NCBI RefSeq assembly: GCF_001984155.1
Contig: NZ_MTQO01000049.1
Coordinates: 186,001 to 250,000, forward strand
Reading direction: 5' to 3'
DNA from: Actinosynnema sp. ALI-1.44
GTDB lineage: Bacteria; Actinomycetota; Actinomycetes; Mycobacteriales; Pseudonocardiaceae
Length of the DNA stretch: 64,000 nt
The position numbers were made by a program, and so were the translations under genes. A model generated the notes under the pieces. The model saw only the letters and a list, made by a program, of their open reading frames with translations. It had not been told where the DNA came from and did no database searches. Positions within the stretch are counted from its first letter, which is position 1. Each line of letters opens with the position of its first letter. Shown here in pieces: positions 1 to 64,000 of the stretch.

Positions 1-93
1 CCGGCCGGGTCGTGCTTGTCATAGCCGAGGTGGTCGGTCATCTCCCGTCCAACGCGGACTCCAGCAGCCGCTTGGTCAGCTGTTGCAACACAC
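1..93 (-). mobile_element. IS256-family transposase scrap
   Basis: The first ~93 bases align with bases ~30776-30868, the N-terminal half of the intact IS256 transposase in this window, on the same strand. There are several substitutions and a one-base deletion near base 46, so the frame is broken. Similarity stops abruptly at about base 93, two bases before the stop codon of the AraC gene. This is a degenerate remnant cut by the window edge, not an active element. Confidence 0.8.
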
Positions 94-94
94 G

Positions 95-976
95 TCAGTC
101 CCAACCGGGAACCGCGCCGTTGTGCCGGTAACTGCTCGGCGGCAGGCCGAACTCGCGGCGGAACGCGCGGCTGAAGTGAAACTGGTCGACGTAGCCGACG
201 GTGCCGGCGACCGCGGCGACGGACATTCCCGTGCCGGTCAGCAGCCGAGCCGCGCGGTGCAGGCGGCGGGAGCGCACCTCCTGCATGGGGCTGCGGCCGG
301 TGGCCCGCGCGTAGAGGTGACTGAAGCGCGACGGTGACAGCCCGGCGATGGCGGCAAGCGAGTTCAAGGTGTGCGGGGCCTCCGGTGTCTCGGCGATGAA
401 CTGCTGCACGCGGGCGATGCGCGGGTCAGGGCCCGGCGGTGCGGCGGGAGCACCGGTGAGGGCGGCCAGGCGCACGATTTCCTCGAGCGCGCACATGGCG
501 AGGGCCTGCTGCTCGGGACGGGCGGCGAAGGCCGGGAGGTGGACCGGCGACGACGGGATGTGATCACCGGTGAGCCGGGCGTAACGGCGGAGCCGGTCGA
601 AGGCGGCGTCGATGGCCTCCGCAGCGCCACTCGCCGCCGGTGTCAGATGGCGACTCGTTCCAAGCCAGTTTCCCTGTGGTGCTCGGAAATGTGCCCACAG
701 CAGCGACCATTCCCCGGCGTCGGGGGCGACTCCGTAGGTGTGCCGCACGCCGGGTTCGATCAGCACGAGCTGCCCCGCGCTGGTTGTCAGGGCCGTGTTC
801 CCGTGGTGCACGGCGCCGCGTCCCCGCGTTGTCCACATGAGCAGCCAGCTCGGCGAGCCGGTCGGCCGAATCGCCTCGACGCGCTTGGTGAAGGTGCTTT
901 CGCCGACGACGAGCAACCCGGCCGGAGGCGAGGGCGTCGCAGCAGGATCTGTCATCTCCCCGGCAGGTTCAGCCAT
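95..976 (-). CDS. AraC/XylS-family transcriptional regulator
   Basis: A 293-residue protein with an N-terminal cupin-like effector domain (roughly residues 10-140, with a typical VLIEPGVRHTYG segment) and a C-terminal double helix-turn-helix (roughly 185-290) ending in the AraC signature (FHFSRAFRREFGLPPSSYR). AraC proteins of this layout sense sugars or small metabolites and activate nearby genes. The start at 976 was chosen because GGAGG lies ten bases upstream; an open frame continues to 1102 but would run into the divergent gene. It is divergent from the PhyH gene at 1041, so it may control that gene or itself. The effector cannot be read from sequence. Confidence 0.9.
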   Translation of the reverse strand: MAEPAGEMTDPAATPSPPAGLLVVGESTFTKRVEAIRPTGSPSWLLMWTTRGRGAVHHGNTALTTSAGQLVLIEPGVRHTYGVAPDAGEWSLLWAHFRAPQGNWLGTSRHLTPAASGAAEAIDAAFDRLRRYARLTGDHIPSSPVHLPAFAARPEQQALAMCALEEIVRLAALTGAPAAPPGPDPRIARVQQFIAETPEAPHTLNSLAAIAGLSPSRFSHLYARATGRSPMQEVRSRRLHRAARLLTGTGMSVAAVAGTVGYVDQFHFSRAFRREFGLPPSSYRHNGAVPGWD

Positions 977-1040
977 GTCCGCGATGCCTCCGCCCTTTCT
1001 ACAGTTGGACCCGTCGAGACCCCCACGGTGGAGGCAGAAC
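977..1040. promoter_or_regulatory. Divergent AraC/PhyH promoter region
   Basis: This 64-base gap separates the starts of the AraC regulator (leftward) and the PhyH gene (rightward), so both promoters must lie in or very near it. A GGAGG ribosome-binding site sits seven bases before the PhyH ATG. No clear operator repeat was seen. Confidence 0.5.
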
Positions 1041-1952
1041 ATGAAGCAGTTGATCGATTCCAGTGACATCGCCGACGACGTCGCGGCGCTGCGGGAGCGC
1101 ATGTCCGAGGACGGCTACCTCTACTTCCCCCGCCTGCTGCCCAGCGACTACGTCACCGGTGTTCGCGCCGACATCGCGGCCGTGCTCCACGACAGCAGGT
1201 GGCTGGCCCCCGGCACCGAGCCGCACGAGCTGCGGGCGTCCGACCGGGCGGTCGAGGAGGGCAAGTCCACCTTCTTCGGCATGTACTCCGCCGTGCAGGC
1301 GACGCAGTCCTTCCACGAGCTCAGCGAACGCCAGGAGCTGCGCGGCCTGGCTCAGCGGCTGCTCGGCGAGGAGGTCTTCTGCCACCCGATGCACATCGCC
1401 CGCGTCACGGCGCCGACGCCGCGGGCCACACCCACGCCCGCTCACCAGGACTACCGCCTCATCCAGGGCGCGGTCGACACCCTGACCATGTGGATCCCCC
1501 TCGCCGACTGTCCCTCCGACGCCGGCGGGCTCGAGGTCCTCGCCGGGTCGCACAAGCTCGGCGTGCTCGGTGTGTCCCGGGCGGAGGGCCCCGGTGGGGT
1601 CACCGCGCAGGTGGCGGGCAGCGGCGTGGACGACTGGCGCAGCACCCACTTCGGCCAGGGGGACGTGCTCATGTTCACCAGCCTTACCGTGCACGGGGCC
1701 CGCCCCAACCTCAGCGACCGGCTGCGGTTGTCGGCGGACATCCGGTGGCAAGCGAGGTCGGAACCGGCCGCCTTCATCGACGGCTACGAGCCGTTCCGGC
1801 CGCACTTCCACCCGGACGTGCCCGACTGGCCCACCCTGACCCGGGGCTGGACTTCGACGACCAGCATCGAGATCCCGGAGGGACTGACCTATGTCCGCAA
1901 GTTCGACTCGATGAGCGAACACGTGCCAACCCCTCCGTCCCGGTTCAGGTGA
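1041..1952 (+). CDS. Phytanoyl-CoA dioxygenase (PhyH) family protein
   Basis: A 303-residue Fe(II)/2-oxoglutarate-dependent oxygenase. The metal triad is visible as the HQD pair (His135, Asp137) and the distal His218 in TVHGARPN; the arginine a few residues later (RLRLSADIR) would bind 2-oxoglutarate. PhyH enzymes hydroxylate small molecules, lipids or natural-product intermediates; the substrate here is unknown. The ATG at 1041 has a GGAGG seven bases upstream. It is divergent from an AraC regulator and ends 10 bases before the convergent nucleotidase stop. Neighbouring glycan genes make a role in carbohydrate or osmolyte metabolism possible, but that is inference. Confidence 0.9.
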   Translation: MKQLIDSSDIADDVAALRERMSEDGYLYFPRLLPSDYVTGVRADIAAVLHDSRWLAPGTEPHELRASDRAVEEGKSTFFGMYSAVQATQSFHELSERQELRGLAQRLLGEEVFCHPMHIARVTAPTPRATPTPAHQDYRLIQGAVDTLTMWIPLADCPSDAGGLEVLAGSHKLGVLGVSRAEGPGGVTAQVAGSGVDDWRSTHFGQGDVLMFTSLTVHGARPNLSDRLRLSADIRWQARSEPAAFIDGYEPFRPHFHPDVPDWPTLTRGWTSTTSIEIPEGLTYVRKFDSMSEHVPTPPSRFR

Positions 1953-1962
1953 GCGAGCGCGG

Positions 1963-3750
1963 TCAGTTTCCAGGCGCGGGCCGGACCCGGTCGAGCTTCG
2001 GCGGCCGGACCGGCGACCTCGCCTCCATATACTTCCAGAGCGCGTCCGCACCGGAGTAGATGCTCCGATCCTGGTTCCTGGCCTCGAACAGCGCCGTGAA
2101 CCCGGGTGTGGCGTTGCGGGCGAAGAAGTTGTTGGCCAGAGTCGCGATCCGGTACTCGCGGTCGGCCTTCACCGGCTTGCCGTCGATCCGGATCTTCTTG
2201 ATGTCGACGTGCTGCCCGAGCGGGGCGTCGGGGTCGTAGGTGTAGGAAACGTTGCCGGAGACGGCCATGTGCCGATACGTCACGACACCGTCGGTCCCCC
2301 GCTGCCATTGGCTCTCGATCAGCTCGTCGAGTTTCTTGCCGGTCACCGTCCCGCGCACGACGGCCGGGCCGATGCCGTTCTCGTAGACCGTGCCGAAGAC
2401 CAGCTCGGAGAACAGCACTCGTCCCGGTGCGTCTGCGGGATTGGCTGGGTTGGGGGCGAAAGGTATGTCGCGCAACAAGATTCCCGGCATCGCGACCGCG
2501 AGGTCGGCCTGTCCGTCCTTGTTGGCGGCCCAGAGGAACGCATCGGCGGTGACGTTGCCGAGCGTGGACTCCTCGTCGGTGCCGGAGGTGCGGGTGAGAT
2601 CGCCGGTGACCGTGGCGACCTGCTGGTTGCCCCGCGCGGGGAGCCGGTCCTTCCAGTACTTCGCCATCCGCTGCACCTCGGGGTCCGGTGCGACATCGCG
2701 GGTGTTGGCGTGGCTGACCGACTTCGTCCGGTCTCGGCGGACATCGCCGGTCGCCGGGTCCAGTTCCAGGGTGATCTCGTTGATCAGCCTGCCGTGGTTC
2801 GCCGCGTCCACCACCGGGCGGGGATTACCGGCCGGGTCGGGCAGCATGCAGTTCACCAGCGCGTGCCAGTGCCCACCGACGATGGCGTCCACCGCCGGGC
2901 TGATCTGCTTGTTCATGTCGGCGAGCGGGCCGAACGGTGCGGTGCAGTCGTTGTAGCCCGCACCGTTCGCTTGCGAGAACCCTTCGTGCACCACGGCGAC
3001 GATGGCCTGGACGCCCTGCCCGCGCAGCTCCTCGGCGTAGCGGTTGATCGTCTCCACCTCGGGCAGGAACTTCAGTTCGCTCGGCCAGTAGGAGAGCTGT
3101 TCCTGCGGCGTGTGGGTGGTCGTGGCGTGGATGAATCCCACCGGGAGCGTGCCGCCGCGACCGTCGTCGACCTGCCGCACGTGGTACGGCTTGACCAGCG
3201 GCCGACCGGTGGCCTCGTTGACCACGTTCGCGGAGTAGTAGTCGAAGTTCGCGCCCTGGAAGCGTTTCCCGGTCGAGTCGGTGAAGCAGAGGTCGTGGTC
3301 GGGGCGCCCCTGGCAGGTGCCCTCCATCATGTGCTTGAGGTAGGCCGGTTTCCGGTCGATCTCGTGGTTGCCCACAGTGGAGAACTCGACGCCGATCATG
3401 TTCATGTACTCGATCGTCGGCTCGTTCCAGAACCACGCGGTCTCCGACGGCCAGCCGGAGAAGTCGTCGCCCGCGGAGAACAGCACGGAGTTCTTCGGTG
3501 CGCGCAGCCGGTTGAGGTGCGAGGCGAGATATGCCCCGCCACCCACGGTTTTCGCGGGCTCACCGGTACGCGAGCCGGGCACGGTCGTGGTGTACTCGCC
3601 GAAGTAGCCGTGCAGGTCGGTGATCGACAGCAACTGCACGGGCACCCCGGGCGCGGGCTCGGCCGTGGCAGCCGGTGGTGCCAGTGAGACGGCCAGCAAC
3701 GCGGCGGTGGCGATCGCCGCCCCGCGCCACCTCCTGGGTAATGCGGACAT
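1963..3750 (-). CDS. Secreted 5'-nucleotidase-like metallophosphatase
   Basis: A 595-residue exported bifunctional metallophosphatase/5'-nucleotidase (UshA/NadN type). An N-terminal signal peptide ends near an ATA motif at ~30. The calcineurin-like metallophosphatase domain shows ITDLHGYFGEY, VGNHEID and IVGGHWHAL metal-ligand motifs. The C-terminal 5_nucleotid_C domain covers roughly residues 380-570, including YRIATLANNFFA. Such enzymes strip phosphate from extracellular nucleotides or sugar nucleotides. The start at 3750 lies 11 bases after the stop of the ABC binding-protein gene, so it is probably the last gene of the leftward glycan operon. A longer open frame to 4473 exists only by read-through of the overlapping gene. 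Confidence 0.9.
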   Translation of the reverse strand: MSALPRRWRGAAIATAALLAVSLAPPAATAEPAPGVPVQLLSITDLHGYFGEYTTTVPGSRTGEPAKTVGGGAYLASHLNRLRAPKNSVLFSAGDDFSGWPSETAWFWNEPTIEYMNMIGVEFSTVGNHEIDRKPAYLKHMMEGTCQGRPDHDLCFTDSTGKRFQGANFDYYSANVVNEATGRPLVKPYHVRQVDDGRGGTLPVGFIHATTTHTPQEQLSYWPSELKFLPEVETINRYAEELRGQGVQAIVAVVHEGFSQANGAGYNDCTAPFGPLADMNKQISPAVDAIVGGHWHALVNCMLPDPAGNPRPVVDAANHGRLINEITLELDPATGDVRRDRTKSVSHANTRDVAPDPEVQRMAKYWKDRLPARGNQQVATVTGDLTRTSGTDEESTLGNVTADAFLWAANKDGQADLAVAMPGILLRDIPFAPNPANPADAPGRVLFSELVFGTVYENGIGPAVVRGTVTGKKLDELIESQWQRGTDGVVTYRHMAVSGNVSYTYDPDAPLGQHVDIKKIRIDGKPVKADREYRIATLANNFFARNATPGFTALFEARNQDRSIYSGADALWKYMEARSPVRPPKLDRVRPAPGN

Positions 3751-3761
3751 GGCCAACCTCC

Positions 3762-5102
3762 TTACTTCTCGGGGTTGAGCAGGGCGTTGCCCTGTTTGAC
3801 GGCCGCGCTGGCGGCGTCGGCGACCTTGACCGATCCGAGGTACATGTCGTTGAAGATCTGGTTGATCTTGGGTTCCGCCGCGGCGAAGCCGGACACGATC
3901 GGGAAGTTCACCGTCTTGCCGCGCGCCTCGTCCAGGAACGGCTGGGTGTCGATGCCCTTGGCCTTCCAGTGCTCGACGTAGCGCGGGGCGAGGTCGTTGA
4001 TGGCCGGGAAGACGTAGCCGCCCTCGGCCATGATCGCCTGCGCCTGCGGGGTGGCCAGGAACGACACGAGCTGCTTGGCCTGGTCGGGGCGCTTGGTGCG
4101 GGAGTAGACCGCCTCGCCGAGACCGTTGATGATCACGACGCGGCCTGCCTTGCCCGCGGGCAGCGATGCGGTGCCGATCGGGAAGGTCGAGCTGGGGGCG
4201 ACGAAGGGCAGCAGCGCGTTGTTGGCCGGGAAGACCGCGACCTCGCCGCGCTGGAACATCTCGGTCGCACGGCCCGCGGGCGGGTTGGTCTGCTCGGCGG
4301 GTGGGGACACGTGCCACTTCTTGATCAGGTCGACGCCCCACTGCAACGCCTCGACCGAAGCGGGCTCGTTGAAGTTGAACGTGCCGTAGGGCTTGGTGAT
4401 CGTCGTGCCGCCGTTGCTCGGGATCCAGTTCAGCCACTGGGTGCCCGAGTGGTTCCACGAGGCGAAGCCCCACCGCTTGACCTTGGCCGGGTCGAATCCC
4501 GGTTCATCGGGATGCTTGCCGTTCACGTCGACGGTCAGCTTCCGCATCAGCGGCAGGAACGTCCCGGATCCGTCGGGCGCCCAGGTCAGCGGTTCGGTGG
4601 GCATCTCGACCCCGGCCTCGGCGAAGACCTGCTTGTTGTAGAGCATCCCCGGCACGCCCCAGTCCTTGGGGACGGCGTACATCTTTTCCTTGTAGGTGAA
4701 GGAATCCACGACGTTGGAGTGGTACTTGTCCTTGGTCAGGCCGGACTGCTCCACGGCGGCGGAGACGTCCATCAACGCGCCCTTGGTCGCCAGTTCGGGG
4801 AAGTTCGCTGGCGTCATCCAGAACACGTCGGGCGCGGTGCCGGAGACCATCTCGGTGACGAGCTTGGTCCAGTACTGGTCGTAGGGCTGAAGCTCGATCT
4901 TGACGTCGATGTCGGGGTGCTTGGCCTTGAACGCCTCGAAGACCTTCTCGTACCCCTTCTGCTGCTGCTCGTCCCAGATTCGGTACGTCAGTGTCGTCTT
5001 GCCGTTGCTGTCGCCGCTGCCGCCGCAGGCGGCGACCAGTCCGACCAGCGCGCCGACTGTCAGGGCGCTGAGCATCTTCCGTCGGAAAGTCGAGAGCTGC
5101 AT
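3762..5102 (-). CDS. ABC sugar transporter, substrate-binding lipoprotein
   Basis: A 446-residue extracellular solute-binding protein of family 1. The signal peptide ends in a lipobox (LVGLVAACGG), so the mature protein is anchored through Cys at about residue 26. The body has the usual family-1 features: an early YRIWDEQQQKGYEKVFEAF segment, a PDVFWMTPANF hinge region and a C-terminal EGGYVFPAINDLAP segment. It would capture an oligosaccharide and deliver it to the two permeases encoded just downstream (5120-6919 in operon order upstream). The ATG at 5102 follows the permease stop by 17 bases. No ATPase gene is nearby, so a shared MsiK-like ATPase is likely (inference). Confidence 0.92.
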   Translation of the reverse strand: MQLSTFRRKMLSALTVGALVGLVAACGGSGDSNGKTTLTYRIWDEQQQKGYEKVFEAFKAKHPDIDVKIELQPYDQYWTKLVTEMVSGTAPDVFWMTPANFPELATKGALMDVSAAVEQSGLTKDKYHSNVVDSFTYKEKMYAVPKDWGVPGMLYNKQVFAEAGVEMPTEPLTWAPDGSGTFLPLMRKLTVDVNGKHPDEPGFDPAKVKRWGFASWNHSGTQWLNWIPSNGGTTITKPYGTFNFNEPASVEALQWGVDLIKKWHVSPPAEQTNPPAGRATEMFQRGEVAVFPANNALLPFVAPSSTFPIGTASLPAGKAGRVVIINGLGEAVYSRTKRPDQAKQLVSFLATPQAQAIMAEGGYVFPAINDLAPRYVEHWKAKGIDTQPFLDEARGKTVNFPIVSGFAAAEPKINQIFNDMYLGSVKVADAASAAVKQGNALLNPEK

Positions 5103-5119
5103 GGGGACACTCCTTCGTG

Positions 5120-5956
5120 TCACTTGAGTCCGGTCAGGGCGACCGACCGGACGATGTAGCGCTGGAAGAAGACGAAGACGAGCAGCATCGGCAGCAGCGT
5201 GAGCAGGCTGCCTGCCATCATCCGGGTGTAGTCGATGCCGATCTCCGAGCGCAGGGCGGCGATCGCGACGGTGATCACGCGGGTGTCCGCGCTGCTGGTG
5301 ATGATCAGCGGCCACAGGAAGTTGTTCCAGGAGGAGATCACCGTGACGATCGCCAGTGTGGCCAGGATCGGCCTGCTCAGCGGCAGGATGATCCGCCACA
5401 GGATGGTCAGGTGCCCCGCACCGTCCACCCGTGCGGCCTCCTCGATCTCGCGCGGGATGCTGCGGAAGAACTGGCGCATCAGGAAGATCCCGTACGGCGT
5501 GCCGAAGACGTACGGCGCGACGAGCCCGTACCAGCTGTTGACCAGGTCCAGTTCACGCATGATCAGGAACAGCGGGATCAGGGTCACCACGTTGGGCACC
5601 ATCAGGGTGGCCAGGTACAGCCAGAACAGCGCGTTGCGGCCCCGGAAGTCCAAGCGCGCGAACGCGTACGCCGCCAACGTGGTGAAGATCAGCTGTCCCA
5701 CGGTGAGGACGGTGACGAAGATGAAGGTGTTGAGGATGGACTGCGCGAAGTCCGAGCCCAGCAGCGCGCCGAGGTTCTCCAGCGTCGGCGCGGCCGGCGG
5801 CGCCCACGGCGCCGCCTCGAAGAGCTCACCGCGCGGTTTCAACGCGGTCGAGACGATCAGCCAGTACGGGAAGACCGACATGGCCGCCCCGATGATCAGC
5901 GTCGCGTAGAGGGCGGCGCGGCGGGAGGGCCGCCGTCGCCGGGTGGTCGTGGTCAC
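5120..5956 (-). CDS. ABC sugar permease (MalG type)
   Basis: A 278-residue inner-membrane permease of the carbohydrate uptake CUT1 class with six predicted membrane segments. The EAA loop that docks the ATPase is visible (EIEEAARVDGAGHLTILWRI). A short basic N-terminus precedes the first segment (ALYATLIIGAAMSVFPYWLI). It pairs with the MalF-type permease encoded 12 bases upstream in the operon and with the lipoprotein receptor encoded after it. Confidence 0.93.
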   Translation of the reverse strand: MTTTTRRRRPSRRAALYATLIIGAAMSVFPYWLIVSTALKPRGELFEAAPWAPPAAPTLENLGALLGSDFAQSILNTFIFVTVLTVGQLIFTTLAAYAFARLDFRGRNALFWLYLATLMVPNVVTLIPLFLIMRELDLVNSWYGLVAPYVFGTPYGIFLMRQFFRSIPREIEEAARVDGAGHLTILWRIILPLSRPILATLAIVTVISSWNNFLWPLIITSSADTRVITVAIAALRSEIGIDYTRMMAGSLLTLLPMLLVFVFFQRYIVRSVALTGLK

Positions 5957-5968
5957 GGTCGGCTCCTC

Positions 5969-6919
5969 TCAGGTCAGGTCGTAGGTCGTGGTGCGGTTGA
6001 AGTACCGGACCTGCGCCATGGTGACCGCGAGGATGATCAGGAACAGCACCATCGCGATGGCGGAGGCGTAACCGAACTCGAACTGCCGGAACGCGGTCTG
6101 GTAGATCGTGTAGTTGATGACCTCGGTGCTGTTGCCGGGCCCGCCGTTGGTCATCACGAAAACGGTGTCGAAGACCTGGAACGAGCCGATCACGTTGGTG
6201 ACGAGGACAAAGAACAGCGTCGGGCGCAACAGCGGCAGTGTGATCGCGAAGAACTGCCGGACCGGCGACGCCCCGTCCAGCGAGGCTGCCTCGTAGAAGT
6301 CCTTCGGGATGGACTGCAACCCGGCGAGGAAGAACAGCATGTTGTAGCCCGCGAACTGCCACACCTGCGTGGCCGCCACCGCGGGCAGTGCGAGGCTGGG
6401 CGAGGACAACCAGCTCGGCCCGTCGATCCCGAAGACGTCCAAGAATGAGTTGACCGCACCGTTGGCCGGGTCGAAGATCCAGCCCCACACCAGGCCCATC
6501 ACCACCGGCGTCGCCATCCATGGCAGGACGAACATCGCGCGGAAGATCTTCACGCCGCGCACTCGCTGGTTGAGCAGCAGCGCGAGCAACAGGGCCAGCA
6601 CCGTCTGCACCGGGATGGTCAGGACCACGTAGGCGACGGTCACCAGCAGCGAGTGGCCGATCCCGCCGTCGGCGAAGAGCCGCTCGTAGTTGGCCAGCCC
6701 GACGAACTCCGGCGCGGCCAGCAGCTTCCAGTCGAACAGGCTCAGCCCGGCGACGATCAGTACCGGCAGCAACAGGAACGTGACGACGCCGAACAGGCTC
6801 GGGGCCACAAAGGCGTATGCCGTCAGGGTTTCCCACGCCCGCCGCCGACGTCCCCGTGGCGGCACCGGCCGGGTCGAGACCGGTGGCGGCGAGGTCGGCA
6901 CCGTGAGGACCTGAGCCAT
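5969..6919 (-). CDS. ABC sugar permease (MalF type)
   Basis: A 316-residue CUT1 permease. A basic N-terminus (PPRGRRRRAWE) is followed by a first membrane segment near residue 30 (TAYAFVAPSLFGVVTFLLLP) and five further segments. The EAA motif is present (FYEAASLDGASPVRQFFAI). It forms the heterodimeric channel with the MalG-type permease downstream. It starts 22 bases after the GH36 gene in the same leftward operon, which ties the imported sugar to that glycosidase. Confidence 0.93.
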   Translation of the reverse strand: MAQVLTVPTSPPPVSTRPVPPRGRRRRAWETLTAYAFVAPSLFGVVTFLLLPVLIVAGLSLFDWKLLAAPEFVGLANYERLFADGGIGHSLLVTVAYVVLTIPVQTVLALLLALLLNQRVRGVKIFRAMFVLPWMATPVVMGLVWGWIFDPANGAVNSFLDVFGIDGPSWLSSPSLALPAVAATQVWQFAGYNMLFFLAGLQSIPKDFYEAASLDGASPVRQFFAITLPLLRPTLFFVLVTNVIGSFQVFDTVFVMTNGGPGNSTEVINYTIYQTAFRQFEFGYASAIAMVLFLIILAVTMAQVRYFNRTTTYDLT

Positions 6920-6941
6920 GGCGGACTCCCTTCCGGAGAGA

Positions 6942-8288
6942 TCAGGCAGGACCGGTTGATGGCGTGAGCAGCTCGCGGGTGCGCGTTACTCCCCATTCGT
7001 CGAGGTCGGCGAGGCGATCGCTCGAACACCTCCACCCACCGCTGGAGGCCACGTGATCCGCCCAGCCGGCGCGGTCTTCCACGCGCGGAGACACCAGCAG
7101 GCAGTCGGGATCGTTGACCCACAACCGGCCGTGCATGAACTCCCGCGCGGCCCCGGCCAGCCGCGCGCCGAGCTGCGAGGGCTGACTGACGTCCCCGGAC
7201 TTCGGTTCGACGGTGACCGCGGTGTCCGGGCTGACCCGCATGGCGTCGACGAGTCCCACACTGGGCAGCATCGGTGCGCCGCAACCGAGAACGGTCGAGT
7301 CCGGCCCGACCGCCTCGCGGATGATCCGCATTCCCGCCACGTAGGCGTCGTGCCCCGACACGTCGGCGTGCCGCTGGCCGGGGTGCGCTCCGGCGTAGAT
7401 GTAGTCGATCTTGAAGAACGAAAACCCGGTCGCCACGAGGGATCTGAACAGACCGCCGAGATGCTCCGCCGCCCCAGGATGCGTCACGTCGAGCACCGCG
7501 ATGTCCCGGTCCCACTCGCGCATCGCGGGCGTGCCCCGCACCAGCCAGTCCGGATGCTCGGTCGCCACCCGGCTGTCGGCGGCGACGAAGAACGGAGTCA
7601 GCCAGATGCCCGCGCGCCGCCCCGTGTCGGCGGCGCGCTTCGCCACTCCTTCCAGGGATCCGAAGCCCGGCCGGATGTCGAGCCAGTCCCCGATCGCGCT
7701 CTGGTAGCCGTCGTCGAGCTGGATGATCTCCAGCGGTAGCTCCAGTCGTTCGGCGTGCACCAGGGTGTCGGCGATGTCCTGCTCGGTGACCTTGTTCCAG
7801 TGCCCGTACCAGCTGCTCCATCCCGGACCGAGCGGGCGGACCGCCGTCACGCCACCGTCGGCCGCCACCTCCTCGGCCCAGGCGACGAGCGCGCGCGGGA
7901 GGTCGGCGTGCTCGGTCTCCCGGACAGCGCCCTGGCTGGAGACGACGAGCCGGTCCCCGAGCGCCTGCACGCGGATGGAGGGGACTTCGGCGCAGTGGTC
8001 CACTGCGGACCAGGACCGCACCGGGCCGCCGTCGCCCGGGTCGATCACGATGAGTCCCTCGCCCTGGAAGCCGGACTCCGGCATCGGCCGGTCGAAGCGG
8101 AAGCAGCTCGCCGCGATCTGCGCCGAGGACGGCCGGGGCGAGGTCGCGTCACCCCGGTAGGTGCCGGTGGGACTCCAGGACTGCCAGCCCTGCTCGAAGA
8201 CGCGCGCCCGAGCCGGCACGCAGGCAACCTCGGCGATCGGAAGGTACACGGTGTCCCTTCGTGGTGATTCTCGTTCGTTTTTGTGCAT
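6942..8288 (-). CDS. GH36 alpha-galactosidase-like glycosidase
   Basis: A 448-residue clan-D glycoside hydrolase. The nucleophile is Asp295 in FFKIDYIYAG and the acid/base is Asp355 in MRVSPDTAV, both at the expected places. An N-terminal beta-sandwich precedes the barrel, which begins with GWSSWYGHWNKV. There is no signal peptide, so it acts on imported oligosaccharides in the cytoplasm. The family includes alpha-galactosidases and alpha-N-acetylgalactosaminidases; specificity cannot be fixed. The ATG at 8288 has GAGGGG five bases upstream; a GTG at 8249 with AAGGGA four bases upstream is an alternative start. It is the first gene of the transport operon and is divergent from the GH20 gene. 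Confidence 0.87.
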   Translation of the reverse strand: MHKNERESPRRDTVYLPIAEVACVPARARVFEQGWQSWSPTGTYRGDATSPRPSSAQIAASCFRFDRPMPESGFQGEGLIVIDPGDGGPVRSWSAVDHCAEVPSIRVQALGDRLVVSSQGAVRETEHADLPRALVAWAEEVAADGGVTAVRPLGPGWSSWYGHWNKVTEQDIADTLVHAERLELPLEIIQLDDGYQSAIGDWLDIRPGFGSLEGVAKRAADTGRRAGIWLTPFFVAADSRVATEHPDWLVRGTPAMREWDRDIAVLDVTHPGAAEHLGGLFRSLVATGFSFFKIDYIYAGAHPGQRHADVSGHDAYVAGMRIIREAVGPDSTVLGCGAPMLPSVGLVDAMRVSPDTAVTVEPKSGDVSQPSQLGARLAGAAREFMHGRLWVNDPDCLLVSPRVEDRAGWADHVASSGGWRCSSDRLADLDEWGVTRTRELLTPSTGPA

Positions 8289-8377
8289 ACTAACCCCTCA
8301 ATGAGCAATATGATGCGCACTCTAGCCAGAGAATGAACATAAAAAAACATGTCCACGCATACCGGGAGGCAGCGATC
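8289..8377. promoter_or_regulatory. Divergent GH36-operon/GH20 promoter region
   Basis: This 89-base intergenic region is noticeably richer in A+T than its surroundings, including a run of seven A residues near 8341. It must carry the promoters of both the leftward transport operon and the rightward GH20 gene. GGGAGG lies eight bases before the GH20 ATG. It is a natural target for one of the two AraC regulators in the locus (inference). Confidence 0.5.
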
Positions 8378-10060
8378 ATGAGCCACGACGACGCGCGCGA
8401 GCGGGCGGCGCACCTCGTTCCCCAACCGCACTCGATGCTGCTCGGCGCGGGGGTGCTTCAGCTTCCGGCCGAACTCACGGTGCGCCTGGACGTGCCCGCG
8501 GAGGAACGGGCGGCGGTCCTGCGGGCGATCGCGCTGCTGCCCATGACCAGCAAGGTCGTCACCGAACCCGCAGGTCTGCAGGTGCTGCTCCGCGCGGGCG
8601 CGACCCCTCCCGAGGGGTACGTGCTCGACGTGACCGAGGCCGGAGTGACCATCACCGCGGCGGACCGTTCCGGTGTCGTGTACGCCGTGCAGACCCTGCG
8701 CCAACTGCTCCCCGACGCCGCTTACCGGCAGGCCGCGCCGTCGAACATCCTGTGGGTCGCACCGGTCGTCCGCGTCGAGGACAGCCCACGATTCCGCTGG
8801 CGCGGAATGCTCCTGGACGTCGCCCGGCACTTCCTGCCCAAGCGGGAGGTGATGCGCCACATCGACCTGATGAGCGCGCACAAGCTGAACACCCTGCACC
8901 TGCACCTCAGCGACGACCAGGGCTGGCGGGTGGAGAGCCTTCGCTTCCCACGCCTGCACGAGGTCGGCAGCTGGCGGGCGACGAGCCAGGTCAGCCACTA
9001 CTCCGACGAGGTCGTCCACGACGGCACACCGCACGGCGGCTACTACACCCGCGAAGACCTTGCCGAGATCATCGCCTACGCGGCGGACCGCGCGATCACG
9101 GTCATCCCGGAGATCGGCGTGCCCGGCCACACCGGCGCCTTGCTGGCCGCCTACCCGGAGTTCGGGTCCCCGTCCGTGCCAGATCGCGCGGTGCACACGA
9201 CCTGGGGTGTGCACGACGCCCTCCTGGCTCCGTCGGAGCGGTCCCTGAAGTTCCTGCGCCTGCTGTTCGACGAGGTGCTCCCGCTGTTCCCATCCCCTTA
9301 CGTGCACGTGGGTGGCGACGAGTCCGTCCTGCGGGCGTGGGACAACGACCCGGTGGTGCGTGCGTTCGCCGACAAGCGCGGGCTTTCCGGGAGCGCCGAG
9401 ATCTTCGGCGCCCTGATGGCCGAAGTGCGGCAGATGCTGGCTGAGCACGGCAAAACACCGGTCACGTGGGACGACAGCTTTGCCGCGCAGGCAACCGCCG
9501 CCAACGCGGAATCGACCACCACGCTGGTCATGGCGTGGCGTGGCGCGGAGGTCGCCCGCCGGGCGGCGGCAGCCGGTCACGACATCGTGCTCTCGCCGGT
9601 CATGCCGACCTACTTCGACTACTTCCAAGAAGCCCACCCCGACGAGCCGCTCGCGATCGGCGGCCCGGTCACCCTCGACGACGTCGCCTCGTGGGAGCCG
9701 ATCCCGCAGGACTGGTCCGAGGCAGAACGCGCTCGTGTGCAGGGGATCCAGTGCCAGATGTGGACCGAATTCGTCGAGGACCCACGACTGGTCGACTACC
9801 TCCTGTATCCGCGGACGTGTGCCTTCGCGGAAATCGCTTGGGGCTCCCGCGCGCAGGATCTCCACCGGCGGCTGCCCCGCCACCTCGACCGACTGGCGGC
9901 GGCCGGAGTCGAGTTCCGCCCGCTGAACGGCCCGGCGCCGTGGCAGCGCGGCGGCACCGGCCGGCGAGCCCATCGCGCCGGGGTCCCGATGGCCGAACGC
10001 CTCGCGAACTACGCCAACGCGGCCGCGACCGGAACCGTGGCGGATATCCCTGATTTGTAA
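8378..10060 (+). CDS. GH20 beta-N-acetylhexosaminidase
   Basis: A 560-residue retaining hexosaminidase using substrate-assisted catalysis. The N-terminal GH20b domain covers ~15-135 and the barrel starts at FRWRGMLLDVARHF. The catalytic pair Asp314-Glu315 sits in HVGGDES, and the substrate-binding segments LHLHLSDDQGWRVE and EIGVPGHTGA are present. It removes terminal beta-linked GlcNAc or GalNAc. No signal peptide is evident, so it probably works in the cytoplasm on sugars imported by the divergent operon. The ATG at 8378 was preferred to one at 8333 because GGGAGG is positioned eight bases upstream. It converges on the DUF5107 gene. Confidence 0.92.
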   Translation: MSHDDARERAAHLVPQPHSMLLGAGVLQLPAELTVRLDVPAEERAAVLRAIALLPMTSKVVTEPAGLQVLLRAGATPPEGYVLDVTEAGVTITAADRSGVVYAVQTLRQLLPDAAYRQAAPSNILWVAPVVRVEDSPRFRWRGMLLDVARHFLPKREVMRHIDLMSAHKLNTLHLHLSDDQGWRVESLRFPRLHEVGSWRATSQVSHYSDEVVHDGTPHGGYYTREDLAEIIAYAADRAITVIPEIGVPGHTGALLAAYPEFGSPSVPDRAVHTTWGVHDALLAPSERSLKFLRLLFDEVLPLFPSPYVHVGGDESVLRAWDNDPVVRAFADKRGLSGSAEIFGALMAEVRQMLAEHGKTPVTWDDSFAAQATAANAESTTTLVMAWRGAEVARRAAAAGHDIVLSPVMPTYFDYFQEAHPDEPLAIGGPVTLDDVASWEPIPQDWSEAERARVQGIQCQMWTEFVEDPRLVDYLLYPRTCAFAEIAWGSRAQDLHRRLPRHLDRLAAAGVEFRPLNGPAPWQRGGTGRRAHRAGVPMAERLANYANAAATGTVADIPDL

Positions 10061-10095
10061 GGAATTCCGCGCGCCGTGACGGTGCACAGACGCCG

Positions 10096-13000
10096 TCACG
10101 GCGCCGGAGTCCGGATCGACCGGGCGAGGTCCAGCGCGTCGACGTGGTGCGGGTCCTCAGCCAGCAGCGCGGCCAACCGGTCACCTGCGCGTGCGTGCTG
10201 CCCGTCGAGAATGTCGAGCTGCGCCCGCAAAAAACTTACTCGGCGCAGCTGCGCAGCGGCCAGGTCCTCGGTGAACAACAACATCGACGGCAGCGAAGTC
10301 GCGAAGTAGTCCACGGTCGCCGGGCTCGTCTCCAATGTGTCGCAGAAGGCGCGCAACGCCTCGGTGAGCCGGTCGGCTTCCTCGGTGCGACCAAGCCTGC
10401 GCAGCGCGAGCACCGAAGAGTAGGTCGCCTCGGAGTAGGGCTGGGCACTCATCCCCAGGAAGTCGCCCTGCTGCGCGGCGGCCAGCTCCCACGCCGCCCG
10501 GTCGCCCAGCACGTCACCCCGCATCAGGTGCAGCTGCGCGGTGTTCGCGAGCGGATGCCTCGCCTCGCTGAGGGATTCCGGCGGCGCAAACGCATCATCC
10601 ACTGTGGATTGCAAGCGGCACAGCCGGTCCCATACGCGCAGCACGTCGCCCTCACCGCCCTCCCACGGTTGGAAGGTGCGGCCAAGCAGCAGTTCGCGGG
10701 CCTCGTCGAGCCGGTCGGCGGTGATCAGCAGGTGCGCGAGCTCAATGGTGGCGTCGTCCCGCGTCTCGACCAGGGCGCGGTTGCGCAGGAGCCAGTCCAG
10801 CCGTTGCCCGGGCGGCACGCCGCGCCTCGCACTGAGCTGGTCCCGCTCGAAGATCAACCTGGCGTCGTCCCCCGCGACGGCGAGCGCAACGTCGTAGGCC
10901 GTGCATGCCTGGTCGGCGTCACCGAGGTGGTTGAAAGCCGCGAGACCCAGATTCCGCCACACCACGGGATCATCTGGGTCGATTGCCGCTGCGGCATTCC
11001 AGGCCGTGCACGCGTCATCGGGTCGTCCGTTGGCGTAGAGCCAGTGCCCGAGCAGCGCGCGAGCCCGCGCGTCCGTGTCGTCGGAGTTTGCCGCACGCTC
11101 CAACGTCAACGCGTCGTCCAACCGCGAGGGAAAACACCACGTCGCGTCGAGATTTTGCGCCTTCCCAACGGCTTCACGCGCCTCGTGGTCCCTGCCCAGC
11201 CTGTGCAGCACCTCGGCTCGGTAGTACTCCAGCAACGGCCCGACCGCTGTCTGTCCGATCGCGCGAGACCCCTCCCGCTCGCGGGCGACGTCGAGCACCC
11301 GCAGCGCTGCTTCGTGCTCACCAACGCCGATGTACTCCAGCGCGATGTCAAGGCAGGTCTGCGCGTCCGTAGTGAGAGGCAGACCAAGCAGGTCGCGCGT
11401 CCACCAGTCCAGGGGATCAAGCGCACGGGTGGCTTCGGCAAGTTCTGCCGCTTGACTGTCTTCTCCGGTACGGCGCAACACGATCACCCGCAGAGCACGG
11501 GCTTGCAGGTGCTCCGGCTCGGTGCGCAGCACATCCTGAAGCCTGGCCAGCGCCTCCCTGTTTCGCCCGTGTGCGGCGTCGATGCGCGCCATGCGATAGC
11601 CCGCCGGTGCCCGCCACGCACGCGCCCAGGAGCCGGAACCGTAGACGTCGTAAGCCTCTTCGGCCCGACCGAGTCGCTCCAGCACGAGACCGAGGCAGTA
11701 CAACGCGGTCGTGTCGACCGGATTGGGGTTCAACGTCGTCAGCCGGGAAATGGCTACCCGCAACAACTTCTCCGCCTCAGCGAAGTCACCACGCTGATAC
11801 GCGCGCCCAGCGAGCCCGACATTGGCCGCGACATGCGCGGGATCGCGGCGCAATGCCTCACGCCAGTACAGTTCCGGCGAGCGCGTCGCGTGCCGGTACT
11901 GATCGAGATGTGCGCCGATCACGGCCAGCTCGTCCACGGTCGGCACGTCCTCGGGCGCGGCGGGCTCGCGTGCCGGGGTGACTGGATCGTCCGCGCTGGA
12001 GACCAGGGAGTCCCACTCCACCAACAGTTCGTCACCGTGGAGGACGCGCAGCACGAGTCGATCAGCGGGCTGCGTCAGCGGGATGCTCTCCTGGAAGGGC
12101 TTGCCCGGCGCGATGTCGGCGCGCACCTCAGCGACCTCGGCCCCAGCGCCGTCAACGAGCAACAAGCGGCATCCGACGCGGTCAGCCGTCACCGCGACTC
12201 CGACCCGCGCGCTCGTTGCCCGGAGGTCCACCCGTGCCGCGGCGTCCACGGTTGCCGCCTGCACCGGACCGATCTCCTGAATCGGATACCAGAACTGGGA
12301 GAACACCTTCGTCTCCCCGGGCGCGATGAAGGAGAAGTCCGGCTGGTTGTCGGTGAAAACACCGGCCATCAATTCGACATAGGCCGAACCGTCGTCGGTC
12401 AGATTGCGGCCCCACGCGTCACCGAACTCCGAAGCGCCCCAAGTCCACTGCTTTTTCCCGACAGCGATCTGCCGATCGGCGACGTGCACGAACCCGGCCC
12501 GCGCGACATGGTCATAGCCGCCGAAGAACGTTTCCTTGCTGCCCACACACATGTACGAGGTCGGCACCGGGATGTTGCGGTACCAGTCAAGGCGGTCGCC
12601 GCGGACCCGCACGCCACCGGCGACCGTGCCGACCTCGTCGTGCCGGGCCGGGTAGTCGACCCCGTAGTAGGGCCGATCCGCGGCGGGGAAGCCGGTCGTC
12701 GCGCGCTTGGCGTGATCGGCAACCACGCGCACGTCACGGGGGAAGAACGACTGGTAGTTCTCATCCGCTCGCGCGGCGATGTTGGTCCACCACAGAAACG
12801 ACCGGGTCCGTTCGCAGCGGTTGTACAGCCGCACCCGCAACTCCAGGGCGGCGCTGTCGGGCCGCATCCGAACGCCGTGCATCCCTTTCATCCGGTCGAA
12901 GGGGTCGTGGTCGGAGCACCACACGGTCACGGCGCCGTCGGGCTCGTGCTCGATCTCGACGTCGGTCGGCAGGAACGTGGCGGGGCGATGGTGCTGCGGC

Positions 13001-13410
13001 CAGTTGAACTCGACTCCGCCGGAGATCCACGGGCCGGTCAGGCCGACGAGAGCGGGCTTGATCACCGGGTTGCGGTAGAAGAAGTCGTAGTCTCGGGTGC
13101 GGTCGAAAGCTACGTGAACGCGGCCACCGAGCTCGGGCAGCACCATCAGCCGCAGCCAGCGGTTCTCCAGGTGCACCGCGTCCCACTCCGCCGGGGCCTT
13201 CACCGGGCTGATCCGGTCATGGAACGGCAGTGGATACACCCGCCCGGAGGAGCCCTGGTAGACCCGCCGGTCCAGGTAGGCGGGATACCGGTCGGGCGCC
13301 TCGGGAAGGTAGCTGTCGATCATCACCCCCGCCCGCCACGCCGCGACCCCGGCCTCGGCGTGTTCGGCGGGGCGGGACGGCAGGATCAGCGTCGATTCAC
13401 CCTGTGACAT
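10096..13410 (-). CDS. DUF5107 and tetratricopeptide-repeat protein
   Basis: A 1,104-residue cytoplasmic protein. The first ~400 residues are a DUF5107-type beta-rich domain related to sugar-mutarotase/galactose-binding folds (LPELGGRVHVAFDRTRDYDFFYRN and GGVEFNWPQHHRP segments). The rest is a long array of TPR-like helical pairs (for example GLAGRAYQRGDFAEAEKLLR and LARLQDVLRTEPEHLQARAL). Proteins of this kind are found in glycan-utilisation loci, which fits here, but their activity is not established. It may bind or process a carbohydrate while the TPRs hold a partner. The gene ends 36 bases after the convergent GH20 stop. Confidence 0.85.
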   Translation of the reverse strand: MSQGESTLILPSRPAEHAEAGVAAWRAGVMIDSYLPEAPDRYPAYLDRRVYQGSSGRVYPLPFHDRISPVKAPAEWDAVHLENRWLRLMVLPELGGRVHVAFDRTRDYDFFYRNPVIKPALVGLTGPWISGGVEFNWPQHHRPATFLPTDVEIEHEPDGAVTVWCSDHDPFDRMKGMHGVRMRPDSAALELRVRLYNRCERTRSFLWWTNIAARADENYQSFFPRDVRVVADHAKRATTGFPAADRPYYGVDYPARHDEVGTVAGGVRVRGDRLDWYRNIPVPTSYMCVGSKETFFGGYDHVARAGFVHVADRQIAVGKKQWTWGASEFGDAWGRNLTDDGSAYVELMAGVFTDNQPDFSFIAPGETKVFSQFWYPIQEIGPVQAATVDAAARVDLRATSARVGVAVTADRVGCRLLLVDGAGAEVAEVRADIAPGKPFQESIPLTQPADRLVLRVLHGDELLVEWDSLVSSADDPVTPAREPAAPEDVPTVDELAVIGAHLDQYRHATRSPELYWREALRRDPAHVAANVGLAGRAYQRGDFAEAEKLLRVAISRLTTLNPNPVDTTALYCLGLVLERLGRAEEAYDVYGSGSWARAWRAPAGYRMARIDAAHGRNREALARLQDVLRTEPEHLQARALRVIVLRRTGEDSQAAELAEATRALDPLDWWTRDLLGLPLTTDAQTCLDIALEYIGVGEHEAALRVLDVAREREGSRAIGQTAVGPLLEYYRAEVLHRLGRDHEAREAVGKAQNLDATWCFPSRLDDALTLERAANSDDTDARARALLGHWLYANGRPDDACTAWNAAAAIDPDDPVVWRNLGLAAFNHLGDADQACTAYDVALAVAGDDARLIFERDQLSARRGVPPGQRLDWLLRNRALVETRDDATIELAHLLITADRLDEARELLLGRTFQPWEGGEGDVLRVWDRLCRLQSTVDDAFAPPESLSEARHPLANTAQLHLMRGDVLGDRAAWELAAAQQGDFLGMSAQPYSEATYSSVLALRRLGRTEEADRLTEALRAFCDTLETSPATVDYFATSLPSMLLFTEDLAAAQLRRVSFLRAQLDILDGQHARAGDRLAALLAEDPHHVDALDLARSIRTPAP

Positions 13411-13496
13411 GCGGTAACGTTATGACCGAGCACCCGTTCGGCGGGATGGCGTAATCGACCGAGTCACCTGGACGATTCGACGGTCGGCTGTATGGT

Positions 13497-14372
13497 GTGC
13501 GGATGCTGCTGCCCGATGGATTCCCAGGTCAGCGGTTGCGCGTGCTGCCGCGGCCGCTGGTGGCTTCGGCCCTGCGCAGAGCCCCGACGTCGGGCCTGCT
13601 CGTCACCGACGCCGGGTACTTCCCCAGCGCGGCCAACCACGGCATGCACCGCCCGCGCAGCGCACCGGAAGCCATCGTGATCGTCTGCACCGACGGGGTC
13701 GGGCACTGCGAGGTCGACGACAGGGTGAGCGTGATCAGACCGGGTAACGCCCTCGTCCTGCCCCCGTCCCGCCCGCACTTCTACTGGGCGGACTCGCGCG
13801 ACCCCTGGACGATCTGGTGGCTGCACGCCGCGGGCTCCCAGGTCTCGGAGCTGCTCTCGGTCGTCACGCCGGACGGCGGAGAAGCCGTCATCGAGGTGCG
13901 TGATGCCTACCGGGCCGTCTCGGCGATCGACGACGCCATCGGCTTCCTCGAACGGGACGAGACCTTCCCGCACCTCATCTCGGCCTCCGGCGCCGGCTGG
14001 ACCCTGCTGGCACAGCTGGCCGCGGACGCGCTGACCGAAGCCCACCAGCCCACCGAGCCGGTTCGCCAGGCGCAGGAATATCTGCGGCACAACTTCGCGA
14101 AGCCGGTGATCGTCAAGGAGCTGGCGCGCACGGCGGGCCTGTCCCCCTCGCACTTCGCGGCCCTGTTCCGGATGGCTGCGGGCTGCGGCGTGGTCGAGTA
14201 CGCCAAGCGCCTGCGGATGGCGCGAGCGCGCGAACTGCTGGCCACCACGTCTCGCGACATCTCCGAGATCGCCAGAACCATCGGCTACAACGACGCGTTC
14301 TACTTTTCGCGCACTTTCCGCAGAGAACACGGTTGCAGCCCCAGCGAGTACCGACGCGGGAAAAACAACTAG
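13497..14372 (+). CDS. AraC-family regulator of the glycan locus
   Basis: A 291-residue regulator with an N-terminal cupin (NALVLPPSRPHFYWADSRDPW) and a C-terminal AraC double helix-turn-helix (VKELARTAGLSPSHFAALF and IGYNDAFYFSRTFRREHGCSPSEYR). It is divergent from the DUF5107 gene, with an 86-base gap, and is a good candidate for control of the hexosaminidase/transport genes. GTG 13497 and ATG 13503 are both possible starts and differ by two residues. Confidence 0.9.
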   Translation: MRMLLPDGFPGQRLRVLPRPLVASALRRAPTSGLLVTDAGYFPSAANHGMHRPRSAPEAIVIVCTDGVGHCEVDDRVSVIRPGNALVLPPSRPHFYWADSRDPWTIWWLHAAGSQVSELLSVVTPDGGEAVIEVRDAYRAVSAIDDAIGFLERDETFPHLISASGAGWTLLAQLAADALTEAHQPTEPVRQAQEYLRHNFAKPVIVKELARTAGLSPSHFAALFRMAAGCGVVEYAKRLRMARARELLATTSRDISEIARTIGYNDAFYFSRTFRREHGCSPSEYRRGKNN

Positions 14373-14568
14373 GCCCCGGCAGCACTCCCCACGAGACAGT
14401 GCAGGAGAAGGACATATCTGTCGTGGCACCAGGATTGCCACGGGTCGAGAAAGCCGGTGCTGCCGTATTCACGCCGTACACCAAGCACGGTCACTGCCAC
14501 GATGCCTGCTCCGATCAGGAAACCGAGGAATGACCACGTTGCGCTTGCCGAGAATGCCATCCGTGCTG

Positions 14569-14742
14569 GTCGACATCCGTCTTGTCGATGAGCTGCTCGG
14601 CGGCGTCACGGCCGCCGTGCAGCTCGAAACTCAGCAACCCGCCGGAACCGCGCATCTGGCGCCGCGCGAGCTCGTGCTGCGGGTGACCGGCCAGGCCCGG
14701 GTAGTTCACCGACTTTACAGCGGGATGGCTGTCGAGGAACTC
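14569..14742 (-). pseudogene. Cystathionine gamma-lyase/synthase C-terminal remnant
   Basis: On the minus strand one frame reads [20 protein letters not shown], then a segment ending in [20 protein letters not shown]. This is recognisably the C-terminal part of a PLP-dependent Cys/Met-metabolism enzyme. Only ~58 codons remain. The PLP-lysine region and both termini are missing, and neighbouring frames carry no continuation. This is a gene scrap. Confidence 0.6.
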
Positions 14743-14816
14743 TCGACACCCAGGCCGAAGCCCGAAGTCAGCATCGGCGCCTCGTCCTTATCGGCAGCAT
14801 CTACTCAGGAGGGTTC

Positions 14817-15305
14817 ATGCCAGCAGCCGAACACCATCACAAGACGTCGAAGGAAATGTGGACCGCCGCCCACTCCGGGCGCGCCGCACTGGCCGACGAC
14901 CTCACCGACCTCACCGACGAGCAGTGTGCTACGCAGCCGGTTCGATTTCGACAAGCACAACGCCGACCGCCTCGCTGAGCAACTAGGGGCGACCCCCGCC
15001 GACACGCTCGCCCGGTTCCGTCGCGTGATCACCAGCACCACAGCTCCTTTCGGGCCACGAGCAGCCTGGCTGGGCGAGGTGATCGTGCACAGCGAGGACA
15101 TCCGCCGCCCGCTCGGCATCCAGCACCCTATGCCCTCGACGCCGTGACGACCGTGGTCGCGACCGACGGCCCGTTCACCACGGGTGTCAAGCACGATCCT
15201 CTCGTCACGGGGTCCACTCTGGCGCTCACGATGGCGATGGCCGGTCGCCGGGCCTACCTCGACGACCTGACCGGCGACGGCGTCGAGCTTCTCCACCAGA
15301 GGTGA
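14817..15305 (+). pseudogene. Decayed mycothiol-type maleylpyruvate isomerase-like gene
   Basis: Starting at ATG 14817 (GGAGG a few bases upstream) the first frame gives MPAAEHHHKTSKEMWTAAHS and then LADDLTDLTDEQ, the N-terminal helix of MDMPI/DinB-fold, mycothiol-dependent proteins. After base ~14930 homology moves to another frame (RFDFDKHNADRLAEQLGATP, then TAPFGPRAAWLGEVIVHSED). After ~15130 it moves again (YALDAVTTVV, then TDGPFTTGV and MAMAGRRAYLDDLTGDGVEL). Internal segments have been deleted at both junctions. The order of the pieces is that of an intact homologue, so this is a single gene with at least two deletions or frameshifts. Confidence 0.75.
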
Positions 15306-15336
15306 CAGGGGCCACCGGAATCGATGAGCGGTCAGT

Positions 15337-15363
15337 TGTCCGGAACCGGGGCGGCCGATCGTC
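15337..15363 (+). promoter_or_regulatory. Tentative ECF-type promoter for the DGPF/ECF42 operon
   Basis: TGTCCG at 15337-15342 and CGTC at 15360-15363 are separated by 17 bases and lie ~50 bases upstream of the DGPF gene. The shape resembles promoters read by ECF sigma factors, and ECF42 operons are generally autoregulated. This rests on pattern only. Confidence 0.35.
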
Positions 15364-15412
15364 ATACGGTAGCGACCTGATCAGCGGGCCGCCGACACGA
15401 GGAGAACTCGCG

Positions 15413-15748
15413 ATGAAGTACATGATGTTCGTCTGCTCCGACACCGAGCCGGACACGGACCGCGCACCGGCGCCTGACATCGAGAAGTGGGTGGCGGACA
15501 ACGACGCGGCAGGCCGGCGTCTGCGGGGCGCGGCCCTCGCACCGGACTCGACGGCCACCACGGTGCGGGTCCGCAACGGCAAGGTCCTGATCACCGACGG
15601 CCCGTTCACCGAGACCAAAGAGATCATCGTCGGGTTCGACCTGCTCGACTGCGTGGATCTGGACGAGGCGATCGAAGTGGCCCGTACCCACCCGATGGCG
15701 CGGGCCGGGCGGATCGAGATCCGGCCGTTCGCCGACTTCGAGCAGTGA
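15413..15748 (+). CDS. DGPF/YCII-family protein, ECF42 partner
   Basis: A 111-residue YCII-like (dimeric alpha-beta barrel) protein containing the eponymous motif in VLITDGPFTETKEIIVGF. Genes of this family are the regular neighbours and predicted targets of ECF42 sigma factors; their biochemical role is unknown. The ATG has GAGGAG eight bases upstream. Its stop overlaps the sigma-factor GTG by four bases (GTGA), so the two are translationally coupled. Confidence 0.92.
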   Translation: MKYMMFVCSDTEPDTDRAPAPDIEKWVADNDAAGRRLRGAALAPDSTATTVRVRNGKVLITDGPFTETKEIIVGFDLLDCVDLDEAIEVARTHPMARAGRIEIRPFADFEQ

Positions 15749-16971
15749 CCGATCCGACCGAGGCCGCGGCAGCCGCCGCAGCGGCGTATCCGAGGATCGT
15801 CGCCACGTTGATCCGGGTGACCGGCGACTGGAGTCTGGCCGAGGACTGCGCGCAGGACGCGTTGGCCACGGCGCTGGCTCGGTGGCCGGAGCAGGGTGTG
15901 CCGGTCAATCCGGGTGGTTGGCTGCTGACCGTGGCTCGCAACCGCGCCCTCGACGTGCTGCGCCGCTCGGCGGTCGAGCGTCGCAAACTGCGGGAACTGG
16001 CGATCCTGGCGCTGACCGCGGCCACCGACTCGCCGCAGACCGAGGAGGTCGCGGACGACCGGCTCCGGCTCGTGTTCACCTGCTGCCACCCGGCGCTGGC
16101 CATGGAGGCCAGGGTGGCATTGACCCTGCACACGATCTGCGCGGTACCGACCGCGGACATCGCGCGGGCCTTCCTGGTCAGTGAGTCGACCATGACTCGC
16201 AGGCTGACCAGGGCGAAAACCAAGATCGCCACGGCCGGCGTCCCGTACCGGGTGCCGACGGGCCCGGCCCTGACCGAACGGCTGCCCGGCGTGTTGGCCG
16301 TGCTCTATCTGCTGTTCACCCAGGGCTACAACGCCGACGGAGAGCCCTCGTTCGCCGAGGAGTCGATCCGGCTGGCCCGACTGCTCACCATGCTCATGCC
16401 CGAGCAGCCCGAACCAGCTGCCCTGCTCGCGTTGCTGCTGCTCCAGCACTCGCGGCGGCACACGCGCAGGGACGTCGAGGGCGAACTGGTGCCGCTGGAC
16501 CGGCAGGACCGGTCCCGGTGGGATCGCGCCGCGATCGATGAGGCCCTGCTGATCATCTCCGGCCTCGACCACGACGGCCCTTACCTGTGGCAGGCCCGTA
16601 TCGCCGCCTGTCACGCCACCGCGGCGTCCACAACGGGCACCGACTGGTCCCGGATCGCCTACTGCTACGACGAGTTGTTCGCACTCATGCCCAGTCCGGT
16701 CATCGCGCTCAACCGCGCCGTCGCATACGGATACGCCGACCAGCCCGCAACCGGCCTCGCGCTGCTCGCGCACGTGCGCGCCACCGGCGCCTTGAAGGAC
16801 TACCCGTTGGCCATCGCCGCCGAAGCGGACCTGTCCGCCCGCGCAGGTGACCGCTCCCGAGCGGCAACCCTGTTCCGCGAGGCGGCCGCCCGCACGCACA
16901 GTGCCGCCGAACGGCGCGCACTCCTCGACCGCGCCAACGAAATCCAAGAGGAATCCGATGTCCCACAATGA
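15745..16971 (+). CDS. ECF42-type RNA polymerase sigma factor with C-terminal extension
   Basis: A 408-residue sigma factor, about twice the usual ECF length. Sigma-2 covers ~10-80 (WSLAEDCAQDALATALARWP, VNPGGWLLTVARNRALDVLR). Sigma-4 covers ~105-165 (LTLHTICAVPTADIARAFLV). A ~240-residue helical DUF6596/TPR-like C-terminal extension follows (AVLYLLFTQGYNADGEPSF onward, with repeats such as ALNRAVAYGYADQPATGLAL). There is no anti-sigma factor nearby; in ECF42 the C-terminal extension is thought to control activity. The GTG start overlaps the DGPF stop, and the 3' end overlaps the DinB-like gene by 14 bases. Confidence 0.93.
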   Translation: MTDPTEAAAAAAAAYPRIVATLIRVTGDWSLAEDCAQDALATALARWPEQGVPVNPGGWLLTVARNRALDVLRRSAVERRKLRELAILALTAATDSPQTEEVADDRLRLVFTCCHPALAMEARVALTLHTICAVPTADIARAFLVSESTMTRRLTRAKTKIATAGVPYRVPTGPALTERLPGVLAVLYLLFTQGYNADGEPSFAEESIRLARLLTMLMPEQPEPAALLALLLLQHSRRHTRRDVEGELVPLDRQDRSRWDRAAIDEALLIISGLDHDGPYLWQARIAACHATAASTTGTDWSRIAYCYDELFALMPSPVIALNRAVAYGYADQPATGLALLAHVRATGALKDYPLAIAAEADLSARAGDRSRAATLFREAAARTHSAAERRALLDRANEIQEESDVPQ

Positions 16972-17503
16972 ACTCCGGGATCTGCTCGACACGTTGCGCG
17001 GCCAGCGCCGACACGTCCTCGGCATCTTGGCCGGACTGTCCGATGCGGATCTGCGTCGTCCGATGCTGCCCTCCAGGTGGAGCTGCCTCGGGCTTGTCAA
17101 CCACCTTGCCCTGGACGTCGAGCTGTTCTGGTTCCGCGCGGTGGTCGCCGGTGATCCAGCCGCGATCGCCGAGCTGGCGCCGTTGGCCGATGCCTGGCAG
17201 ATCGATCCGGATGTGCCCGCGCGCCGGATAGTGGCCGGTTACTCCGAACAGGGTGAGCTCGCGAATGCGGCCCTCGTCGGGATCTCGCTGGACGCCGCGC
17301 CGGCCTGGTGGCCAGTTGGCCAGTTCGGTGACTGGCGCCTGCACACCAACCGCGAGGTGCTGCTGCACGCGATCACCGAAACCGCCTGCCACGCGGGACA
17401 CCTCGACGCCGCGCGCGAACTCCTCGACGGCAGCCAGTGGTTCGTGCTGGCCGAGCGCCCGTCCGGTCTGGCCGTGTCAGGCGGGCGTGGCGGAAACGGC
17501 TGA
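16958..17503 (+). CDS. DinB-like DUF664 family protein
   Basis: A 181-residue four-helix DinB-fold protein. Metal-ligand histidines are visible in LGLVNHLALDVELFW and in LLHAITETACHAGHLDAARE. Such proteins are thiol-dependent (often mycothiol) metalloenzymes or are uncharacterised. It overlaps the ECF42 gene by 14 bases and has AAGAGG upstream of its ATG, making it the third gene of that operon. A role in detoxification controlled by ECF42 is inference. Confidence 0.88.
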   Translation: MSHNELRDLLDTLRGQRRHVLGILAGLSDADLRRPMLPSRWSCLGLVNHLALDVELFWFRAVVAGDPAAIAELAPLADAWQIDPDVPARRIVAGYSEQGELANAALVGISLDAAPAWWPVGQFGDWRLHTNREVLLHAITETACHAGHLDAARELLDGSQWFVLAERPSGLAVSGGRGGNG

Positions 17504-17829
17504 GCCGGAGCCCGACAGCGGGTCAACGTCATGGTCGCGTTCGCGCCGATGGGCGAACTCGGCCACCGCTATCCGCGTCACAACATGCGCATCCGAGACG
17601 CGGAGTCGCCCGACCACGTCGCCTGCGCGTCACCCATCTCGGTTGGTCGGACGGCGGACAGGGTCGAGATCGTTCAGCCATCGAGCAGAATCGGATCGGC
17701 CGCCACCGCCGTGTCGACCATCGTCATGAACCGGACAACGACAAAGCTGGAAATCAGCGGCCGCGCACATCCACGGGTACGGACGAGGCGACGCGCTGTC
17801 ATGCCATGAGCGAACGCGTCGGTGCGCTA
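17504..17829. other. Intergenic stretch without a recognisable gene
   Basis: This ~326-base gap lies between the DinB-like gene and the convergent lipoprotein gene. Short frames occur on both strands but none has a family signature or a convincing start. It marks the boundary into the accessory region and may be gene debris. Confidence 0.5.
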
Positions 17830-18159
17830 TCACTCTGTCTTCCTGCCAATGCCCGCGAGCTTGTCGGCTCGATCACCTGCGGTGACCGTGATCTCCGACC
17901 GTGGCACGACGCCCCAGGAAGGGCCACCCGCACATCCCACGCTCTGGGTGCGGGCAGGGACCGACACTTGCGCCTCCGGTTGCAACACCAGGGAGGCAAA
18001 GCGACTGAGATGCTCATCCAGCCGCTGCTGGAACTCCTGCGTCGCCACCACGGGGTCCGGCGGCGGCGGTGGTGCCGGTTGGGCCGTCGTGCACGCGGCG
18101 GTCAGCATTGTGACCGCCATGGGCAGAACCTCCAACCTGGGAATTCCTCGCCGCACCAT
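17830..18159 (-). CDS. Small proline-rich lipoprotein, unrecognised
   Basis: A 109-residue protein starting at ATG 18159, with GAGGAG about ten bases upstream. The N-terminus VLPMAVTMLTAAC is a short signal peptide with a TAAC lipobox, so a diacylglycerol-anchored lipoprotein is likely. After a proline-rich stretch (AQPAPPPPPDP) comes a short helical segment (ATQEFQQRLDEHLSRFASLV). No family was recognised. It follows the next lipoprotein gene by 14 bases on the same strand, so the two probably form an operon. Confidence 0.5.
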   Translation of the reverse strand: MVRRGIPRLEVLPMAVTMLTAACTTAQPAPPPPPDPVVATQEFQQRLDEHLSRFASLVLQPEAQVSVPARTQSVGCAGGPSWGVVPRSEITVTAGDRADKLAGIGRKTE

Positions 18160-18173
18160 CGACCACCATCTCC

Positions 18174-18635
18174 TCAACGCCTCCTGTTGCGCAGCGCGGG
18201 TGCCGCCCGGCTCGCGCCGCGACACCGAGGAACGACCGCCGCGCACGTGTCGCCCCGCACCCCCACATCCGGATGCGGGGCAGGCAAACGGAAGTAGATC
18301 TCTTCGCCGTAGAAGTCGGTGAGCCTGTTCCCGGCGGTGTCGATCCCATGAAGGCCGATGCTGACAGACAGGGCTACGTCGGTCTTGTTCGTCAGAGACG
18401 ACACCACCTCGTAGGGAGTGCCGGTTCCGGCCCGGCTGGTACCGGCCAAGCCTGCCGGGTCGCCTCGCCGCACTTCGAGCACCGCGAATCCAACCATCCC
18501 CCTGGTCGACTGGCCACCCTTCGTTGACAGGGCCTGTACTCGCACATCCACCGCCTCGCCGAGTCGGTGCTCAGGCTCGGAATCACAGCCTGTCAGGACG
18601 CTCACGAGGACCACCATCGTCGCCACCAGCCTCAT
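18174..18635 (-). CDS. Putative lipoprotein, unrecognised
   Basis: A 153-residue protein with a clear lipoprotein signal peptide (MRLVATMVVLVSVLTGCDSE, lipobox LTGC). The rest looks like a beta-rich extracytoplasmic domain (VDVRVQALSTKG, VGFAVLEVRRGD, YEVVSSLTNKTDVALSVSIG). The last ~15 residues become arginine-rich and may reflect a frameshift near 18200. It lies upstream of the proline-rich lipoprotein and downstream, on the same strand, of the small membrane protein and RHS remnant. Function is unknown. Confidence 0.6.
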   Translation of the reverse strand: MRLVATMVVLVSVLTGCDSEPEHRLGEAVDVRVQALSTKGGQSTRGMVGFAVLEVRRGDPAGLAGTSRAGTGTPYEVVSSLTNKTDVALSVSIGLHGIDTAGNRLTDFYGEEIYFRLPAPHPDVGVRGDTCAAVVPRCRGASRAAPALRNRRR

Positions 18636-18852
18636 GACCTCCCCGTAGGGCGCTGTTCCAGGTGCCGGGAAGTGAAATCGAGCCGTGGTCGGAGTAGAGC
18701 ACGCCGGGCATCTCGCAGACGTGCCAGATCGCCTGTCGTAACGCCAGCGCGGTGTTCAGCGTCGACGGTGCGCCTGTCGAGCAGCTATGGAGGCATGCGG
18801 TGGGGCCCAGTTCTGTGCCTGGCCCTCATCGCATGGAGATTCGCCTTCGTGC

Positions 18853-19074
18853 TTAGTCCTCGTTGGTGCTGTTCCCGGTTGTCGACCGTCGATACCGGCT
18901 CCATGCCACGGCAGTGTCGACGAGGAAACCACCCATCAGGCAGCCGCCGATGATCAACAGCCAGGGCGCCTGATCGATGAACACGATGCCCAGAGCGATC
19001 ACGGCCAGGATCGCGAGGCCGGCGAGGTAGTAGTACCGCTTGCCCCGCGGTTCACGGGTCTCGGATGTTCGCAT
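18853..19074 (-). CDS. Small two-segment membrane protein coupled to RHS remnant
   Basis: A 73-residue protein with two hydrophobic segments (LAGLAILAVIALGIVFI and WLLIIGGCLMGGFLVDTAVA) joined by a short loop and ending in a polar tail. Its ATG at 19074-19072 shares one base with the TGA of the RHS C-terminal frame (TGATG), so it was translated by coupling to the toxin-like gene. In polymorphic-toxin loci the gene in this position is usually the immunity protein; that role is inference and no immunity family was recognised. Confidence 0.6.
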   Translation of the reverse strand: MRTSETREPRGKRYYYLAGLAILAVIALGIVFIDQAPWLLIIGGCLMGGFLVDTAVAWSRYRRSTTGNSTNED

Positions 19075-19940
19075 CACAATAGTTTGCTCAACTTGCCACC
19101 TAGTTTGCCGAGGCCCTTGAGGAGTCCTCCACCGGCCATGGCGGTGTGAGCGTCGTCGCGGACCTCTTGGGGACTGCCACCACCGAGCTTCGATCCCAAT
19201 CCAGCTCCGGTTCCGGCGGTCATCCCGCCGACCACCAGGGCAGCACCCGCGCAGCCATCGTGCCGATGGTGCCGCCGATGAACGCGCCCCACGTCGAGGA
19301 CGTACTGGCCCCGGTGGGGTCACTGTGGTTGATCGGATCGCCTGATGCGTAGTTGTAGGGGTTTCGTTCTTGTCCAGTGGGGTCGGGTTGAGTGAAACGA
19401 CCCATGCCGGGTTGTACGTCCGGGATCCGAGGAGCAGATCACCGCGTTGGGTGCGGTACTGGCCGAGGTAGCGGAGGTTGTTGGCGTTGGCCGCCGGTCC
19501 GTTGGCGGTGGATTGACCGTAGGGGGTGTAGGTGTAGGTCGCGGCGGGAGCACCCTGGGTGTCGACCAGGCCGAGGACCGAGCCTTGGTAGTCGGTGATG
19601 GCGTTGTACCGGTTACCTTCGCCGGTTCGGATGGTCACCAGCGTGCCGCGGGGGTCCCAGCTGTAGGTGGTGGCCCACCGTTCTCTTTGACCCACATGGG
19701 GCCCAACGCTGTTTGTCCGAACACGTGGGTGCTGGTGGTTGCGCCGTTCTTTTCGGTGATGGAGCGGGGCTGGGTCTGGTCGATGCCGTCGTAGGAGGGC
19801 TCGGTAGACCTCGGTCGCGCCGCTCTTGATGCTCACCAACTGGTTGGTCGAGCTGTAGATGTGGTTCTCGGTCGGATTGGTGCGGCTGGTCAGGTTTCCG
19901 GCAGCGTCAAAGGCGTGACGTTTCCGCGCCATCCGCCCCG
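19074..19940 (-). pseudogene. RHS/YD-repeat polymorphic toxin, C-terminal remnant
   Basis: Pieces of one RHS protein lie in order but in different frames: DAAGNLTSRTNPTENHIYSS, then TTYSWDPRGTLVTIRTGEGN, AITDYQGSVLGLVDTQGA and NLRYLGQYRTQRGDLLLGSR. The core-closing GRFTQPDPTGQERNPYNYAS and DPINHSDPTG follow. After the core comes a short glycine-rich tail ending in LLKGLGKLGGKLSKLL. Frame changes occur near 19800, 19690, 19400 and 19255. The YD-repeat body upstream of ~19940 is missing. It is a truncated, frameshifted 3' end of a cell-surface or secreted toxin gene. Confidence 0.8.
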
Positions 19941-20005
19941 CCCGGTGGAGGATCGAGTGGAGTGGACGCCGTGAGACGCTCAAGCCGGAATGAGAGCATG
20001 GCGCG

Positions 20006-22078
20006 GTGGCCGGATTGCACATGGACATTCGAGCGGCGATCGGCCGTGTTCTACGGAGTTCGGAGTTCGGGCACTACGCCGATCACGAGCACGAGATCCG
20101 GCGGCGCGTGGGGGAGGACGCCGAGGCGATCAACGAGGATGTCCTGCAGGCGCGGTACGAGTACGGCGTCGGCGATCGCGCAGTCGTCAGCTGGGACGAG
20201 CTGATCGGCCTGGTGCTGAGGTTGCTGCTGCTCGTGCCGGTGGTCGCCGGTGCGCTGGCGGCAGCGATATACCTCTGGAACAGTCCGGAAGCGGAGCTGC
20301 AGCGGATCGACGGGCTTGCCGCGTACAAGAACTGGGTCGCCGGCTTGTGCGCCGGGCTCTTTCTCCACCAGGGCGCGGCTGTGGTGCGGGTCGTGAAACG
20401 GCAGGTCGTCCGGTGGAGAGCGGATATCTTCTCCAGCAAGGAGGCGGCCGATGCCTACCAGGCCGCACTGGCTGCCAAGGCGCGGGAGCTGGTCTCCCAC
20501 GCCATCAACGACGTGCTCGGTTCGCGTGGCGTGGTGGCGTTCCCGACCTACGCCCCGCGCCTTGTCGAGCTGGACACGTCGACGATCACGCCGTCGGCGA
20601 CGGTCAACCAGGTCAAGGAGTTCATCGAGAGCCACGAGTCCTCGGCGATCGGGCTGGCAGGAAACCGCGGGTCGGGCAAGTCGACCGTGCTGCGCGCGCT
20701 GACGCGAAGCCCGGAACTCAGCCCGTTCGTCACCGTGGTCGCGTCACCGGTGAAGTACGACGCGGGGGAGTTTCTGCGGCGGCTGCTCCACGAAGTGGCT
20801 GTCACGATCAACCGCCGCGCCAACTCCGATGACGACGCACCAGTACGCCGACGGGGCAACCGACTGGCTCTCGCCCTGTTCTGGCTGGCCGGACTGACCG
20901 GTGCGGCGATGATCCTGATCAAGGTCCTTCCGGTGATGCCCGTGCTCAAGCGCATCGACCTGGTGCTCGTCCTGGGATGCGTTCTGCTCGGTGCCGCGAT
21001 CATCAACGCGGTGGTGGCGGTCGCGCGCCGGATGGCCTCATCGGGGGACACCAGCCTCCCACCAGACGTTCGCCGTGCCCGCGAACTGCTGCACGCGCTG
21101 CAATGGGAAGTCGAACGAGGAACCAACCTCAAGACGACTGTGAAGGTGCAGAACGTCCTCGAGGGATCGGCGGAGCGCACGAGCAAGGACAAGAGCCGTG
21201 CCATGTCACACGCAGACCTGGTGCTGGCCTTGCAGGAGCTCCTGCACCTGTTCGTGAAGTATAACTACCCGTGGAAACACCTGGTCGTGTGCATCGACGA
21301 ACTGGACAAACTCGACCAGCCGGAGCACTTGGTCAGTGTCGTCAATGAGCTCAAGGACGTCTTCCACATCCGCGGTGTCCACTTCGTGGTGACCGTGTCG
21401 ACCGACGCCCTGCGGTCGTTCGAGAGCCGCGGTCTCGCCGACCGCGACGCCTTCGACTCGGCGTTCGACACGGTGATCTCCACGCGCTGGCTGACCATGG
21501 ACGAGTCGGTGGACGTCATCATCTCCCGGGCAGGAGGGTTCGCCGCCGAGATCGCCAAGTTCTGCCACGCCTGGTCAGGCGGGCTCGTGCGTGACCTGCT
21601 CCGAGCTGCGCGCAAGGCCGTCGAGCTCCAGAAGTCCTCCGGCCAGGCGCTCACGGTCAGCGAGATCGTCAACGGCCTGATCTTTGACGACCTCCACTCG
21701 GTCACCCTGACCTCGTTGCGGAGCCTGGAGTCCGCCAATCCCGACGTGGCGTCGCTCTGGGAGTTGCAGTGCATGCTCGAACGGGGACGCGACGGAGAAG
21801 AGCTGTGCCCCTCGGCTGTGGCCGCGCTGAACTTCACGAACGAGGCATTCGAGGTGTTGCAGGCAAAGGTGCGGCTCGGCCTGCACCTGATCAACCTCGC
21901 AGGCACCTCCGGTGACGCTGACGCCGCCCTCATCCAGATCGGTAACGCCATGGGGAAGATCGCAGGCCCGAAGCCGATGCGGGACAACGCGGTGACCAAC
22001 GCAGTAGCACTCACCCCGGGCACCAGGCTGACGACGACCAGCAGCGAAAGGCACCTGCGTGGGCCTGACTCGTTTTGA
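20006..22078 (+). CDS. KAP-type membrane P-loop NTPase
   Basis: A 690-residue ATPase. Walker A is GLAGNRGSGKSTVL with Lys225 and Walker B is LVVCIDELDKLD with Asp431-Glu432. Two hydrophobic segments (ALFWLAGLTGAAMILIKVLP, LVLVLGCVLLGAAIINAVVA) lie between Walker A and Walker B. This insertion is the hallmark of KAP-family NTPases; two more segments sit near residues 65-115. The ATPase would face the cytoplasm on the inner membrane. KAP-like NTPases occur in mobile and defence regions, but function here is unknown. The start is GTG 20006; ATG 20021 is possible. The gene converges with the helicase-nuclease, leaving 43 bases. Confidence 0.85.
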   Translation: MAGLHMDIRAAIGRVLRSSEFGHYADHEHEIRRRVGEDAEAINEDVLQARYEYGVGDRAVVSWDELIGLVLRLLLLVPVVAGALAAAIYLWNSPEAELQRIDGLAAYKNWVAGLCAGLFLHQGAAVVRVVKRQVVRWRADIFSSKEAADAYQAALAAKARELVSHAINDVLGSRGVVAFPTYAPRLVELDTSTITPSATVNQVKEFIESHESSAIGLAGNRGSGKSTVLRALTRSPELSPFVTVVASPVKYDAGEFLRRLLHEVAVTINRRANSDDDAPVRRRGNRLALALFWLAGLTGAAMILIKVLPVMPVLKRIDLVLVLGCVLLGAAIINAVVAVARRMASSGDTSLPPDVRRARELLHALQWEVERGTNLKTTVKVQNVLEGSAERTSKDKSRAMSHADLVLALQELLHLFVKYNYPWKHLVVCIDELDKLDQPEHLVSVVNELKDVFHIRGVHFVVTVSTDALRSFESRGLADRDAFDSAFDTVISTRWLTMDESVDVIISRAGGFAAEIAKFCHAWSGGLVRDLLRAARKAVELQKSSGQALTVSEIVNGLIFDDLHSVTLTSLRSLESANPDVASLWELQCMLERGRDGEELCPSAVAALNFTNEAFEVLQAKVRLGLHLINLAGTSGDADAALIQIGNAMGKIAGPKPMRDNAVTNAVALTPGTRLTTTSSERHLRGPDSF

Positions 22079-22121
22079 CGGACAGCTCCGGCCCATTCCG
22101 GCGAACCGACTTCTGGCGCCG

Positions 22122-25100
22122 TCAGAATCGGAGGCTCTGGACTGCGGCGAAGCGGTTCTTGACGTTGTCGGTCAACCGTTTCAAGCCCAGCAGTTCCAAC
22201 ACGGCACGCTGCAGCGCCTCGACGCCGGTGTTCCCGTCCCGTTCAACGACGTAGTCGAGCAGGGCCGCCAATTCCTTCGGAGGCACCTCGTCGAAGGACC
22301 GCGGTCCCAGGTGGCGCGTCCGCACCTCTGGTTGTTCGGGCAACCGGTAGGTGCGCGATTTGACCCCGCTCTCGCCGAGCGGGTTGTCTTCAACGAGCTT
22401 CCCTTCCCGGACCGCCTGTGCGATCGCCTTGTTCAACTCGCTCGCGATCGGCTTCGTCACCCTGATCGCACCCGACGCACGGACGTAGGCGGTGTGCAGC
22501 CGGCTACCGACCACAGGTCCCTCAGCCTCAACGAGGTGCATCAAGCCCTCGATCAGTTCCCGCCGTGACGCTTCAGCAACCTGGACCACAGTTCCGTCGA
22601 ACTGCCGGTACTCCGCAAGCACGGCGTCCACAGCGGGTGCCATCCGCTCCTCGACTACCAGAGCCGATGACTCGTCTTCGTGCGCCACAACAAACGGCAC
22701 GGCGGCGTCCGCTCCAGAAACCGGTGCCTCGGACGCCGGTACGACGGGCTCAACCACGACCTGTGTGGGCACGGTCTGCTCTGGCGTTATCCGCTCGGCA
22801 GCCGCTTGCATAGTTGTCGTGGGCTTGACGACTACCGCCGACGGACGCGGCACCTCAAGTGCCTGGTCCTCGACGTCCGGCATCCAGCCGGAGGGATGGA
22901 TGTCCAACTCGTGCAACGTCGCCCACAGCCTGGCCAGAACTGCCGGCCGGTCGGCGTAGAACTCCGATTCGCGGATCCGGAAGAACCGCCAGCCGCACCG
23001 TTCCAGATCACGCTGCCGGGCGAGATCACGCTCATAGGCCTCCGGGCCATGCCACGCGTCGCCGTCGCACTCGACCGCCAGCCTGGTCTTGCCGCCCACC
23101 ACCACCAGGTCGATCCGGTAGCCCTCGGCCGGGAACTCCGGGATCACGCTGTACCCGCGGTCCACGAGTCTGTTGAACACCCGCTGCTCGAACAACGACT
23201 CGAACGGCTCCACCCGCCGATCCTCGGGCACGACCGTGTGCCTGGCGTCGTCCTGATCCCCCGCGTGCCCGGACACCGCGTAGCAGTAGTCCAGCAACTG
23301 GAACCGCATGTCCTCGGGGTTGCCGAGGTCGGACAGGCGCAGTGAGTGGAACACCCACATCTGGTCCTTGGCACGGGACGCGGCGACGTTGAACCGTTGG
23401 ACGTACAGGTCCTGGGTCAGCGCGCCGATCCGCTTCTCAGGCTCCGCGGCCTTGACCATGGACAGGAACATCACGTTGCGCTCGGAGCCCTGGAAGTCGG
23501 CCGAGTCACCGCATCGCAGGTCGCGTGCTTTCCATTCCTCCGGCGGGATGCGCTCCAGCAAGCGCTTCTCGATCGCCTTGGCCTGGGCCCGGCCGAGCAG
23601 CGACACGACACCGAACGTCAGGCCGTCGTAGCGGGGATCGGTAATGCACTTCTCGATCTGGTCGACGATGGCGTCCGCTTCCACAGGATTGACCTTGTCA
23701 GTCACGCCGCGCTCGTAGCCGTTGTCGAGGAATACCGGCTTGATCGGCTGCAGGCGGTCCGCTCCGTATTGGCGTACGGGCACCAACCGGATGCCGTCGG
23801 GCTCGTAGGCGATCCGGTTGGAGAAGCCGATGATCTCGGGCACGCAGCGCCGGTGCTCAATCAGCGTGGTCATGCCCTCGTAGCGCATCTTCGCCTCGTC
23901 GAACAGGCTGCGCTTGGGATCTTGCCACGACGCGCGGTATGGGTCGTCCCACAGGTACTGGTCGGCGAGGTCGCGCAGCTGCTGCTGGTCGATACCCACG
24001 GCTGTGGGCGAGACCTGCTTGTCGTCGCCGATGACCACGATTTTGGGCGCGAGGTACTGCAGGAACGTCGCTTCCAGACCCGCCTGCGAGGCCTCGTCGA
24101 CCACCACGACGTCGAACATGTCCGGCTGGACGCGCAATTGCTCGGCGATCCGATAGACGGGCATGATCCACACCGGCACCGCCGGGCGACAGCGGTCCAT
24201 GGCCGCCTTGATGTCGGCCCTGCGCTTGTCGGCGAAGACACCGGTCCCTTTACCGAGCAGCTTGACCAACTGGGCGTACTGGAGCAGGTCGGCACGGGCC
24301 TTGCCGGAAAGTCGCTCGGGTGCCACGGCGTGTCCCCACGCCCGTTCGGCCGCAAGCTGCTCGACCCGACGCCGCAGCTCTTCCTCGGTGCGCAGCACCT
24401 CAACCTGCAGGGCATTTACATCTTCGGCACCGCGCCCCAGTACCCATGCTCGCGCCACGGCCCACGCCCACGTCGCGTCCCAGCAGGCCAGCCTGTCCAC
24501 CCAGCTGGAGTCGTGCGGGTCGGCGGATACGGCCTTGTGCACGCCGGGGAGCAAGCGACTCAGGGCTGCCGCGATCTCGTCGCGTCGACGCGCCAACCGT
24601 GCGACCTCGGTCAGACGCACCAGCCGCTGGTGGGCGGCTGCGTACGATTCGTGGTGCCGCTCTTCTACGGCTTGCAACAGCTGCTTCACGCAGGGCGCAG
24701 CATCCGCCCATTGCGCCACATTGGCGATGGTCCGTGTGACCTCCAGCAGTGGCGCGGTGGCAGCGGCGCGTGCGTCGGAAGCCGCAGCAGCGTCGACGAG
24801 CCGGGCGTAGGTCTGCACGGCGTCGAAGTCAGTCCAGTTCGGACGCGGGAGATCGAGTCCTGCCAGGCTGCGTTCCTCTGCTTCGAGCGCTTCCCCCAGC
24901 GTCAGCACACGGTGCAGCTGCGCGAGCTCGGTCACGTGCCACTGCAGTCGTTCGCTCAGCGTGTCCTCTGCGGGAATGCGCACTGAATCTGGCCACGCCT
25001 TGTCCAGCGCGCCCAGCGTCCTAGTGGCCTCCGCCCAGGTCAGGAACATGTCGAGCTGGTCGGCCCTGGTGGGCGGAACGCCGTTGACCCGCACCGCCTG

Positions 25101-27311
25101 AAACAACGGCTGGGCCTGCTTCACCGCCTTGGGAGTGAAGGCACCCATCTTGGGCGAGCCGTCCGAGTTGATCTTGAGGCTGCCGCCGTCGCCGACGTGC
25201 GCACGAAGCGCACCGGCCAAGGCAACGAGCGTGCCCAGCTCGGCGTTGCCGACCTTCACCTCGGTGAGCGGACCGAGCCGGTCGATGAGAGGGCCTACGC
25301 GCCCGATGAGCTGGCCGACCTGCTCGCCACGCGACCGCCAGATGTTCGCACGGCCGGCGAGCACATCGGACAGTGCGTCGTTCATCCACTCCTCGCGCCG
25401 CCGCGACAAGTCCTCGGCCTCCCGCGCGAACCCGTTGAGCCGCTGCCGCAGCACCGTTCGAGTGGCCTGATCCAGGCGACGGACGGCATCGAAAGCCGTG
25501 TGCCGTGCGAGGCTGCTGTGCCCCTCCTCGGCGGAGATAGCCTGCCGCTCCACGGTCACCAGAGCGACGAACGCGTCGGGTTCAGGTACATCGGCGAGGG
25601 ACAACAGCCTCAGCCGCGACTCCGGCTCGTCCGCGTTCAGCGCGTCGTCCACGACGCTCCGGTGCCAGTCGACAATGTCGCCCGCAGGGACCGGAGACGG
25701 GACGACATCGGTCACAGCAGTCAGGTCGGCCACCCAACCGAAGCGCTCCCGTTCAGCTTCCACACGCTGCGCGATAGCCGCGAGCGTGCCACGATAGGCG
25801 CCGACCTCGTTCTCGGCCACCTCTTCGCCGCGTGCGTCGACCAGCCGGCGGTACAGCCCAGCGCGACGTCGGCGAAGATCTTCGATCGCCGCGATATGTT
25901 CCTCGACAGCCCGCCGCGCGACCTCAGCGTCGTACTCGCCCGCTACATGACTGATCCGCTCCACAGCGACCTTGAGCTCCGCCAGATCCGAACGGGACGA
26001 GCCGACCACCGACACGGCCAATGGTGTGATTGACTCGGGCAGTTTCGCCCGCACCTCTTTCAACGCGCGATCGGTGTGCGCGGTGACCAGCACCCGCTTG
26101 CCCTGCGCGAGAAGGTGGGACAGCAGCGCCGCAACGGTGTGAGTCTTGCCGGTTCCGGGTGGACCCTGGACAAGCGTCTGGGCCTTCGCGTCGACCTGCG
26201 CGAGAACTCGCAACTGCCGATCGTTGACCGGCAACGGCAAAAAGGGATCGGAGTCGATCTCCACGAGTGCGCCCGGCTCAGGCGAGCGCTCAGCCGCCGG
26301 GCGATGGTCCGGATCGACCAGCGGGAGCAGTCCATCCGGGACCATGCCGGACTCGGCGATCTGCACCGCGACCGAATCGAGGATGTCGACGATCCCCTGA
26401 CGGGAACGCCTACGCAGAATGACCGCGGGCGCGAACGCCGCCACAGCGTGCGCTGCAGGCTTCTGTGGATCATCCTCGTCGACGTAGGCAGCGTCACCGT
26501 CGAGGGCATGCACCAGTCGCCGCACCACACCGCCCACAACGTCGCGGTGCACAACAGCGACATCCAGCTGACGGGCCTCGTTCCTGATCAGCACGACGTG
26601 CTGCGGATTGGCCACCCGACCGGGGTCCAACATGTCCAATTCGACGTTCAAGCCGCCCGCGACCTCCGTCTGATGGAGAGTCAGCTGTCCGGTGTCATCG
26701 TCGAAGTGGATCACGGCAGGCACGGTAATGAGATGCCGCCGGACGACATAGTGACCGGCCGGCGCCCAGGACAGACATCCGGCGCCGACGACCAGCTCAA
26801 GTTCCTCAGCGTGTCCCGCCGCAGCGACGTAGGCGGAGAACAGGTCGTTGTAGACAGTTCGAACCGGTCGATCCGTCCGTTCAGCCTCGGCCCAAAGCGA
26901 CCACCGAGCCACCCACTCCGCGTGAGCATCACGCGTCTCGGGTACGTCGTCGAGCACCGTGCGCTGCTCGCCTTCACCGATCGCTTCCCGCAGGCGCGGC
27001 GGGGCGGCCGGGTCGTCCCATTCCCCATCCAGCCACAGCCGAAGCTCCGCGTCAGGCTCAGGTGGATCTTGGAAGGCCACCCGTTCGACAGTGAGCAAGG
27101 CGCTGCCGGGCTCTGGCGTGTCTTCGTGGTGCGTGGGTCGAATGGCAGGGTGCTCAGGCAGCTGACCAAACCACAGCACCGACTCGTGACTGTCGGTCGT
27201 GCGAGGCGGGTTGGACTTGAGCTGTTGACTTCGCGCGAGGAACTCGAAAAGCCGAACCGCCCGATCAACCGCATTGCTTTGCGGATTCGAAGCAGCGCCG
27301 TCGTTCGCCAC
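22122..27311 (-). CDS. Large SF1 helicase fused to DUF559/Vsr-like nuclease
   Basis: A 1,729-residue protein. An N-terminal region of ~370 residues is unassigned. The split UPF1-like SF1 helicase has Walker A GPPGTGKT (Lys389), a ~650-residue coiled/helical insert, Walker B VVVVDEASQ (Asp1072-Glu1073), GDDKQVSPTAVG, and late motifs FQGSERNVMFLSM and FNVAASRAKDQMWVFHS. A C-terminal PD-(D/E)xK-type nuclease follows, with Asp1401 in YRIDLVV and Glu1414 in VECDGD, then WHGPEAYERDLARQRDLE. A winged-helix-like tail of ~250 residues ends the protein. GTG 27311 was chosen because GAGGAAGGGA lies just upstream. Helicases of this architecture are common in anti-phage islands. Confidence 0.85.
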   Translation of the reverse strand: MANDGAASNPQSNAVDRAVRLFEFLARSQQLKSNPPRTTDSHESVLWFGQLPEHPAIRPTHHEDTPEPGSALLTVERVAFQDPPEPDAELRLWLDGEWDDPAAPPRLREAIGEGEQRTVLDDVPETRDAHAEWVARWSLWAEAERTDRPVRTVYNDLFSAYVAAAGHAEELELVVGAGCLSWAPAGHYVVRRHLITVPAVIHFDDDTGQLTLHQTEVAGGLNVELDMLDPGRVANPQHVVLIRNEARQLDVAVVHRDVVGGVVRRLVHALDGDAAYVDEDDPQKPAAHAVAAFAPAVILRRRSRQGIVDILDSVAVQIAESGMVPDGLLPLVDPDHRPAAERSPEPGALVEIDSDPFLPLPVNDRQLRVLAQVDAKAQTLVQGPPGTGKTHTVAALLSHLLAQGKRVLVTAHTDRALKEVRAKLPESITPLAVSVVGSSRSDLAELKVAVERISHVAGEYDAEVARRAVEEHIAAIEDLRRRRAGLYRRLVDARGEEVAENEVGAYRGTLAAIAQRVEAERERFGWVADLTAVTDVVPSPVPAGDIVDWHRSVVDDALNADEPESRLRLLSLADVPEPDAFVALVTVERQAISAEEGHSSLARHTAFDAVRRLDQATRTVLRQRLNGFAREAEDLSRRREEWMNDALSDVLAGRANIWRSRGEQVGQLIGRVGPLIDRLGPLTEVKVGNAELGTLVALAGALRAHVGDGGSLKINSDGSPKMGAFTPKAVKQAQPLFQAVRVNGVPPTRADQLDMFLTWAEATRTLGALDKAWPDSVRIPAEDTLSERLQWHVTELAQLHRVLTLGEALEAEERSLAGLDLPRPNWTDFDAVQTYARLVDAAAASDARAAATAPLLEVTRTIANVAQWADAAPCVKQLLQAVEERHHESYAAAHQRLVRLTEVARLARRRDEIAAALSRLLPGVHKAVSADPHDSSWVDRLACWDATWAWAVARAWVLGRGAEDVNALQVEVLRTEEELRRRVEQLAAERAWGHAVAPERLSGKARADLLQYAQLVKLLGKGTGVFADKRRADIKAAMDRCRPAVPVWIMPVYRIAEQLRVQPDMFDVVVVDEASQAGLEATFLQYLAPKIVVIGDDKQVSPTAVGIDQQQLRDLADQYLWDDPYRASWQDPKRSLFDEAKMRYEGMTTLIEHRRCVPEIIGFSNRIAYEPDGIRLVPVRQYGADRLQPIKPVFLDNGYERGVTDKVNPVEADAIVDQIEKCITDPRYDGLTFGVVSLLGRAQAKAIEKRLLERIPPEEWKARDLRCGDSADFQGSERNVMFLSMVKAAEPEKRIGALTQDLYVQRFNVAASRAKDQMWVFHSLRLSDLGNPEDMRFQLLDYCYAVSGHAGDQDDARHTVVPEDRRVEPFESLFEQRVFNRLVDRGYSVIPEFPAEGYRIDLVVVGGKTRLAVECDGDAWHGPEAYERDLARQRDLERCGWRFFRIRESEFYADRPAVLARLWATLHELDIHPSGWMPDVEDQALEVPRPSAVVVKPTTTMQAAAERITPEQTVPTQVVVEPVVPASEAPVSGADAAVPFVVAHEDESSALVVEERMAPAVDAVLAEYRQFDGTVVQVAEASRRELIEGLMHLVEAEGPVVGSRLHTAYVRASGAIRVTKPIASELNKAIAQAVREGKLVEDNPLGESGVKSRTYRLPEQPEVRTRHLGPRSFDEVPPKELAALLDYVVERDGNTGVEALQRAVLELLGLKRLTDNVKNRFAAVQSLRF

Positions 27312-27699
27312 AGCCGTCCCTTCCTCACCACTGAACCGACAAAAATGCTCATCGCTCCGAACAGGCAAAGCGATACAGCCGACACCACACCGTTATGAAC
27401 CCAATTCGCTGCTTGCGACAACACCCTCGGCACTAGCAGAACCTTCTCAGCGCCTCGACGTCGTTCGACACAACACTGCTCGAAAACAAGTAACCTGTTG
27501 CTAACAGCGGCTGCCACTGTCCGACCATCACGGCTTCCACAATCCACCTAACACACGGAGCATCAGTGGCGACGCTTGCCCGACACGCCAAGCCAAACCT
27601 GCCCATGTCGCCATCGAACTGCTGTACCGGGCACCCCGTACTGGCAGCGCTCCACGGGATCGCACGCCCAGTCGCTGGACACCGGGCCGGGCGGCGTGC
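27312..27699. other. Upstream region of helicase gene, no gene seen
   Basis: About 390 bases lie between the helicase start and the first recognisable IS701 segment. The first ~100 bases should contain the helicase promoter. No repeat, RNA or coding family was recognised; the rest may be decayed transposase sequence. Confidence 0.45.
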
Positions 27700-28010
27700 G
27701 GCCGGTGGACTTCGACAGAAGACACCAGTACCTGCGGAGCGGGGCCGGGCGTTGATCGATCGGGAACGGTACCTGCCCAAGGAGTGGATTTCCGATCGGG
27801 AGCGCTGCCGCCGCGCCGGTATCCCGGTGAGGTGACGCTGGCGACCAAACCCTTTCTGGCGCAGCGGATGATTGAGCGCGCTAGGCACGGCGGGGTGCCG
27901 TTCGGGTGGGTCACCGGCGACGAGGCCTACGGCGTGGACACGAAGTTGCGGATGTGGCTGGAATCCGAGGACATCGCCCATGTCCTGGCGGTGCTCTGGC
28001 GCCGCATGAT
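27700..28010 (+). mobile_element. IS701-family transposase remnant
   Basis: Two frames together give the middle of an IS701-type DDE transposase: RGRALIDRERYLPKEW, then after a frameshift near 27830 ATKPFLAQRMIERARHG and VPFGWVTGDEAYGVDTKLRM. The GDEAYG motif carries a catalytic Asp. Neither end of the gene nor inverted repeats are recognisable. Sequence from 28010 to about 28260 remains open in one frame but has no signature. Confidence 0.7.
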
Positions 28011-28391
28011 CCTCTGGCAAATCACCAACTACCACCACGCCCTCGACAGGGAAGCCGACATCCGACGAGCACGCACAACCCTCCGAACCGAGTTCGGCCC
28101 GGCCTACAACAACCGCGACGTATCCGCAGCAGCCGGCCGTTTCGCACACGCGGAGCTGGTCCCAACCAGGTCACCGCCAGCTACCCCGGGCCCGCTGTCG
28201 TCCTTGCGCACGCGAGGTTGGCCCCCGTGGGATGCTGCCCTCTGCGCGACCTGAAGTCGTCACCAGGTTATGAATTCCCTATTCAGCAGCAACCGGAGCC
28301 ACCGCGTCAGGCGCGAACACGCCGCCATAGCCGTAGTGAACCCGTGAAGCGTTGCCGTTCCCTACCTCGCTCGTTCGGCATTCCCCCAGAA

Positions 28392-28426
28392 ACCCGCCGT
28401 GGCGACACTATCCACACACGGCGGGT
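28392..28426 (-). terminator. Rho-independent-like terminator after SUFU gene
   Basis: Perfect 10-base arms (ACCCGCCGTG at 28392-28401 and CACGGCGGGT at 28417-28426) enclose a 15-base loop. On the minus strand the stem is followed by TTTCT. It lies 14 bases past the SUFU stop at 28440, which fits a terminator for that gene. Confidence 0.65.
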
Positions 28427-28439
28427 CCAGGCGGCAACG

Positions 28440-29023
28440 CTAGAACACAGACGCTCGCCCGACGTCTAGCACGTCCGACCGACGTATCCGCAACACATCA
28501 ACCAACGCCTGGCCACCACACTTCGACGCATACCGCATCTCATTACCCGTCACCGGGATCAACGTCACCAACTGGAATCCACCATCCCCTCGCCCACCGT
28601 GGTCACCTCCGGCCGCAACCGATAGTTGATCTCCGCCTCAAAGCACGGGTGCAACGACGCGACCACCCCACCCATCTCCACACCACCCCGTGCCTCACCC
28701 GGCAACTCCACCACATCCTCCAACTCCAACCCCTTCCCCCGACGCACGACAACCTCGCACACGGCCGAGACGATCAACTCCGCATACACCCTCATACACG
28801 AATGCAACGAACACACCAGCTCCTCACCGAACGGCGCTTCATCGTTCAGATGCCGAAGGCCACTGCTCACCGCAGTCGTTACGCCATTGGTCTCGAAAAC
28901 ATGAAGGCTGTACCGATTCTCGTCCAGCAAGGGCGACAACGGCCTGCTGCCGACGTGACGACCCGCGTATCGCTGGACATGTTCGACCACGGTTGGCTTG
29001 CACTGTAGACACATGGAAACCAC
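28440..29023 (-). pseudogene. Suppressor-of-fused (SUFU) domain gene, frameshifted
   Basis: The frame from 29023 gives VEHVQRYAGRHVGSRPLSPL, SLHVFETNGVTTAVSSGLRH, LNDEAPFGEELVCSLH and EAEINYRLRPEVTTVGEGMV. It then stops after DSSW near 28565. The missing end continues at the same place in another frame as QLVTLIPVTGNEMRYASK, CGGQALVDVLRIRRSDVLD and a stop at 28440. One frameshift therefore separates the parts of an otherwise complete bacterial SUFU-like protein (~190 residues). Such proteins often act as immunity proteins in polymorphic-toxin systems. It could be a recent mutation or a sequencing error. Confidence 0.8.
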
Positions 29024-29254
29024 TGTCCCAGTCCGAAAAAATCATCACGACCCGCAAAGCCACGACTCCAGAATCTACGAATCGCACTCGCACGACTCCG
29101 CCCATACACCACGACAGAAAGGGCGCCGAACACCGTAGAATCAGCGTCGGCGAGGGAAAAAGGAGCTGACCTGTGGTCAAGAACTGGACACACGGCCACG
29201 CCGGACAAGACACATGCAACACCTGCGGCTGGCTGCCGGGGCCGCTGGAGGTGG

Positions 29255-29623
29255 TGGTCGAGTGGGACGTCAGCCTGAAGTGTTCGTTCGCCCGCTGGAG
29301 CCCGAGGAGGCCCAGCGCCTGGTCAAGATCACCCGGTCCACCCGCGACCGCGTCCGATTGCGGCGAGCCGGGATCGTGCTGGCTCGATGCAGCTCATCGC
29401 CGCCGGGGACAACCCAGACCGGCTCTGGCTGAACTGGATCGAGTGCGAGTTCACGGCACTGCGGTACGTCATTCTCGACGGCAGCGACTACCCCTCCCAC
29501 ACCGCCCAAGAGACCGCGATCGCCCGCTACATCCGGTGAACCAACAAGCACACCGCACCGAAACGACACTTCGCGGTCAACTCCAAGATCCGCAAACCCG
29601 ACTACCTACCCAACGTTGCTTGA
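29255..29623 (+). mobile_element. IS630-family transposase remnant (first copy)
   Basis: The N-terminal piece reads VFVRPLEPEEAQRLVKITRS and RDRVRLRRAGIVLAR. After ~29400 another frame gives the C-terminal piece LWLNWIECEFTALRYVILDG, then a stop-interrupted tail ending at the TGA 29621-29623. The central catalytic part is deleted. Codons after IARYIR include an in-frame stop, so this is non-functional. Confidence 0.75.
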
Positions 29624-29665
29624 AGCGGCACTAGTAGGGTGTCGCTGCTTAGTTCAGGTGCCTGT

Positions 29666-29673
29666 GGCTGGGA
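29666..29673. repeat. Target-site duplication, left copy
   Basis: GGCTGGGA directly precedes the left inverted repeat of the IS256-family element and is repeated at 31068-31075 directly after the right inverted repeat. Eight bases is the normal duplication length for IS256 elements. Confidence 0.85.
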
Positions 29674-29700
29674 GGGTCTGTCAAACGAGCGGTGTAACTC
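29674..29700 (+). repeat. IS256 left terminal inverted repeat
   Basis: 27 bases starting GGGTCTGTCAAACGAG. They match the reverse complement of 31041-31067 except at positions 4, 9 and 17. Confidence 0.9.
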
Positions 29701-29714
29701 GGGTTGAACGGTGG

Positions 29715-31034
29715 CTACTTGCGTCCGGCGGCCAGGCGGCCGTCGAAGGCGATCTCGAACGCGTTGAGGGCGGGTTTCCAGCGCATCATCCACCGTTTGC
29801 GGCCGGTGCCGGTCGGATCCAGGCTCATGATGGCCATGTAGACACACTTCAACGCGGCTTGTTCGTTGGGGAAGTGCCCGCGGGCTTTGACCGCGCGGCG
29901 GATGCGGGCGTTCACGCTTTCGATGGCGTTGGTCGAGCAGATCACCCGCCGGATCTCCGGATCGAAACTCAGGAACGGCACGAACTCAGCCCAGGTGTTG
30001 TCCCACAACCGAACGATCGCCGGATACCGGCCGCCCCAGGACTCGACGAACTCACTGAACCGTTCCTTCGCAGCAGCCTCAGTCGGGGCGGTATAGACCG
30101 GTTTCAGCGCCTTGGCGATGGCGTCCCGGTGCTGCCGGCCGGCATACCGGAAGCTGTTGCGCAGCAAGTGCACGATGCACGTCTGGGTGACCGCCCGAGG
30201 CCACACGGTGGTGATCGCGTCAGGCAGCCCGGTCAGCCCGTCACAGACCACCATCAACACATCCGCGACACCCCGGTTCTTCAACTCGGTCAGCACATGC
30301 AGCCAATACTTCGCGCCCTCACCGCCATCCCCGGCCCACAATCCCAAGATGTCCCGGCGGCCTTCACAGGTGACCGCCAGCGCGACGTAGATGGGCCGGT
30401 TGGCGACCTGTCCGTCGCGGATCTTGACGTAGATGGCGTCGATGAAGATCACGGGATAGACCGGGTCGAGCGGCCGGTTCTGCCATTCGACCATGCCCTC
30501 GATCACCTTGTCGGTGATGGTGGAGATGGTCTGGCGAGAGACCTCGGCGCCATACACCTCGGCCAGATGCGCCGAGATCTCCCCGGTCGTGAGGCCTTTG
30601 GCGGCCAGCGAGATGACCATCTCGTCGACCCCGGTCAGGCGTTTCTGCCGCTTGCCGACGATCTTGGGTTCGAAGCTGCTGTTGCGGTCGCGTGGGACGG
30701 TGATCTCGACCGGGCCGACATCGGTCAGCACGGTTTTCGACCGGGTGCCGTTGCGGGAGTTGCCGGTGTTGCGTCCGGCCGGGTCGTGCTTGTCATAGCC
30801 GAGGTGATCGGTCATCTCACCGTCCAGCGCGGACTCCAGCAGCCGCTTGGTCAGCTGCTGCAACACACCGCCCTCGCCGGTCAACTGCAGGCCACCAGCC
30901 TTCGCCCGGCTGACCAGATGGTTGATCAACTGCTCGTCCAGGCCGTCCAGACCAGCAGCCGCGGGGTTCGGGTTCTCAGCGTCCTCGGTGTTCGGCACGC
31001 CAGAGATCATGTCGTTCATCAGGTGCATCTCCAA
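29715..31034 (-). CDS. IS256-family transposase
   Basis: A 439-residue DDE transposase of the Mutator-like IS256 family. Visible hallmarks are TDHLGYDKHDPAGRNTGNSR, the PVIFIDAIYVKIRDGQV segment with the first catalytic Asp, LMVVCDGLTGLPDAI with the second, and the C-terminal RRVICSTNAIESVNARIRRA with the catalytic Glu. No stop or frameshift interrupts it, and it sits between good inverted repeats, so it is probably functional. The degenerate copy at bases 1-93 belongs to the same family. Confidence 0.95.
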   Translation of the reverse strand: MEMHLMNDMISGVPNTEDAENPNPAAAGLDGLDEQLINHLVSRAKAGGLQLTGEGGVLQQLTKRLLESALDGEMTDHLGYDKHDPAGRNTGNSRNGTRSKTVLTDVGPVEITVPRDRNSSFEPKIVGKRQKRLTGVDEMVISLAAKGLTTGEISAHLAEVYGAEVSRQTISTITDKVIEGMVEWQNRPLDPVYPVIFIDAIYVKIRDGQVANRPIYVALAVTCEGRRDILGLWAGDGGEGAKYWLHVLTELKNRGVADVLMVVCDGLTGLPDAITTVWPRAVTQTCIVHLLRNSFRYAGRQHRDAIAKALKPVYTAPTEAAAKERFSEFVESWGGRYPAIVRLWDNTWAEFVPFLSFDPEIRRVICSTNAIESVNARIRRAVKARGHFPNEQAALKCVYMAIMSLDPTGTGRKRWMMRWKPALNAFEIAFDGRLAAGRK

Positions 31035-31040
31035 GATCAG

Positions 31041-31067
31041 GAGTTACACCACTCGTTTTACAGTCCC
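31041..31067 (-). repeat. IS256 right terminal inverted repeat
   Basis: 27 bases whose reverse complement starts GGGACTGTAAAACGAG. They match the left end at 24 of 27 positions. Confidence 0.9.
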
Positions 31068-31075
31068 GGCTGGGA
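31068..31075. repeat. Target-site duplication, right copy
   Basis: GGCTGGGA, identical to 29666-29673, immediately outside the right inverted repeat. Confidence 0.85.
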
Positions 31076-31114
31076 GGCTGTTGTCATGGCCTCCCAGTTG
31101 AAGCGGCCGGTCAG

Positions 31115-31510
31115 GTGTCGGCGCGGGATCGTGAAGAGTTGCTCCGGCTGACCACCACGGGCGTGCGTCCCGCATCGTCGATCAGGCGGGCGCGGGTGCT
31201 GCTCGCGTTGGACACCTCGGTGGGCGAGCCCGATCCGAAGGACGTGATCGCGGCGCGGCTCGGGGTGTCAGGTGAGATACTGCGACTGGTCGCCAAGCGG
31301 TTCGCCGAGACCGGTGGTGACGTCCGTGCCACGATCTCTCGCAAGAAGCGCGAGCTTCCGCCGGTGCCGTCCCCGGTGACCGGTGAGGTCGAGGCCCGGC
31401 TGATCGCCTGGCGTGTTCACAGCCACCAGCCGGGCATGCCCGATGGTCGTTGCGGCTGCTGGAAAAACATGTCGAGCTCACCGAGGACATCCCGAACCTG
31501 GACCACCTGA
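31115..31510 (+). mobile_element. IS630-family transposase remnant (second copy)
   Basis: From GTG 31115 the frame reads REELLRLTTTGVRPASSIRR, VIAARLGVSGEILRLVAKRF and PPVPSPVTGEVEARLI, the helix-turn-helix N-terminal half of an IS630 transposase. At ~31400-31450 the frame changes (LRLLEKHVELTEDIPNLDH continues in another frame) and homology ends at ~31510, where P450-like sequence begins on the opposite strand. The catalytic half is lost. Its left end was split by the IS256 insertion. Confidence 0.75.
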
Positions 31511-31589
31511 TCACGGTGTTCAGCTCCGCGGTCGGCAACGCCCGTGCCGCAGCGCCCGCGGACGTCACCGGGAAGGCACTCGCCGAGGT

Positions 31590-31799
31590 GGTCTCGTGTC
31601 CCGCGACCACGATCAGCCGGGCCATCTCGACGAAGTCGTCGTGGCTGAGCTGCCCGGTGGCCGCGTACTGGGTCGCGACTCGCGACAGCAGGTCGTCGCC
31701 CGGGTTCTCGGCCAGCTCGGTGACCAGGCGGCCGAGGTACTCGGCCAGGCCGACGAAAGCTGTGCCCGCCTCGAAACCCCTGGACGGCTGGGGCGTCAT
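31590..31799 (-). pseudogene. Cytochrome P450 fragment
   Basis: About 70 codons read AFVGLAEYLGRLVTELAENP, DDLLSRVATQYAATGQLSHD and then DFVEMARLIVVAGHETTSA. This is the region leading into and including the oxygen-binding I-helix (AGHETT). The heme-Cys loop and ExxR segment are absent because the IS630 remnant abuts the 3' side, and the N-terminal half is also missing. It cannot encode an active enzyme. Confidence 0.75.
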
Positions 31800-31881
31800 C
31801 GGGTACCCGTGCCGGTACCCGATGCGCGTGCGCGACCGCCGGGGACGTCGTTCTTTCCCGCCTCGTCCTATGGTGGGTGGG

Positions 31882-32853
31882 TCAGCGTGTGAAAACGGCG
31901 TCGAGCATCGCTGCTTCGACTCGGTCGGCGGCGTGGCGCTGGCCCGCCGCGTTGGGGTGCACGAGCGCGAGCTCGTCGGAGCCGCGCCTGGTCAGGCCCT
32001 CCACCCACTTGTTCTCGTCGTCGCAGACACTGTGGTCCTTCGAGGACTCGTAGAGGTCGACGAACGTGGCGGCCTGTTGTGTGCCGGTCGACTTCTTGAT
32101 GCGCTCGTTGAGGGCTTCGAGCACGTTCTGGCGCAGCCAGTCCAGGTCGCTGCGGGTGATCTTGCCGAAGTGCTCGGTGTTGTCGTACTCGCACTTGGTG
32201 GTGTCGGCGGGGATGACTGCGGGGTAGCCGATCGTCAGGATCTTGGCCTTCGAGGCACGTTCGTGCAGCGCGGCCAGCATCCTGGTGTACTGCTGTTCCA
32301 CTGTGTCCAGGCGGGCCTGGATGTCTCCGGCGAACTTGTCCTTGCAGGGTGTGCCCTGGCCGTTGCCGGTCAGCGCGCACTGGCCGAGGATCTCGCCGAA
32401 CCCGAGGGTGTTGCCGCCCACCCCGACGGTGATCACGTCGGTGTCATCGCGCACCACGTCGTCCTGCGGGGCCACGGCGGGGAACGGGTAGTCCGGGTCT
32501 TCGATGCCGAAGACCGGCAGGTGATAGCCGAACGGCTCCTGGGCTTTGACGGTGACGTCTTCGATGGTGGCGCCGCCGCAGCTGACGTTGACCGCGTCGA
32601 ACAGCGAACCGAGATCACGTTCGATGATCACCGGGTAGGACTGGTCGGTGCGTTGACAACCGTCACGGGGCACCTCGTAGGTGTTGCCCGCGGCCCCGAC
32701 CACCCCGGCGGTGTAGGAGTCGCCCAGGGCCACCCACTGAAAATCCGCCCTGGCGGCCGGGTCCGCCCCAGCCGGGGCCCCTACCGCGAGACCACTGGCG
32801 GCCAGCGCCACCGAGCACCCCAGCACAGCCACACGAGTACTGAAACCTGTCAC
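31882..32853 (-). CDS. Secreted SGNH/GDSL-family hydrolase
   Basis: A 323-residue exported esterase/lipase. The signal peptide is VAVLGCSVALAASGLAVGAP. Block I is WVALGDSYTAG with the nucleophile Ser. VSCGGATIEDV supplies the oxyanion Gly and VGVGGNTLGF the Asn. The catalytic His is in ELALVHPNAAGQ. Several cysteines suggest disulfides, as in Streptomyces SGNH lipases. The GTG at 32853 has GGAGG four bases upstream and is preferred to ATG 32880. Substrate is unknown. It stands alone between the IS debris and the nuclease operon. Confidence 0.9.
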   Translation of the reverse strand: MTGFSTRVAVLGCSVALAASGLAVGAPAGADPAARADFQWVALGDSYTAGVVGAAGNTYEVPRDGCQRTDQSYPVIIERDLGSLFDAVNVSCGGATIEDVTVKAQEPFGYHLPVFGIEDPDYPFPAVAPQDDVVRDDTDVITVGVGGNTLGFGEILGQCALTGNGQGTPCKDKFAGDIQARLDTVEQQYTRMLAALHERASKAKILTIGYPAVIPADTTKCEYDNTEHFGKITRSDLDWLRQNVLEALNERIKKSTGTQQAATFVDLYESSKDHSVCDDENKWVEGLTRRGSDELALVHPNAAGQRHAADRVEAAMLDAVFTR

Positions 32854-33411
32854 AATTCCTCCAAAATGGACCGGCATCACGTCGTTCTGACCGTAGACAG
32901 GTGATCACACAACGAACAAGGGCGAACACAGACAGTCACCCGGACGTGGGCATTGCGCGTCTGGATCGGACCGCCCGGCCAGGTCGACTACCCGGCAACC
33001 GAGCCTGGCCGCGCCCGAAGTCGTCGCCGCGCGGCGGCGACCCGATGCTGCAGGTTCACGCGCATCGCACATCTTGGTACGCGGTCGCCACCGTTGCTGC
33101 CGACCACCACGCGTCGCCATCGCTGTCGACGTGCTCCACCACACCGGACTGCACCCAATTCGCTCCCTGCGGGGCTTTCGATCACCGCAACCGCTCGAGG
33201 CGGACTGCACGACTTCCCAAGGTTACCTAGGGAAGTGTCTCTCGGCCGGGCCACCCCTGAGGAAAGCGGCGTGCTCGACCCGCACCCCGCGGTGCTCGGC
33301 GGGACTCGCCGCCGACGAACACCTTCAGTCCTTTGTGTACACCCGCAACGGGCGCACGCCCTCATGCTCAGTCCGCTGTTCGCCCTCTCCGCCGTACGCT
33401 GTACCGGGTCG
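32854..33411. other. 558-base non-coding stretch
   Basis: No coding family was recognised on either strand. The region upstream of the SGNH gene should hold its promoter. It contains a 25-base near-perfect palindrome (33212-33236), listed separately. Confidence 0.5.
33212..33236. promoter_or_regulatory. 25-base near-perfect palindrome
   Basis: Arms ACTTCCCAAGG and CCTAGGGAAGT flank TTA and pair at 10 of 11 positions. The hyphenated palindrome looks like a dimer-binding operator. It lies ~180 bases beyond the end of the nuclease gene and ~360 bases upstream of the SGNH hydrolase start. No regulator gene is adjacent. Confidence 0.4.
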
Positions 33412-35256
33412 TCAACAACCGACGAACGAGAAGCCGCCACTGGAAGCCTGCAACACCGTGACATTGGGCACGAATGTGGAGCACTGCCATCCGGCGTTGC
33501 TCTGCGCGTGCACGATGATCCCGACGGGTAGCAGGTCCTGGGTGGCGTAGAGGGGCCGTACGACCATGTACACCGGGTCGCCTGCCGTGACACGGCGAGC
33601 GATCGTGCTTTCCACCAGTCCCGACATCCATGCGTTGTTCGTCGGCTCCTGGTAGCAGGGAACGAAGTTGCGCAGGTCCGTGTCCGAACCGTTCAGTTGG
33701 TGGCCGATCAGGTGACAGCGGGCCATCCCCTCGTCGGTGCGGAGTCCCGGCAGCGGGAAGCCGAGGCTGGGACGACCAGGACCGGCGACGGTGACGACGC
33801 ACGCCTCCGCACCGGTTGCGCGATAGCGGAACCCGTCCGGCACCCGGATCTCCTCCAGTGCGCCGTAGTCCTGCCAGTTCGCGGTGCAGCGTTTCGGGGC
33901 GGGTTTGGGGGCGTGGTCGGGAACGGCTCTCGGACTGTCTTCGCCGGGCCATGGCCGAGGCATGGTGATTCCCTGCGGCAGGCCGGATCCGTTGTGCCCG
34001 GGGATGGTACTCGTCCCGGCCTGCCGGCCATTGTCGGTAACCTGCCTCATGTCCGTGGCGAGCTTCAGGGCCTGAGGTGCGGGCGTCGGCACGGACGGCC
34101 GCGTCGGCGTTGGGCTGTTCGTCGGAGCCGGTATCGTGTCGACCGCGTCGATGACGATTCTTTTGCCGTCGACGACGGCCGTTGCCGTGCCGCCGCGCCG
34201 GATGGCCTCGTCGAACGGCTGCTGGCCCGGTTCGGTCGCGGTGGGCCGGATCGCAAGGGCGGTGTAGGTCCCGGTCGATTTGCGGACCAGACCGTCGTAG
34301 GTTTGGTAGGGGGTCAGTCGCGTGACCTGGTCGACGGACAGCCCGGACACCGCCTCGGGTGTCAGGACCGCGTTGACCTGCCGCTTGTCGACGAGGCGGG
34401 AGTTGTCCACGGCGTAGGAGTCGAGCGCGTCGCTGTCCTGTTTGCGGGAGACGGGGTCGCCGCCGTCGTCCGCCGGGTTGCCGATGTAGCCCGTCCGACT
34501 GGCGGGGCTGTCCTGGTCACCGCCCGGAGTCCGCCGCGGGACTTCCTGCGTCTGGGACGCCATGGCGGACTGGAGTTCCTCCATCGCCTGCTCGAGTAGT
34601 TCCTGGATGACGTCAGCGAGTTGCTCACCCTCGGTCTTGAGCGCGTCGATCCGGGAGCGCAGTTGCCGCTTCTCGGTCTCGAGCGCCCTTCCCTCGTTGT
34701 CCACTGCGGATCGCTCGGCGGCGAGCTGCGACTTCTCGCCTTCCAGTTGCGCGTTCTCCGCCTTGAGCGCGTCCTGCTCGGACCTGAGCTGGTTCGTTTC
34801 CGCGTCGTACGCCCTGGCCTCGGCCGCCTGGCGAGGCAGCTCGAACACGTGTGGCTTGGCGTTGTGCGCGTCGATCTTCGCGTTCAACGCGGTGGCTTTC
34901 GCAGTGAAGGCAGCGGCCTTCGTGTTCCAGGCACTGGTCTTCTGATCGCACGCGGCGCTCTTCTGGTTGTGCGCGTCGATTTTTCCGTTCTGCTGCTGGA
35001 CCTCGGCGACCAGAGCCTCTTTCCGCTGCTGGAGTGCTACGACGCGGTTCTGCAGCGACGTCACCTGCGCTTCGAGGCCGGGAATGGTTTTCAGGAACCC
35101 GCCCAGGACACGCGGCCCGAGGTCACCGACGTCGGGCGTGGGAAGCGTCGCCACTGGAGGCGGCTGGGCCGCTGTCGCGTTGTGGGTGGGGCCCAGCACA
35201 ATGGCCGCAGCGAGGAGGACGACCAGCTTCGACGCGGTCCTGGGGATCATCGTCAC
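33412..35256 (-). CDS. Secreted coiled-coil protein with DNA/RNA non-specific nuclease domain
   Basis: A 614-residue exported protein. A signal peptide (~1-30) precedes a long coiled coil (~55-225) rich in Gln, Lys and Glu. A linker with a fungal-RNase-like DUF (~275-385) and a Pro/Thr-rich spacer follow. The C-terminal ~110 residues match the beta-beta-alpha metal nuclease fold (Endonuclease NS-2 type): MARCHLIGHQLNGSDTDLRN, FVPCYQEPTNNAWMSGLVES, then VYMVVRPLY. The expected RGH is RCH, keeping the catalytic His. This is the layout of a secreted polymorphic toxin. It overlaps the upstream sensor gene by four bases. No obvious nuclease immunity gene is adjacent. Confidence 0.8.
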   Translation of the reverse strand: MTMIPRTASKLVVLLAAAIVLGPTHNATAAQPPPVATLPTPDVGDLGPRVLGGFLKTIPGLEAQVTSLQNRVVALQQRKEALVAEVQQQNGKIDAHNQKSAACDQKTSAWNTKAAAFTAKATALNAKIDAHNAKPHVFELPRQAAEARAYDAETNQLRSEQDALKAENAQLEGEKSQLAAERSAVDNEGRALETEKRQLRSRIDALKTEGEQLADVIQELLEQAMEELQSAMASQTQEVPRRTPGGDQDSPASRTGYIGNPADDGGDPVSRKQDSDALDSYAVDNSRLVDKRQVNAVLTPEAVSGLSVDQVTRLTPYQTYDGLVRKSTGTYTALAIRPTATEPGQQPFDEAIRRGGTATAVVDGKRIVIDAVDTIPAPTNSPTPTRPSVPTPAPQALKLATDMRQVTDNGRQAGTSTIPGHNGSGLPQGITMPRPWPGEDSPRAVPDHAPKPAPKRCTANWQDYGALEEIRVPDGFRYRATGAEACVVTVAGPGRPSLGFPLPGLRTDEGMARCHLIGHQLNGSDTDLRNFVPCYQEPTNNAWMSGLVESTIARRVTAGDPVYMVVRPLYATQDLLPVGIIVHAQSNAGWQCSTFVPNVTVLQASSGGFSFVGC

Positions 35257-35984
35257 CCGCTGACCTTGCCGGCGAACATGTCGGCTAAGACCGCCGCGCC
35301 CTGCCTGCCGTCACCCGCTACGCAAACCGCCACCTGCAGCACTGCCTTTCCCTTCAACCGCGCCTGCCGGTAGCAGGCCCACCCGTTGCCGCCGTCCTGG
35401 GTCGCCGTCCAGCCGAGGGCGTCCGTTGTCGCCGAATCGACCGCGTACGTCCATTTCGAGGCACGCTGGCTGCCGTTGGCACGCACGGCGGACCTGCACC
35501 CCTTCAGCCCCTCGGTCAGCCCATCGAACACTTGACGCGCCCGGTCATTGTCCGGATACATGCCAAGCACCTGGGTCACGGTGTGCTCAGACACCGCCTT
35601 GGAGTCCTGATAGGTCACAGATCCGAACGTCGTCCATCCGCGTGCGTACACCGCCTGCGTCGCAGGGCCGACAGCGACCACGCAGTTGGCCGGGTCGGCT
35701 GCCAGAACGGGCGGAGGCTCGCTCGAGCTCTGCGCGGGCACCAGGGTCTCGCCGACCACGCCGCTGACCTGGTCGGCAGTGAGTACGGCCGCCTGCACTG
35801 TTCCTGGCGCCGCGTACGTGTCAGACGGCCACAACCACCAGCCGAGCCCGACACCGATCACCACACCGACCGCGATGACGACGATGATCACCCGTCGGCG
35901 CCTCCTCGGCCGGCGAGGGGCCGACGGCGCTGAAACGGGCCACCCCGACGTTCCTCCCGCGCTGGGGACCCGTATCTGGCTCAT
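35253..35984 (-). CDS. Membrane-anchored PknH-like sensor-domain protein
   Basis: A 243-residue protein. A basic cytoplasmic N-terminus (RRPRRRRR) leads into one membrane segment (VIIVVIAVGVVIGVGLGWWL), then a PknH-C-like extracellular domain of ~180 residues. Paired cysteines are visible (PANCVVAVG, GLKGCRSAVR, NGWACYRQARL, VAVCVAG). In kinases such as PknH this domain senses extracellular signals; here it stands without a kinase. Its stop overlaps the ATG of the secreted nuclease gene (ATGA), so the two are coupled and the anchored domain may chaperone, tether or neutralise the nuclease (inference). Confidence 0.82.
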   Translation of the reverse strand: MSQIRVPSAGGTSGWPVSAPSAPRRPRRRRRVIIVVIAVGVVIGVGLGWWLWPSDTYAAPGTVQAAVLTADQVSGVVGETLVPAQSSSEPPPVLAADPANCVVAVGPATQAVYARGWTTFGSVTYQDSKAVSEHTVTQVLGMYPDNDRARQVFDGLTEGLKGCRSAVRANGSQRASKWTYAVDSATTDALGWTATQDGGNGWACYRQARLKGKAVLQVAVCVAGDGRQGAAVLADMFAGKVSG

Positions 35985-36137
35985 CGCCCCTCCACCTCGT
36001 GCCTCGCTCTCGTGCCAGCGTCACCGCAATGATGGGTTCTAGCATGTCACGGGGCCAGGACACGAACCGGCCAAACATGTCCGGTACAGCGCATCAGCTG
36101 TCAGACGCCGACGAGTCGAGCGCGGGCGCTGGACCAA

Positions 36138-37388
36138 TTAGACGTACCTGTTACGGCCCGCGAGGCCGCCGAAGACGATCTGCACGGCGAGCACGACGAT
36201 CAGCATGATGAACGGGACCGTCCACGCGCCGGTCAGGTCGTGCAGGATGCCGAACAGGAACGGGCCGGTCGCGCCGATCAGGTAGCCGAAGCCCTGCGCC
36301 ATACCGGAGAGCTTCGCGGTCTGCGCGCCGGTGCGGGCCCGCAGCGCGATGGTGGTCAGCGCGAGCGAGAACACGCTCATGCCGAAGCCGACCAGCACGG
36401 TCCACAACAGCGGCGCGGCCGACGGTGCGAGCAGCAGGCCGGACAGGCCGGCGAGCCCGAACACGCCCAGCCCGACGATCCACCACGTCTGACTGCCCTG
36501 GCGCGCCGCGATCGGCGGGACGATCAGGCTGATCGGTACCGCGATGATCGACATCAGGCCCAGCAGCAGGCCCGCGTTCGCCTGGGACACACCGGCGTCC
36601 ATCAGAACCTCCGGCAACCAGCCCATCACGACGTAGGCGAGGAAGGCCTGCAGACCGAAGAAGAGCGTGATGATCCACGCGAGCGGGCTGCGCAGCAACG
36701 AACGCGCGGCCTCGACACTGCTCTCGCCGCCCTTCACGGCAGGCGCCTTGCGGCGCGCGGCGAAGATCCACACCACGAGCGCGAGCACCGCCAGCGCCGC
36801 CCAGCTCGCCAGCGCGGGGCGCCATCCGCCGAACGCGGTGTCGAGCGGTGGCGTCACCGAGGACCCGATGGCACCGCCCGCCTGCAGCGCCGCCGTGTAG
36901 ACGCCGGTCATCAGCCCGACCTTCGCCGGGAACGAGTTCTTGACGACCACCGGGACCAGTACGTTGGCGAACGCGATCCCGGCCGAGGCCACCAGCGTGC
37001 CGCCGAGCACCACCAGCGGGCCGTCGAGGACACGCAGGACCAGCCCGACGCCGAGCACGCCGAGCGCGATGCCGACCGCAGGTCCCGTTCCGACGCGGCG
37101 CGCGACCATCGGCGCGGCGAGCCCGGCTATCGCGAAGCACAGCGCGGGCAGCGTGGTGAGCGCGCCGGCCCAGGTCGAGGAGGCACCGAGAGAGTGCCGC
37201 GCTTCGCCGAGCAGCGGGCCGACGCTGGTGATCGCGGGCCGCAGGTTGAGCGCGGTCAGCACCACGGCCACCGCGAGCAGCCCGGTTCCGGCGAGCACCG
37301 AGGAGCGGTCCATCGACGGTGGTGTCTCGATCGCACCGTCGAGTTCCAGCTCCAGGCCACTGTCGGAGGCAAGCTTCGGCGACGTCAT
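36138..37388 (-). CDS. CynX/NimT-type MFS transporter
   Basis: A 416-residue twelve-segment major facilitator protein. The first segments include LLAVAVVLTALNLRPAITSV, typical of the CynX/NimT (cyanate/nitroimidazole) family, and later AYVVMGWLPEVLMDAGVSQA. The substrate is unknown; homologues move small anions or export drugs. It is divergent from a FadR-type regulator with an 88-base gap, so it is probably that regulator's target. Confidence 0.9.
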   Translation of the reverse strand: MTSPKLASDSGLELELDGAIETPPSMDRSSVLAGTGLLAVAVVLTALNLRPAITSVGPLLGEARHSLGASSTWAGALTTLPALCFAIAGLAAPMVARRVGTGPAVGIALGVLGVGLVLRVLDGPLVVLGGTLVASAGIAFANVLVPVVVKNSFPAKVGLMTGVYTAALQAGGAIGSSVTPPLDTAFGGWRPALASWAALAVLALVVWIFAARRKAPAVKGGESSVEAARSLLRSPLAWIITLFFGLQAFLAYVVMGWLPEVLMDAGVSQANAGLLLGLMSIIAVPISLIVPPIAARQGSQTWWIVGLGVFGLAGLSGLLLAPSAAPLLWTVLVGFGMSVFSLALTTIALRARTGAQTAKLSGMAQGFGYLIGATGPFLFGILHDLTGAWTVPFIMLIVVLAVQIVFGGLAGRNRYV

Positions 37389-37476
37389 GGACCTACTATG
37401 ACAAACGTGGGATGATTGGACGAACCGACTGTGACAGTGTTCTCACGTGCTGGTCCGCCGAGAGAGGGTGCAGCCC
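37389..37476. promoter_or_regulatory. Divergent MFS/FadR-regulator control region
   Basis: The 88-base gap between the two divergent starts contains ACTGTGACAGT at 37428-37438, a perfect odd-centred inverted repeat (ACTGT-G-ACAGT). It is a candidate operator for the adjacent FadR-type regulator. GAGAGGG precedes the regulator ATG at 37477. Confidence 0.45.
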
Positions 37477-38202
37477 ATGCCACTGGCCACCGCACGACGT
37501 TCCGGCCTCGTCGACGAGGTGATCGGGCAGCTCCGCACGGCCATCGCGGCAGGTGAATGGCCGGTCGGCGAGCGCATCCCCACCGAGCCGGAACTGGCCG
37601 CCTCGCTCGGCGTCGGGCGGAACACGGTCCGCGAGGCGGTGCGCGCGCTTTCCCACAGCGGGCTGCTCGAGGTGCGCCAGGGTGACGGCACCTACGTCAG
37701 GGCGACCAGCGAGGTCTCCGGCGCGATCCGCAGGCTGTGCGGCTCGGAACTGCACGAGGTGCTGCAGGTACGGCGTGCGCTCGAAGTGGAAGGCGCCCGG
37801 CTGGCCGCCCTGAACCGCACCGAGGACGATCTCACCACGCTGTCCGACCTGCTCACCAGGCGGGACCGCGCGCACGCCGAACGCCGCACCGAGGACTTCG
37901 CCCACACCGACACGGAGTTCCACCTCGCAGTCGTCCAAAGTGGACACAACGCGCTGCTCACCGAGCTCTACCGCGGGCTCACCGAGGTGGTCATGGCCAG
38001 CGTGGCGACCACCGCGGAACCGAGCGGCGACATCGCCGAAATCGGCCACAGCGGGCTACTCGAAGCGATCGAAGCCAAGGACGCGGAGCTGGCTGCCGCC
38101 GAAGCAGGCGGCTTCCTGGAGGAACTGCTGGCCGCCCGAACGCGGCACACCACCAGACCGCCCACTGCAGACATCAAGACGAGGCTCGGGAAAAGGCACT
38201 GA
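37477..38202 (+). CDS. FadR-subfamily GntR transcriptional regulator
   Basis: A 241-residue regulator. The N-terminal winged helix (ERIPTEPELAASLGVGRNTV, REAVRALSHSGLLEVRQGDG) is followed by an all-helical FCD ligand-binding domain (~95-225) with metal-ligand-like residues in DTEFHLAVVQSGHN and IGHSGLLEAIEAKD. FCD regulators respond to organic acids or similar metabolites. ATG 37477 with GAGAGGG upstream was preferred to GTG 37447. It is divergent from the CynX-type transporter and probably represses it. Confidence 0.9.
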   Translation: MPLATARRSGLVDEVIGQLRTAIAAGEWPVGERIPTEPELAASLGVGRNTVREAVRALSHSGLLEVRQGDGTYVRATSEVSGAIRRLCGSELHEVLQVRRALEVEGARLAALNRTEDDLTTLSDLLTRRDRAHAERRTEDFAHTDTEFHLAVVQSGHNALLTELYRGLTEVVMASVATTAEPSGDIAEIGHSGLLEAIEAKDAELAAAEAGGFLEELLAARTRHTTRPPTADIKTRLGKRH

Positions 38203-38297
38203 GGAACCTGCGCCGCCGCGATCGCGGCGAGCAGCTCGTCGTCGATGGTGGCGTTGTGACCTCACCTGCCGGTGTGGCGTTGAACCAACGGCGTTGC

Positions 38298-39056
38298 TCA
38301 CCATGGCGATGCGACGTCACTGATCGAACAAAGCGCCGTGATCGTCGGATGTCCGATGGCCAGGAGCGACGCGTCGGTGCCGGGCTCCAGCTCACCGTCG
38401 ACCTCGACCGAGGCGAGCTCGATGGTGGTGTCGTCGACCTGAGTGACTTTGGACTGCACGCGGCCGTAGGTCGCCAACCGTGCCCACCGAGGCGACCGGT
38501 CGTCCAGGTGTTCCACGTTCGGGACATTGACGTTGAGCACACTGCCCTGTGCCAGCTCGGCGACGCGCGGCAAGAACCGGTGTACCACCGCGGCCGCGGT
38601 GTCCCAGTGCGGTTCGCTGTCCGGGTTGAGGCCGACGTCCACGGAGACCGCCACGGCACGTGCACCGTTGATACCAGCGGTCATCGCGGCACCGACAGTG
38701 CCGGAATGCAGAATCGCCCGTCCCACATTGGCGCCCCGGTTGATCCCGGACAGCACGATCTCCGGCCGGGGACCGAACGCGCCCTCGCTGGCCACCAGCG
38801 TGATGAACGCGGGGTGTGCCGCCACGGCGAACGCCTCCACACCAGGCAGGCCGGGCAGTTCCCGGCGCTGGACCACCACGCGCCGGTCGGCGGCCGCGGC
38901 GAGCAGGCCCGCGCTGGTGCCGCTGGACTCCTCGGCAGGAGCGGCAATCGCCGTGGGCCAGCCCAACTCCAGGCTGCACCGGGCCAGCACAGCCAAGCCG
39001 GGAGAGTCGATGCCGTCGTCGTTGGTGATCAGCACTCGGGGCGCTGACACTGTCAT
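38298..39056 (-). CDS. surE: SurE-like 5'/3'-nucleotidase
   Basis: A 252-residue SurE-family phosphatase. The metal site is [15 protein letters not shown] and the conserved [38 protein letters not shown] segments are present. The family removes phosphate from nucleoside monophosphates or short polyphosphates in the cytoplasm. Its ATG overlaps the stop of the PfkB gene by four bases, so both are made from one message; coupling suggests opposite steps on one nucleoside or sugar pool (inference). Confidence 0.92.
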
Positions 39057-40006
39057 GTCGTCCCGCTCCGATCCAGGCGGTCGACCGAGACCTGGGCCGC
39101 GAGGGCGCGGATGGCTTCGTTGCTGCCGGTGCCCAGGCCGTGCCGGGTCACGTTGATCGCTCCGGCCGCGGCGCCGAGCCGTAACGCGTCCACAGTGTCC
39201 ATTCCTTGGGCCAGGCCCGCCGCGATGGCCGCGGTCATCGAGTCACCACCGCCGCGGCTGTCGACCGGCTCGAGCGACGGCGCGTCCACAGTGAACGCTT
39301 CATCGTCCAGCAACACCAACGGCCGTTGCGCGGCCCGCGATATGACCACCAGCCGGGGACCGCACTCCGCGATGGCCCGTGCCGCGTCGAGCAGATCGGG
39401 AATCGAATCACTCGTCGCGCGCTCGTCCTCGATGAGCTCCTCGTGGCTGACCTTCACCACCGCGGGGCCACCGCTCAACGCCGCGGTCAACCGAGCACCG
39501 GACAGGTCCACCACGACCTGGCAGTTGTTGGTGCTCAGGTCCTTGGCCAACCGCTCGTACACTGACGTAGGCACCACTTGCTCGTTCTGTTCTCCGCTGG
39601 CACCGCTCAGCACCGCGGTCCCAGCTTGCAACGCCGCCACCACGGTCATCTCGTACAGATCATCCAACTCATGCCGGCTCAACGCGTCGGGCGGCATCTC
39701 GGCGATCTCACTGCGGCTACCGTCTCGCCGATCGTGCACATATGCCCCGTTGCGAGCCGCGACCGGGCGTTCGAGCACCTCGATCCCCTGCCCGCTGACC
39801 AGATGACGCACGACGTCGCCCACCTCACCCCCGAACGTGCAGCACAACACCACTGGTGTGCCCAGCGCGGCAATCATCCGGCTCTGCCAAATGCCCTGCC
39901 CGCCCGGATGCAGATGCAGATCGGGGCCGTCCTCGGCCTGTTCGATGGTTACGGTCAGCTGCGGTGACGGCGCGAACACCGCTACCTTTCTGTCTGGATT
40001 GCCCAC
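39053..40006 (-). CDS. PfkB-family carbohydrate/nucleoside kinase
   Basis: A 317-residue ribokinase-fold protein. The N-terminal GGQGIW motif is at ~35, and the C-terminal anion-hole signature is [20 protein letters not shown] where the family normally has D-T-x-G-A-G-D. The catalytic Asp (GGGDS) is kept but the Gly-Ala-Gly becomes Gly-Gly-Gly. The family phosphorylates sugars or nucleosides. GTG 40006 has AGGA five bases upstream; GTG 40024 is an alternative start. The 4-base overlap with surE makes a two-gene operon. Confidence 0.87.
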
Positions 40007-40173
40007 CTTCGTCCTGTACCCCACCCGAGCTCATCTCACACGACACGTTCTCCCGCCGCTGCGACAGCAGGCACGACAACGACGAGGACGCTCCAGGTGG
40101 TCGCCCCCTGGAGGATCATCGCTGCTCACAGTGGAACCTGACTCGACCGTCACCGAACCGCCGTGAAGCGCCT

Positions 40174-41934
40174 TCACTTCTCGCGTGGGTCATCGGTCTT
40201 CTCGTCGTGCTGTGTTTTGGCGGCCCCGATCTCGGAAGGCGCCGCCGCTTCGCTGCTCTGCCCCCTGCCTGAGTGCGCTTCGGCGTGGACGCGGTCCACC
40301 ATGTGCGGATAGTGCAGTTCGAAGGCCGGGCGTTCCGAGCGGATCCGGGGCAGTTCGAGGAAGTTGTGCCGAGGCGGTGGCGATGTGGTGGCCCATTCCA
40401 GCGAGTTGCCGAACCCCCACGGGTCGTCGGCGTCGGCTCGTTGGCCGTAACGGTAGCTCTTGACCACGTTCCAGATGAACGGCAGGACCGACGCCCCGAG
40501 GATGTACGAGCCGATGGTGGAGATCAGGTGCAGGGTGGTGAACTCGTCGGTGGGGAGGTAGTCGGCGTACCGGCGCGGCATGCCCTCGTTGCCGAGCCAG
40601 TGCTGGACGAGGAACGTGCCGTGGAAACCGAGGAATGTGGTCCAGAAGTGCAGCTTGCCGAGTCGTTCGTCCAGGTGCCGCCCGGTGATCTTGGGGTACC
40701 AGAAGTAGATCCCGGCGAAGGTGGCGAACACGATGGTGCCGAACAGCACGTAGTGGAAGTGCGCGACGACGAAGTAGGTGTCGTGCACGTGGAAGTCGAT
40801 CGGTGGTGACGCCAGCAGGATGCCGGTCAGCCCGCCGAGCAGGAACGTGACCAGGAAACCGATGCTGAACAACATCGGGGCCTCGAACGTGAGCGAGCCC
40901 TTCCACATGGTCAGGATCCAGTTGAAGAACTTCACCCCGGTCGGTACCGCGATCAGGAACGTCATGAACGCGAAGAACGGCAACAGGACCGCGCCCGTGG
41001 CGAACATGTGGTGCGCCCACACCACGACCGACAGCGCGGTGATCGACACGGTCGCCCAGACCAGCGCCTTGTAGCCGAACAGGGGTTTGCGGCTGAACAC
41101 GGGGATGATCTCGGAGATGATCCCGAAGTACGGCAACGCGACGATGTAGACCTCGGGATGGCCGAAGAACCAGAACAGGTGCTGGAAGATGATCGCGCCG
41201 CCGTTGGCCGGGTCGAACACGTGCGCCCCGAGGTGCCGGTCGGCCAGCAGCCCGAACAGCGCCGCGGTGAACACGGGGAACGCGATCAGGACCAGGATGC
41301 TGGTGAAGAAGATGTTCCAGGTGAAGATCGGCATCCGCCACATCGTCATCCCCGGCGCCCGCAGGCACACCACGGTGGTGATCATGTTGACCGCGCCGAG
41401 GATCGTGGACAGCCCGCCGAGGATCAGCCCCACGTTCCACAGGTCGCTGCCGACGCCGGGCGAGTGGGTGTCCAGGGAGAGCGGTGTGTAGGCGGTCCAG
41501 CCGAAGTCGGCGGCTCCACCGGGGGTGAGGAAACCCGACAGGGTGATCAGGCCGCCGAGCAGGTACAGCCAGTACGACATCGCGTTCAACCTCGGGAACG
41601 CCACGTCCGGTGAACCGATCTGCAGTGGCAGCACGAAGTTCGCGAAGCCGAACACGTTCGGCGTCGCGTACAGCAACATCATGACCGTGCCGTGCATCGT
41701 GAACAGCTGGTTGTACTGCTCGGGCGAGAGGAACTGCATGCCCGGCCAGCCCAACTCGGTCCGCATCAGCAACGCCATCAGGCCACCGGCCATGAAGAAC
41801 GCGAACGACGTGACCAGGTACATCACACCGATCTGCTTGTGATCGGTCGTCCTGAACAACTGGAGGAACGACTTGCCCTTCACCGGCCGGAGTGTCACCG
41901 GTCGAACCTCGACCGGCTTCGGCGCGACCGTCAT
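40174..41934 (-). CDS. ctaD: Cytochrome c oxidase subunit I
   Basis: A 586-residue aa3-type heme-copper oxidase subunit with twelve membrane segments. The heme/copper ligands and proton-channel residues are visible: [12 protein letters not shown] (low-spin heme His), [17 protein letters not shown] (Cu-B His and cross-linked Tyr), [11 protein letters not shown] (Cu-B His pair) and [17 protein letters not shown]. It is the catalytic subunit of the terminal oxidase. The gene stands alone here; in actinobacteria ctaD is often separate from ctaC/ctaE, or this may be an extra copy. Confidence 0.96.
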
Positions 41935-42148
41935 GGTGCCTCCAACCAGCTCGTGACAGTGTCTCGGCGCGTTTTACCCGTGGACGTGTCAGGCAAACGT
42001 CCCGACGCTGATCGACATCGGCGACGGTCAGTTACCCGGGGTTTTCAATGACTCGTCACACCTGATGAGGTGAACGCCGCGTGGGTACCCTGCCCGCCTG
42101 GCATGACCCACCAGTGCGCGAGCTGGGAGACTAGGCGGAGGTGGACAA

Positions 42149-43360
42149 GTGGTCGATGACGGAAAAGGCTTCGAAATGCTGGCGGGTCTGCTGGAGGCCA
42201 GCCATCTCGCGAGAATGGAGCAGCTTCCCGCACTGGTCGGCCAGTATGGCGCTCTCGGCGGGTTGCACGACATCAGGATCTTGATCCCGGACATGCGACA
42301 GGAGTTGTTGATCGAACTCACCTCGACAGGGCGAGGTGAGGTGTTCTCCGTGGACGCCGGGGTCGCCGGCCGGGCGTTCCGGCACGTCGAGCTCATCGGA
42401 TCCGACCGGGGCCCGGCAGGTCATCACTTCTGGATTCCCCTGCTGGACGGCACCGAACGGGTGGGTGTTCTCGGCGCCGCCGCGGCGGGAAACGACCCGG
42501 CCACCGCGGATCGGCTTCGGGCGCTGGCATCACTTTCAGCCCTGCTCGTGGTCAGCAAACGATCGCACAGCGACTCGTACGCCCGTCTCGTGCGAACCAA
42601 ACCCATGTCGGTAGCCGCCGAGGTCCTGTGGCCCTTGATGCCGCCGCTGTCGTTCGCCACCGAAGGCCTCGTCGTCACCGGAATCCTGGAACCTGCCTAC
42701 GAGATCGGTGGCGACGCCATGGATTACGCGGTGGCTGGCGACACCGTGCACCTGTCGATCTTCGACGCCATGGGACACGACCAGGCCGCCGGGCTGACGG
42801 CCGCACTGGCCACGGGCACATGTCGCAACTCCCGCCGGAAGAACGCCAGCCTGGCTGCGACGAGTGTCGCGATCGACACCGCCATCGGCGCGCAGTTCGG
42901 CCGAACTCGGTTCGCCACTGGCATTCTGGCCGATTTCGACACCACAACCGGGTTGCTCAGCTGGGTCAACCGCGGCCACCCGCCGCCACTGCTGATCCGG
43001 CAGGGCCGCTGGCTGAGCGAACTGCGCTGCTCCACCACACCGCCGATGGGCTTCGAGCTACCCATTCCACCGGTACAGTGCCAGCAGCAACTGCAACCCG
43101 GTGATCGGCTGCTGCTGTACACCGACGGTATCATCGAGGCTCGCGACCCTGCCGGTCACCAGTTCAGTTTGCGGCGCTTCACCGACTTCATCGCCCGTCA
43201 TGAAGCGGACGGACTCTCCGCCCCGGAAACACTGCGGCGGCTCATGCGCACAATCCTCGCCTACCAGAATGGTCGCCTGCAGGACGACGCGAGCGTGTTG
43301 CTGGTCGAGTGGCGCAACGGCAACCAACGCCACATGACCATCTCCCACCACCAGCAATGA
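42149..43360 (+). CDS. GAF-SpoIIE (PP2C-type) protein phosphatase
   Basis: A 403-residue cytoplasmic protein. A GAF-like sensory half (~20-145) is joined to a SpoIIE/RsbU-type PPM phosphatase (~170-395). The phosphatase metal motifs are AYEIGGDAMDYAVA, IFDAMGHDQAAGLTAAL and LLLYTDGIIEARDPAG, ending in LQDDASVLLVEW. RsbU-like proteins dephosphorylate anti-anti-sigma factors in stress signalling. No partner anti-sigma gene is adjacent. The start is GTG 42149 with GGAGG upstream. It converges on the thioester reductase gene. Confidence 0.9.
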   Translation: MVDDGKGFEMLAGLLEASHLARMEQLPALVGQYGALGGLHDIRILIPDMRQELLIELTSTGRGEVFSVDAGVAGRAFRHVELIGSDRGPAGHHFWIPLLDGTERVGVLGAAAAGNDPATADRLRALASLSALLVVSKRSHSDSYARLVRTKPMSVAAEVLWPLMPPLSFATEGLVVTGILEPAYEIGGDAMDYAVAGDTVHLSIFDAMGHDQAAGLTAALATGTCRNSRRKNASLAATSVAIDTAIGAQFGRTRFATGILADFDTTTGLLSWVNRGHPPPLLIRQGRWLSELRCSTTPPMGFELPIPPVQCQQQLQPGDRLLLYTDGIIEARDPAGHQFSLRRFTDFIARHEADGLSAPETLRRLMRTILAYQNGRLQDDASVLLVEWRNGNQRHMTISHHQQ

Positions 43361-43416
43361 ACCATCCCCTCCACTCGTCGACCTGCTTCAGATCAGTCGA
43401 GCCCACCCAGAGGCGG

Positions 43417-44565
43417 TCACCCGGGTGCGACCGCCGCCAGCACGGGAGGGGTGTCGAGGTGGCCGGTTCGGCTGAGGTGCTCGAACATGCGGTGGAACAG
43501 GGTCTCATCGGGAGGGGGTGAAGGTGGGACGCCGAGTTGGGCCAGCACGCCAGCGGTCCGATCGCAGGAGACCTGGGGGAAGAGGTGGTCGGGGTCGGTG
43601 CCGAGCAGGTACCGAACGGCTTTCCACATCGCCAGTACTGCGAAACAGTTGGTGCTTTCCGGGTGTTCGCGCAGGACCTGTTCCCATTCGGTTGTGGGGA
43701 TCTCGCTGATCATGTACCCGGCGGTGCGCATGTGGCGGAACACTTGGTGCAGCAGCAGGGGCCGCGAGTCGGCGAGGTGGAAAGTGCTGCCGACCAAGGC
43801 TGGATCCGCCGCGCCCAGCGCGGTGATCGACCGGACCACGTGGTCGACCGTGGCCGCGGGCACCCAGCCGGGGCAGCGCGGGGCCAGCCCGATCTCGGCG
43901 CAGGTGCGGATGATCCGGACCAGGATGTCGCTGTCCAGGCAGGCTCCGGTGGCGGTTTCGCCCAGTATGAGGCCCGGCCGGTGGATCACGGCGGGCAGGC
44001 CGCGGCGCATCGCGGCGCGCACCGTGTTCTCGGCGACCATCTTGCTGGTGGTGTAACCGACGCCGCCCGCGGTGACCTCGGTGGGTACCGCCGACTCGTC
44101 GACGCGCGGCTGGCCTGCCTGGCGCGACGCGCCAAGAGTGCCCAATGTGGACACGAAGTGCAGTACTGTGCCGTCACCCCGTTCGGCTAGCCGCAACATG
44201 GTCTCGGTGCCGCCCACGTTGATCGCGGACAGCCGGTCGGTCTCGGAGACCATGCTGAGCCGGGCCGCGCAGTGGTAGATCGTACGCACCGAATCGGCCA
44301 GTTCGTCGAAGTCCGCGGGTGGCATGCCGAGTCCGGGCACACCGAGGTCGCCGAAGACGGGCACCACTCTGGTCCGGTGCTCGGCGGGCACGCCGAGGGC
44401 GGACAGTCGAGCCTGCATCCGCTTGGCTGCTCCCTCGGTGCTGCGTCCGCGTACCAGGCAGAACACCGTCGCGCTCGTGGCCGCCAGCAGGGAGGCGGTC
44501 AACCGGGCACCGAGAAAACCTGTGACACCAGTGGTCAGAATCGATCTGGTCTGCCCCATTAGCAT
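43417..44565 (-). CDS. Thioester reductase-like NAD(P)-dependent protein
   Basis: A 382-residue extended-SDR protein of the thioester-reductase (Lys2/NRPS-R) family, acting as a free-standing enzyme. It has the Rossmann signature TTGVTGFLGARL, the downstream CLVRG segment, and catalytic Tyr and Lys in YTTSKMVAE. The family reduces carrier-protein thioesters to aldehydes or alcohols. It is divergent from the EF-hand/AT-ACP/synthase operon, so the likely role is reductive release of the acyl chain from the ACP (inference). ATG 44565 and ATG 44559 are both plausible starts; open frame extends to 44634. Confidence 0.88.
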   Translation of the reverse strand: MLMGQTRSILTTGVTGFLGARLTASLLAATSATVFCLVRGRSTEGAAKRMQARLSALGVPAEHRTRVVPVFGDLGVPGLGMPPADFDELADSVRTIYHCAARLSMVSETDRLSAINVGGTETMLRLAERGDGTVLHFVSTLGTLGASRQAGQPRVDESAVPTEVTAGGVGYTTSKMVAENTVRAAMRRGLPAVIHRPGLILGETATGACLDSDILVRIIRTCAEIGLAPRCPGWVPAATVDHVVRSITALGAADPALVGSTFHLADSRPLLLHQVFRHMRTAGYMISEIPTTEWEQVLREHPESTNCFAVLAMWKAVRYLLGTDPDHLFPQVSCDRTAGVLAQLGVPPSPPPDETLFHRMFEHLSRTGHLDTPPVLAAVAPG

Positions 44566-44657
44566 GACCCCATCTTGCGCCATATGGCCGCAGTTGGTTA
44601 CAACCTTTAGTGTAATAAATCGTCCTGATGTCACCAGAGCGAAGGCGGCTGACCCCC
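44566..44657. promoter_or_regulatory. Divergent promoter region of the synthase cluster
   Basis: This 92-base, relatively A+T-rich gap has to drive both the thioester reductase (left) and the EF-hand/AT-ACP/synthase operon (right). It contains CCATATGG at 44580-44587, a perfect palindrome, and GGTTACAACC at 44596-44605 with inverted GGTT/AACC arms. TAATAAAT follows near 44612 and could be a -10 element. No pathway-specific regulator is encoded nearby. Confidence 0.5.
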
Positions 44658-45218
44658 ATGCGGAGCGAACTGCTCGACCGGAAAATGGACAAGGCTTTCA
44701 AACATCTGGACATCGACGGCAACGGTCACGTGGAGCGCGAGGATCTGATCGCGTTGGCCACCAGGATCATGGCGAATTTCGGCGAAGCACCCACCTCGAC
44801 CAAGGGCGTCACGATGCTGGACGCCTTCGAGACCTTCTGGCAGGAACTGATCGCCGCCACCGACACCGACAGGGACGGTCGCATCGATCCCGAGGAGTGG
44901 CGGGCCGGGATGGTCGGGGCGTTCGTCACCGAGCGCGGGGGGTTCGAGCGGGGCCTGCGGCCGGCGGTGAACGCGGTATTGCAACTGGCCGACACCGATG
45001 GCGACGGCGTGATGGGCGTCGAAGAGTTCGTGGTGTTGCAGCGTGCGTTCGGCACCCCGGAGGCCGAGGCGCGAGACGCGTTCCGCATGCTCGATGCCGA
45101 CGGCAACGGCCACCTGGATGTGGACGAACTGGCGAACGCGGCGCGGCAGTTCTACACGTCGGCCGACGACAACGCTGTCGGGAACTGGTTCTTCGGCCCG
45201 GTCGCCGTGCCCGCATGA
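44658..45218 (+). CDS. Calerythrin-like EF-hand calcium-binding protein
   Basis: A 186-residue protein with four EF-hand loops: DIDGNGHVERED, DTDRDGRIDPEE, DTDGDGVMGVEE and DADGNGHLDVDE. All have acidic residues at coordinating positions, so four calcium sites are plausible. It resembles the actinomycete calerythrin/CabD group. The start at ATG 44658 matches the usual family N-terminus (RSELLDRKMDKAFKHLD); an upstream ATG at 44628 is in frame. Its TGA overlaps the AT-ACP ATG (ATGA), so calcium-binding protein and synthase subunit are produced together. A regulatory or structural role in the synthase is inference. Confidence 0.92.
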   Translation: MRSELLDRKMDKAFKHLDIDGNGHVEREDLIALATRIMANFGEAPTSTKGVTMLDAFETFWQELIAATDTDRDGRIDPEEWRAGMVGAFVTERGGFERGLRPAVNAVLQLADTDGDGVMGVEEFVVLQRAFGTPEAEARDAFRMLDADGNGHLDVDELANAARQFYTSADDNAVGNWFFGPVAVPA

Positions 45219-46510
45219 CGGCACGCACCGCGCTGCTGTTTCCCGGCCAGGGTGGCTACGCACCAGGGGCACTCGCCGCGCTGGCCGGGGAATCCCGACA
45301 GGTGCTGCCGGTGCTGCAAGCGGTCGACGAGGTGGCCGCAGAGTATGGCCATGACACGATTTCGTCGCTGCTGGTTGAGGAATCGGCGGATGCGGCCGAT
45401 GAACTGGCCCGCAGTGATCCCGCCCGGCTGGATCTGGCGATCTTCGCCTGTTCGGTCGCGGTGCACCACGTGCTGCTGGACAGTGGCCGAACGGTTGACG
45501 TGCTTGTCGGGCACAGCCTCGGTGAGATCGCCGCGCTGACCGCCGCCGGGGTGTTCACGGTGGCGGACGGAGCGCGCGTGGTGGCCGAGCGGGCGGCGGC
45601 GTTCACCCGCAGGAAGCCGCCCGATGGCGGCATGATCAGCCTGGGCCTCGACGAGGCGAGGACCGCGCACCTGCTGGCCGCGCTGGCCACCTGGCGGGTC
45701 GAGATCGCCGCGGTCAACGCGCCGACGCAGACCGTGGTGTCCGGGCCGACCGACGAGTTGACGGCGGTCGAGGCGGCGACGGTGGCCGTGGGTATCCCGT
45801 CCCGCTGGCTGTCCGCGCCGTATCCGTTCCACAACGCGATGCTGGAGCCGGTCGCGGCCGCTTTCGCGCAGGCTGTGGCAGGAATTCCGGTGCGTCGGCC
45901 ACGGACACGGGTGTATTCGCCCATCGCCCTGCGGCCCTACCGGGCCGACACCGATGTCCTGGCCGAACTGGTGTCGCACCTGGCCCGGCCGGTGCGCTTC
46001 GCCGAGGCGGTCCGGAGGTTGCACGCCGACGGTGTCACCGCCTTCGTGGAGTGCGGTGCGGGCCGAGTCCTCACCGGCCTCGTCACCCGTGGCCTGTCAG
46101 GGGTGGATACCGAATCCCCGCTCACCTCGAGCATGCCGCGGGCCCGATCGAGCGCGCAGCAACCCGCAGCGGTACCGGTGCAGCGTCCGGCCGCCGAGAA
46201 ACCGACGGCGCCGGAATCTCCCGACAGCCGTACGGCGACCATGCCCGCGGGCGACGCGTTGCTCGAGACGCTGCGGCAGGAATACGCCGATGCGCTCGGC
46301 TACCCGGCCGAGGTGTTCGTCGACGAGGCCGACCTGGAGGCCGACCTCGGCGTGGATTCGCTGAAACAGGTCGAGATCTTCGCCAGGCTGCGCAAGCGGT
46401 TCGACCTGCCCGCACCGCCGGACGGCAGGCAGATCAGCGCCTACCGCACGCTTCCGGCGGTGGCCAACGGACTGCGGGAACTGGCGGCCGACACCCCGGC
46501 CACACGGTGA
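45215..46510 (+). CDS. Acyltransferase-ACP protein of PUFA/enediyne-like synthase
   Basis: A 431-residue two-domain protein. The malonyl-CoA-type acyltransferase (~5-300) begins ALLFPGQGGY and has the nucleophile Ser101 in VGHSLGEIAAL and the His region YPFHNAMLEPV. After a Pro/Ala-rich linker comes an acyl carrier domain (~345-425) with phosphopantetheine Ser382 in ADLGVDSLKQVEIF, closest to PUFA-synthase/enediyne ACPs. It loads the extender unit and carries the chain for the KS-CLF-KR-DH protein. ATGA and GTGA overlaps couple it to both neighbours. There is only one ACP, whereas PUFA synthases have tandem arrays. Confidence 0.92.
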   Translation: MTARTALLFPGQGGYAPGALAALAGESRQVLPVLQAVDEVAAEYGHDTISSLLVEESADAADELARSDPARLDLAIFACSVAVHHVLLDSGRTVDVLVGHSLGEIAALTAAGVFTVADGARVVAERAAAFTRRKPPDGGMISLGLDEARTAHLLAALATWRVEIAAVNAPTQTVVSGPTDELTAVEAATVAVGIPSRWLSAPYPFHNAMLEPVAAAFAQAVAGIPVRRPRTRVYSPIALRPYRADTDVLAELVSHLARPVRFAEAVRRLHADGVTAFVECGAGRVLTGLVTRGLSGVDTESPLTSSMPRARSSAQQPAAVPVQRPAAEKPTAPESPDSRTATMPAGDALLETLRQEYADALGYPAEVFVDEADLEADLGVDSLKQVEIFARLRKRFDLPAPPDGRQISAYRTLPAVANGLRELAADTPATR

Positions 46511-49500
46511 CCGTGCCCGGGGACAACACCCAGTCGGTGGCCGTGGTCGGCATGGGGATGGTGGCGCCAGGGGCGAACTCGGTGCCGGAGTTCTGGGACC
46601 GGCTGGTCTCCGGTGAGCCCGCGTTCAGCGAGCCCGGGGAGCGGTACCGGGTTGCCGACTTCCACGCCACCGACCGCAGCGCGGTCGATCGCGGCTATGC
46701 CCGGAGCACCGGGGTGATCCACGAGCACGATGGCGTGCCCGAGACCGACTTCGAGGTGCGCTGGCTGCGACGGGCGCTGCGCGAGGCGGCCGCCACCACC
46801 ACCAGTCGAGCAGGCGACCGGTTCGGCATGTTCGTCGGTGCCTGGGCGGATGGCAGCCAGCACCTGGAGGAGTCGATCGCGGTCAGCACGGCAGCCCGGG
46901 AGATCGGAGCCCGCACCGGGATGGATCCGTTGGAAGTGTGGGAGTTGCTTCGGCCGCACTACCGGTTCGCCGACCCGGTGCTCGACCGGCACCTCGCGCA
47001 CATGGTCCCGCGGTTGGCCACCGAAGGCATCCTGCCAGCGGACACCGCGTGCCTGACCGTCGACACCGCGTGCGCCTCGTCGCTGTACGCGATCGACCTG
47101 GGTACCCACGCGCTGTTGGATGGCGAGGTGGACATCGCCTACTGCGGCGGTGTGCTCAGCCTGGGTCCCCGGATCCTGGTGCTGTTCAGCAAACTCGGTG
47201 GTCTGGCACCGCGCGGGCGGGTGCGCTGCTTCGACGCCGAGGCTGACGGCACCCTTTTCTCCGACGGCGCCGCGCTCGTCGCGTTGAAGAGGCTCGACCG
47301 CGCACTGGCCGATGGTGACAAGGTGCTGGCTGTGCTGGCTGGGTTCGGCGCCGCGGCCGACGGCAAGGGCAAGGCGATCTACGCACCGAATCCGGTCGGT
47401 CAGCGCCTGGCCATCCGAAGAGCACGTGCGGTCAACGACATCACGGCGAAGCAGGTCGACCTGGTCATCGCGCACGCCACCGGTACACCAGCCGGGGACG
47501 GCAGCGAACTGGGTGTGCTCGCGGGTGTCGCTGGTCCGCGACCCCTGCGGTGCGTGTCGAACAAGGCGGTGGTCGGCCACACCGGCTGGGCGGCGGGCGT
47601 GGTGTCGGTGATCCACGCCATCTTGTGCCTGCGCAACGACAGCGTGCCCGCACAGCCCGGGGTGACCGCGTTGCCCGCTCACTGCCGGGATCTACCGGTC
47701 ACAGTGCCCGCAGAGCACACCCCGCTTCCCGGTCCGGCCAGGACGGTCGGGGTATCCGCGTTCGGTTTCGGTGGCACCAACGGACACCTGATCATCCAGG
47801 ACGCCCCGACCGCGTCGAGCGGCCCGATCGCCGCGCCGCCCTCGGCCGACGAGGACATGGTGCTGGTGGCCTGGAGTGCCCACCTCCCAGGCCAACCCGA
47901 CCGCACGCTGGTCGCCGCGCGGCTGGCGGCCGGATCCGCACCGGCGGAACAGGCGTGTTTCGGTGCCGACTATCCATCGCCGCCGTTCCACGAGGCGCGG
48001 TTGCCCGCTCGCACGATACGGGCCGTCGATCGCTGCCAGCTGATGGCGTTGTCCGTGGCCGGCCGGTTCGCCGCAGATAGTGGTCCACTATGGACTAATC
48101 GGGTTGATCGAACCGCGGTGATCGCCGCTCACACAGGGCCCACTCTCAGCTCGATGCAGGCCACCTCGCGCTGCTACGCGCACGGCATGGCGCGGATCTT
48201 CGCGGACACCCCACACCAGGACGCCTGCGCCGACTGGCTGCGCGCGCTGCGCGACGAGGTACCACCGACCAGCGAGGACACTCAACCGGGCACGATGGCC
48301 AACATCATCGCGTCCCGCATCGCCAACCTGCTCGACCTGCACGGACCGGCCATGCTCACCGACGCCGGGCCCGCAGGTGGCTTGGCCGCGCTCCACATGG
48401 CGCGCGGCCAACTGCTCCGACGGACGGTCGACCTCGCGCTGGTACTCGGCGTCAACGGCAACCCGCATCCCCTGATACCGCGCTTCGGAGTCGTCCCGGC
48501 CGAGGGCGCCTTTCTGCTGGCGCTGGCCCGTTCGAGCACGGCCAACGAGCAAGGCTGGCCGGTGCTGGCCCGGATCGACACCAGGCTGCGTCCTCGCGAC
48601 GACGCCGCCGGCGAGGTGTGTCCTGTCGACGGGGAACCTCTCGACTACGGCGGCGCCACCGCGCTGATCCCGTTGCTGCGCGCAGTTTGTACCCACGCTG
48701 GCCCGTTGCGGATCCACGGCACCGAGCATGATCCGGAAGTCACGGTAACACCGGTCAGGCCTCGGCAGGCCGCACGGTGGCGGCACGTCCTGCGCCCGAG
48801 GTCCACGCCACTGGTCACGCTGACGGCCATCCCGCCGGGGTGTCTGGTCCTAGCGGGGTCCGCCGAGTTGGCCAACGCGTTGGCCGATCAAGTGCGTAGG
48901 CACGATGCGCGACTGCTGTGCACCGACCCGACCACTGCGGGTTCTGCGACAGTCGTACCCACTGTGGATGACAGTAGCCAGCTGCGTGGGCTGGTCGCCG
49001 ACACCGACCACATCAGAGTGTTCGCCACTACCGAAGGCTGGGACTGGCCAGCGGTGCCGACCCGACCCACCGTGGCGCTGCGCGATCTGCTCTTCCTCGC
49101 GACCAAGCACAACAACCGCAGGCTGGCCGAAGGAAGTGTCGCGATCGGACTGATCGACCGCAACACACGTCCACATCCGCACACCGCACTGTTCACCGGC
49201 TTCATCAAGAGCCTGGCCTGGGAACTGCCCACCGCACGGGTACACGCGCTGATCACCGACAGCCCCGATATCGACGCGTTGGTCACCAACACCGCAGTTG
49301 TCCCCGCCGACGGTGTTCCGGTGACCCGGATCAGCGACGGCGTCCGGCACGGCCCGGTACTGGAACCGATCGAGGCTGCGGTAGGCCCCGCTGTACTCAA
49401 TCCGGAATCCACAGTGCTGGCCATCGGCGGCGCGAGAGGAATCACCGCAGCCGCGGTCGCGGCGATCGCCCGCCGCCATCGGCCGCGGCTGTGGCTGGTC

Positions 49501-51216
49501 GGCAGTCTCGACCTGGACGTCTTTCCCGCCGACACGCTGCGGATGGACCCCGTCGTCCTGCGCGCCGGTCGCGCCGATTTCATCGCCGACCACCTGCGGA
49601 GCGGTCAAGGGTTGTCCGTCGCGCAGATCAACCACCGGTTTGAGCGACTGTTGTCAGCCAACGAAGCCTGGCACACACTGGCGCAACTGCGCGCACTGTG
49701 CGGCGACGACAGGGTCGACTACCTGTGCTGCGATATCACCGCCCCGGCCGCGACCGCCCGTATGGCAAAAGCTGTCCAGAGCGGACATGACCGGCTTGAC
49801 CTGCTGCTCAACGGCGCGGGCCTGCACCGGTCCGGTTCGGTGGCCACCAAGAGTCTCGACTGGTTCCGTCGCGTGCAGCAAGTCAAGATCAACGGATACG
49901 TCAACCTCCGTGCCGCCTTCGCATCCAGCCTGCCGCGCCGATGGTGCAATTTCGGTTCGCTGGCAGGTTTCTCTGGATTGCCTGGCGAGACCGACTATGC
50001 AGCGGCCAACGAACTGCTCGCCCAATCCGCCCGGTGGGCACCGTCAGCCGAGTTCACCATCGAGTGGCCGCAATGGGCGCAGACCGGTATCGCGACCAGG
50101 TCGTTCCTGCCCGGATCCGAGCGGGCCGCCAGTTTCTCCTCGATCAGCAACGCCGAGGGCGAGGAGCACCTGTTCGCCGAGCTGGCTGCCGACCGCGACC
50201 CGGAGAACGCCGTGATCACCGTGCTCGGTGAGCGCGACGTGAACACCATCCACCGCCAGTTCTCCACTGCGGCTGACGCCCGACCGGTGTTGCCGTACCT
50301 GCGTTCCCCCGACAGCCGCACCGACGCCATCACCGTCTGGACCCTGACCCTCGACGGTGCGGACGACCCCGCACTGCGAGATCACCTCGTCGACGGCAGA
50401 CCCACCTTGCCGGGCACCTTCGTCCTGGAGATCGCCGCTGAGGCGGCCCTGCAGGTGCTGCCAGGCCACCACATGTGTGCCCTTCGGAACGCCAAGTTCT
50501 CCGCGTTTCTGCGCACCCCGGCCGACCGCGCCAAGGACTACACCGTCCGCGCCTCACTGCTGCCCGGAACGGGCGAGCTTCGCACGGTACGAATCACCGT
50601 CACGTCCGACGTCATCCACAATGGACGGATTCTTCGCGCCGACCGTGAACACGCCAGCGTCGAAGTGGTATTGGCACCTACTGCGCAGCCGCCTGCCCTG
50701 CAACCGTTCGCGGGCACCCCGGAGCCGGTCCGACAAACCGACGATCCCTACTACTCGCCGGACTTCCCGGTGCACCTGCGTGGAATGTACCGCAACACCG
50801 TCGACTGCCGAACAGACTTCGCCCGCGCCCGCGCACGTTGGTGGGTGGCCCCCAATCTGATCCCCCCGGCCCAGCGCGGTGCGGTCCTGCCAGCACTCGT
50901 GCTGGACGCACTGATCCGTGTGCTCCGGCTGCCGGGCGACATGCCGCCCACCGCAGCGGTTCCCGACCGGATCGGTGAGATCCACGTGAACAAATCCGTA
51001 TCGGACTACGCACTGGCCGTTGAGCACCCGGACGGGATCATTCTGCGCGCGGACACCGCCACCGCTGGCGGCACGGCCACAACCACCTCAGGAGACCAGA
51101 TCGTCACCATCTCAGGTGTGCGTTTCGCCGAACTCGACCCGACCGCGAGCGTGCCCGCCCAGGTTCAGTCGCCGACGCCGGAGTCCGCCAACGCGTCCGC
51201 CGCGACGCGCAACTGA
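46507..51216 (+). CDS. Iterative KS-CLF-KR-DH polyketide/fatty-acid synthase
   Basis: A 1,569-residue protein. The active ketosynthase (~10-440) has Cys189 in VDTACASS, His323 in AHATGT and His358 in VVGHTGW. A second, degenerate KS/chain-length-factor-like domain (~440-800) has Gly621 in TDAGPAGG where Cys is expected. The ketoreductase (~965-1230) has GGARGIT at 974-980, Ser1151 and Tyr1164 in ETDYAAANELL. A hotdog dehydratase-like C-terminus (~1270-1560) has His1293 in LRDHLVDG. Domain order resembles PUFA synthase PfaC and hglE-type enzymes. The GTG start overlaps the AT-ACP stop. The last 52 bases overlap the convergent oxidoreductase gene. Confidence 0.9.
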   Translation: MTVPGDNTQSVAVVGMGMVAPGANSVPEFWDRLVSGEPAFSEPGERYRVADFHATDRSAVDRGYARSTGVIHEHDGVPETDFEVRWLRRALREAAATTTSRAGDRFGMFVGAWADGSQHLEESIAVSTAAREIGARTGMDPLEVWELLRPHYRFADPVLDRHLAHMVPRLATEGILPADTACLTVDTACASSLYAIDLGTHALLDGEVDIAYCGGVLSLGPRILVLFSKLGGLAPRGRVRCFDAEADGTLFSDGAALVALKRLDRALADGDKVLAVLAGFGAAADGKGKAIYAPNPVGQRLAIRRARAVNDITAKQVDLVIAHATGTPAGDGSELGVLAGVAGPRPLRCVSNKAVVGHTGWAAGVVSVIHAILCLRNDSVPAQPGVTALPAHCRDLPVTVPAEHTPLPGPARTVGVSAFGFGGTNGHLIIQDAPTASSGPIAAPPSADEDMVLVAWSAHLPGQPDRTLVAARLAAGSAPAEQACFGADYPSPPFHEARLPARTIRAVDRCQLMALSVAGRFAADSGPLWTNRVDRTAVIAAHTGPTLSSMQATSRCYAHGMARIFADTPHQDACADWLRALRDEVPPTSEDTQPGTMANIIASRIANLLDLHGPAMLTDAGPAGGLAALHMARGQLLRRTVDLALVLGVNGNPHPLIPRFGVVPAEGAFLLALARSSTANEQGWPVLARIDTRLRPRDDAAGEVCPVDGEPLDYGGATALIPLLRAVCTHAGPLRIHGTEHDPEVTVTPVRPRQAARWRHVLRPRSTPLVTLTAIPPGCLVLAGSAELANALADQVRRHDARLLCTDPTTAGSATVVPTVDDSSQLRGLVADTDHIRVFATTEGWDWPAVPTRPTVALRDLLFLATKHNNRRLAEGSVAIGLIDRNTRPHPHTALFTGFIKSLAWELPTARVHALITDSPDIDALVTNTAVVPADGVPVTRISDGVRHGPVLEPIEAAVGPAVLNPESTVLAIGGARGITAAAVAAIARRHRPRLWLVGSLDLDVFPADTLRMDPVVLRAGRADFIADHLRSGQGLSVAQINHRFERLLSANEAWHTLAQLRALCGDDRVDYLCCDITAPAATARMAKAVQSGHDRLDLLLNGAGLHRSGSVATKSLDWFRRVQQVKINGYVNLRAAFASSLPRRWCNFGSLAGFSGLPGETDYAAANELLAQSARWAPSAEFTIEWPQWAQTGIATRSFLPGSERAASFSSISNAEGEEHLFAELAADRDPENAVITVLGERDVNTIHRQFSTAADARPVLPYLRSPDSRTDAITVWTLTLDGADDPALRDHLVDGRPTLPGTFVLEIAAEAALQVLPGHHMCALRNAKFSAFLRTPADRAKDYTVRASLLPGTGELRTVRITVTSDVIHNGRILRADREHASVEVVLAPTAQPPALQPFAGTPEPVRQTDDPYYSPDFPVHLRGMYRNTVDCRTDFARARARWWVAPNLIPPAQRGAVLPALVLDALIRVLRLPGDMPPTAAVPDRIGEIHVNKSVSDYALAVEHPDGIILRADTATAGGTATTTSGDQIVTISGVRFAELDPTASVPAQVQSPTPESANASAATRN

Positions 51217-52250
51217 TCGCACGCAGCGGCCAATCGCTGCCCTGGCAGGATGACGGCCAGCGTGGTCACTCCCACCTCGGCCAGCGCACGCATCCGTTCC
51301 GCGATCCGTTGCCGGGGGCCCAGCAGACACACGTCGTCGAGAAGCTGCAAAGGGACTGCGGCCAACGCGCCGTCGTAGTCCTGTGCGGCCAAGCAGTGCC
51401 GAACCAGCTCAGCTTCGGACTCGTAGCCCATCCTGGCCACCATGTCCCGGTAGAAGTTGGACGTCTCGCTTCCCATCGCCCCGAGATACCGCACGATGTA
51501 CGGCCGGACCGAGTCCGCACACGTCCGCCAGTCCGGCCCGGTCACCAGCGGCGCGATCTGCACCACGTCGAAACCTGCCATGTCTAGCCCAGCGCGGCTT
51601 CGCCCTGCCGACACCCTGGCCAGGAACTTCGGCGTGTCCCGCAGGGTAAGGAGCAACCCCAGCCACCCGTCGGCGATCTCGCCGGCCAGCTCCAGGTTCT
51701 TCGGTCCCAACGCGGCCAGGTAGATCGGCACTCGCGTGCGCTCGGCTCGCACCGCCAACCCGAGCACGGCCCCATCCGGCGACGCCATCGAATAGTGCGC
51801 ACCCCGGTGCTGGGTCGGCCGCCGGGTCAGCACCTTGCGCACCAGCTCGACGTACTCCCGAGTTCGTTCCAGTGGACGGGAAAACGGCACCCCGTACCAC
51901 CCTTCCGAGACTCGCGGGCCGGATATCCCCAGTCCTAGCCGAAAACGGCCCCGCGACACAACATCCAACGACGCCGCGGTCATCGCGGTCATCGCCGGAG
52001 CCCGTGCCGGAATCTGCAGCACAGCACTGCCCAACTCCATCCGCGAGGTCCGCGCTGCCAACCAGGCCAACATCGACACCGCATCCGACCCGTAGGCTTC
52101 CGCGATCCAGACCACCGAACACCCCACGCGCTCGGCTTCAGCAGCCACCTGCCCGGCGTAATCGGGACTCCCGGAATACTCGTACCCCAGATGCAAGCTC
52201 AGTCGCACGCCTGGCTCCGTCCCACGGACATACAAGCCACTATGCGCCAT
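51165..52250 (-). CDS. LLM-class F420-type flavin-dependent oxidoreductase
   Basis: A 361-residue luciferase-like TIM-barrel protein. Typical segments are LGYEYSGSPDYAGQVAAEAE, VVWIAEAYGSDAVSML, MELGSAVLQIPARAPAMTAM and GRFRLGLGISGPRVSEGWYG. The family uses F420 or FMN for hydride transfer to small molecules. Its 3' end overlaps the synthase 3' end by 52 bases in convergent orientation, so it is physically locked to the cluster and may tailor or reduce the acyl product (inference). ATG 52250 was taken; ATG 52268 is also open. Confidence 0.87.
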   Translation of the reverse strand: MAHSGLYVRGTEPGVRLSLHLGYEYSGSPDYAGQVAAEAERVGCSVVWIAEAYGSDAVSMLAWLAARTSRMELGSAVLQIPARAPAMTAMTAASLDVVSRGRFRLGLGISGPRVSEGWYGVPFSRPLERTREYVELVRKVLTRRPTQHRGAHYSMASPDGAVLGLAVRAERTRVPIYLAALGPKNLELAGEIADGWLGLLLTLRDTPKFLARVSAGRSRAGLDMAGFDVVQIAPLVTGPDWRTCADSVRPYIVRYLGAMGSETSNFYRDMVARMGYESEAELVRHCLAAQDYDGALAAVPLQLLDDVCLLGPRQRIAERMRALAEVGVTTLAVILPGQRLAAACDQLRVAADALADSGVGD

Positions 52251-52398
52251 CGACCACAGCTCCGCCATGACGCCGACTCCGCACCCCGGAACTTCACTCC
52301 ATCAGGGAGCTGAGCTGCGTCCGAACGATGCCCAAGAAGGCCACTGATCAAGACGCGAGCCGATGGTAGCTCGGATTACTCGAGGGATTCGAGACCGC

Positions 52399-52749
52399 TC
52401 AGTCAAGTTGGTTCAGCTCCGACTGTGCCAAGGCCATGGAGGTGCACGCGGGCGACACGTCACCAGTGGCCAACCGCGCGAACGCGTCGCGCAGATAGCT
52501 CATCGCGGTGGCCAACGGTCCGCCGGGCTGTTGGGCCGCCCGCGCGGCGAGCTCGTTGCCGAAGGGAGCGGCGGCTCTGGTGAACGCGAGCAACACCGTG
52601 TTGACCGTTTCCGTCACCATTTCCGCTGTGTTTCTGCCCGAAGTCAGCTCGTTGGCGTCGGACTCGACGGTTTGCAGTCGCGGTAGCGCTTCGACGATTG
52701 CCTGCCGTAGAACTTGCACGGGGTCGGCTTCCCTCTCCTGAGCGGTCAC
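52399..52749 (-). CDS. Hypothetical helical protein
   Basis: A 116-residue, mostly helical soluble protein (VLRQAIVEALPRLQTVESDA, MVTETVNTVLLAFTRAAAPF). There is no signal peptide, no membrane segment and no family recognised. Codon use matches a real gene of this genome (G/C at third positions). It is divergent from the LigD-like gene, ~240 bases away. Confidence 0.55.
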   Translation of the reverse strand: MTAQEREADPVQVLRQAIVEALPRLQTVESDANELTSGRNTAEMVTETVNTVLLAFTRAAAPFGNELAARAAQQPGGPLATAMSYLRDAFARLATGDVSPACTSMALAQSELNQLD

Positions 52750-52989
52750 GAGGCGCAGCTTAGGAGAAGTGGGTCATCGACTCGATCGGGGCACAAAGCA
52801 GAGTCAGTCCGGCACCAGCGGGTATTCCGGCGACCTTGTTCAGTACCTCGTCGTAGCGAGCGGACACCGTGTCCGTTTTCGCGCGTTCGGCCTTGGAGTT
52901 CTCGGTTCCAGGTGCAGGAATCGCGACTCCGCCTGCGTCTGTCCTGCCGATCCGGGGTAGCTTGTTCTCGACGCGGGTACTTACACAAG

Positions 52990-54564
52990 GTGACGGACAA
53001 CGACCGGCTAGCCCCGTATCGAGCGAAACGCGACTTCTCGACGACCGCGGAACCGGCGGGCGGGCGACCTGCGCACGGGTCGAGCAGGTATGTGGTGCAG
53101 CGACACCGTGCACGCCGGACGCACTACGACTTCCGGCTCGAACTGGACGGCGTCCTGGTCAGCTGGGCAGTCCCCCGCGGACCGACCCTCGATCCGAAGG
53201 CCCGTCAGCTCGCCGTGCACGTCGAAGATCACCCGATCGAGTACTTCGACTTCGAAGGCGTGATCCCGAAGGGGCAATACGGCGGTGGCGACGTCACCGT
53301 CTGGGACTGGGGAACCTGGGAACCTGCGAAGACGAAGGATCCGCGTAAGGCGATCGCCAACGGTGAACTGCACTTCGACCTGCACGGCGACAAGCTCGCC
53401 GGGCGGTTCGTGCTGGTCCGCAGGGACGACGAGAAGAACTGGATCCTGATCCACAAGAACGACGAACACGCCCGACCCGGTTGGAACCCGGACGACCTGC
53501 CGAAATCGGTGAAGACCGGCCGAACGAACGACGAAGTGGCCCACGCGCCGGACGCACTGTGGCGAAGCGACGTCCCAGCCGAGGAAGCCGAGCAACTCCT
53601 TGTACCACAACCAGTCCGGTCATGGCCCGCGTTGACCGACGACGAGCTCGCGGCGCTCGACGAGATGAAGACGACCGGCCGATGGTCCATCCAGGGCCGC
53701 GAGGTGCGACTGACCAACCTGGACAAAGTCCTGGTCCCCGCCGATCCGCCCATCACGAAACGGGAACTGATCCGCTACTACGCGCTCATCGCCCCGTTCA
53801 TGCTGCCCTACCTCGCCGAACGACCGGTGAACACCCACCGGTTCCCCGACGGGGTGGACCAGCCGGGATTCTGGCACAAGGAAGTACCCGGCCACGCCCC
53901 GGACTGGCTGACGCAATGGCACAACCAGGACGCCGACGACGGCGAAACCCAGTGCTACGCCATTCTCGACAGCATCCCCGCACTGGTCTGGATGGCCAAC
54001 TTCGGCGGGATCGAACTGCACCCGTGGACCTCACGTCTGCCCCACGTGCACGAACCCAGCTGGGCACTGATCGACATCGACCCCGGCACCGGCACATCGT
54101 TCGACGACGTGCTCACCCTCGCCCGGCTGTACCGGACAGCCCTCGACCACCTCCGTGTCTCGGGCATGCCCAAAGTGACCGGCCAACGCGGCATCCAGAT
54201 CTGGGTCCCCGTCCAGCCCGGCTACACCTTCGACGACACCCGCGACTGGGTGCGCAAGGTGTCCCGCGCCGTCGGCGCGACACTCCCGGACCTGGTCAGC
54301 TGGCAGTGGTACCGCAAGGACCGAGCCGGGCGCGCCCGCCTGGACTACACGCAGAACGCCATCAACAAGACACTTGTCGCACCCTTCAGCGTGCGTCCGT
54401 CCCGCCACGCACCGGTGTCGGTACCGATCAGCTGGGACGAACTGGACGACCCCGGCTTGCGTCCCGACCGGTGGACCATCCGCACCGTCCTCGACCGTGT
54501 CCGGCAGACCGGTGATCCACTTAGGCCTTTGCTCGAAACCGCACAGCGTCTACCGAAGCTGTAG
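52990..54564 (+). CDS. LigD-type phosphoesterase-polymerase without ligase
   Basis: A 524-residue DNA-repair protein. The 3'-phosphoesterase domain (~25-180) starts YVVQRHRARRTHYDFRLELD and contains VEDHPIEYFDFEGVIPKGQY. The LigD primase-polymerase domain (~225-510) contains VRLTNLDKVLVP, LIRYYALIAPFMLPYLAERP, catalytic DxD in ALIDIDPGTG, and GQRGIQIWVPV. These fill in or trim ends during Ku-dependent end joining. No ATP-dependent ligase domain is present, and neither Ku nor a separate ligase is in the window. The start is GTG 52990; the frame stays open upstream to 52714 without family similarity. Confidence 0.92.
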   Translation: MTDNDRLAPYRAKRDFSTTAEPAGGRPAHGSSRYVVQRHRARRTHYDFRLELDGVLVSWAVPRGPTLDPKARQLAVHVEDHPIEYFDFEGVIPKGQYGGGDVTVWDWGTWEPAKTKDPRKAIANGELHFDLHGDKLAGRFVLVRRDDEKNWILIHKNDEHARPGWNPDDLPKSVKTGRTNDEVAHAPDALWRSDVPAEEAEQLLVPQPVRSWPALTDDELAALDEMKTTGRWSIQGREVRLTNLDKVLVPADPPITKRELIRYYALIAPFMLPYLAERPVNTHRFPDGVDQPGFWHKEVPGHAPDWLTQWHNQDADDGETQCYAILDSIPALVWMANFGGIELHPWTSRLPHVHEPSWALIDIDPGTGTSFDDVLTLARLYRTALDHLRVSGMPKVTGQRGIQIWVPVQPGYTFDDTRDWVRKVSRAVGATLPDLVSWQWYRKDRAGRARLDYTQNAINKTLVAPFSVRPSRHAPVSVPISWDELDDPGLRPDRWTIRTVLDRVRQTGDPLRPLLETAQRLPKL

Positions 54565-54723
54565 GCGAAACGTAGGGTCGGCTCCGGTCGTGTCCGACGT
54601 GGCATTCCGGGTCCTTCTCGTCGCACTGTCGCCGCCAGGCCGGTAGCGTCCGGCGCCGAGATCGTCGTCGCTCCCATCCCCACCGGCACCGAGCGGCACA
54701 GGCGGCGGGCTGCGAAGGATCGA

Positions 54724-55098
54724 TTAGCCGCTAGTGGCGATCGAGTGAGCGGGGAACGGCAGTACCGGCACCGAAGCGCCCGCGTTGACGGTGTACCGGT
54801 CGCCGGTGTAGTTCGTGCCGGAGTAAACCACCACCCACGATCCTCGTTTGTTCCAGATGGAGCGGACGGGACCGCCCGTATTGCCGGTGGAGTATCGCCA
54901 CGCGTAGGTGTTGTCGGAATAGCCGGTTCCGCTCCAGCCGCAGACGACGTTCACGGCAGCGTCGCATTGGGAATGGGACATGGGACGGAGACCGGAGTTC
55001 TCCGACGCGGCGGTAGCCTGGCTCGTCAGTGACAGGCCGAGAACGGCGGCGATGGCTCCGATTTTGAGAGTCGAACGCAAGTTTTCTCCCCGGTTCAT
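54724..55098 (-). CDS. Secreted I36-like inhibitor/crystallin-fold protein
   Basis: A 124-residue exported protein starting at ATG 55098 (MNRGENLRSTLKIGAIAAVL), with a signal peptide ending near ATAA. The mature ~90 residues contain two cysteines (SQCDAAVNVVCGW), then NKRGSWVVVYSGTNYTGDRY, the beta/gamma-crystallin-like fold of peptidase inhibitor family I36 (Streptomyces metalloproteinase inhibitor type). Probable extracellular protease inhibitor. The PHO box lies between this gene and phoU. Confidence 0.8.
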   Translation of the reverse strand: MNRGENLRSTLKIGAIAAVLGLSLTSQATAASENSGLRPMSHSQCDAAVNVVCGWSGTGYSDNTYAWRYSTGNTGGPVRSIWNKRGSWVVVYSGTNYTGDRYTVNAGASVPVLPFPAHSIATSG

Positions 55099-55188
55099 CG
55101 GTATGTAGGACAGGTTCCAGTCTGCCGGGCTCACCTGTGGTGTGTGCCCAGTCGTCGACCGGGCCGTGGCCCACGGTAACCACACGGC

Positions 55189-55221
55189 ATTTCACCGCCT
55201 TTTCACCGGCCTTTCGCGGCA
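55189..55221 (+). promoter_or_regulatory. PHO box (PhoP-binding direct repeats)
   Basis: Three consecutive 11-base direct repeat units occur: ATTTCACCGCC (55189-55199), TTTTCACCGGC (55200-55210) and CTTTCGCGGCA (55211-55221). They resemble the Streptomyces PhoP box, which is built of 11-base units with GTTCACC cores. They lie ~150 bases upstream of the PhoU ATG and ~90 bases from the divergent I36-like gene. Confidence 0.7.
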
Positions 55222-55367
55222 CTGGTCTCAGTGGTCACGCATTGCGCGGAGTTCTCCGCCGGAGAGCACGCGGCATGGCTGCGCAGGTGTGCTCGAGCAA
55301 ACGCCCAGCTGCCGTGCGCAGGGCCATGAAGGTGTGCCGCTTGTTCCAGATCGGGCAGAATGCCTGG

Positions 55368-56012
55368 ATGCGCGACGCCTTCCAGGGAGCTGTGGCCCAA
55401 CTCGGTACCGACCTCGCCGCCATGAGCGCGGCCGGTGCCGCCGCGATGCGGCACGCCACCCGGGCGCTGCTGGAGGCCGACCTACCGCTGGCCGAGCAGG
55501 TCCTCGCCGACGACGCCACCATCGATGCCCAACGCACCCAGTGCGAGGAACACGCCCACAGTCTGCTGGCCCTGCAAGCCCCGGTCGCCAGCGACCTGCG
55601 CGCGGTGCTCGCAGCGGTCTACTGCGCCGAAAAGATCGAGCGAATGGGCGACCTGGCCGCACACCTGGCCGACACCGCCCGCGTGGCCCACCCCAGCCAT
55701 GCCGTCCCGGTTGACCTGCGGGACACGGTCGCCGAACTGGGCCGGCTCACCGCGAGCATGGCCGATCGGCTGACCACATCCATCACCGCTCCCGAGCCGG
55801 GGGTGTTCACCCAACTGGCCGACATCGACAGGACGGTCGACGACCTGCACGCCGGCGTCCTGACCCAGATCACCGACCCGGACTTTCCGCACGGTCCGCG
55901 GGCGGCGGCCACCCTCGCCCTGGTGACCCGGTTCTACGAACGGTTCGCCGACCAGGTCGTGTCCGTGGCCCGACGCCTTGACTTCGTCACCACCGGCGAG
56001 CTACCCACTTGA
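55368..56012 (+). CDS. phoU: Phosphate-signalling protein PhoU
   Basis: A 214-residue protein of two PhoU three-helix bundles. The metal-binding helices are visible (VAAVYCAEKIERMGDLAAHL in the first, ALVTRFYERFADQVVSVARR in the second). PhoU damps PhoR/PhoP signalling and controls the Pst transporter. ATG 55368 matches the family N-terminus (MRDAFQGAVAQLGTDLAAM); an open frame continues upstream to 55137 without similarity. An upstream PHO box suggests induction under phosphate limitation. No pst or phoR/phoP gene is adjacent. Confidence 0.93.
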   Translation: MRDAFQGAVAQLGTDLAAMSAAGAAAMRHATRALLEADLPLAEQVLADDATIDAQRTQCEEHAHSLLALQAPVASDLRAVLAAVYCAEKIERMGDLAAHLADTARVAHPSHAVPVDLRDTVAELGRLTASMADRLTTSITAPEPGVFTQLADIDRTVDDLHAGVLTQITDPDFPHGPRAAATLALVTRFYERFADQVVSVARRLDFVTTGELPT

Positions 56013-56098
56013 CCCCGTGCGCTCCGTCGACGAACAGCACCGCGGCGCGCCGAACCTGTCCACAGTGGAGCCAGCCATGTCATCCGGTCGGGGGATCG

Positions 56099-56422
56099 CT
56101 ACGCTGGCCGAGGTGGCGGGGCGCTGCCGACGATGGGGCGCCACTGGCGCAGGCTGTCGACGCACACGCCGGGAGCCCGGTAGTGCGGGTCAGCGGCCAT
56201 GATCGCTTCCACTTCGGCCTGGTCGCCGCGGAACACCAGCAGCGCCCCCGAATCGTCCTGCCAGGGCTCGGCCATCACCAGTCGCCCCGCGGCGTGCAAC
56301 TCAGTCAAGTGCTGCCGGTGCGCCACACGCGCGGCCAACCGGCGGGGATTCTCGTACTGCGGCGTGGTTGTCGCGCGCGACCAGCCAGTCAGCCACCACG
56401 ACTGTGGTGTTGCCCGGTGCAC
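56099..56422 (-). CDS. YciI-family protein
   Basis: A 107-residue protein if GTG 56422 is the start. The YciI core is clear: YENPRRLAARVAHRQHLTEL, GRLVMAEPWQDDSGALLVFR, VEAIMAADPHYRAP and GVCVDSLRQWRPIVG. This is the dimeric alpha-beta barrel fold, and the conserved His (AHRQHL) and Asp (ADPHY) are kept. The ~20 residues before the core do not look like family sequence, so the 5' end may be altered. It overlaps the Crp fragment on the other strand. Confidence 0.75.
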   Translation of the reverse strand: MHRATPQSWWLTGWSRATTTPQYENPRRLAARVAHRQHLTELHAAGRLVMAEPWQDDSGALLVFRGDQAEVEAIMAADPHYRAPGVCVDSLRQWRPIVGSAPPPRPA

Positions 56423-56598
56423 AGCAAGGACTCGCCGAAGCGGTCGGAGCGACTCGCGTGTCGGTCCATCGCGCGCTGCGGGCACTGGCGGCCGAAGGCG
56501 TTGTCCACATCGAACCGGGCCTTGTGAGGATCCTTGCTCCCGAACTGCTGGCCCGCCGAGCCGAGCCCGATGCCGTAGGGCACGACGGGAAGGCGTGA
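56413..56598 (+). pseudogene. Crp/Fnr-family regulator C-terminal fragment
   Basis: The frame reads QQGLAEAVGATRVSVHRALR and then ALAAEGVVHIEPGLVRILAP, the helix-turn-helix of a Crp/Fnr regulator, and ends at 56598. The cyclic-nucleotide-binding N-terminal domain is absent and the fragment runs antisense into the YciI gene. This is a truncated gene. Confidence 0.6.
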
Positions 56599-56689
56599 AC
56601 GGTGCCGATGGCAGGCGCTGGTCCCGGGTTTCGCCGAGTGCCCCGGCGGGTAACGAGCACCTTGACAGCGTCGGCAATGGAGGTGCTGG

Positions 56690-58045
56690 GTGGTCGACAC
56701 GCTCGTCGTGCTGGGTGCTTCGGGTGATCTGGCGGGGCGGTACCTGCTCCCGGCCGCGGCACGGTTGCACGCGGCAGGCATGCTCGATGATCGGGTGACG
56801 ATCGTGGGCGTGGATCGCGGCACGGCGGACGACGACTCGTTCAGAGCCGAGGCGGCCAAGCGGCTGGAGCACCACGCACCGGACCTCCCCGCGCCGGTGG
56901 TTGCCGAATTCGTCAGACGACTGCGATACCACCCCGCGGACGTGACCGACCCCGGCGATCTCGGGTCGGCGCTGGGCAGTCTGCGCGGACCGGCCGTGAT
57001 CTACCTGGCGCTGCCCAATGCGATCTTCCTGGACACGCTCCGCGCACTGGCACACCATCCGCTGCCGGCGGGCAGCAGGCTCGTGGTGGAGAAGCCGTTC
57101 GGTGCCGACCTGGCGGACGCCCGACGGCTCAACGAGGCGATCCACTCCTGCTTCGACGAACGGGATGTCTTCCGCGTCGACCATTTCCTGGCCAAGCAGA
57201 CCGTGTTGAACGTGCTCGGGCTGCGGTTCGCCAACCGGATCTTCGAACCGGTCTGGAACGCCCTGCACGTCAGCTCGGTGGACATCGTCTGGGACGAGAC
57301 GCTCGCGCTCGAAAACCGCGCTGGCTACTACGATTCCGCGGGCGCGCTCAAGGACATGATCCAGAACCACCTGCTCCAACTGCTGGCGCTGGTCGCCATG
57401 GAACCGCCCACCAGCATGAGCGAGCGGGACCTGCGCAACGGAAAGGTCGACGTCCTGCGCGCGGTCAGGGCGCCCGACCCCGCCCGGATGGCCCAGCTCA
57501 CCCGCCGAGCCCGATACACAGCCGGTCAGGTCGACGCCCGGGACGTTCCAGCGTACGCGGACGAGTCCGGTGTGGACCCCAGCAGGGAGACCGAGACGTT
57601 CGCGGAGGTCACGCTGTTCGTCGACAACTGGCGATGGGCCGGGGTGCCGTTCCGGCTGCGCAGCGGCAAGGCGCTGGGCCGTGACCACCGGGCGATCCTC
57701 GTCCACTTCAAACCCACGCCGCACCAGCCGTTCCCGGACACCGCACCGGCCGACGTACTGCGCTTCGCACTCGACCCGGACCGGGTCGAACTCGCCGTGA
57801 ACCTCAACGGTGCCGGTGACCCGTTCGACCTGGAGCGCGCCGAACTGGCCGCCCGGTTCCCGGCCAACGACCTGCCCGCCTACTCGCGGCTGCTGGTGGA
57901 GGTACTGCGCGGCGACCAGACCCTGGCCATCCGCGCCGACGAGGCCGAGGAGTGCTGGCGGATCGTGGAGCCGATCCTCGACGCATGGGCGGCAGGCGCG
58001 GTCCCGCTCGAGACCTACCCCGCCGGTTCAGCCGGTCCAGCGTAG
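56690..58045 (+). CDS. zwf: Glucose-6-phosphate dehydrogenase
   Basis: A 451-residue NAD(P)-dependent oxidoreductase of the pentose phosphate pathway. The Rossmann motif is VVLGASGDLAGRYLLPA. The substrate site is VFRVDHFLAKQTVLNVLGLR (usual R-I-D-H-Y-L-G-K, here with Val, Phe and Ala). Substrate loops include VVEKPFGADL and YYDSAGALKDMIQNHLLQLL. It is slightly shorter than typical (~480-510) and lies apart from tal/tkt/opcA, so it may be a secondary isozyme. The GTG start has GGAGG six bases upstream. Confidence 0.9.
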   Translation: MVDTLVVLGASGDLAGRYLLPAAARLHAAGMLDDRVTIVGVDRGTADDDSFRAEAAKRLEHHAPDLPAPVVAEFVRRLRYHPADVTDPGDLGSALGSLRGPAVIYLALPNAIFLDTLRALAHHPLPAGSRLVVEKPFGADLADARRLNEAIHSCFDERDVFRVDHFLAKQTVLNVLGLRFANRIFEPVWNALHVSSVDIVWDETLALENRAGYYDSAGALKDMIQNHLLQLLALVAMEPPTSMSERDLRNGKVDVLRAVRAPDPARMAQLTRRARYTAGQVDARDVPAYADESGVDPSRETETFAEVTLFVDNWRWAGVPFRLRSGKALGRDHRAILVHFKPTPHQPFPDTAPADVLRFALDPDRVELAVNLNGAGDPFDLERAELAARFPANDLPAYSRLLVEVLRGDQTLAIRADEAEECWRIVEPILDAWAAGAVPLETYPAGSAGPA

Positions 58046-58265
58046 GCGCGGAATGAGCGAGACGCCCGCACTGCGTCCCGACGAGTGCGCCGACAGAAAG
58101 CTTGTTCTTCCCACTGCGGCAAAGCGGACTTTTCTCTGAGCCTCACGGTCGGCCCGGTTTGCGGTTGATCCATTTTTGCGGCATCTTTACGCGCGGTGCG
58201 CCGGGAAGTCTGGTCGGCACTTCGCTGCACGGTGGAGCGGAGTTGAGGCGAGGGGAGACTTCTAC

Positions 58266-59474
58266 GTGGCGCTGGTGCTGGCGTTCGGCGTGGTGTTGTT
58301 GATCAGCGTGTCGCTGTCGGGAGTCGCCGCCAGAACCGTGCTGTCGACCGCGCTGATGTTCCTCGTCGCCGGTGCCCTGATCGGCCAGGGCGGTTTCGAC
58401 CTCGTCCAGATCTCGCCGACCGGACCGCTGGTCACCGGTCTGGCTGACATCGCGTTGTTCACGGTGTTGTTCACCGACGGCCAGCGGGCCAGCCTGCCCG
58501 CGTTGAAGGAGGGCTGGCGGCTGTCGGGCCGCGCGTTGGGTCTGGCGATGCCGCTGACCATGATCGGCATCGCGATCCCCGGCCACTTCCTGGCCGGGCT
58601 GGACTGGCCGACCGCGCTGCTGCTCGGCGCGATCCTCTCCCCCACCGACCCCGTGTTCGCCTCCGCGATCGTCGGCCGCGACGACGTCCCGCTGCGCCTG
58701 CGCCGCCTGCTGAACGTCGAATCCGGGCTCAACGACGGACTCGCGCTCCCGTTCGTGCTCATCTTCCTGGCCACCGCCAATGGCCAGGAGTCCGACCTCG
58801 GCAAGGTCGGCATCGAGTTGGCGCTCGGCCTGGTCCTCGGCGTCGTCATCCCCGCCGTCGTCGCGCTGGCCTGGCGGCTGCGCGTCCTGACCGCCGAGCC
58901 GCGACTGCAGGCGCTCGGACCGTTGGCGATCGCGGTCGCGCTGTTCGCCGCCTGCCACCTGACCCACGCCAATCCCTATCTGGCCGCGTTCATCGCCGGG
59001 TCGACCCTGGCCACGCTGGACCGCACGGCTGCCGAGCACTTCGAGCCGCTCGGTGACCTGCTGTCCGAACTGACCAAATTCGGCGCGCTCCTGGTCTTCG
59101 GCGCCCTGATCACCCCGGAGCGGATCTCTCACCTGAGCCTGGGCGACTGGACTGTCGCCGTACTGGCCATCCTGCTCGTGCGCCCGGCGAGCATGCTCCT
59201 GTCGCTGGTGCGCACCCGCCTGCCCCAACGAGAACGGACCGCCGCGGCGTGGTTCGGCCCGAAGGGCTTCGCGTCCGTGGTCTACGGCCTGCTCGCCCTC
59301 CAGTCCGGTATCCCGGCCGGTGAACACGTCTTCGACCTCGTGGCCATCACCATCGCCGTGTCGATCGTGCTGCACTCCTCCACCGACGTCCCCGTCGCCA
59401 AGGCCCTGCGGGTGGAATGCCCCGACAACCTGCCGACCGGCGCGCGTCAAGACCACGACAGGAAATCGGCATGA
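58266..59474 (+). CDS. NhaP/CPA1-type Na+/H+ antiporter
   Basis: A 402-residue cation/proton antiporter with about twelve membrane segments. The ion-binding region appears as GAILSPTDPVFASAIVG and NVESGLNDGLALPFVLIF; these TDP and ND motifs are typical of CPA1. The GTG at 58266 has GAGGGGAG eight bases upstream. It is the first of three co-oriented genes with a CBS protein 27 bases downstream and an NhaD-like carrier after that, suggesting pH or Na+ homeostasis. Confidence 0.9.
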   Translation: MALVLAFGVVLLISVSLSGVAARTVLSTALMFLVAGALIGQGGFDLVQISPTGPLVTGLADIALFTVLFTDGQRASLPALKEGWRLSGRALGLAMPLTMIGIAIPGHFLAGLDWPTALLLGAILSPTDPVFASAIVGRDDVPLRLRRLLNVESGLNDGLALPFVLIFLATANGQESDLGKVGIELALGLVLGVVIPAVVALAWRLRVLTAEPRLQALGPLAIAVALFAACHLTHANPYLAAFIAGSTLATLDRTAAEHFEPLGDLLSELTKFGALLVFGALITPERISHLSLGDWTVAVLAILLVRPASMLLSLVRTRLPQRERTAAAWFGPKGFASVVYGLLALQSGIPAGEHVFDLVAITIAVSIVLHSSTDVPVAKALRVECPDNLPTGARQDHDRKSA

Positions 59475-59501
59475 GCTGCCCCACGGTCGTATTCTGCGGG
59501 T

Positions 59502-59945
59502 GTGCGAGCACGGGACATGGCCGAGGAGTACCCGGTCACCAGCCTGGACGCCGACGCGCTGGAAGCCGCTCGGCTGATGGGCGAGCACCGCATGCCCGGA
59601 CTGGTGGTGACCGACACCGACGGCTGCCCGCACTCAGTGCTGGGCGCATCCCAGGTAGTGCGCTTCCTGGTGCCGAGCTACGTCCAGGACGACCCGGCAC
59701 TGGCCGGGGTGATCGACGAGCAGTTCGCCGACAAGGTGGCCGACAAGCTCTCCGGACACATCGTGCGCGAGTTGCTTCCCAAGGACCGTCCGGAGTTGGC
59801 GGTCGCCGAGGCGGACGACACGGTCATCGAGGTGGCCGCGGTGATGGCCCGCATGCGCTGCCCGTTGGTCGCGGTCGTCGAGAACAAGCAGCTCATCGGC
59901 GTGATCACCGCATCCCGGTTGCTGGAGTTCGCCCTGGCACGCTGA
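59502..59945 (+). CDS. CBS-domain pair protein
   Basis: A 147-residue cytoplasmic protein made of two CBS motifs ([37 protein letters not shown]; then [38 protein letters not shown]). CBS pairs bind adenosine nucleotides and regulate enzymes or channels. Its place between two ion-transporter genes, with 27- and 7-base gaps, suggests it gates one of them (inference). The start is GTG 59502. Confidence 0.88.
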
Positions 59946-59952
59946 GGAGCAC

Positions 59953-61239
59953 GTGGTGATCGCCGTCGCGGTCACCGTGTTCGTGGTGGCCTACATCCTC
60001 ATCGCGACCGAGAAGGTCCACCGCCTGATCGCCGCACTCGGCGGCGCCGCGGTGCTGATGGCCATCGGTGTCGTCGGCTCGCAAGACGCCTTCTACTCGC
60101 ACGACACCGGCATCGACTGGGACGTCATCTTCCTGCTGCTCGGCATGATGATCATCGTCGGGGTGCTGCGCAGGACCGGCGTGTTCGAATACGTCGCGAT
60201 CTGGGCCGCCAAGCGCGCGGGCGGGTCACCCCTCAGAGTCATGATCCTGCTGGTCCTGATCACCGCGATCGCCTCGGCGTTCCTGGACAACGTCACCACC
60301 GTGCTGCTGATCGCGCCGGTCACCCTGCTCGTGTGCGACCGGCTCGGGATCAGCCCGATCCCGTTCCTGATCGCCGAAGTGCTCGCCTCGAACATCGGCG
60401 GCGCGGCCACGTTGATCGGCGACCCGCCCAACATCATCATCGGCAGCCGGGCGGGCTTGTCGTTCAACGACTTCCTCGCCCACATGACGCCGATCATCGC
60501 CGTCGAGCTGATCGTGTTCACACTGATCCTGCCGTTGCTGTTCCGCGGCTCGTTCACGGCCGACCCCGACCGCGTCGCCAGTGTGATGGCGCTCAACGAG
60601 CGCGAAGCGATCCGCGACACCCGGCTGCTGGTCAAGTGCGGCGCGGTGCTCCTTGTGGTCTTCGTCGGCTTCGTCGGGCACTCGGCGTTCCACATCGAAC
60701 CCTCCGTGGTCGCGCTGCTGGGCGCCGGGGTCTTGGTCCTGATCACGAACCTGCGACCACGTGACTTCATGGGCGGTGTCGAGTGGGAGACGCTGCTGTT
60801 CTTCGCCGGGTTGTTCATCATGGTGGGCGCACTGGTCAAAACCGGTGTCATCGGCACTCTCGCCACCTGGGCCGCCGATGCCACCGGCGGTGACGCGCTC
60901 GTGGCGGTGATGCTGATCCTCGGCGTGTCCGCCCTGCTGTCCGGGGTCATCGACAACATCCCCTACGTGGCCACCATGAGCCCACTCGTGCACCAACTGG
61001 CCGCGGGCATCAGCGACCCGACCCACTCCCAGGCATTGTGGTGGTCGTTGGCGCTCGGCGCGGACCTGGGCGGGAACATGACCGCCGTCGGCGCCAGCGC
61101 CAACGTCGTCGTACTGGGCATCGCCGCTCGTGCCGGATCCCCGATCAGCTTCTGGGAGTTCACCAAGAAAGGCTCGATCGTCACAGTGATCACGATCGCG
61201 GTCGCCGCTCCGTATCTCTGGTGGCGTTACTTCGCCTGA
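59953..61239 (+). CDS. ArsB/NhaD-type ion transporter
   Basis: A 428-residue membrane protein of the ion-transporter superfamily (ArsB/NhaD, citrate transporter-like). Eleven or so segments are expected. The signature half-repeats are [20 protein letters not shown] and [20 protein letters not shown], typical of NhaD/ArsB, plus [20 protein letters not shown] and [15 protein letters not shown]. It could exchange Na+/H+ or export an oxyanion. GGAG precedes the GTG start. It completes the three-gene operon and converges with the DUF5662 gene. Confidence 0.9.
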
Positions 61240-61249
61240 CAGCGCCGTG

Positions 61250-61741
61250 TCAGGGCGCTGCGTTGTGGTCTGGCTCCGCGGCCAGCCACCCGAAGTGGCG
61301 AGCGGTGTTCGCCAGGATGTCCATCAGCTGTGGTGCGATACCGAACCGTTCGCGGTTGATCGTCAGGCTGTCCGCGAGGTCGCCATGCGAGGTGCGTTCG
61401 GTGGCCGCCTTCCAGTCCGCCAGCATCTCGAGCAGGTCGACGAGGGTCATGCCGTTGATCCCGTCGGCGAAGTGCTCTGGGTGATGACGGTTGTGCGCGT
61501 AATGGTGTCGCAGCCCCTCGCCCATCGCGTCGACCAGAGTCCGATACTCCACGCTGCCGTAGGTCGCGGTGCGCAGTTGCGGCACGACCTCGTCGTAGAC
61601 TGCCCGCTCCGGCTCGCGGGTCTTGCTCAGGTCGTGTCGGACCGACCGGTCAAGCAACTCCTTGATCAGCTCGCCCATCAGCTCGGCGACTCGCAGGCTG
61701 TGCCGAAGAGTGTCTGGCGTGGAGTCGAACGACATGGTCAT
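61250..61741 (-). CDS. DUF5662 family protein
   Basis: A 163-residue cytoplasmic protein. The conserved His/Asp cluster includes VRHDLSKTREPERAVYDEV, then GLRHHYAHNRHHPEHFADGI and LLEMLADWKAATERTSHGDL. The pattern suggests a divalent-metal phosphohydrolase-like (HD-like) helical fold. Function is unknown; homologues are common in phages and actinomycetes. The starts ATG 61741 and ATG 61735 are nearly equivalent. Confidence 0.82.
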   Translation of the reverse strand: MTMSFDSTPDTLRHSLRVAELMGELIKELLDRSVRHDLSKTREPERAVYDEVVPQLRTATYGSVEYRTLVDAMGEGLRHHYAHNRHHPEHFADGINGMTLVDLLEMLADWKAATERTSHGDLADSLTINRERFGIAPQLMDILANTARHFGWLAAEPDHNAAP

Positions 61742-61812
61742 GTACCCCCTGGTGTGGGCCGCCCGTGATGTGATTGCCGACGGGCAGGATCGATCGTGCA
61801 GCCTGCACGCAC

Positions 61813-62412
61813 CTAGGTACTCCTGAACAGCCGGTCCAGGTGCACGTCGATCGCGGCGAGCGCGTCCTGGGGCTCGATCACGTCGAGTTCGATCAGGGAG
61901 GTGAAACCGGTGAGGGCGAGGAGCAGGTTGATCTCGGTCGCCGGGTCGCAGCCGGGGTCGATGTGCCCGTCGGCGATCGCCTGGCGGACCAACTGCTCGA
62001 CGAGGGCCCGCCCTTGGACGAGGCCGCGGCGCGCATGCTCGTGTACGGCCTTGTCGTGCAGCGCCTCCAGGACGTAGGCGGCGCTCATCCGGCTGGTCGC
62101 GCGGGCGTCGGCGTGCAGGGGAAGCATTTCTGCGAGCGTCAGTCGCAGCACCTCACGGGGGTGCGGACGGTCACCGAGCTTTTCGAGCCCCTGGTGTACC
62201 CGCAGCGAGGTCTGCTCGGACGCGAAATCCATGGCGAAGGAGAGCATCGCGGTCCGGGAGGCGAAGTAGTGCTGCAGCTGCCCGAGTGACATGCCCGCCT
62301 CCTGCGCCACCACGCGCATCGTCAGCTGTGTGACGCCGCGCTGCTCCACCACCCGCCACAGTGCGCGGGCGATCGCTTCGCGGCGTCCGCGGTGATCCAC
62401 CTGTTTCGGCAT
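61813..62412 (-). CDS. TetR-family transcriptional regulator
   Basis: A 199-residue regulator. The N-terminal helix-turn-helix (EAIARALWRVVEQRGVTQLT, VVAQEAGMSLGQLQHYFASR) is followed by a helical ligand domain (DRPHPREVLRLTLAEMLPL onward). ATG 62412 with GAGGGAAGGG upstream was preferred to one at 62460, which would put the start inside the operator region. It is divergent from the carboxylesterase gene and probably represses it. Confidence 0.9.
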   Translation of the reverse strand: MPKQVDHRGRREAIARALWRVVEQRGVTQLTMRVVAQEAGMSLGQLQHYFASRTAMLSFAMDFASEQTSLRVHQGLEKLGDRPHPREVLRLTLAEMLPLHADARATSRMSAAYVLEALHDKAVHEHARRGLVQGRALVEQLVRQAIADGHIDPGCDPATEINLLLALTGFTSLIELDVIEPQDALAAIDVHLDRLFRST

Positions 62413-62446
62413 CGCCGACCCTTCCCTCGTACCCCGGGACCGTTCC

Positions 62447-62472
62447 AATACAGTTGACATAATACACTTGAC
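62447..62472. promoter_or_regulatory. 12-base direct repeats, probable TetR operator/promoter
   Basis: AATACAGTTGAC (62447-62458) and AATACACTTGAC (62461-62472) are direct repeats differing at one base, with a 14-base period. TTGACA at 62454-62459 could be a -35 element for the esterase gene. The site is centred between the divergent TetR and esterase starts. Confidence 0.55.
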
Positions 62473-62509
62473 CTACAACTCTGTGGTCCACTCGAGGGAA
62501 GGAATCGTC

Positions 62510-64000
62510 ATGTCCGAACAGCCGAAGGTACGGACCACGGAAGGCGTGGTGCAGGGGCGCTGGCAGCAGGGGCACGCGGTGTTCCGCGGCATCCCCTACG
62601 CCCAGCCTCCGGTCGGAGCGCTTCGCTTCGCCGCACCCGCGCCGCCGCATCGCTGGGAGGGGACGAGGCAGGCGGTCGAGTTCGGCCCCATGGTGCCGCT
62701 GTCCCTGCCGGTCGACGTGACCCCGCAGGGCACCGACTGGCTGACGCTCAACGTCGGCACTCCGGATCCCGGCGCGGCGGGCCTGCCGGTGCTGGTGTGG
62801 ATCCCCGTGGGCGGCTACCTCTCGGCGGCGTCGAGCGACCCGATGTTCGACCCGGCAGCGCTGGCCGAGGCGGGCGTCGTCGTGGTGACCATCAACTGCC
62901 GCGTGGGCGCGGAGGGATTCGCGTTCCTCGACGACGCGCCGCCCAACCGCGGCTTCCTCGACCAGATCGCGGCGCTGGAGTGGGTGCAGCGCAACATCGC
63001 CGCTTTCGGAGGCGACCCCGGCCGGGTCACCGTGGGCGGGGTGTCCGCCGGGGCGGGCTCGGTCGCCGCCCTGCTGACGATGAAGTCCGCGCGCGGCCTG
63101 TTCCGGCGGGCCATCGCCCATTCGGTGCCGGGGCTGTACAGCACTCCCGCGCTGGCACGGCAGGTCACCGCCGTGTTCGCGGACCGGCTCGGCGCGGCGG
63201 CCCCCACCGCCGAGGCCCTGCGCGACATCGACCCATGGCACCTGGCCGCCGAGCTCACCTCCTTCAACGCCGGCCTCCACGCGCACCGGGAGAGCTGGGG
63301 ACGCCTCACCCAGACCGGCACCGCGCTGTGCCCCGTCGTCGACGGCGAGGTCCTCGCGGAAACGCCTTGGCCCGCGCTGACCGGCGCGCGCGCGAGCGGG
63401 ACCGAACTGCTCGTCGGCCACGCCCGGGACGAGTTCCGGTACTTCAGCGTCATGAGCGGACGGTACGGCACCTTCACCGAGGAGGACGCCCACGCAGCCC
63501 TGGAACTGCTCGCCCCGCAGCCGGACGGCGCGCGGGCCTACCGTGCCGCGTTCCCGCAGGCAGGCCCGGAGCAACTGGTGGAGACGGTGTACTCCGACGC
63601 CCTCTTCCGCATGCCGTCACAGAAGCTGGCCGAGGCGAACGCCGCAGCCGGCGGCACCTCGTACCTGTTCGAACTGTGCTGGGTCGCCCCGGTCCGCGGC
63701 GGCATCCTGGGCGCCTGCCACAGCCTCGACATGCCCTTGGCGTTCGGCACGCTGGACAGCCCTGTCGGCACCCAGCTCATCGGCGAAGAGCCCACTCCCG
63801 AGGCCGTCGCGCTCTCCCGCGAACTCCAGGAGACATGGGTCCGGTTCGTCACCACCGGCGACGCGGGCTGGTCCGCTCACCGGCCGGGCGGGCACCTCAC
63901 CCGCGTCCTGGACACCGAGTCGAAGACTCTGCCCTACCCCGAACAGGAATCCCGCAAGATCTGGGAAGGCCACTCCCCCGCACCCTTCGGGACGCTGTGA
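62510..64000 (+). CDS. Type-B carboxylesterase
   Basis: A 496-residue alpha/beta hydrolase of the carboxylesterase family. It has HAVFRGIPYAQPPVGALRFA near the N-terminus, INCRVGAEGFAFLDD, the nucleophile elbow GGVSAGAGS with Ser179, and the catalytic His in GACHSLDMPLAFG. There is no signal peptide. It hydrolyses carboxylic esters; substrate unknown. The ATG at 62510 has GAGGGAAGGA upstream and was preferred to ATG 62468. The stop TGA occupies the last three bases of the window, so the gene is complete. Confidence 0.93.
   Translation: MSEQPKVRTTEGVVQGRWQQGHAVFRGIPYAQPPVGALRFAAPAPPHRWEGTRQAVEFGPMVPLSLPVDVTPQGTDWLTLNVGTPDPGAAGLPVLVWIPVGGYLSAASSDPMFDPAALAEAGVVVVTINCRVGAEGFAFLDDAPPNRGFLDQIAALEWVQRNIAAFGGDPGRVTVGGVSAGAGSVAALLTMKSARGLFRRAIAHSVPGLYSTPALARQVTAVFADRLGAAAPTAEALRDIDPWHLAAELTSFNAGLHAHRESWGRLTQTGTALCPVVDGEVLAETPWPALTGARASGTELLVGHARDEFRYFSVMSGRYGTFTEEDAHAALELLAPQPDGARAYRAAFPQAGPEQLVETVYSDALFRMPSQKLAEANAAAGGTSYLFELCWVAPVRGGILGACHSLDMPLAFGTLDSPVGTQLIGEEPTPEAVALSRELQETWVRFVTTGDAGWSAHRPGGHLTRVLDTESKTLPYPEQESRKIWEGHSPAPFGTL

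Follow-up and report, generated by a model that had tools for sequence, protein, structure and literature searches.

On balance, we think it probable that the genes at positions 43417–52268 of the window (the whole 64,000-nucleotide stretch of DNA that was analysed) encode a type I synthase that works iteratively, belongs to the PUFA/enediyne lineage and would make an ACP-bound polyene, and a thioester reductase (TR), which would release this chain as a polyenal or polyenol. The core pair of AT–ACP and KS–CLF–KR–DH proteins is a large and widespread family, mostly actinomycete; what is unusual is to find the pair together with a reductase for release and a calcium-binding protein. The host is a soil-type actinomycete with a genome of 11.7 Mb on 54 contigs.

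Architecture of the five-gene cluster

The five genes are arranged in the order TR (−), EF-hand (+), AT–ACP (+), KS–CLF–KR–DH (+) and LLM-class oxidoreductase (−). Each part has relatives in other genomes, which shows the five to be real genes rather than chance open reading frames. A first-pass annotation had placed the five parts in 43417–52250 (8.8 kb); all five are present, and only the right edge fell 18 bases short of the LLM ATG at 52268. Its statement that three genes have 4-base overlaps is true of three genes chained by two overlaps, read directly as ATGA between the EF-hand stop and the AT–ACP start (45215–45218) and GTGA between AT–ACP and the synthase (46507–46510). The 52-base convergent overlap that it reported was also read directly, at 51165–51216, between the synthase and LLM genes. 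The EF-hand, AT–ACP and synthase genes probably form one operon.

The TR (43417–44634, minus strand) is a stand-alone protein, identified by Pfam NAD_binding_4 (1.5e-54), NCBIfam Thioester-redct TIGR01746 (234.7 bits, above the cut-off of 213.35) and a best PDB match to MxaA (2.4e-50). Its motifs include the Gly-rich GVTGFLG, VSTLG and YTTSK, and the Tyr–Lys motif is kept. Candidate starts are a GTG at 44634 and ATGs at 44583 and 44559; if 44559 is taken, the coordinates leave a gap of 44560–44657 before the divergent EF-hand gene, possibly a shared promoter region judging by position. The EF-hand gene (44658–45218, plus strand, 186 aa) most likely starts at the ATG at 44658. Its product has four stretches matching EF-hand_1 (Pfam, 1.3e-26) and four canonical 12-residue loops, with best PDB matches to a putative calcium-binding protein (3aka, 9.3e-25) and calerythrin (1nya, 1.3e-19), and is predicted to be a calerythrin-like calcium-binding protein.

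The AT–ACP didomain protein (45215–46510, plus strand, 431 aa) has an AT (GHSLGE at 99; Pfam 8.7e-30) and one PP-binding domain (DSL at 381; 2.1e-09), in agreement with the single ACP noted earlier. The synthase (46507–51216, plus strand, 1569 aa), defined by Pfam, NCBIfam and a family alignment, consists of a KS domain (46507–47841, right edge approximate; C189, H323, K353 and H358; ketoacyl-synt 2.6e-45), a CLF-like domain (47839–48999, right edge approximate; Gly at the KS Cys position, 621), a KR domain (49414–50079; S1151, Y1164 and N1168; 2.7e-14) and a DH domain of the double-hotdog type (50323–51066, right edge approximate; H1293 and D1467; PKS_DH_N 1.9e-11). In an alignment of nine family members, window included, the KS Cys, two His and Lys, the KR Ser, Tyr and Asn and the DH His are kept in every row, as is the second DH Asp in all eight rows that reach it; Gly replaces Cys in the second KS-like domain in 9/9. 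The CLF region has no Pfam model of its own. Its identification as a CLF is supported by a profile–profile comparison, in which it matches the KS region with a probability of 96.4% (E 1.2e-9), and by the fold of an AlphaFold2 model (mean pLDDT 86.2). The best PDB matches of this predicted model are the B chains of KS/CLF entries for ishigamide, a polyene (E 5.4e-13), with moderate TM values of 0.54–0.59 and other KS structures close behind.

The convergent LLM-class oxidoreductase (51165–52268, minus strand) is Rv3520c-like, with matches to Bac_luciferase (Pfam, 8.8e-72) and F420_Rv3520c (NCBIfam, 334.3 bits against a cut-off of 335), and its sequence makes it probably F420-dependent. The part list of the first-pass annotation (KS–CLF–KR–DH, AT–ACP, TR, EF-hand and F420-type oxidoreductase) is thereby borne out by Pfam and NCBIfam, and for the CLF by the profile–profile match and model. 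Its assignment of the cluster to the PUFA/enediyne lineage is reasonable because among NCBIfam models the synthase is matched best by PfaA (5.1e-81; 272.2 bits, below the cut-off of 1010.1) and because the thioesterase of a sister cluster, L131, matches DYNE7 and CALE7. In the PDB these follow two entries named only 'Thioesterase' and an ACP-polyene thioesterase, the L131 protein being the one sister thioesterase searched.

The synthase family and its putative release genes

The window synthase is a full-length match to the KS–CLF–KR–DH profile, of which it is one of nine rows, and has the AT–ACP gene directly upstream. From a scan of genome contigs with this profile (tblastn, E 1e-3), the best 80 of 566 stretches encoding some relative were kept; more exist, and distant KS genes may be included. 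At 1e-30, 44 of 60 genomes, host included, have a synthase match, most covering the KS only; these 60 hold a second copy in the host and eight copies in five others (six full-length, one without the C-terminal part and one split over two frames). AT–ACP matches at E 1e-45 occur in 39 of 297 family genomes, again including the host. A plasmid search gave four records, one of which covers 87% of the synthase at 37% identity.

We extracted 108 distinct KS–CLF rows from 180 loci, leaving out short loci (L001–L010, L101–L130 and L151–L160), duplicates and ORFs that do not carry both KS and CLF. One tree group holds 84 of the 108: actinomycetes and five others (three Burkholderia, a Methylocapsa and an Archangium bin). 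Several loci are truncated by contig ends, so that a neighbour missing there may lie beyond the available sequence. The literature searched, in which few subscription journals are covered, yielded no description of AT–ACP plus KS–CLF–KR–DH as a family, and we know of no product for any family member compared here.

Several loci merit separate mention. The host's second family synthase (L011, G000:C40:157001–177000, at 7570–12321) is 36% identical to the first, with an AT gene upstream, a P450-like gene (by eye) downstream and no TR or EF-hand match in the locus. One contig carries two different family synthases, L012 and L013 (G005:C20), with starts about 8 kb apart. An apparent synthase remnant in a genus relative (L020, G003:C7, 7320–9600) consists only of a KS piece and a second, separate one that is CLF-like by eye. 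L015 has an AurF-like diiron oxygenase (14326–15273, 1.2e-100) on the downstream side of its synthase genes, also matched in L171. In Micromonospora wenchangensis (L056, 7401–21845) the core is split into FabL–KS–CLF and KR–DH, with P450-like genes and a transporter by eye, possibly an amycomicin-type cluster. For the amycomicin and azodyrecin clusters, candidate characterised relatives, the accessible parts of PMC9379638, PMC13273461 and PMC9967187 do not give the needed gene content.

A FabL-like SDR is fused before the KS in 61 of the 84 rows and absent from 23, the window among them; in these 23, searching the part of the ORF ahead of the KS at a threshold as loose as E 100 gives no FabL match. 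The one sister SDR domain compared with NCBIfam has FabL as its best model (2.5e-64, below cut-off). The window falls in a starred group both in a quick LG+G4 tree of the 108 rows (25 rows, 99) and in a mixture-model tree of 46 of them (21 rows, 99). In the latter it joins L134 and L030 with support 91, unstarred, a fork left open in the LG+G4 tree. Both of these nearest rows carry FabL, which makes its loss in the window lineage likely. This probable loss, and the long branch of the window (0.83–0.85), would also suit a decaying cluster without function, but we consider that very improbable, given that all five reading frames are open and the checked motifs retained.

Among the 23 FabL-less rows, six have a TR no more than 9 kb away (window, L014, L137, L140, L051 and L141), as against none of the 61 rows with FabL. 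The TR stands alone in the window and L141, and is a carrier–TR ending NRPS genes in the other four. A phylogeny-aware sign test of the TR/no-FabL link, with four independent pairs, was not significant. Searches with three seeds placed a hotdog thioesterase in 10/84 rows (6 FabL-less, 4 with FabL; in L013 the match is inside the synthase ORF) and, at E 1e-5, none in window positions 36001–60000. TR and thioesterase never occur together (0/84), and 11 of the 23 FabL-less rows have neither. Two of these 11, L045 and L139, have a separate FabL-like gene upstream of the core, making an enoyl reductase acting in trans possible in the family.

Outside the host, the best TR match among 390 family genomes (39%) is in G106, inside L141. 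Five further TR neighbourhoods were fetched and four inspected: in L142, L143 and L144 the TR adjoins a large ORF whose KS match to the nine-member profile is well below family level, and in L146 a large ORF whose start resembles a KS by eye. Whether the EF-hand and reductase genes are conserved beside the synthase had been posed as a check: TR is found in 6/84 rows and EF-hand in 3/84.

A predicted polyene pathway and its alternatives

We infer the following route. The AT would put malonyl units on the single ACP, and the KS–CLF would condense them repeatedly, the CLF helping to set chain length; an iterative KS–CLF, as first annotated, is counted as supported. Each round would bring KR reduction and then DH dehydration. 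Neither the synthase nor any of the 15 window proteins scanned with Pfam shows an enoyl reductase, as the first-pass reading implied, and the chain should therefore stay conjugated, giving an ACP-bound polyene. The stand-alone TR would use NAD(P)H to form the polyene aldehyde, and a second reduction would give the alcohol; reductive release, part of the first-pass reading, is supported as the likely exit. The TR would take the position of the enediyne-type thioesterase of some sister clusters. The LLM enzyme may catalyse a late step, with either one double bond or the aldehyde as its target.

An alternative that we regard as somewhat unlikely is a secondary-lipid synthase, in which a trans enoyl reductase (the F420 LLM or a housekeeping enzyme) partly or fully saturates the chain before TR sets it free as a fatty aldehyde or alcohol. 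An F420-type LLM gene does lie beyond the DH end of the synthase in both the window and L141, and L045 and L139, with their separate upstream FabL-like genes, would fit; PUFA-like zeamine synthases contain a TR domain, according to the accessible part of PMC13291983. The trans reductase could be the LLM or could be encoded elsewhere in the 11.7-Mb genome. Against this, the L141 LLM is of another subfamily (Rv2161c-like) and its frame is split, the window LLM is convergent to the synthase, and LLM genes are abundant in the host genome, with 80 first-look candidates. Other LLM matches listed in the genus are 38–44% identical to that of the window. We know of no LLM enzyme that acts as an ACP enoyl reductase, and membership of the window LLM gene in the pathway is uncertain. 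The LLM gene of L141 (1686–2548) lies in two frames, through sequencing error or decay.

It is distinctly improbable, in our view, that the polyene is only an intermediate, elaborated further by enzymes encoded elsewhere, with the five genes a sub-cluster of a larger pathway. Relatives L014, L137, L140 and L051 adjoin NRPS genes with a terminal TR, and Pfam finds no PPTase among the 15 scanned window proteins, the host genome having one ACPS-family match on another contig. The ten scanned flanking genes, however, belong to the MFS, SurE, PfkB, COX1, SpoIIE, LigD, PhoU, G6PD, Na/H exchanger and CitMHS families (Pfam), none typical of natural-product tailoring. Orthologues of the SpoIIE-domain gene (71–76% identity) occur in 4 of 7 other genus genomes, and those of LigD (77–86%) in 3 of 7. 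Six SpoIIE/LigD neighbourhoods were fetched, five spanning 20 kb and one spanning 13 kb, and no match at 1e-20 was found there for any of the remaining 21 of the 22 window query proteins. Flank synteny was accordingly dropped as an island definition, and the cluster boundary is not set by synteny.

In the polyene pathway that we favour, the EF-hand gene is probably transcribed together with the synthase gene, and its product may serve the synthase as a Ca2+-responsive tuner or chaperone. Such EF-hand proteins are common, with matches in 103 of 200 family genomes (host included), yet a gene for one is near the synthase in only 3 of the 84 rows: the window, L149 and L161. In L149 and L161 it precedes an SDR gene and AT–ACP, heading both operons. 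By a crude estimate, chance would place it near a synthase at 0.07–0.2% per locus. The reverse look covered the neighbourhoods of five EF-hand relatives, with ranks picked near the top (G100, G077, G023, G014 and G410). In the two closest relatives found, 46–47% identical to the window protein, the EF-hand gene is directly followed by a KS–AT–DH–KR–ACP synthase gene (G077, L163, 9167–14767) and by a terpene synthase gene (G100, L162, 8962–10463; PF19086, 1.5e-38). No biosynthetic core gene was seen adjoining the EF-hand gene in L164, L165 or L166. L164 (G023:C1, 8149–10016) has three tandem EF-hand genes, 44–47% identical to that of the window, with no family synthase in the 20 kb around them.

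AU tests reject the window, L149 and L161 as one clade (p 3.5e-5) and the window and L141 as one clade (p 0.0027), for groups chosen after the tree was seen and with long branches. With those cautions, the EF-hand links to the synthase and the TR link of L141 probably had separate origins. The EF-hand link is stronger than the window sequence alone could show, and among the papers listed in the literature searched (titles and abstract beginnings, with few subscription journals covered) none gave an EF-hand/polyketide link. A fuller version, fairly unlikely but worth stating, is a calcium-tuned polyenal/polyenol pathway. Here calerythrin-like EF-hands would be dedicated partners of core biosynthetic enzymes of these actinomycetes (in the window operon, in the operons of L149 and L161, and ahead of the PKS gene of L163 and the terpene synthase gene of L162), one of them controlling the KS–CLF–KR–DH synthase, whose chain would be finished by TR and the F420 enzyme. 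Should the EF-hand gene that recurs beside these enzymes prove functional, it would connect calcium binding with polyketide synthesis in a way that is rare in bacteria. Many actinomycetes have the core pair; the family member in the window is small and its exit step predictable, so that three or four genes might suffice to make its product in E. coli.

Comparison with known systems

Shulse and Allen distinguish PUFA and secondary-lipid synthase types, including actinomycete types M and Q, and KS classes are treated in PMC9582728; in the accessible part of the former (PMC3098273), PUFA (Pfa) and secondary-lipid synthases resemble the window in being iterative and having KS–CLF, KR, DH, AT and ACP, whereas PUFA synthases usually have tandem ACPs, a PfaD enoyl reductase and a PPTase, in another fusion order. 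The window has no tandem ACPs and, among the 15 scanned proteins, no PfaD-type enzyme, and its PfaA score is below cut-off. Enediyne PKSs, which fuse KS–AT–ACP–KR–DH–PPTase, share the KR–DH order and have a thioesterase relative in the sister cluster L131. In the window, AT–ACP is separate from KS–KR–DH, Pfam finds no PPTase domain, and no DynE7/CalE7-type thioesterase was found in 36001–60000.

The heterocyst glycolipid (Hgl) pathway includes a TR. Its synthase has KS–CLF and AT parts like the window, but per the accessible part of Shulse and Allen (PMC3098273) is without PfaC-type DH/I domains, and it is cyanobacterial with another gene set. Zeamine and fabclavine synthases, among the PUFA-like hybrids in the accessible part of PMC13291983, are PUFA-like with a TR domain, but are proteobacterial and have aminotransferase and PKS–NRPS partners. 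The iterative polyene synthase RerA/RerB of Rhodococcus erythropolis PR4 has no enoyl reductase and forms polyenes of up to C22 bound to the ACP; its authors draw comparisons to PUFA and enediyne synthases (PMC11563203). Like the window, it has KS, AT, ACP, KR and DH; unlike it, AT and two tandem ACPs are fused in RerA, RerB carries PPTase and thioesterase, and the main text lists no CLF, TR or EF-hand (PMC11563203).

The closest analogue by part list is L141, from the same family as the host's, with the gene order LLM, KR–DH, ACP, KS–CLF, acyl-CoA-oxidase-like and TR. It shares LLM, KR–DH, a single ACP, KS–CLF and TR with the window, but its core is in separate genes with no AT beside the ACP, it has the acyl-CoA-oxidase-like gene, and no EF-hand gene was found in it. 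The first-pass suggestion of a part set without parallel therefore has to be narrowed: the core pair is a large family, and L141 has almost all of these parts, distributed over a larger number of genes, while the combination with TR and EF-hand is unusual.
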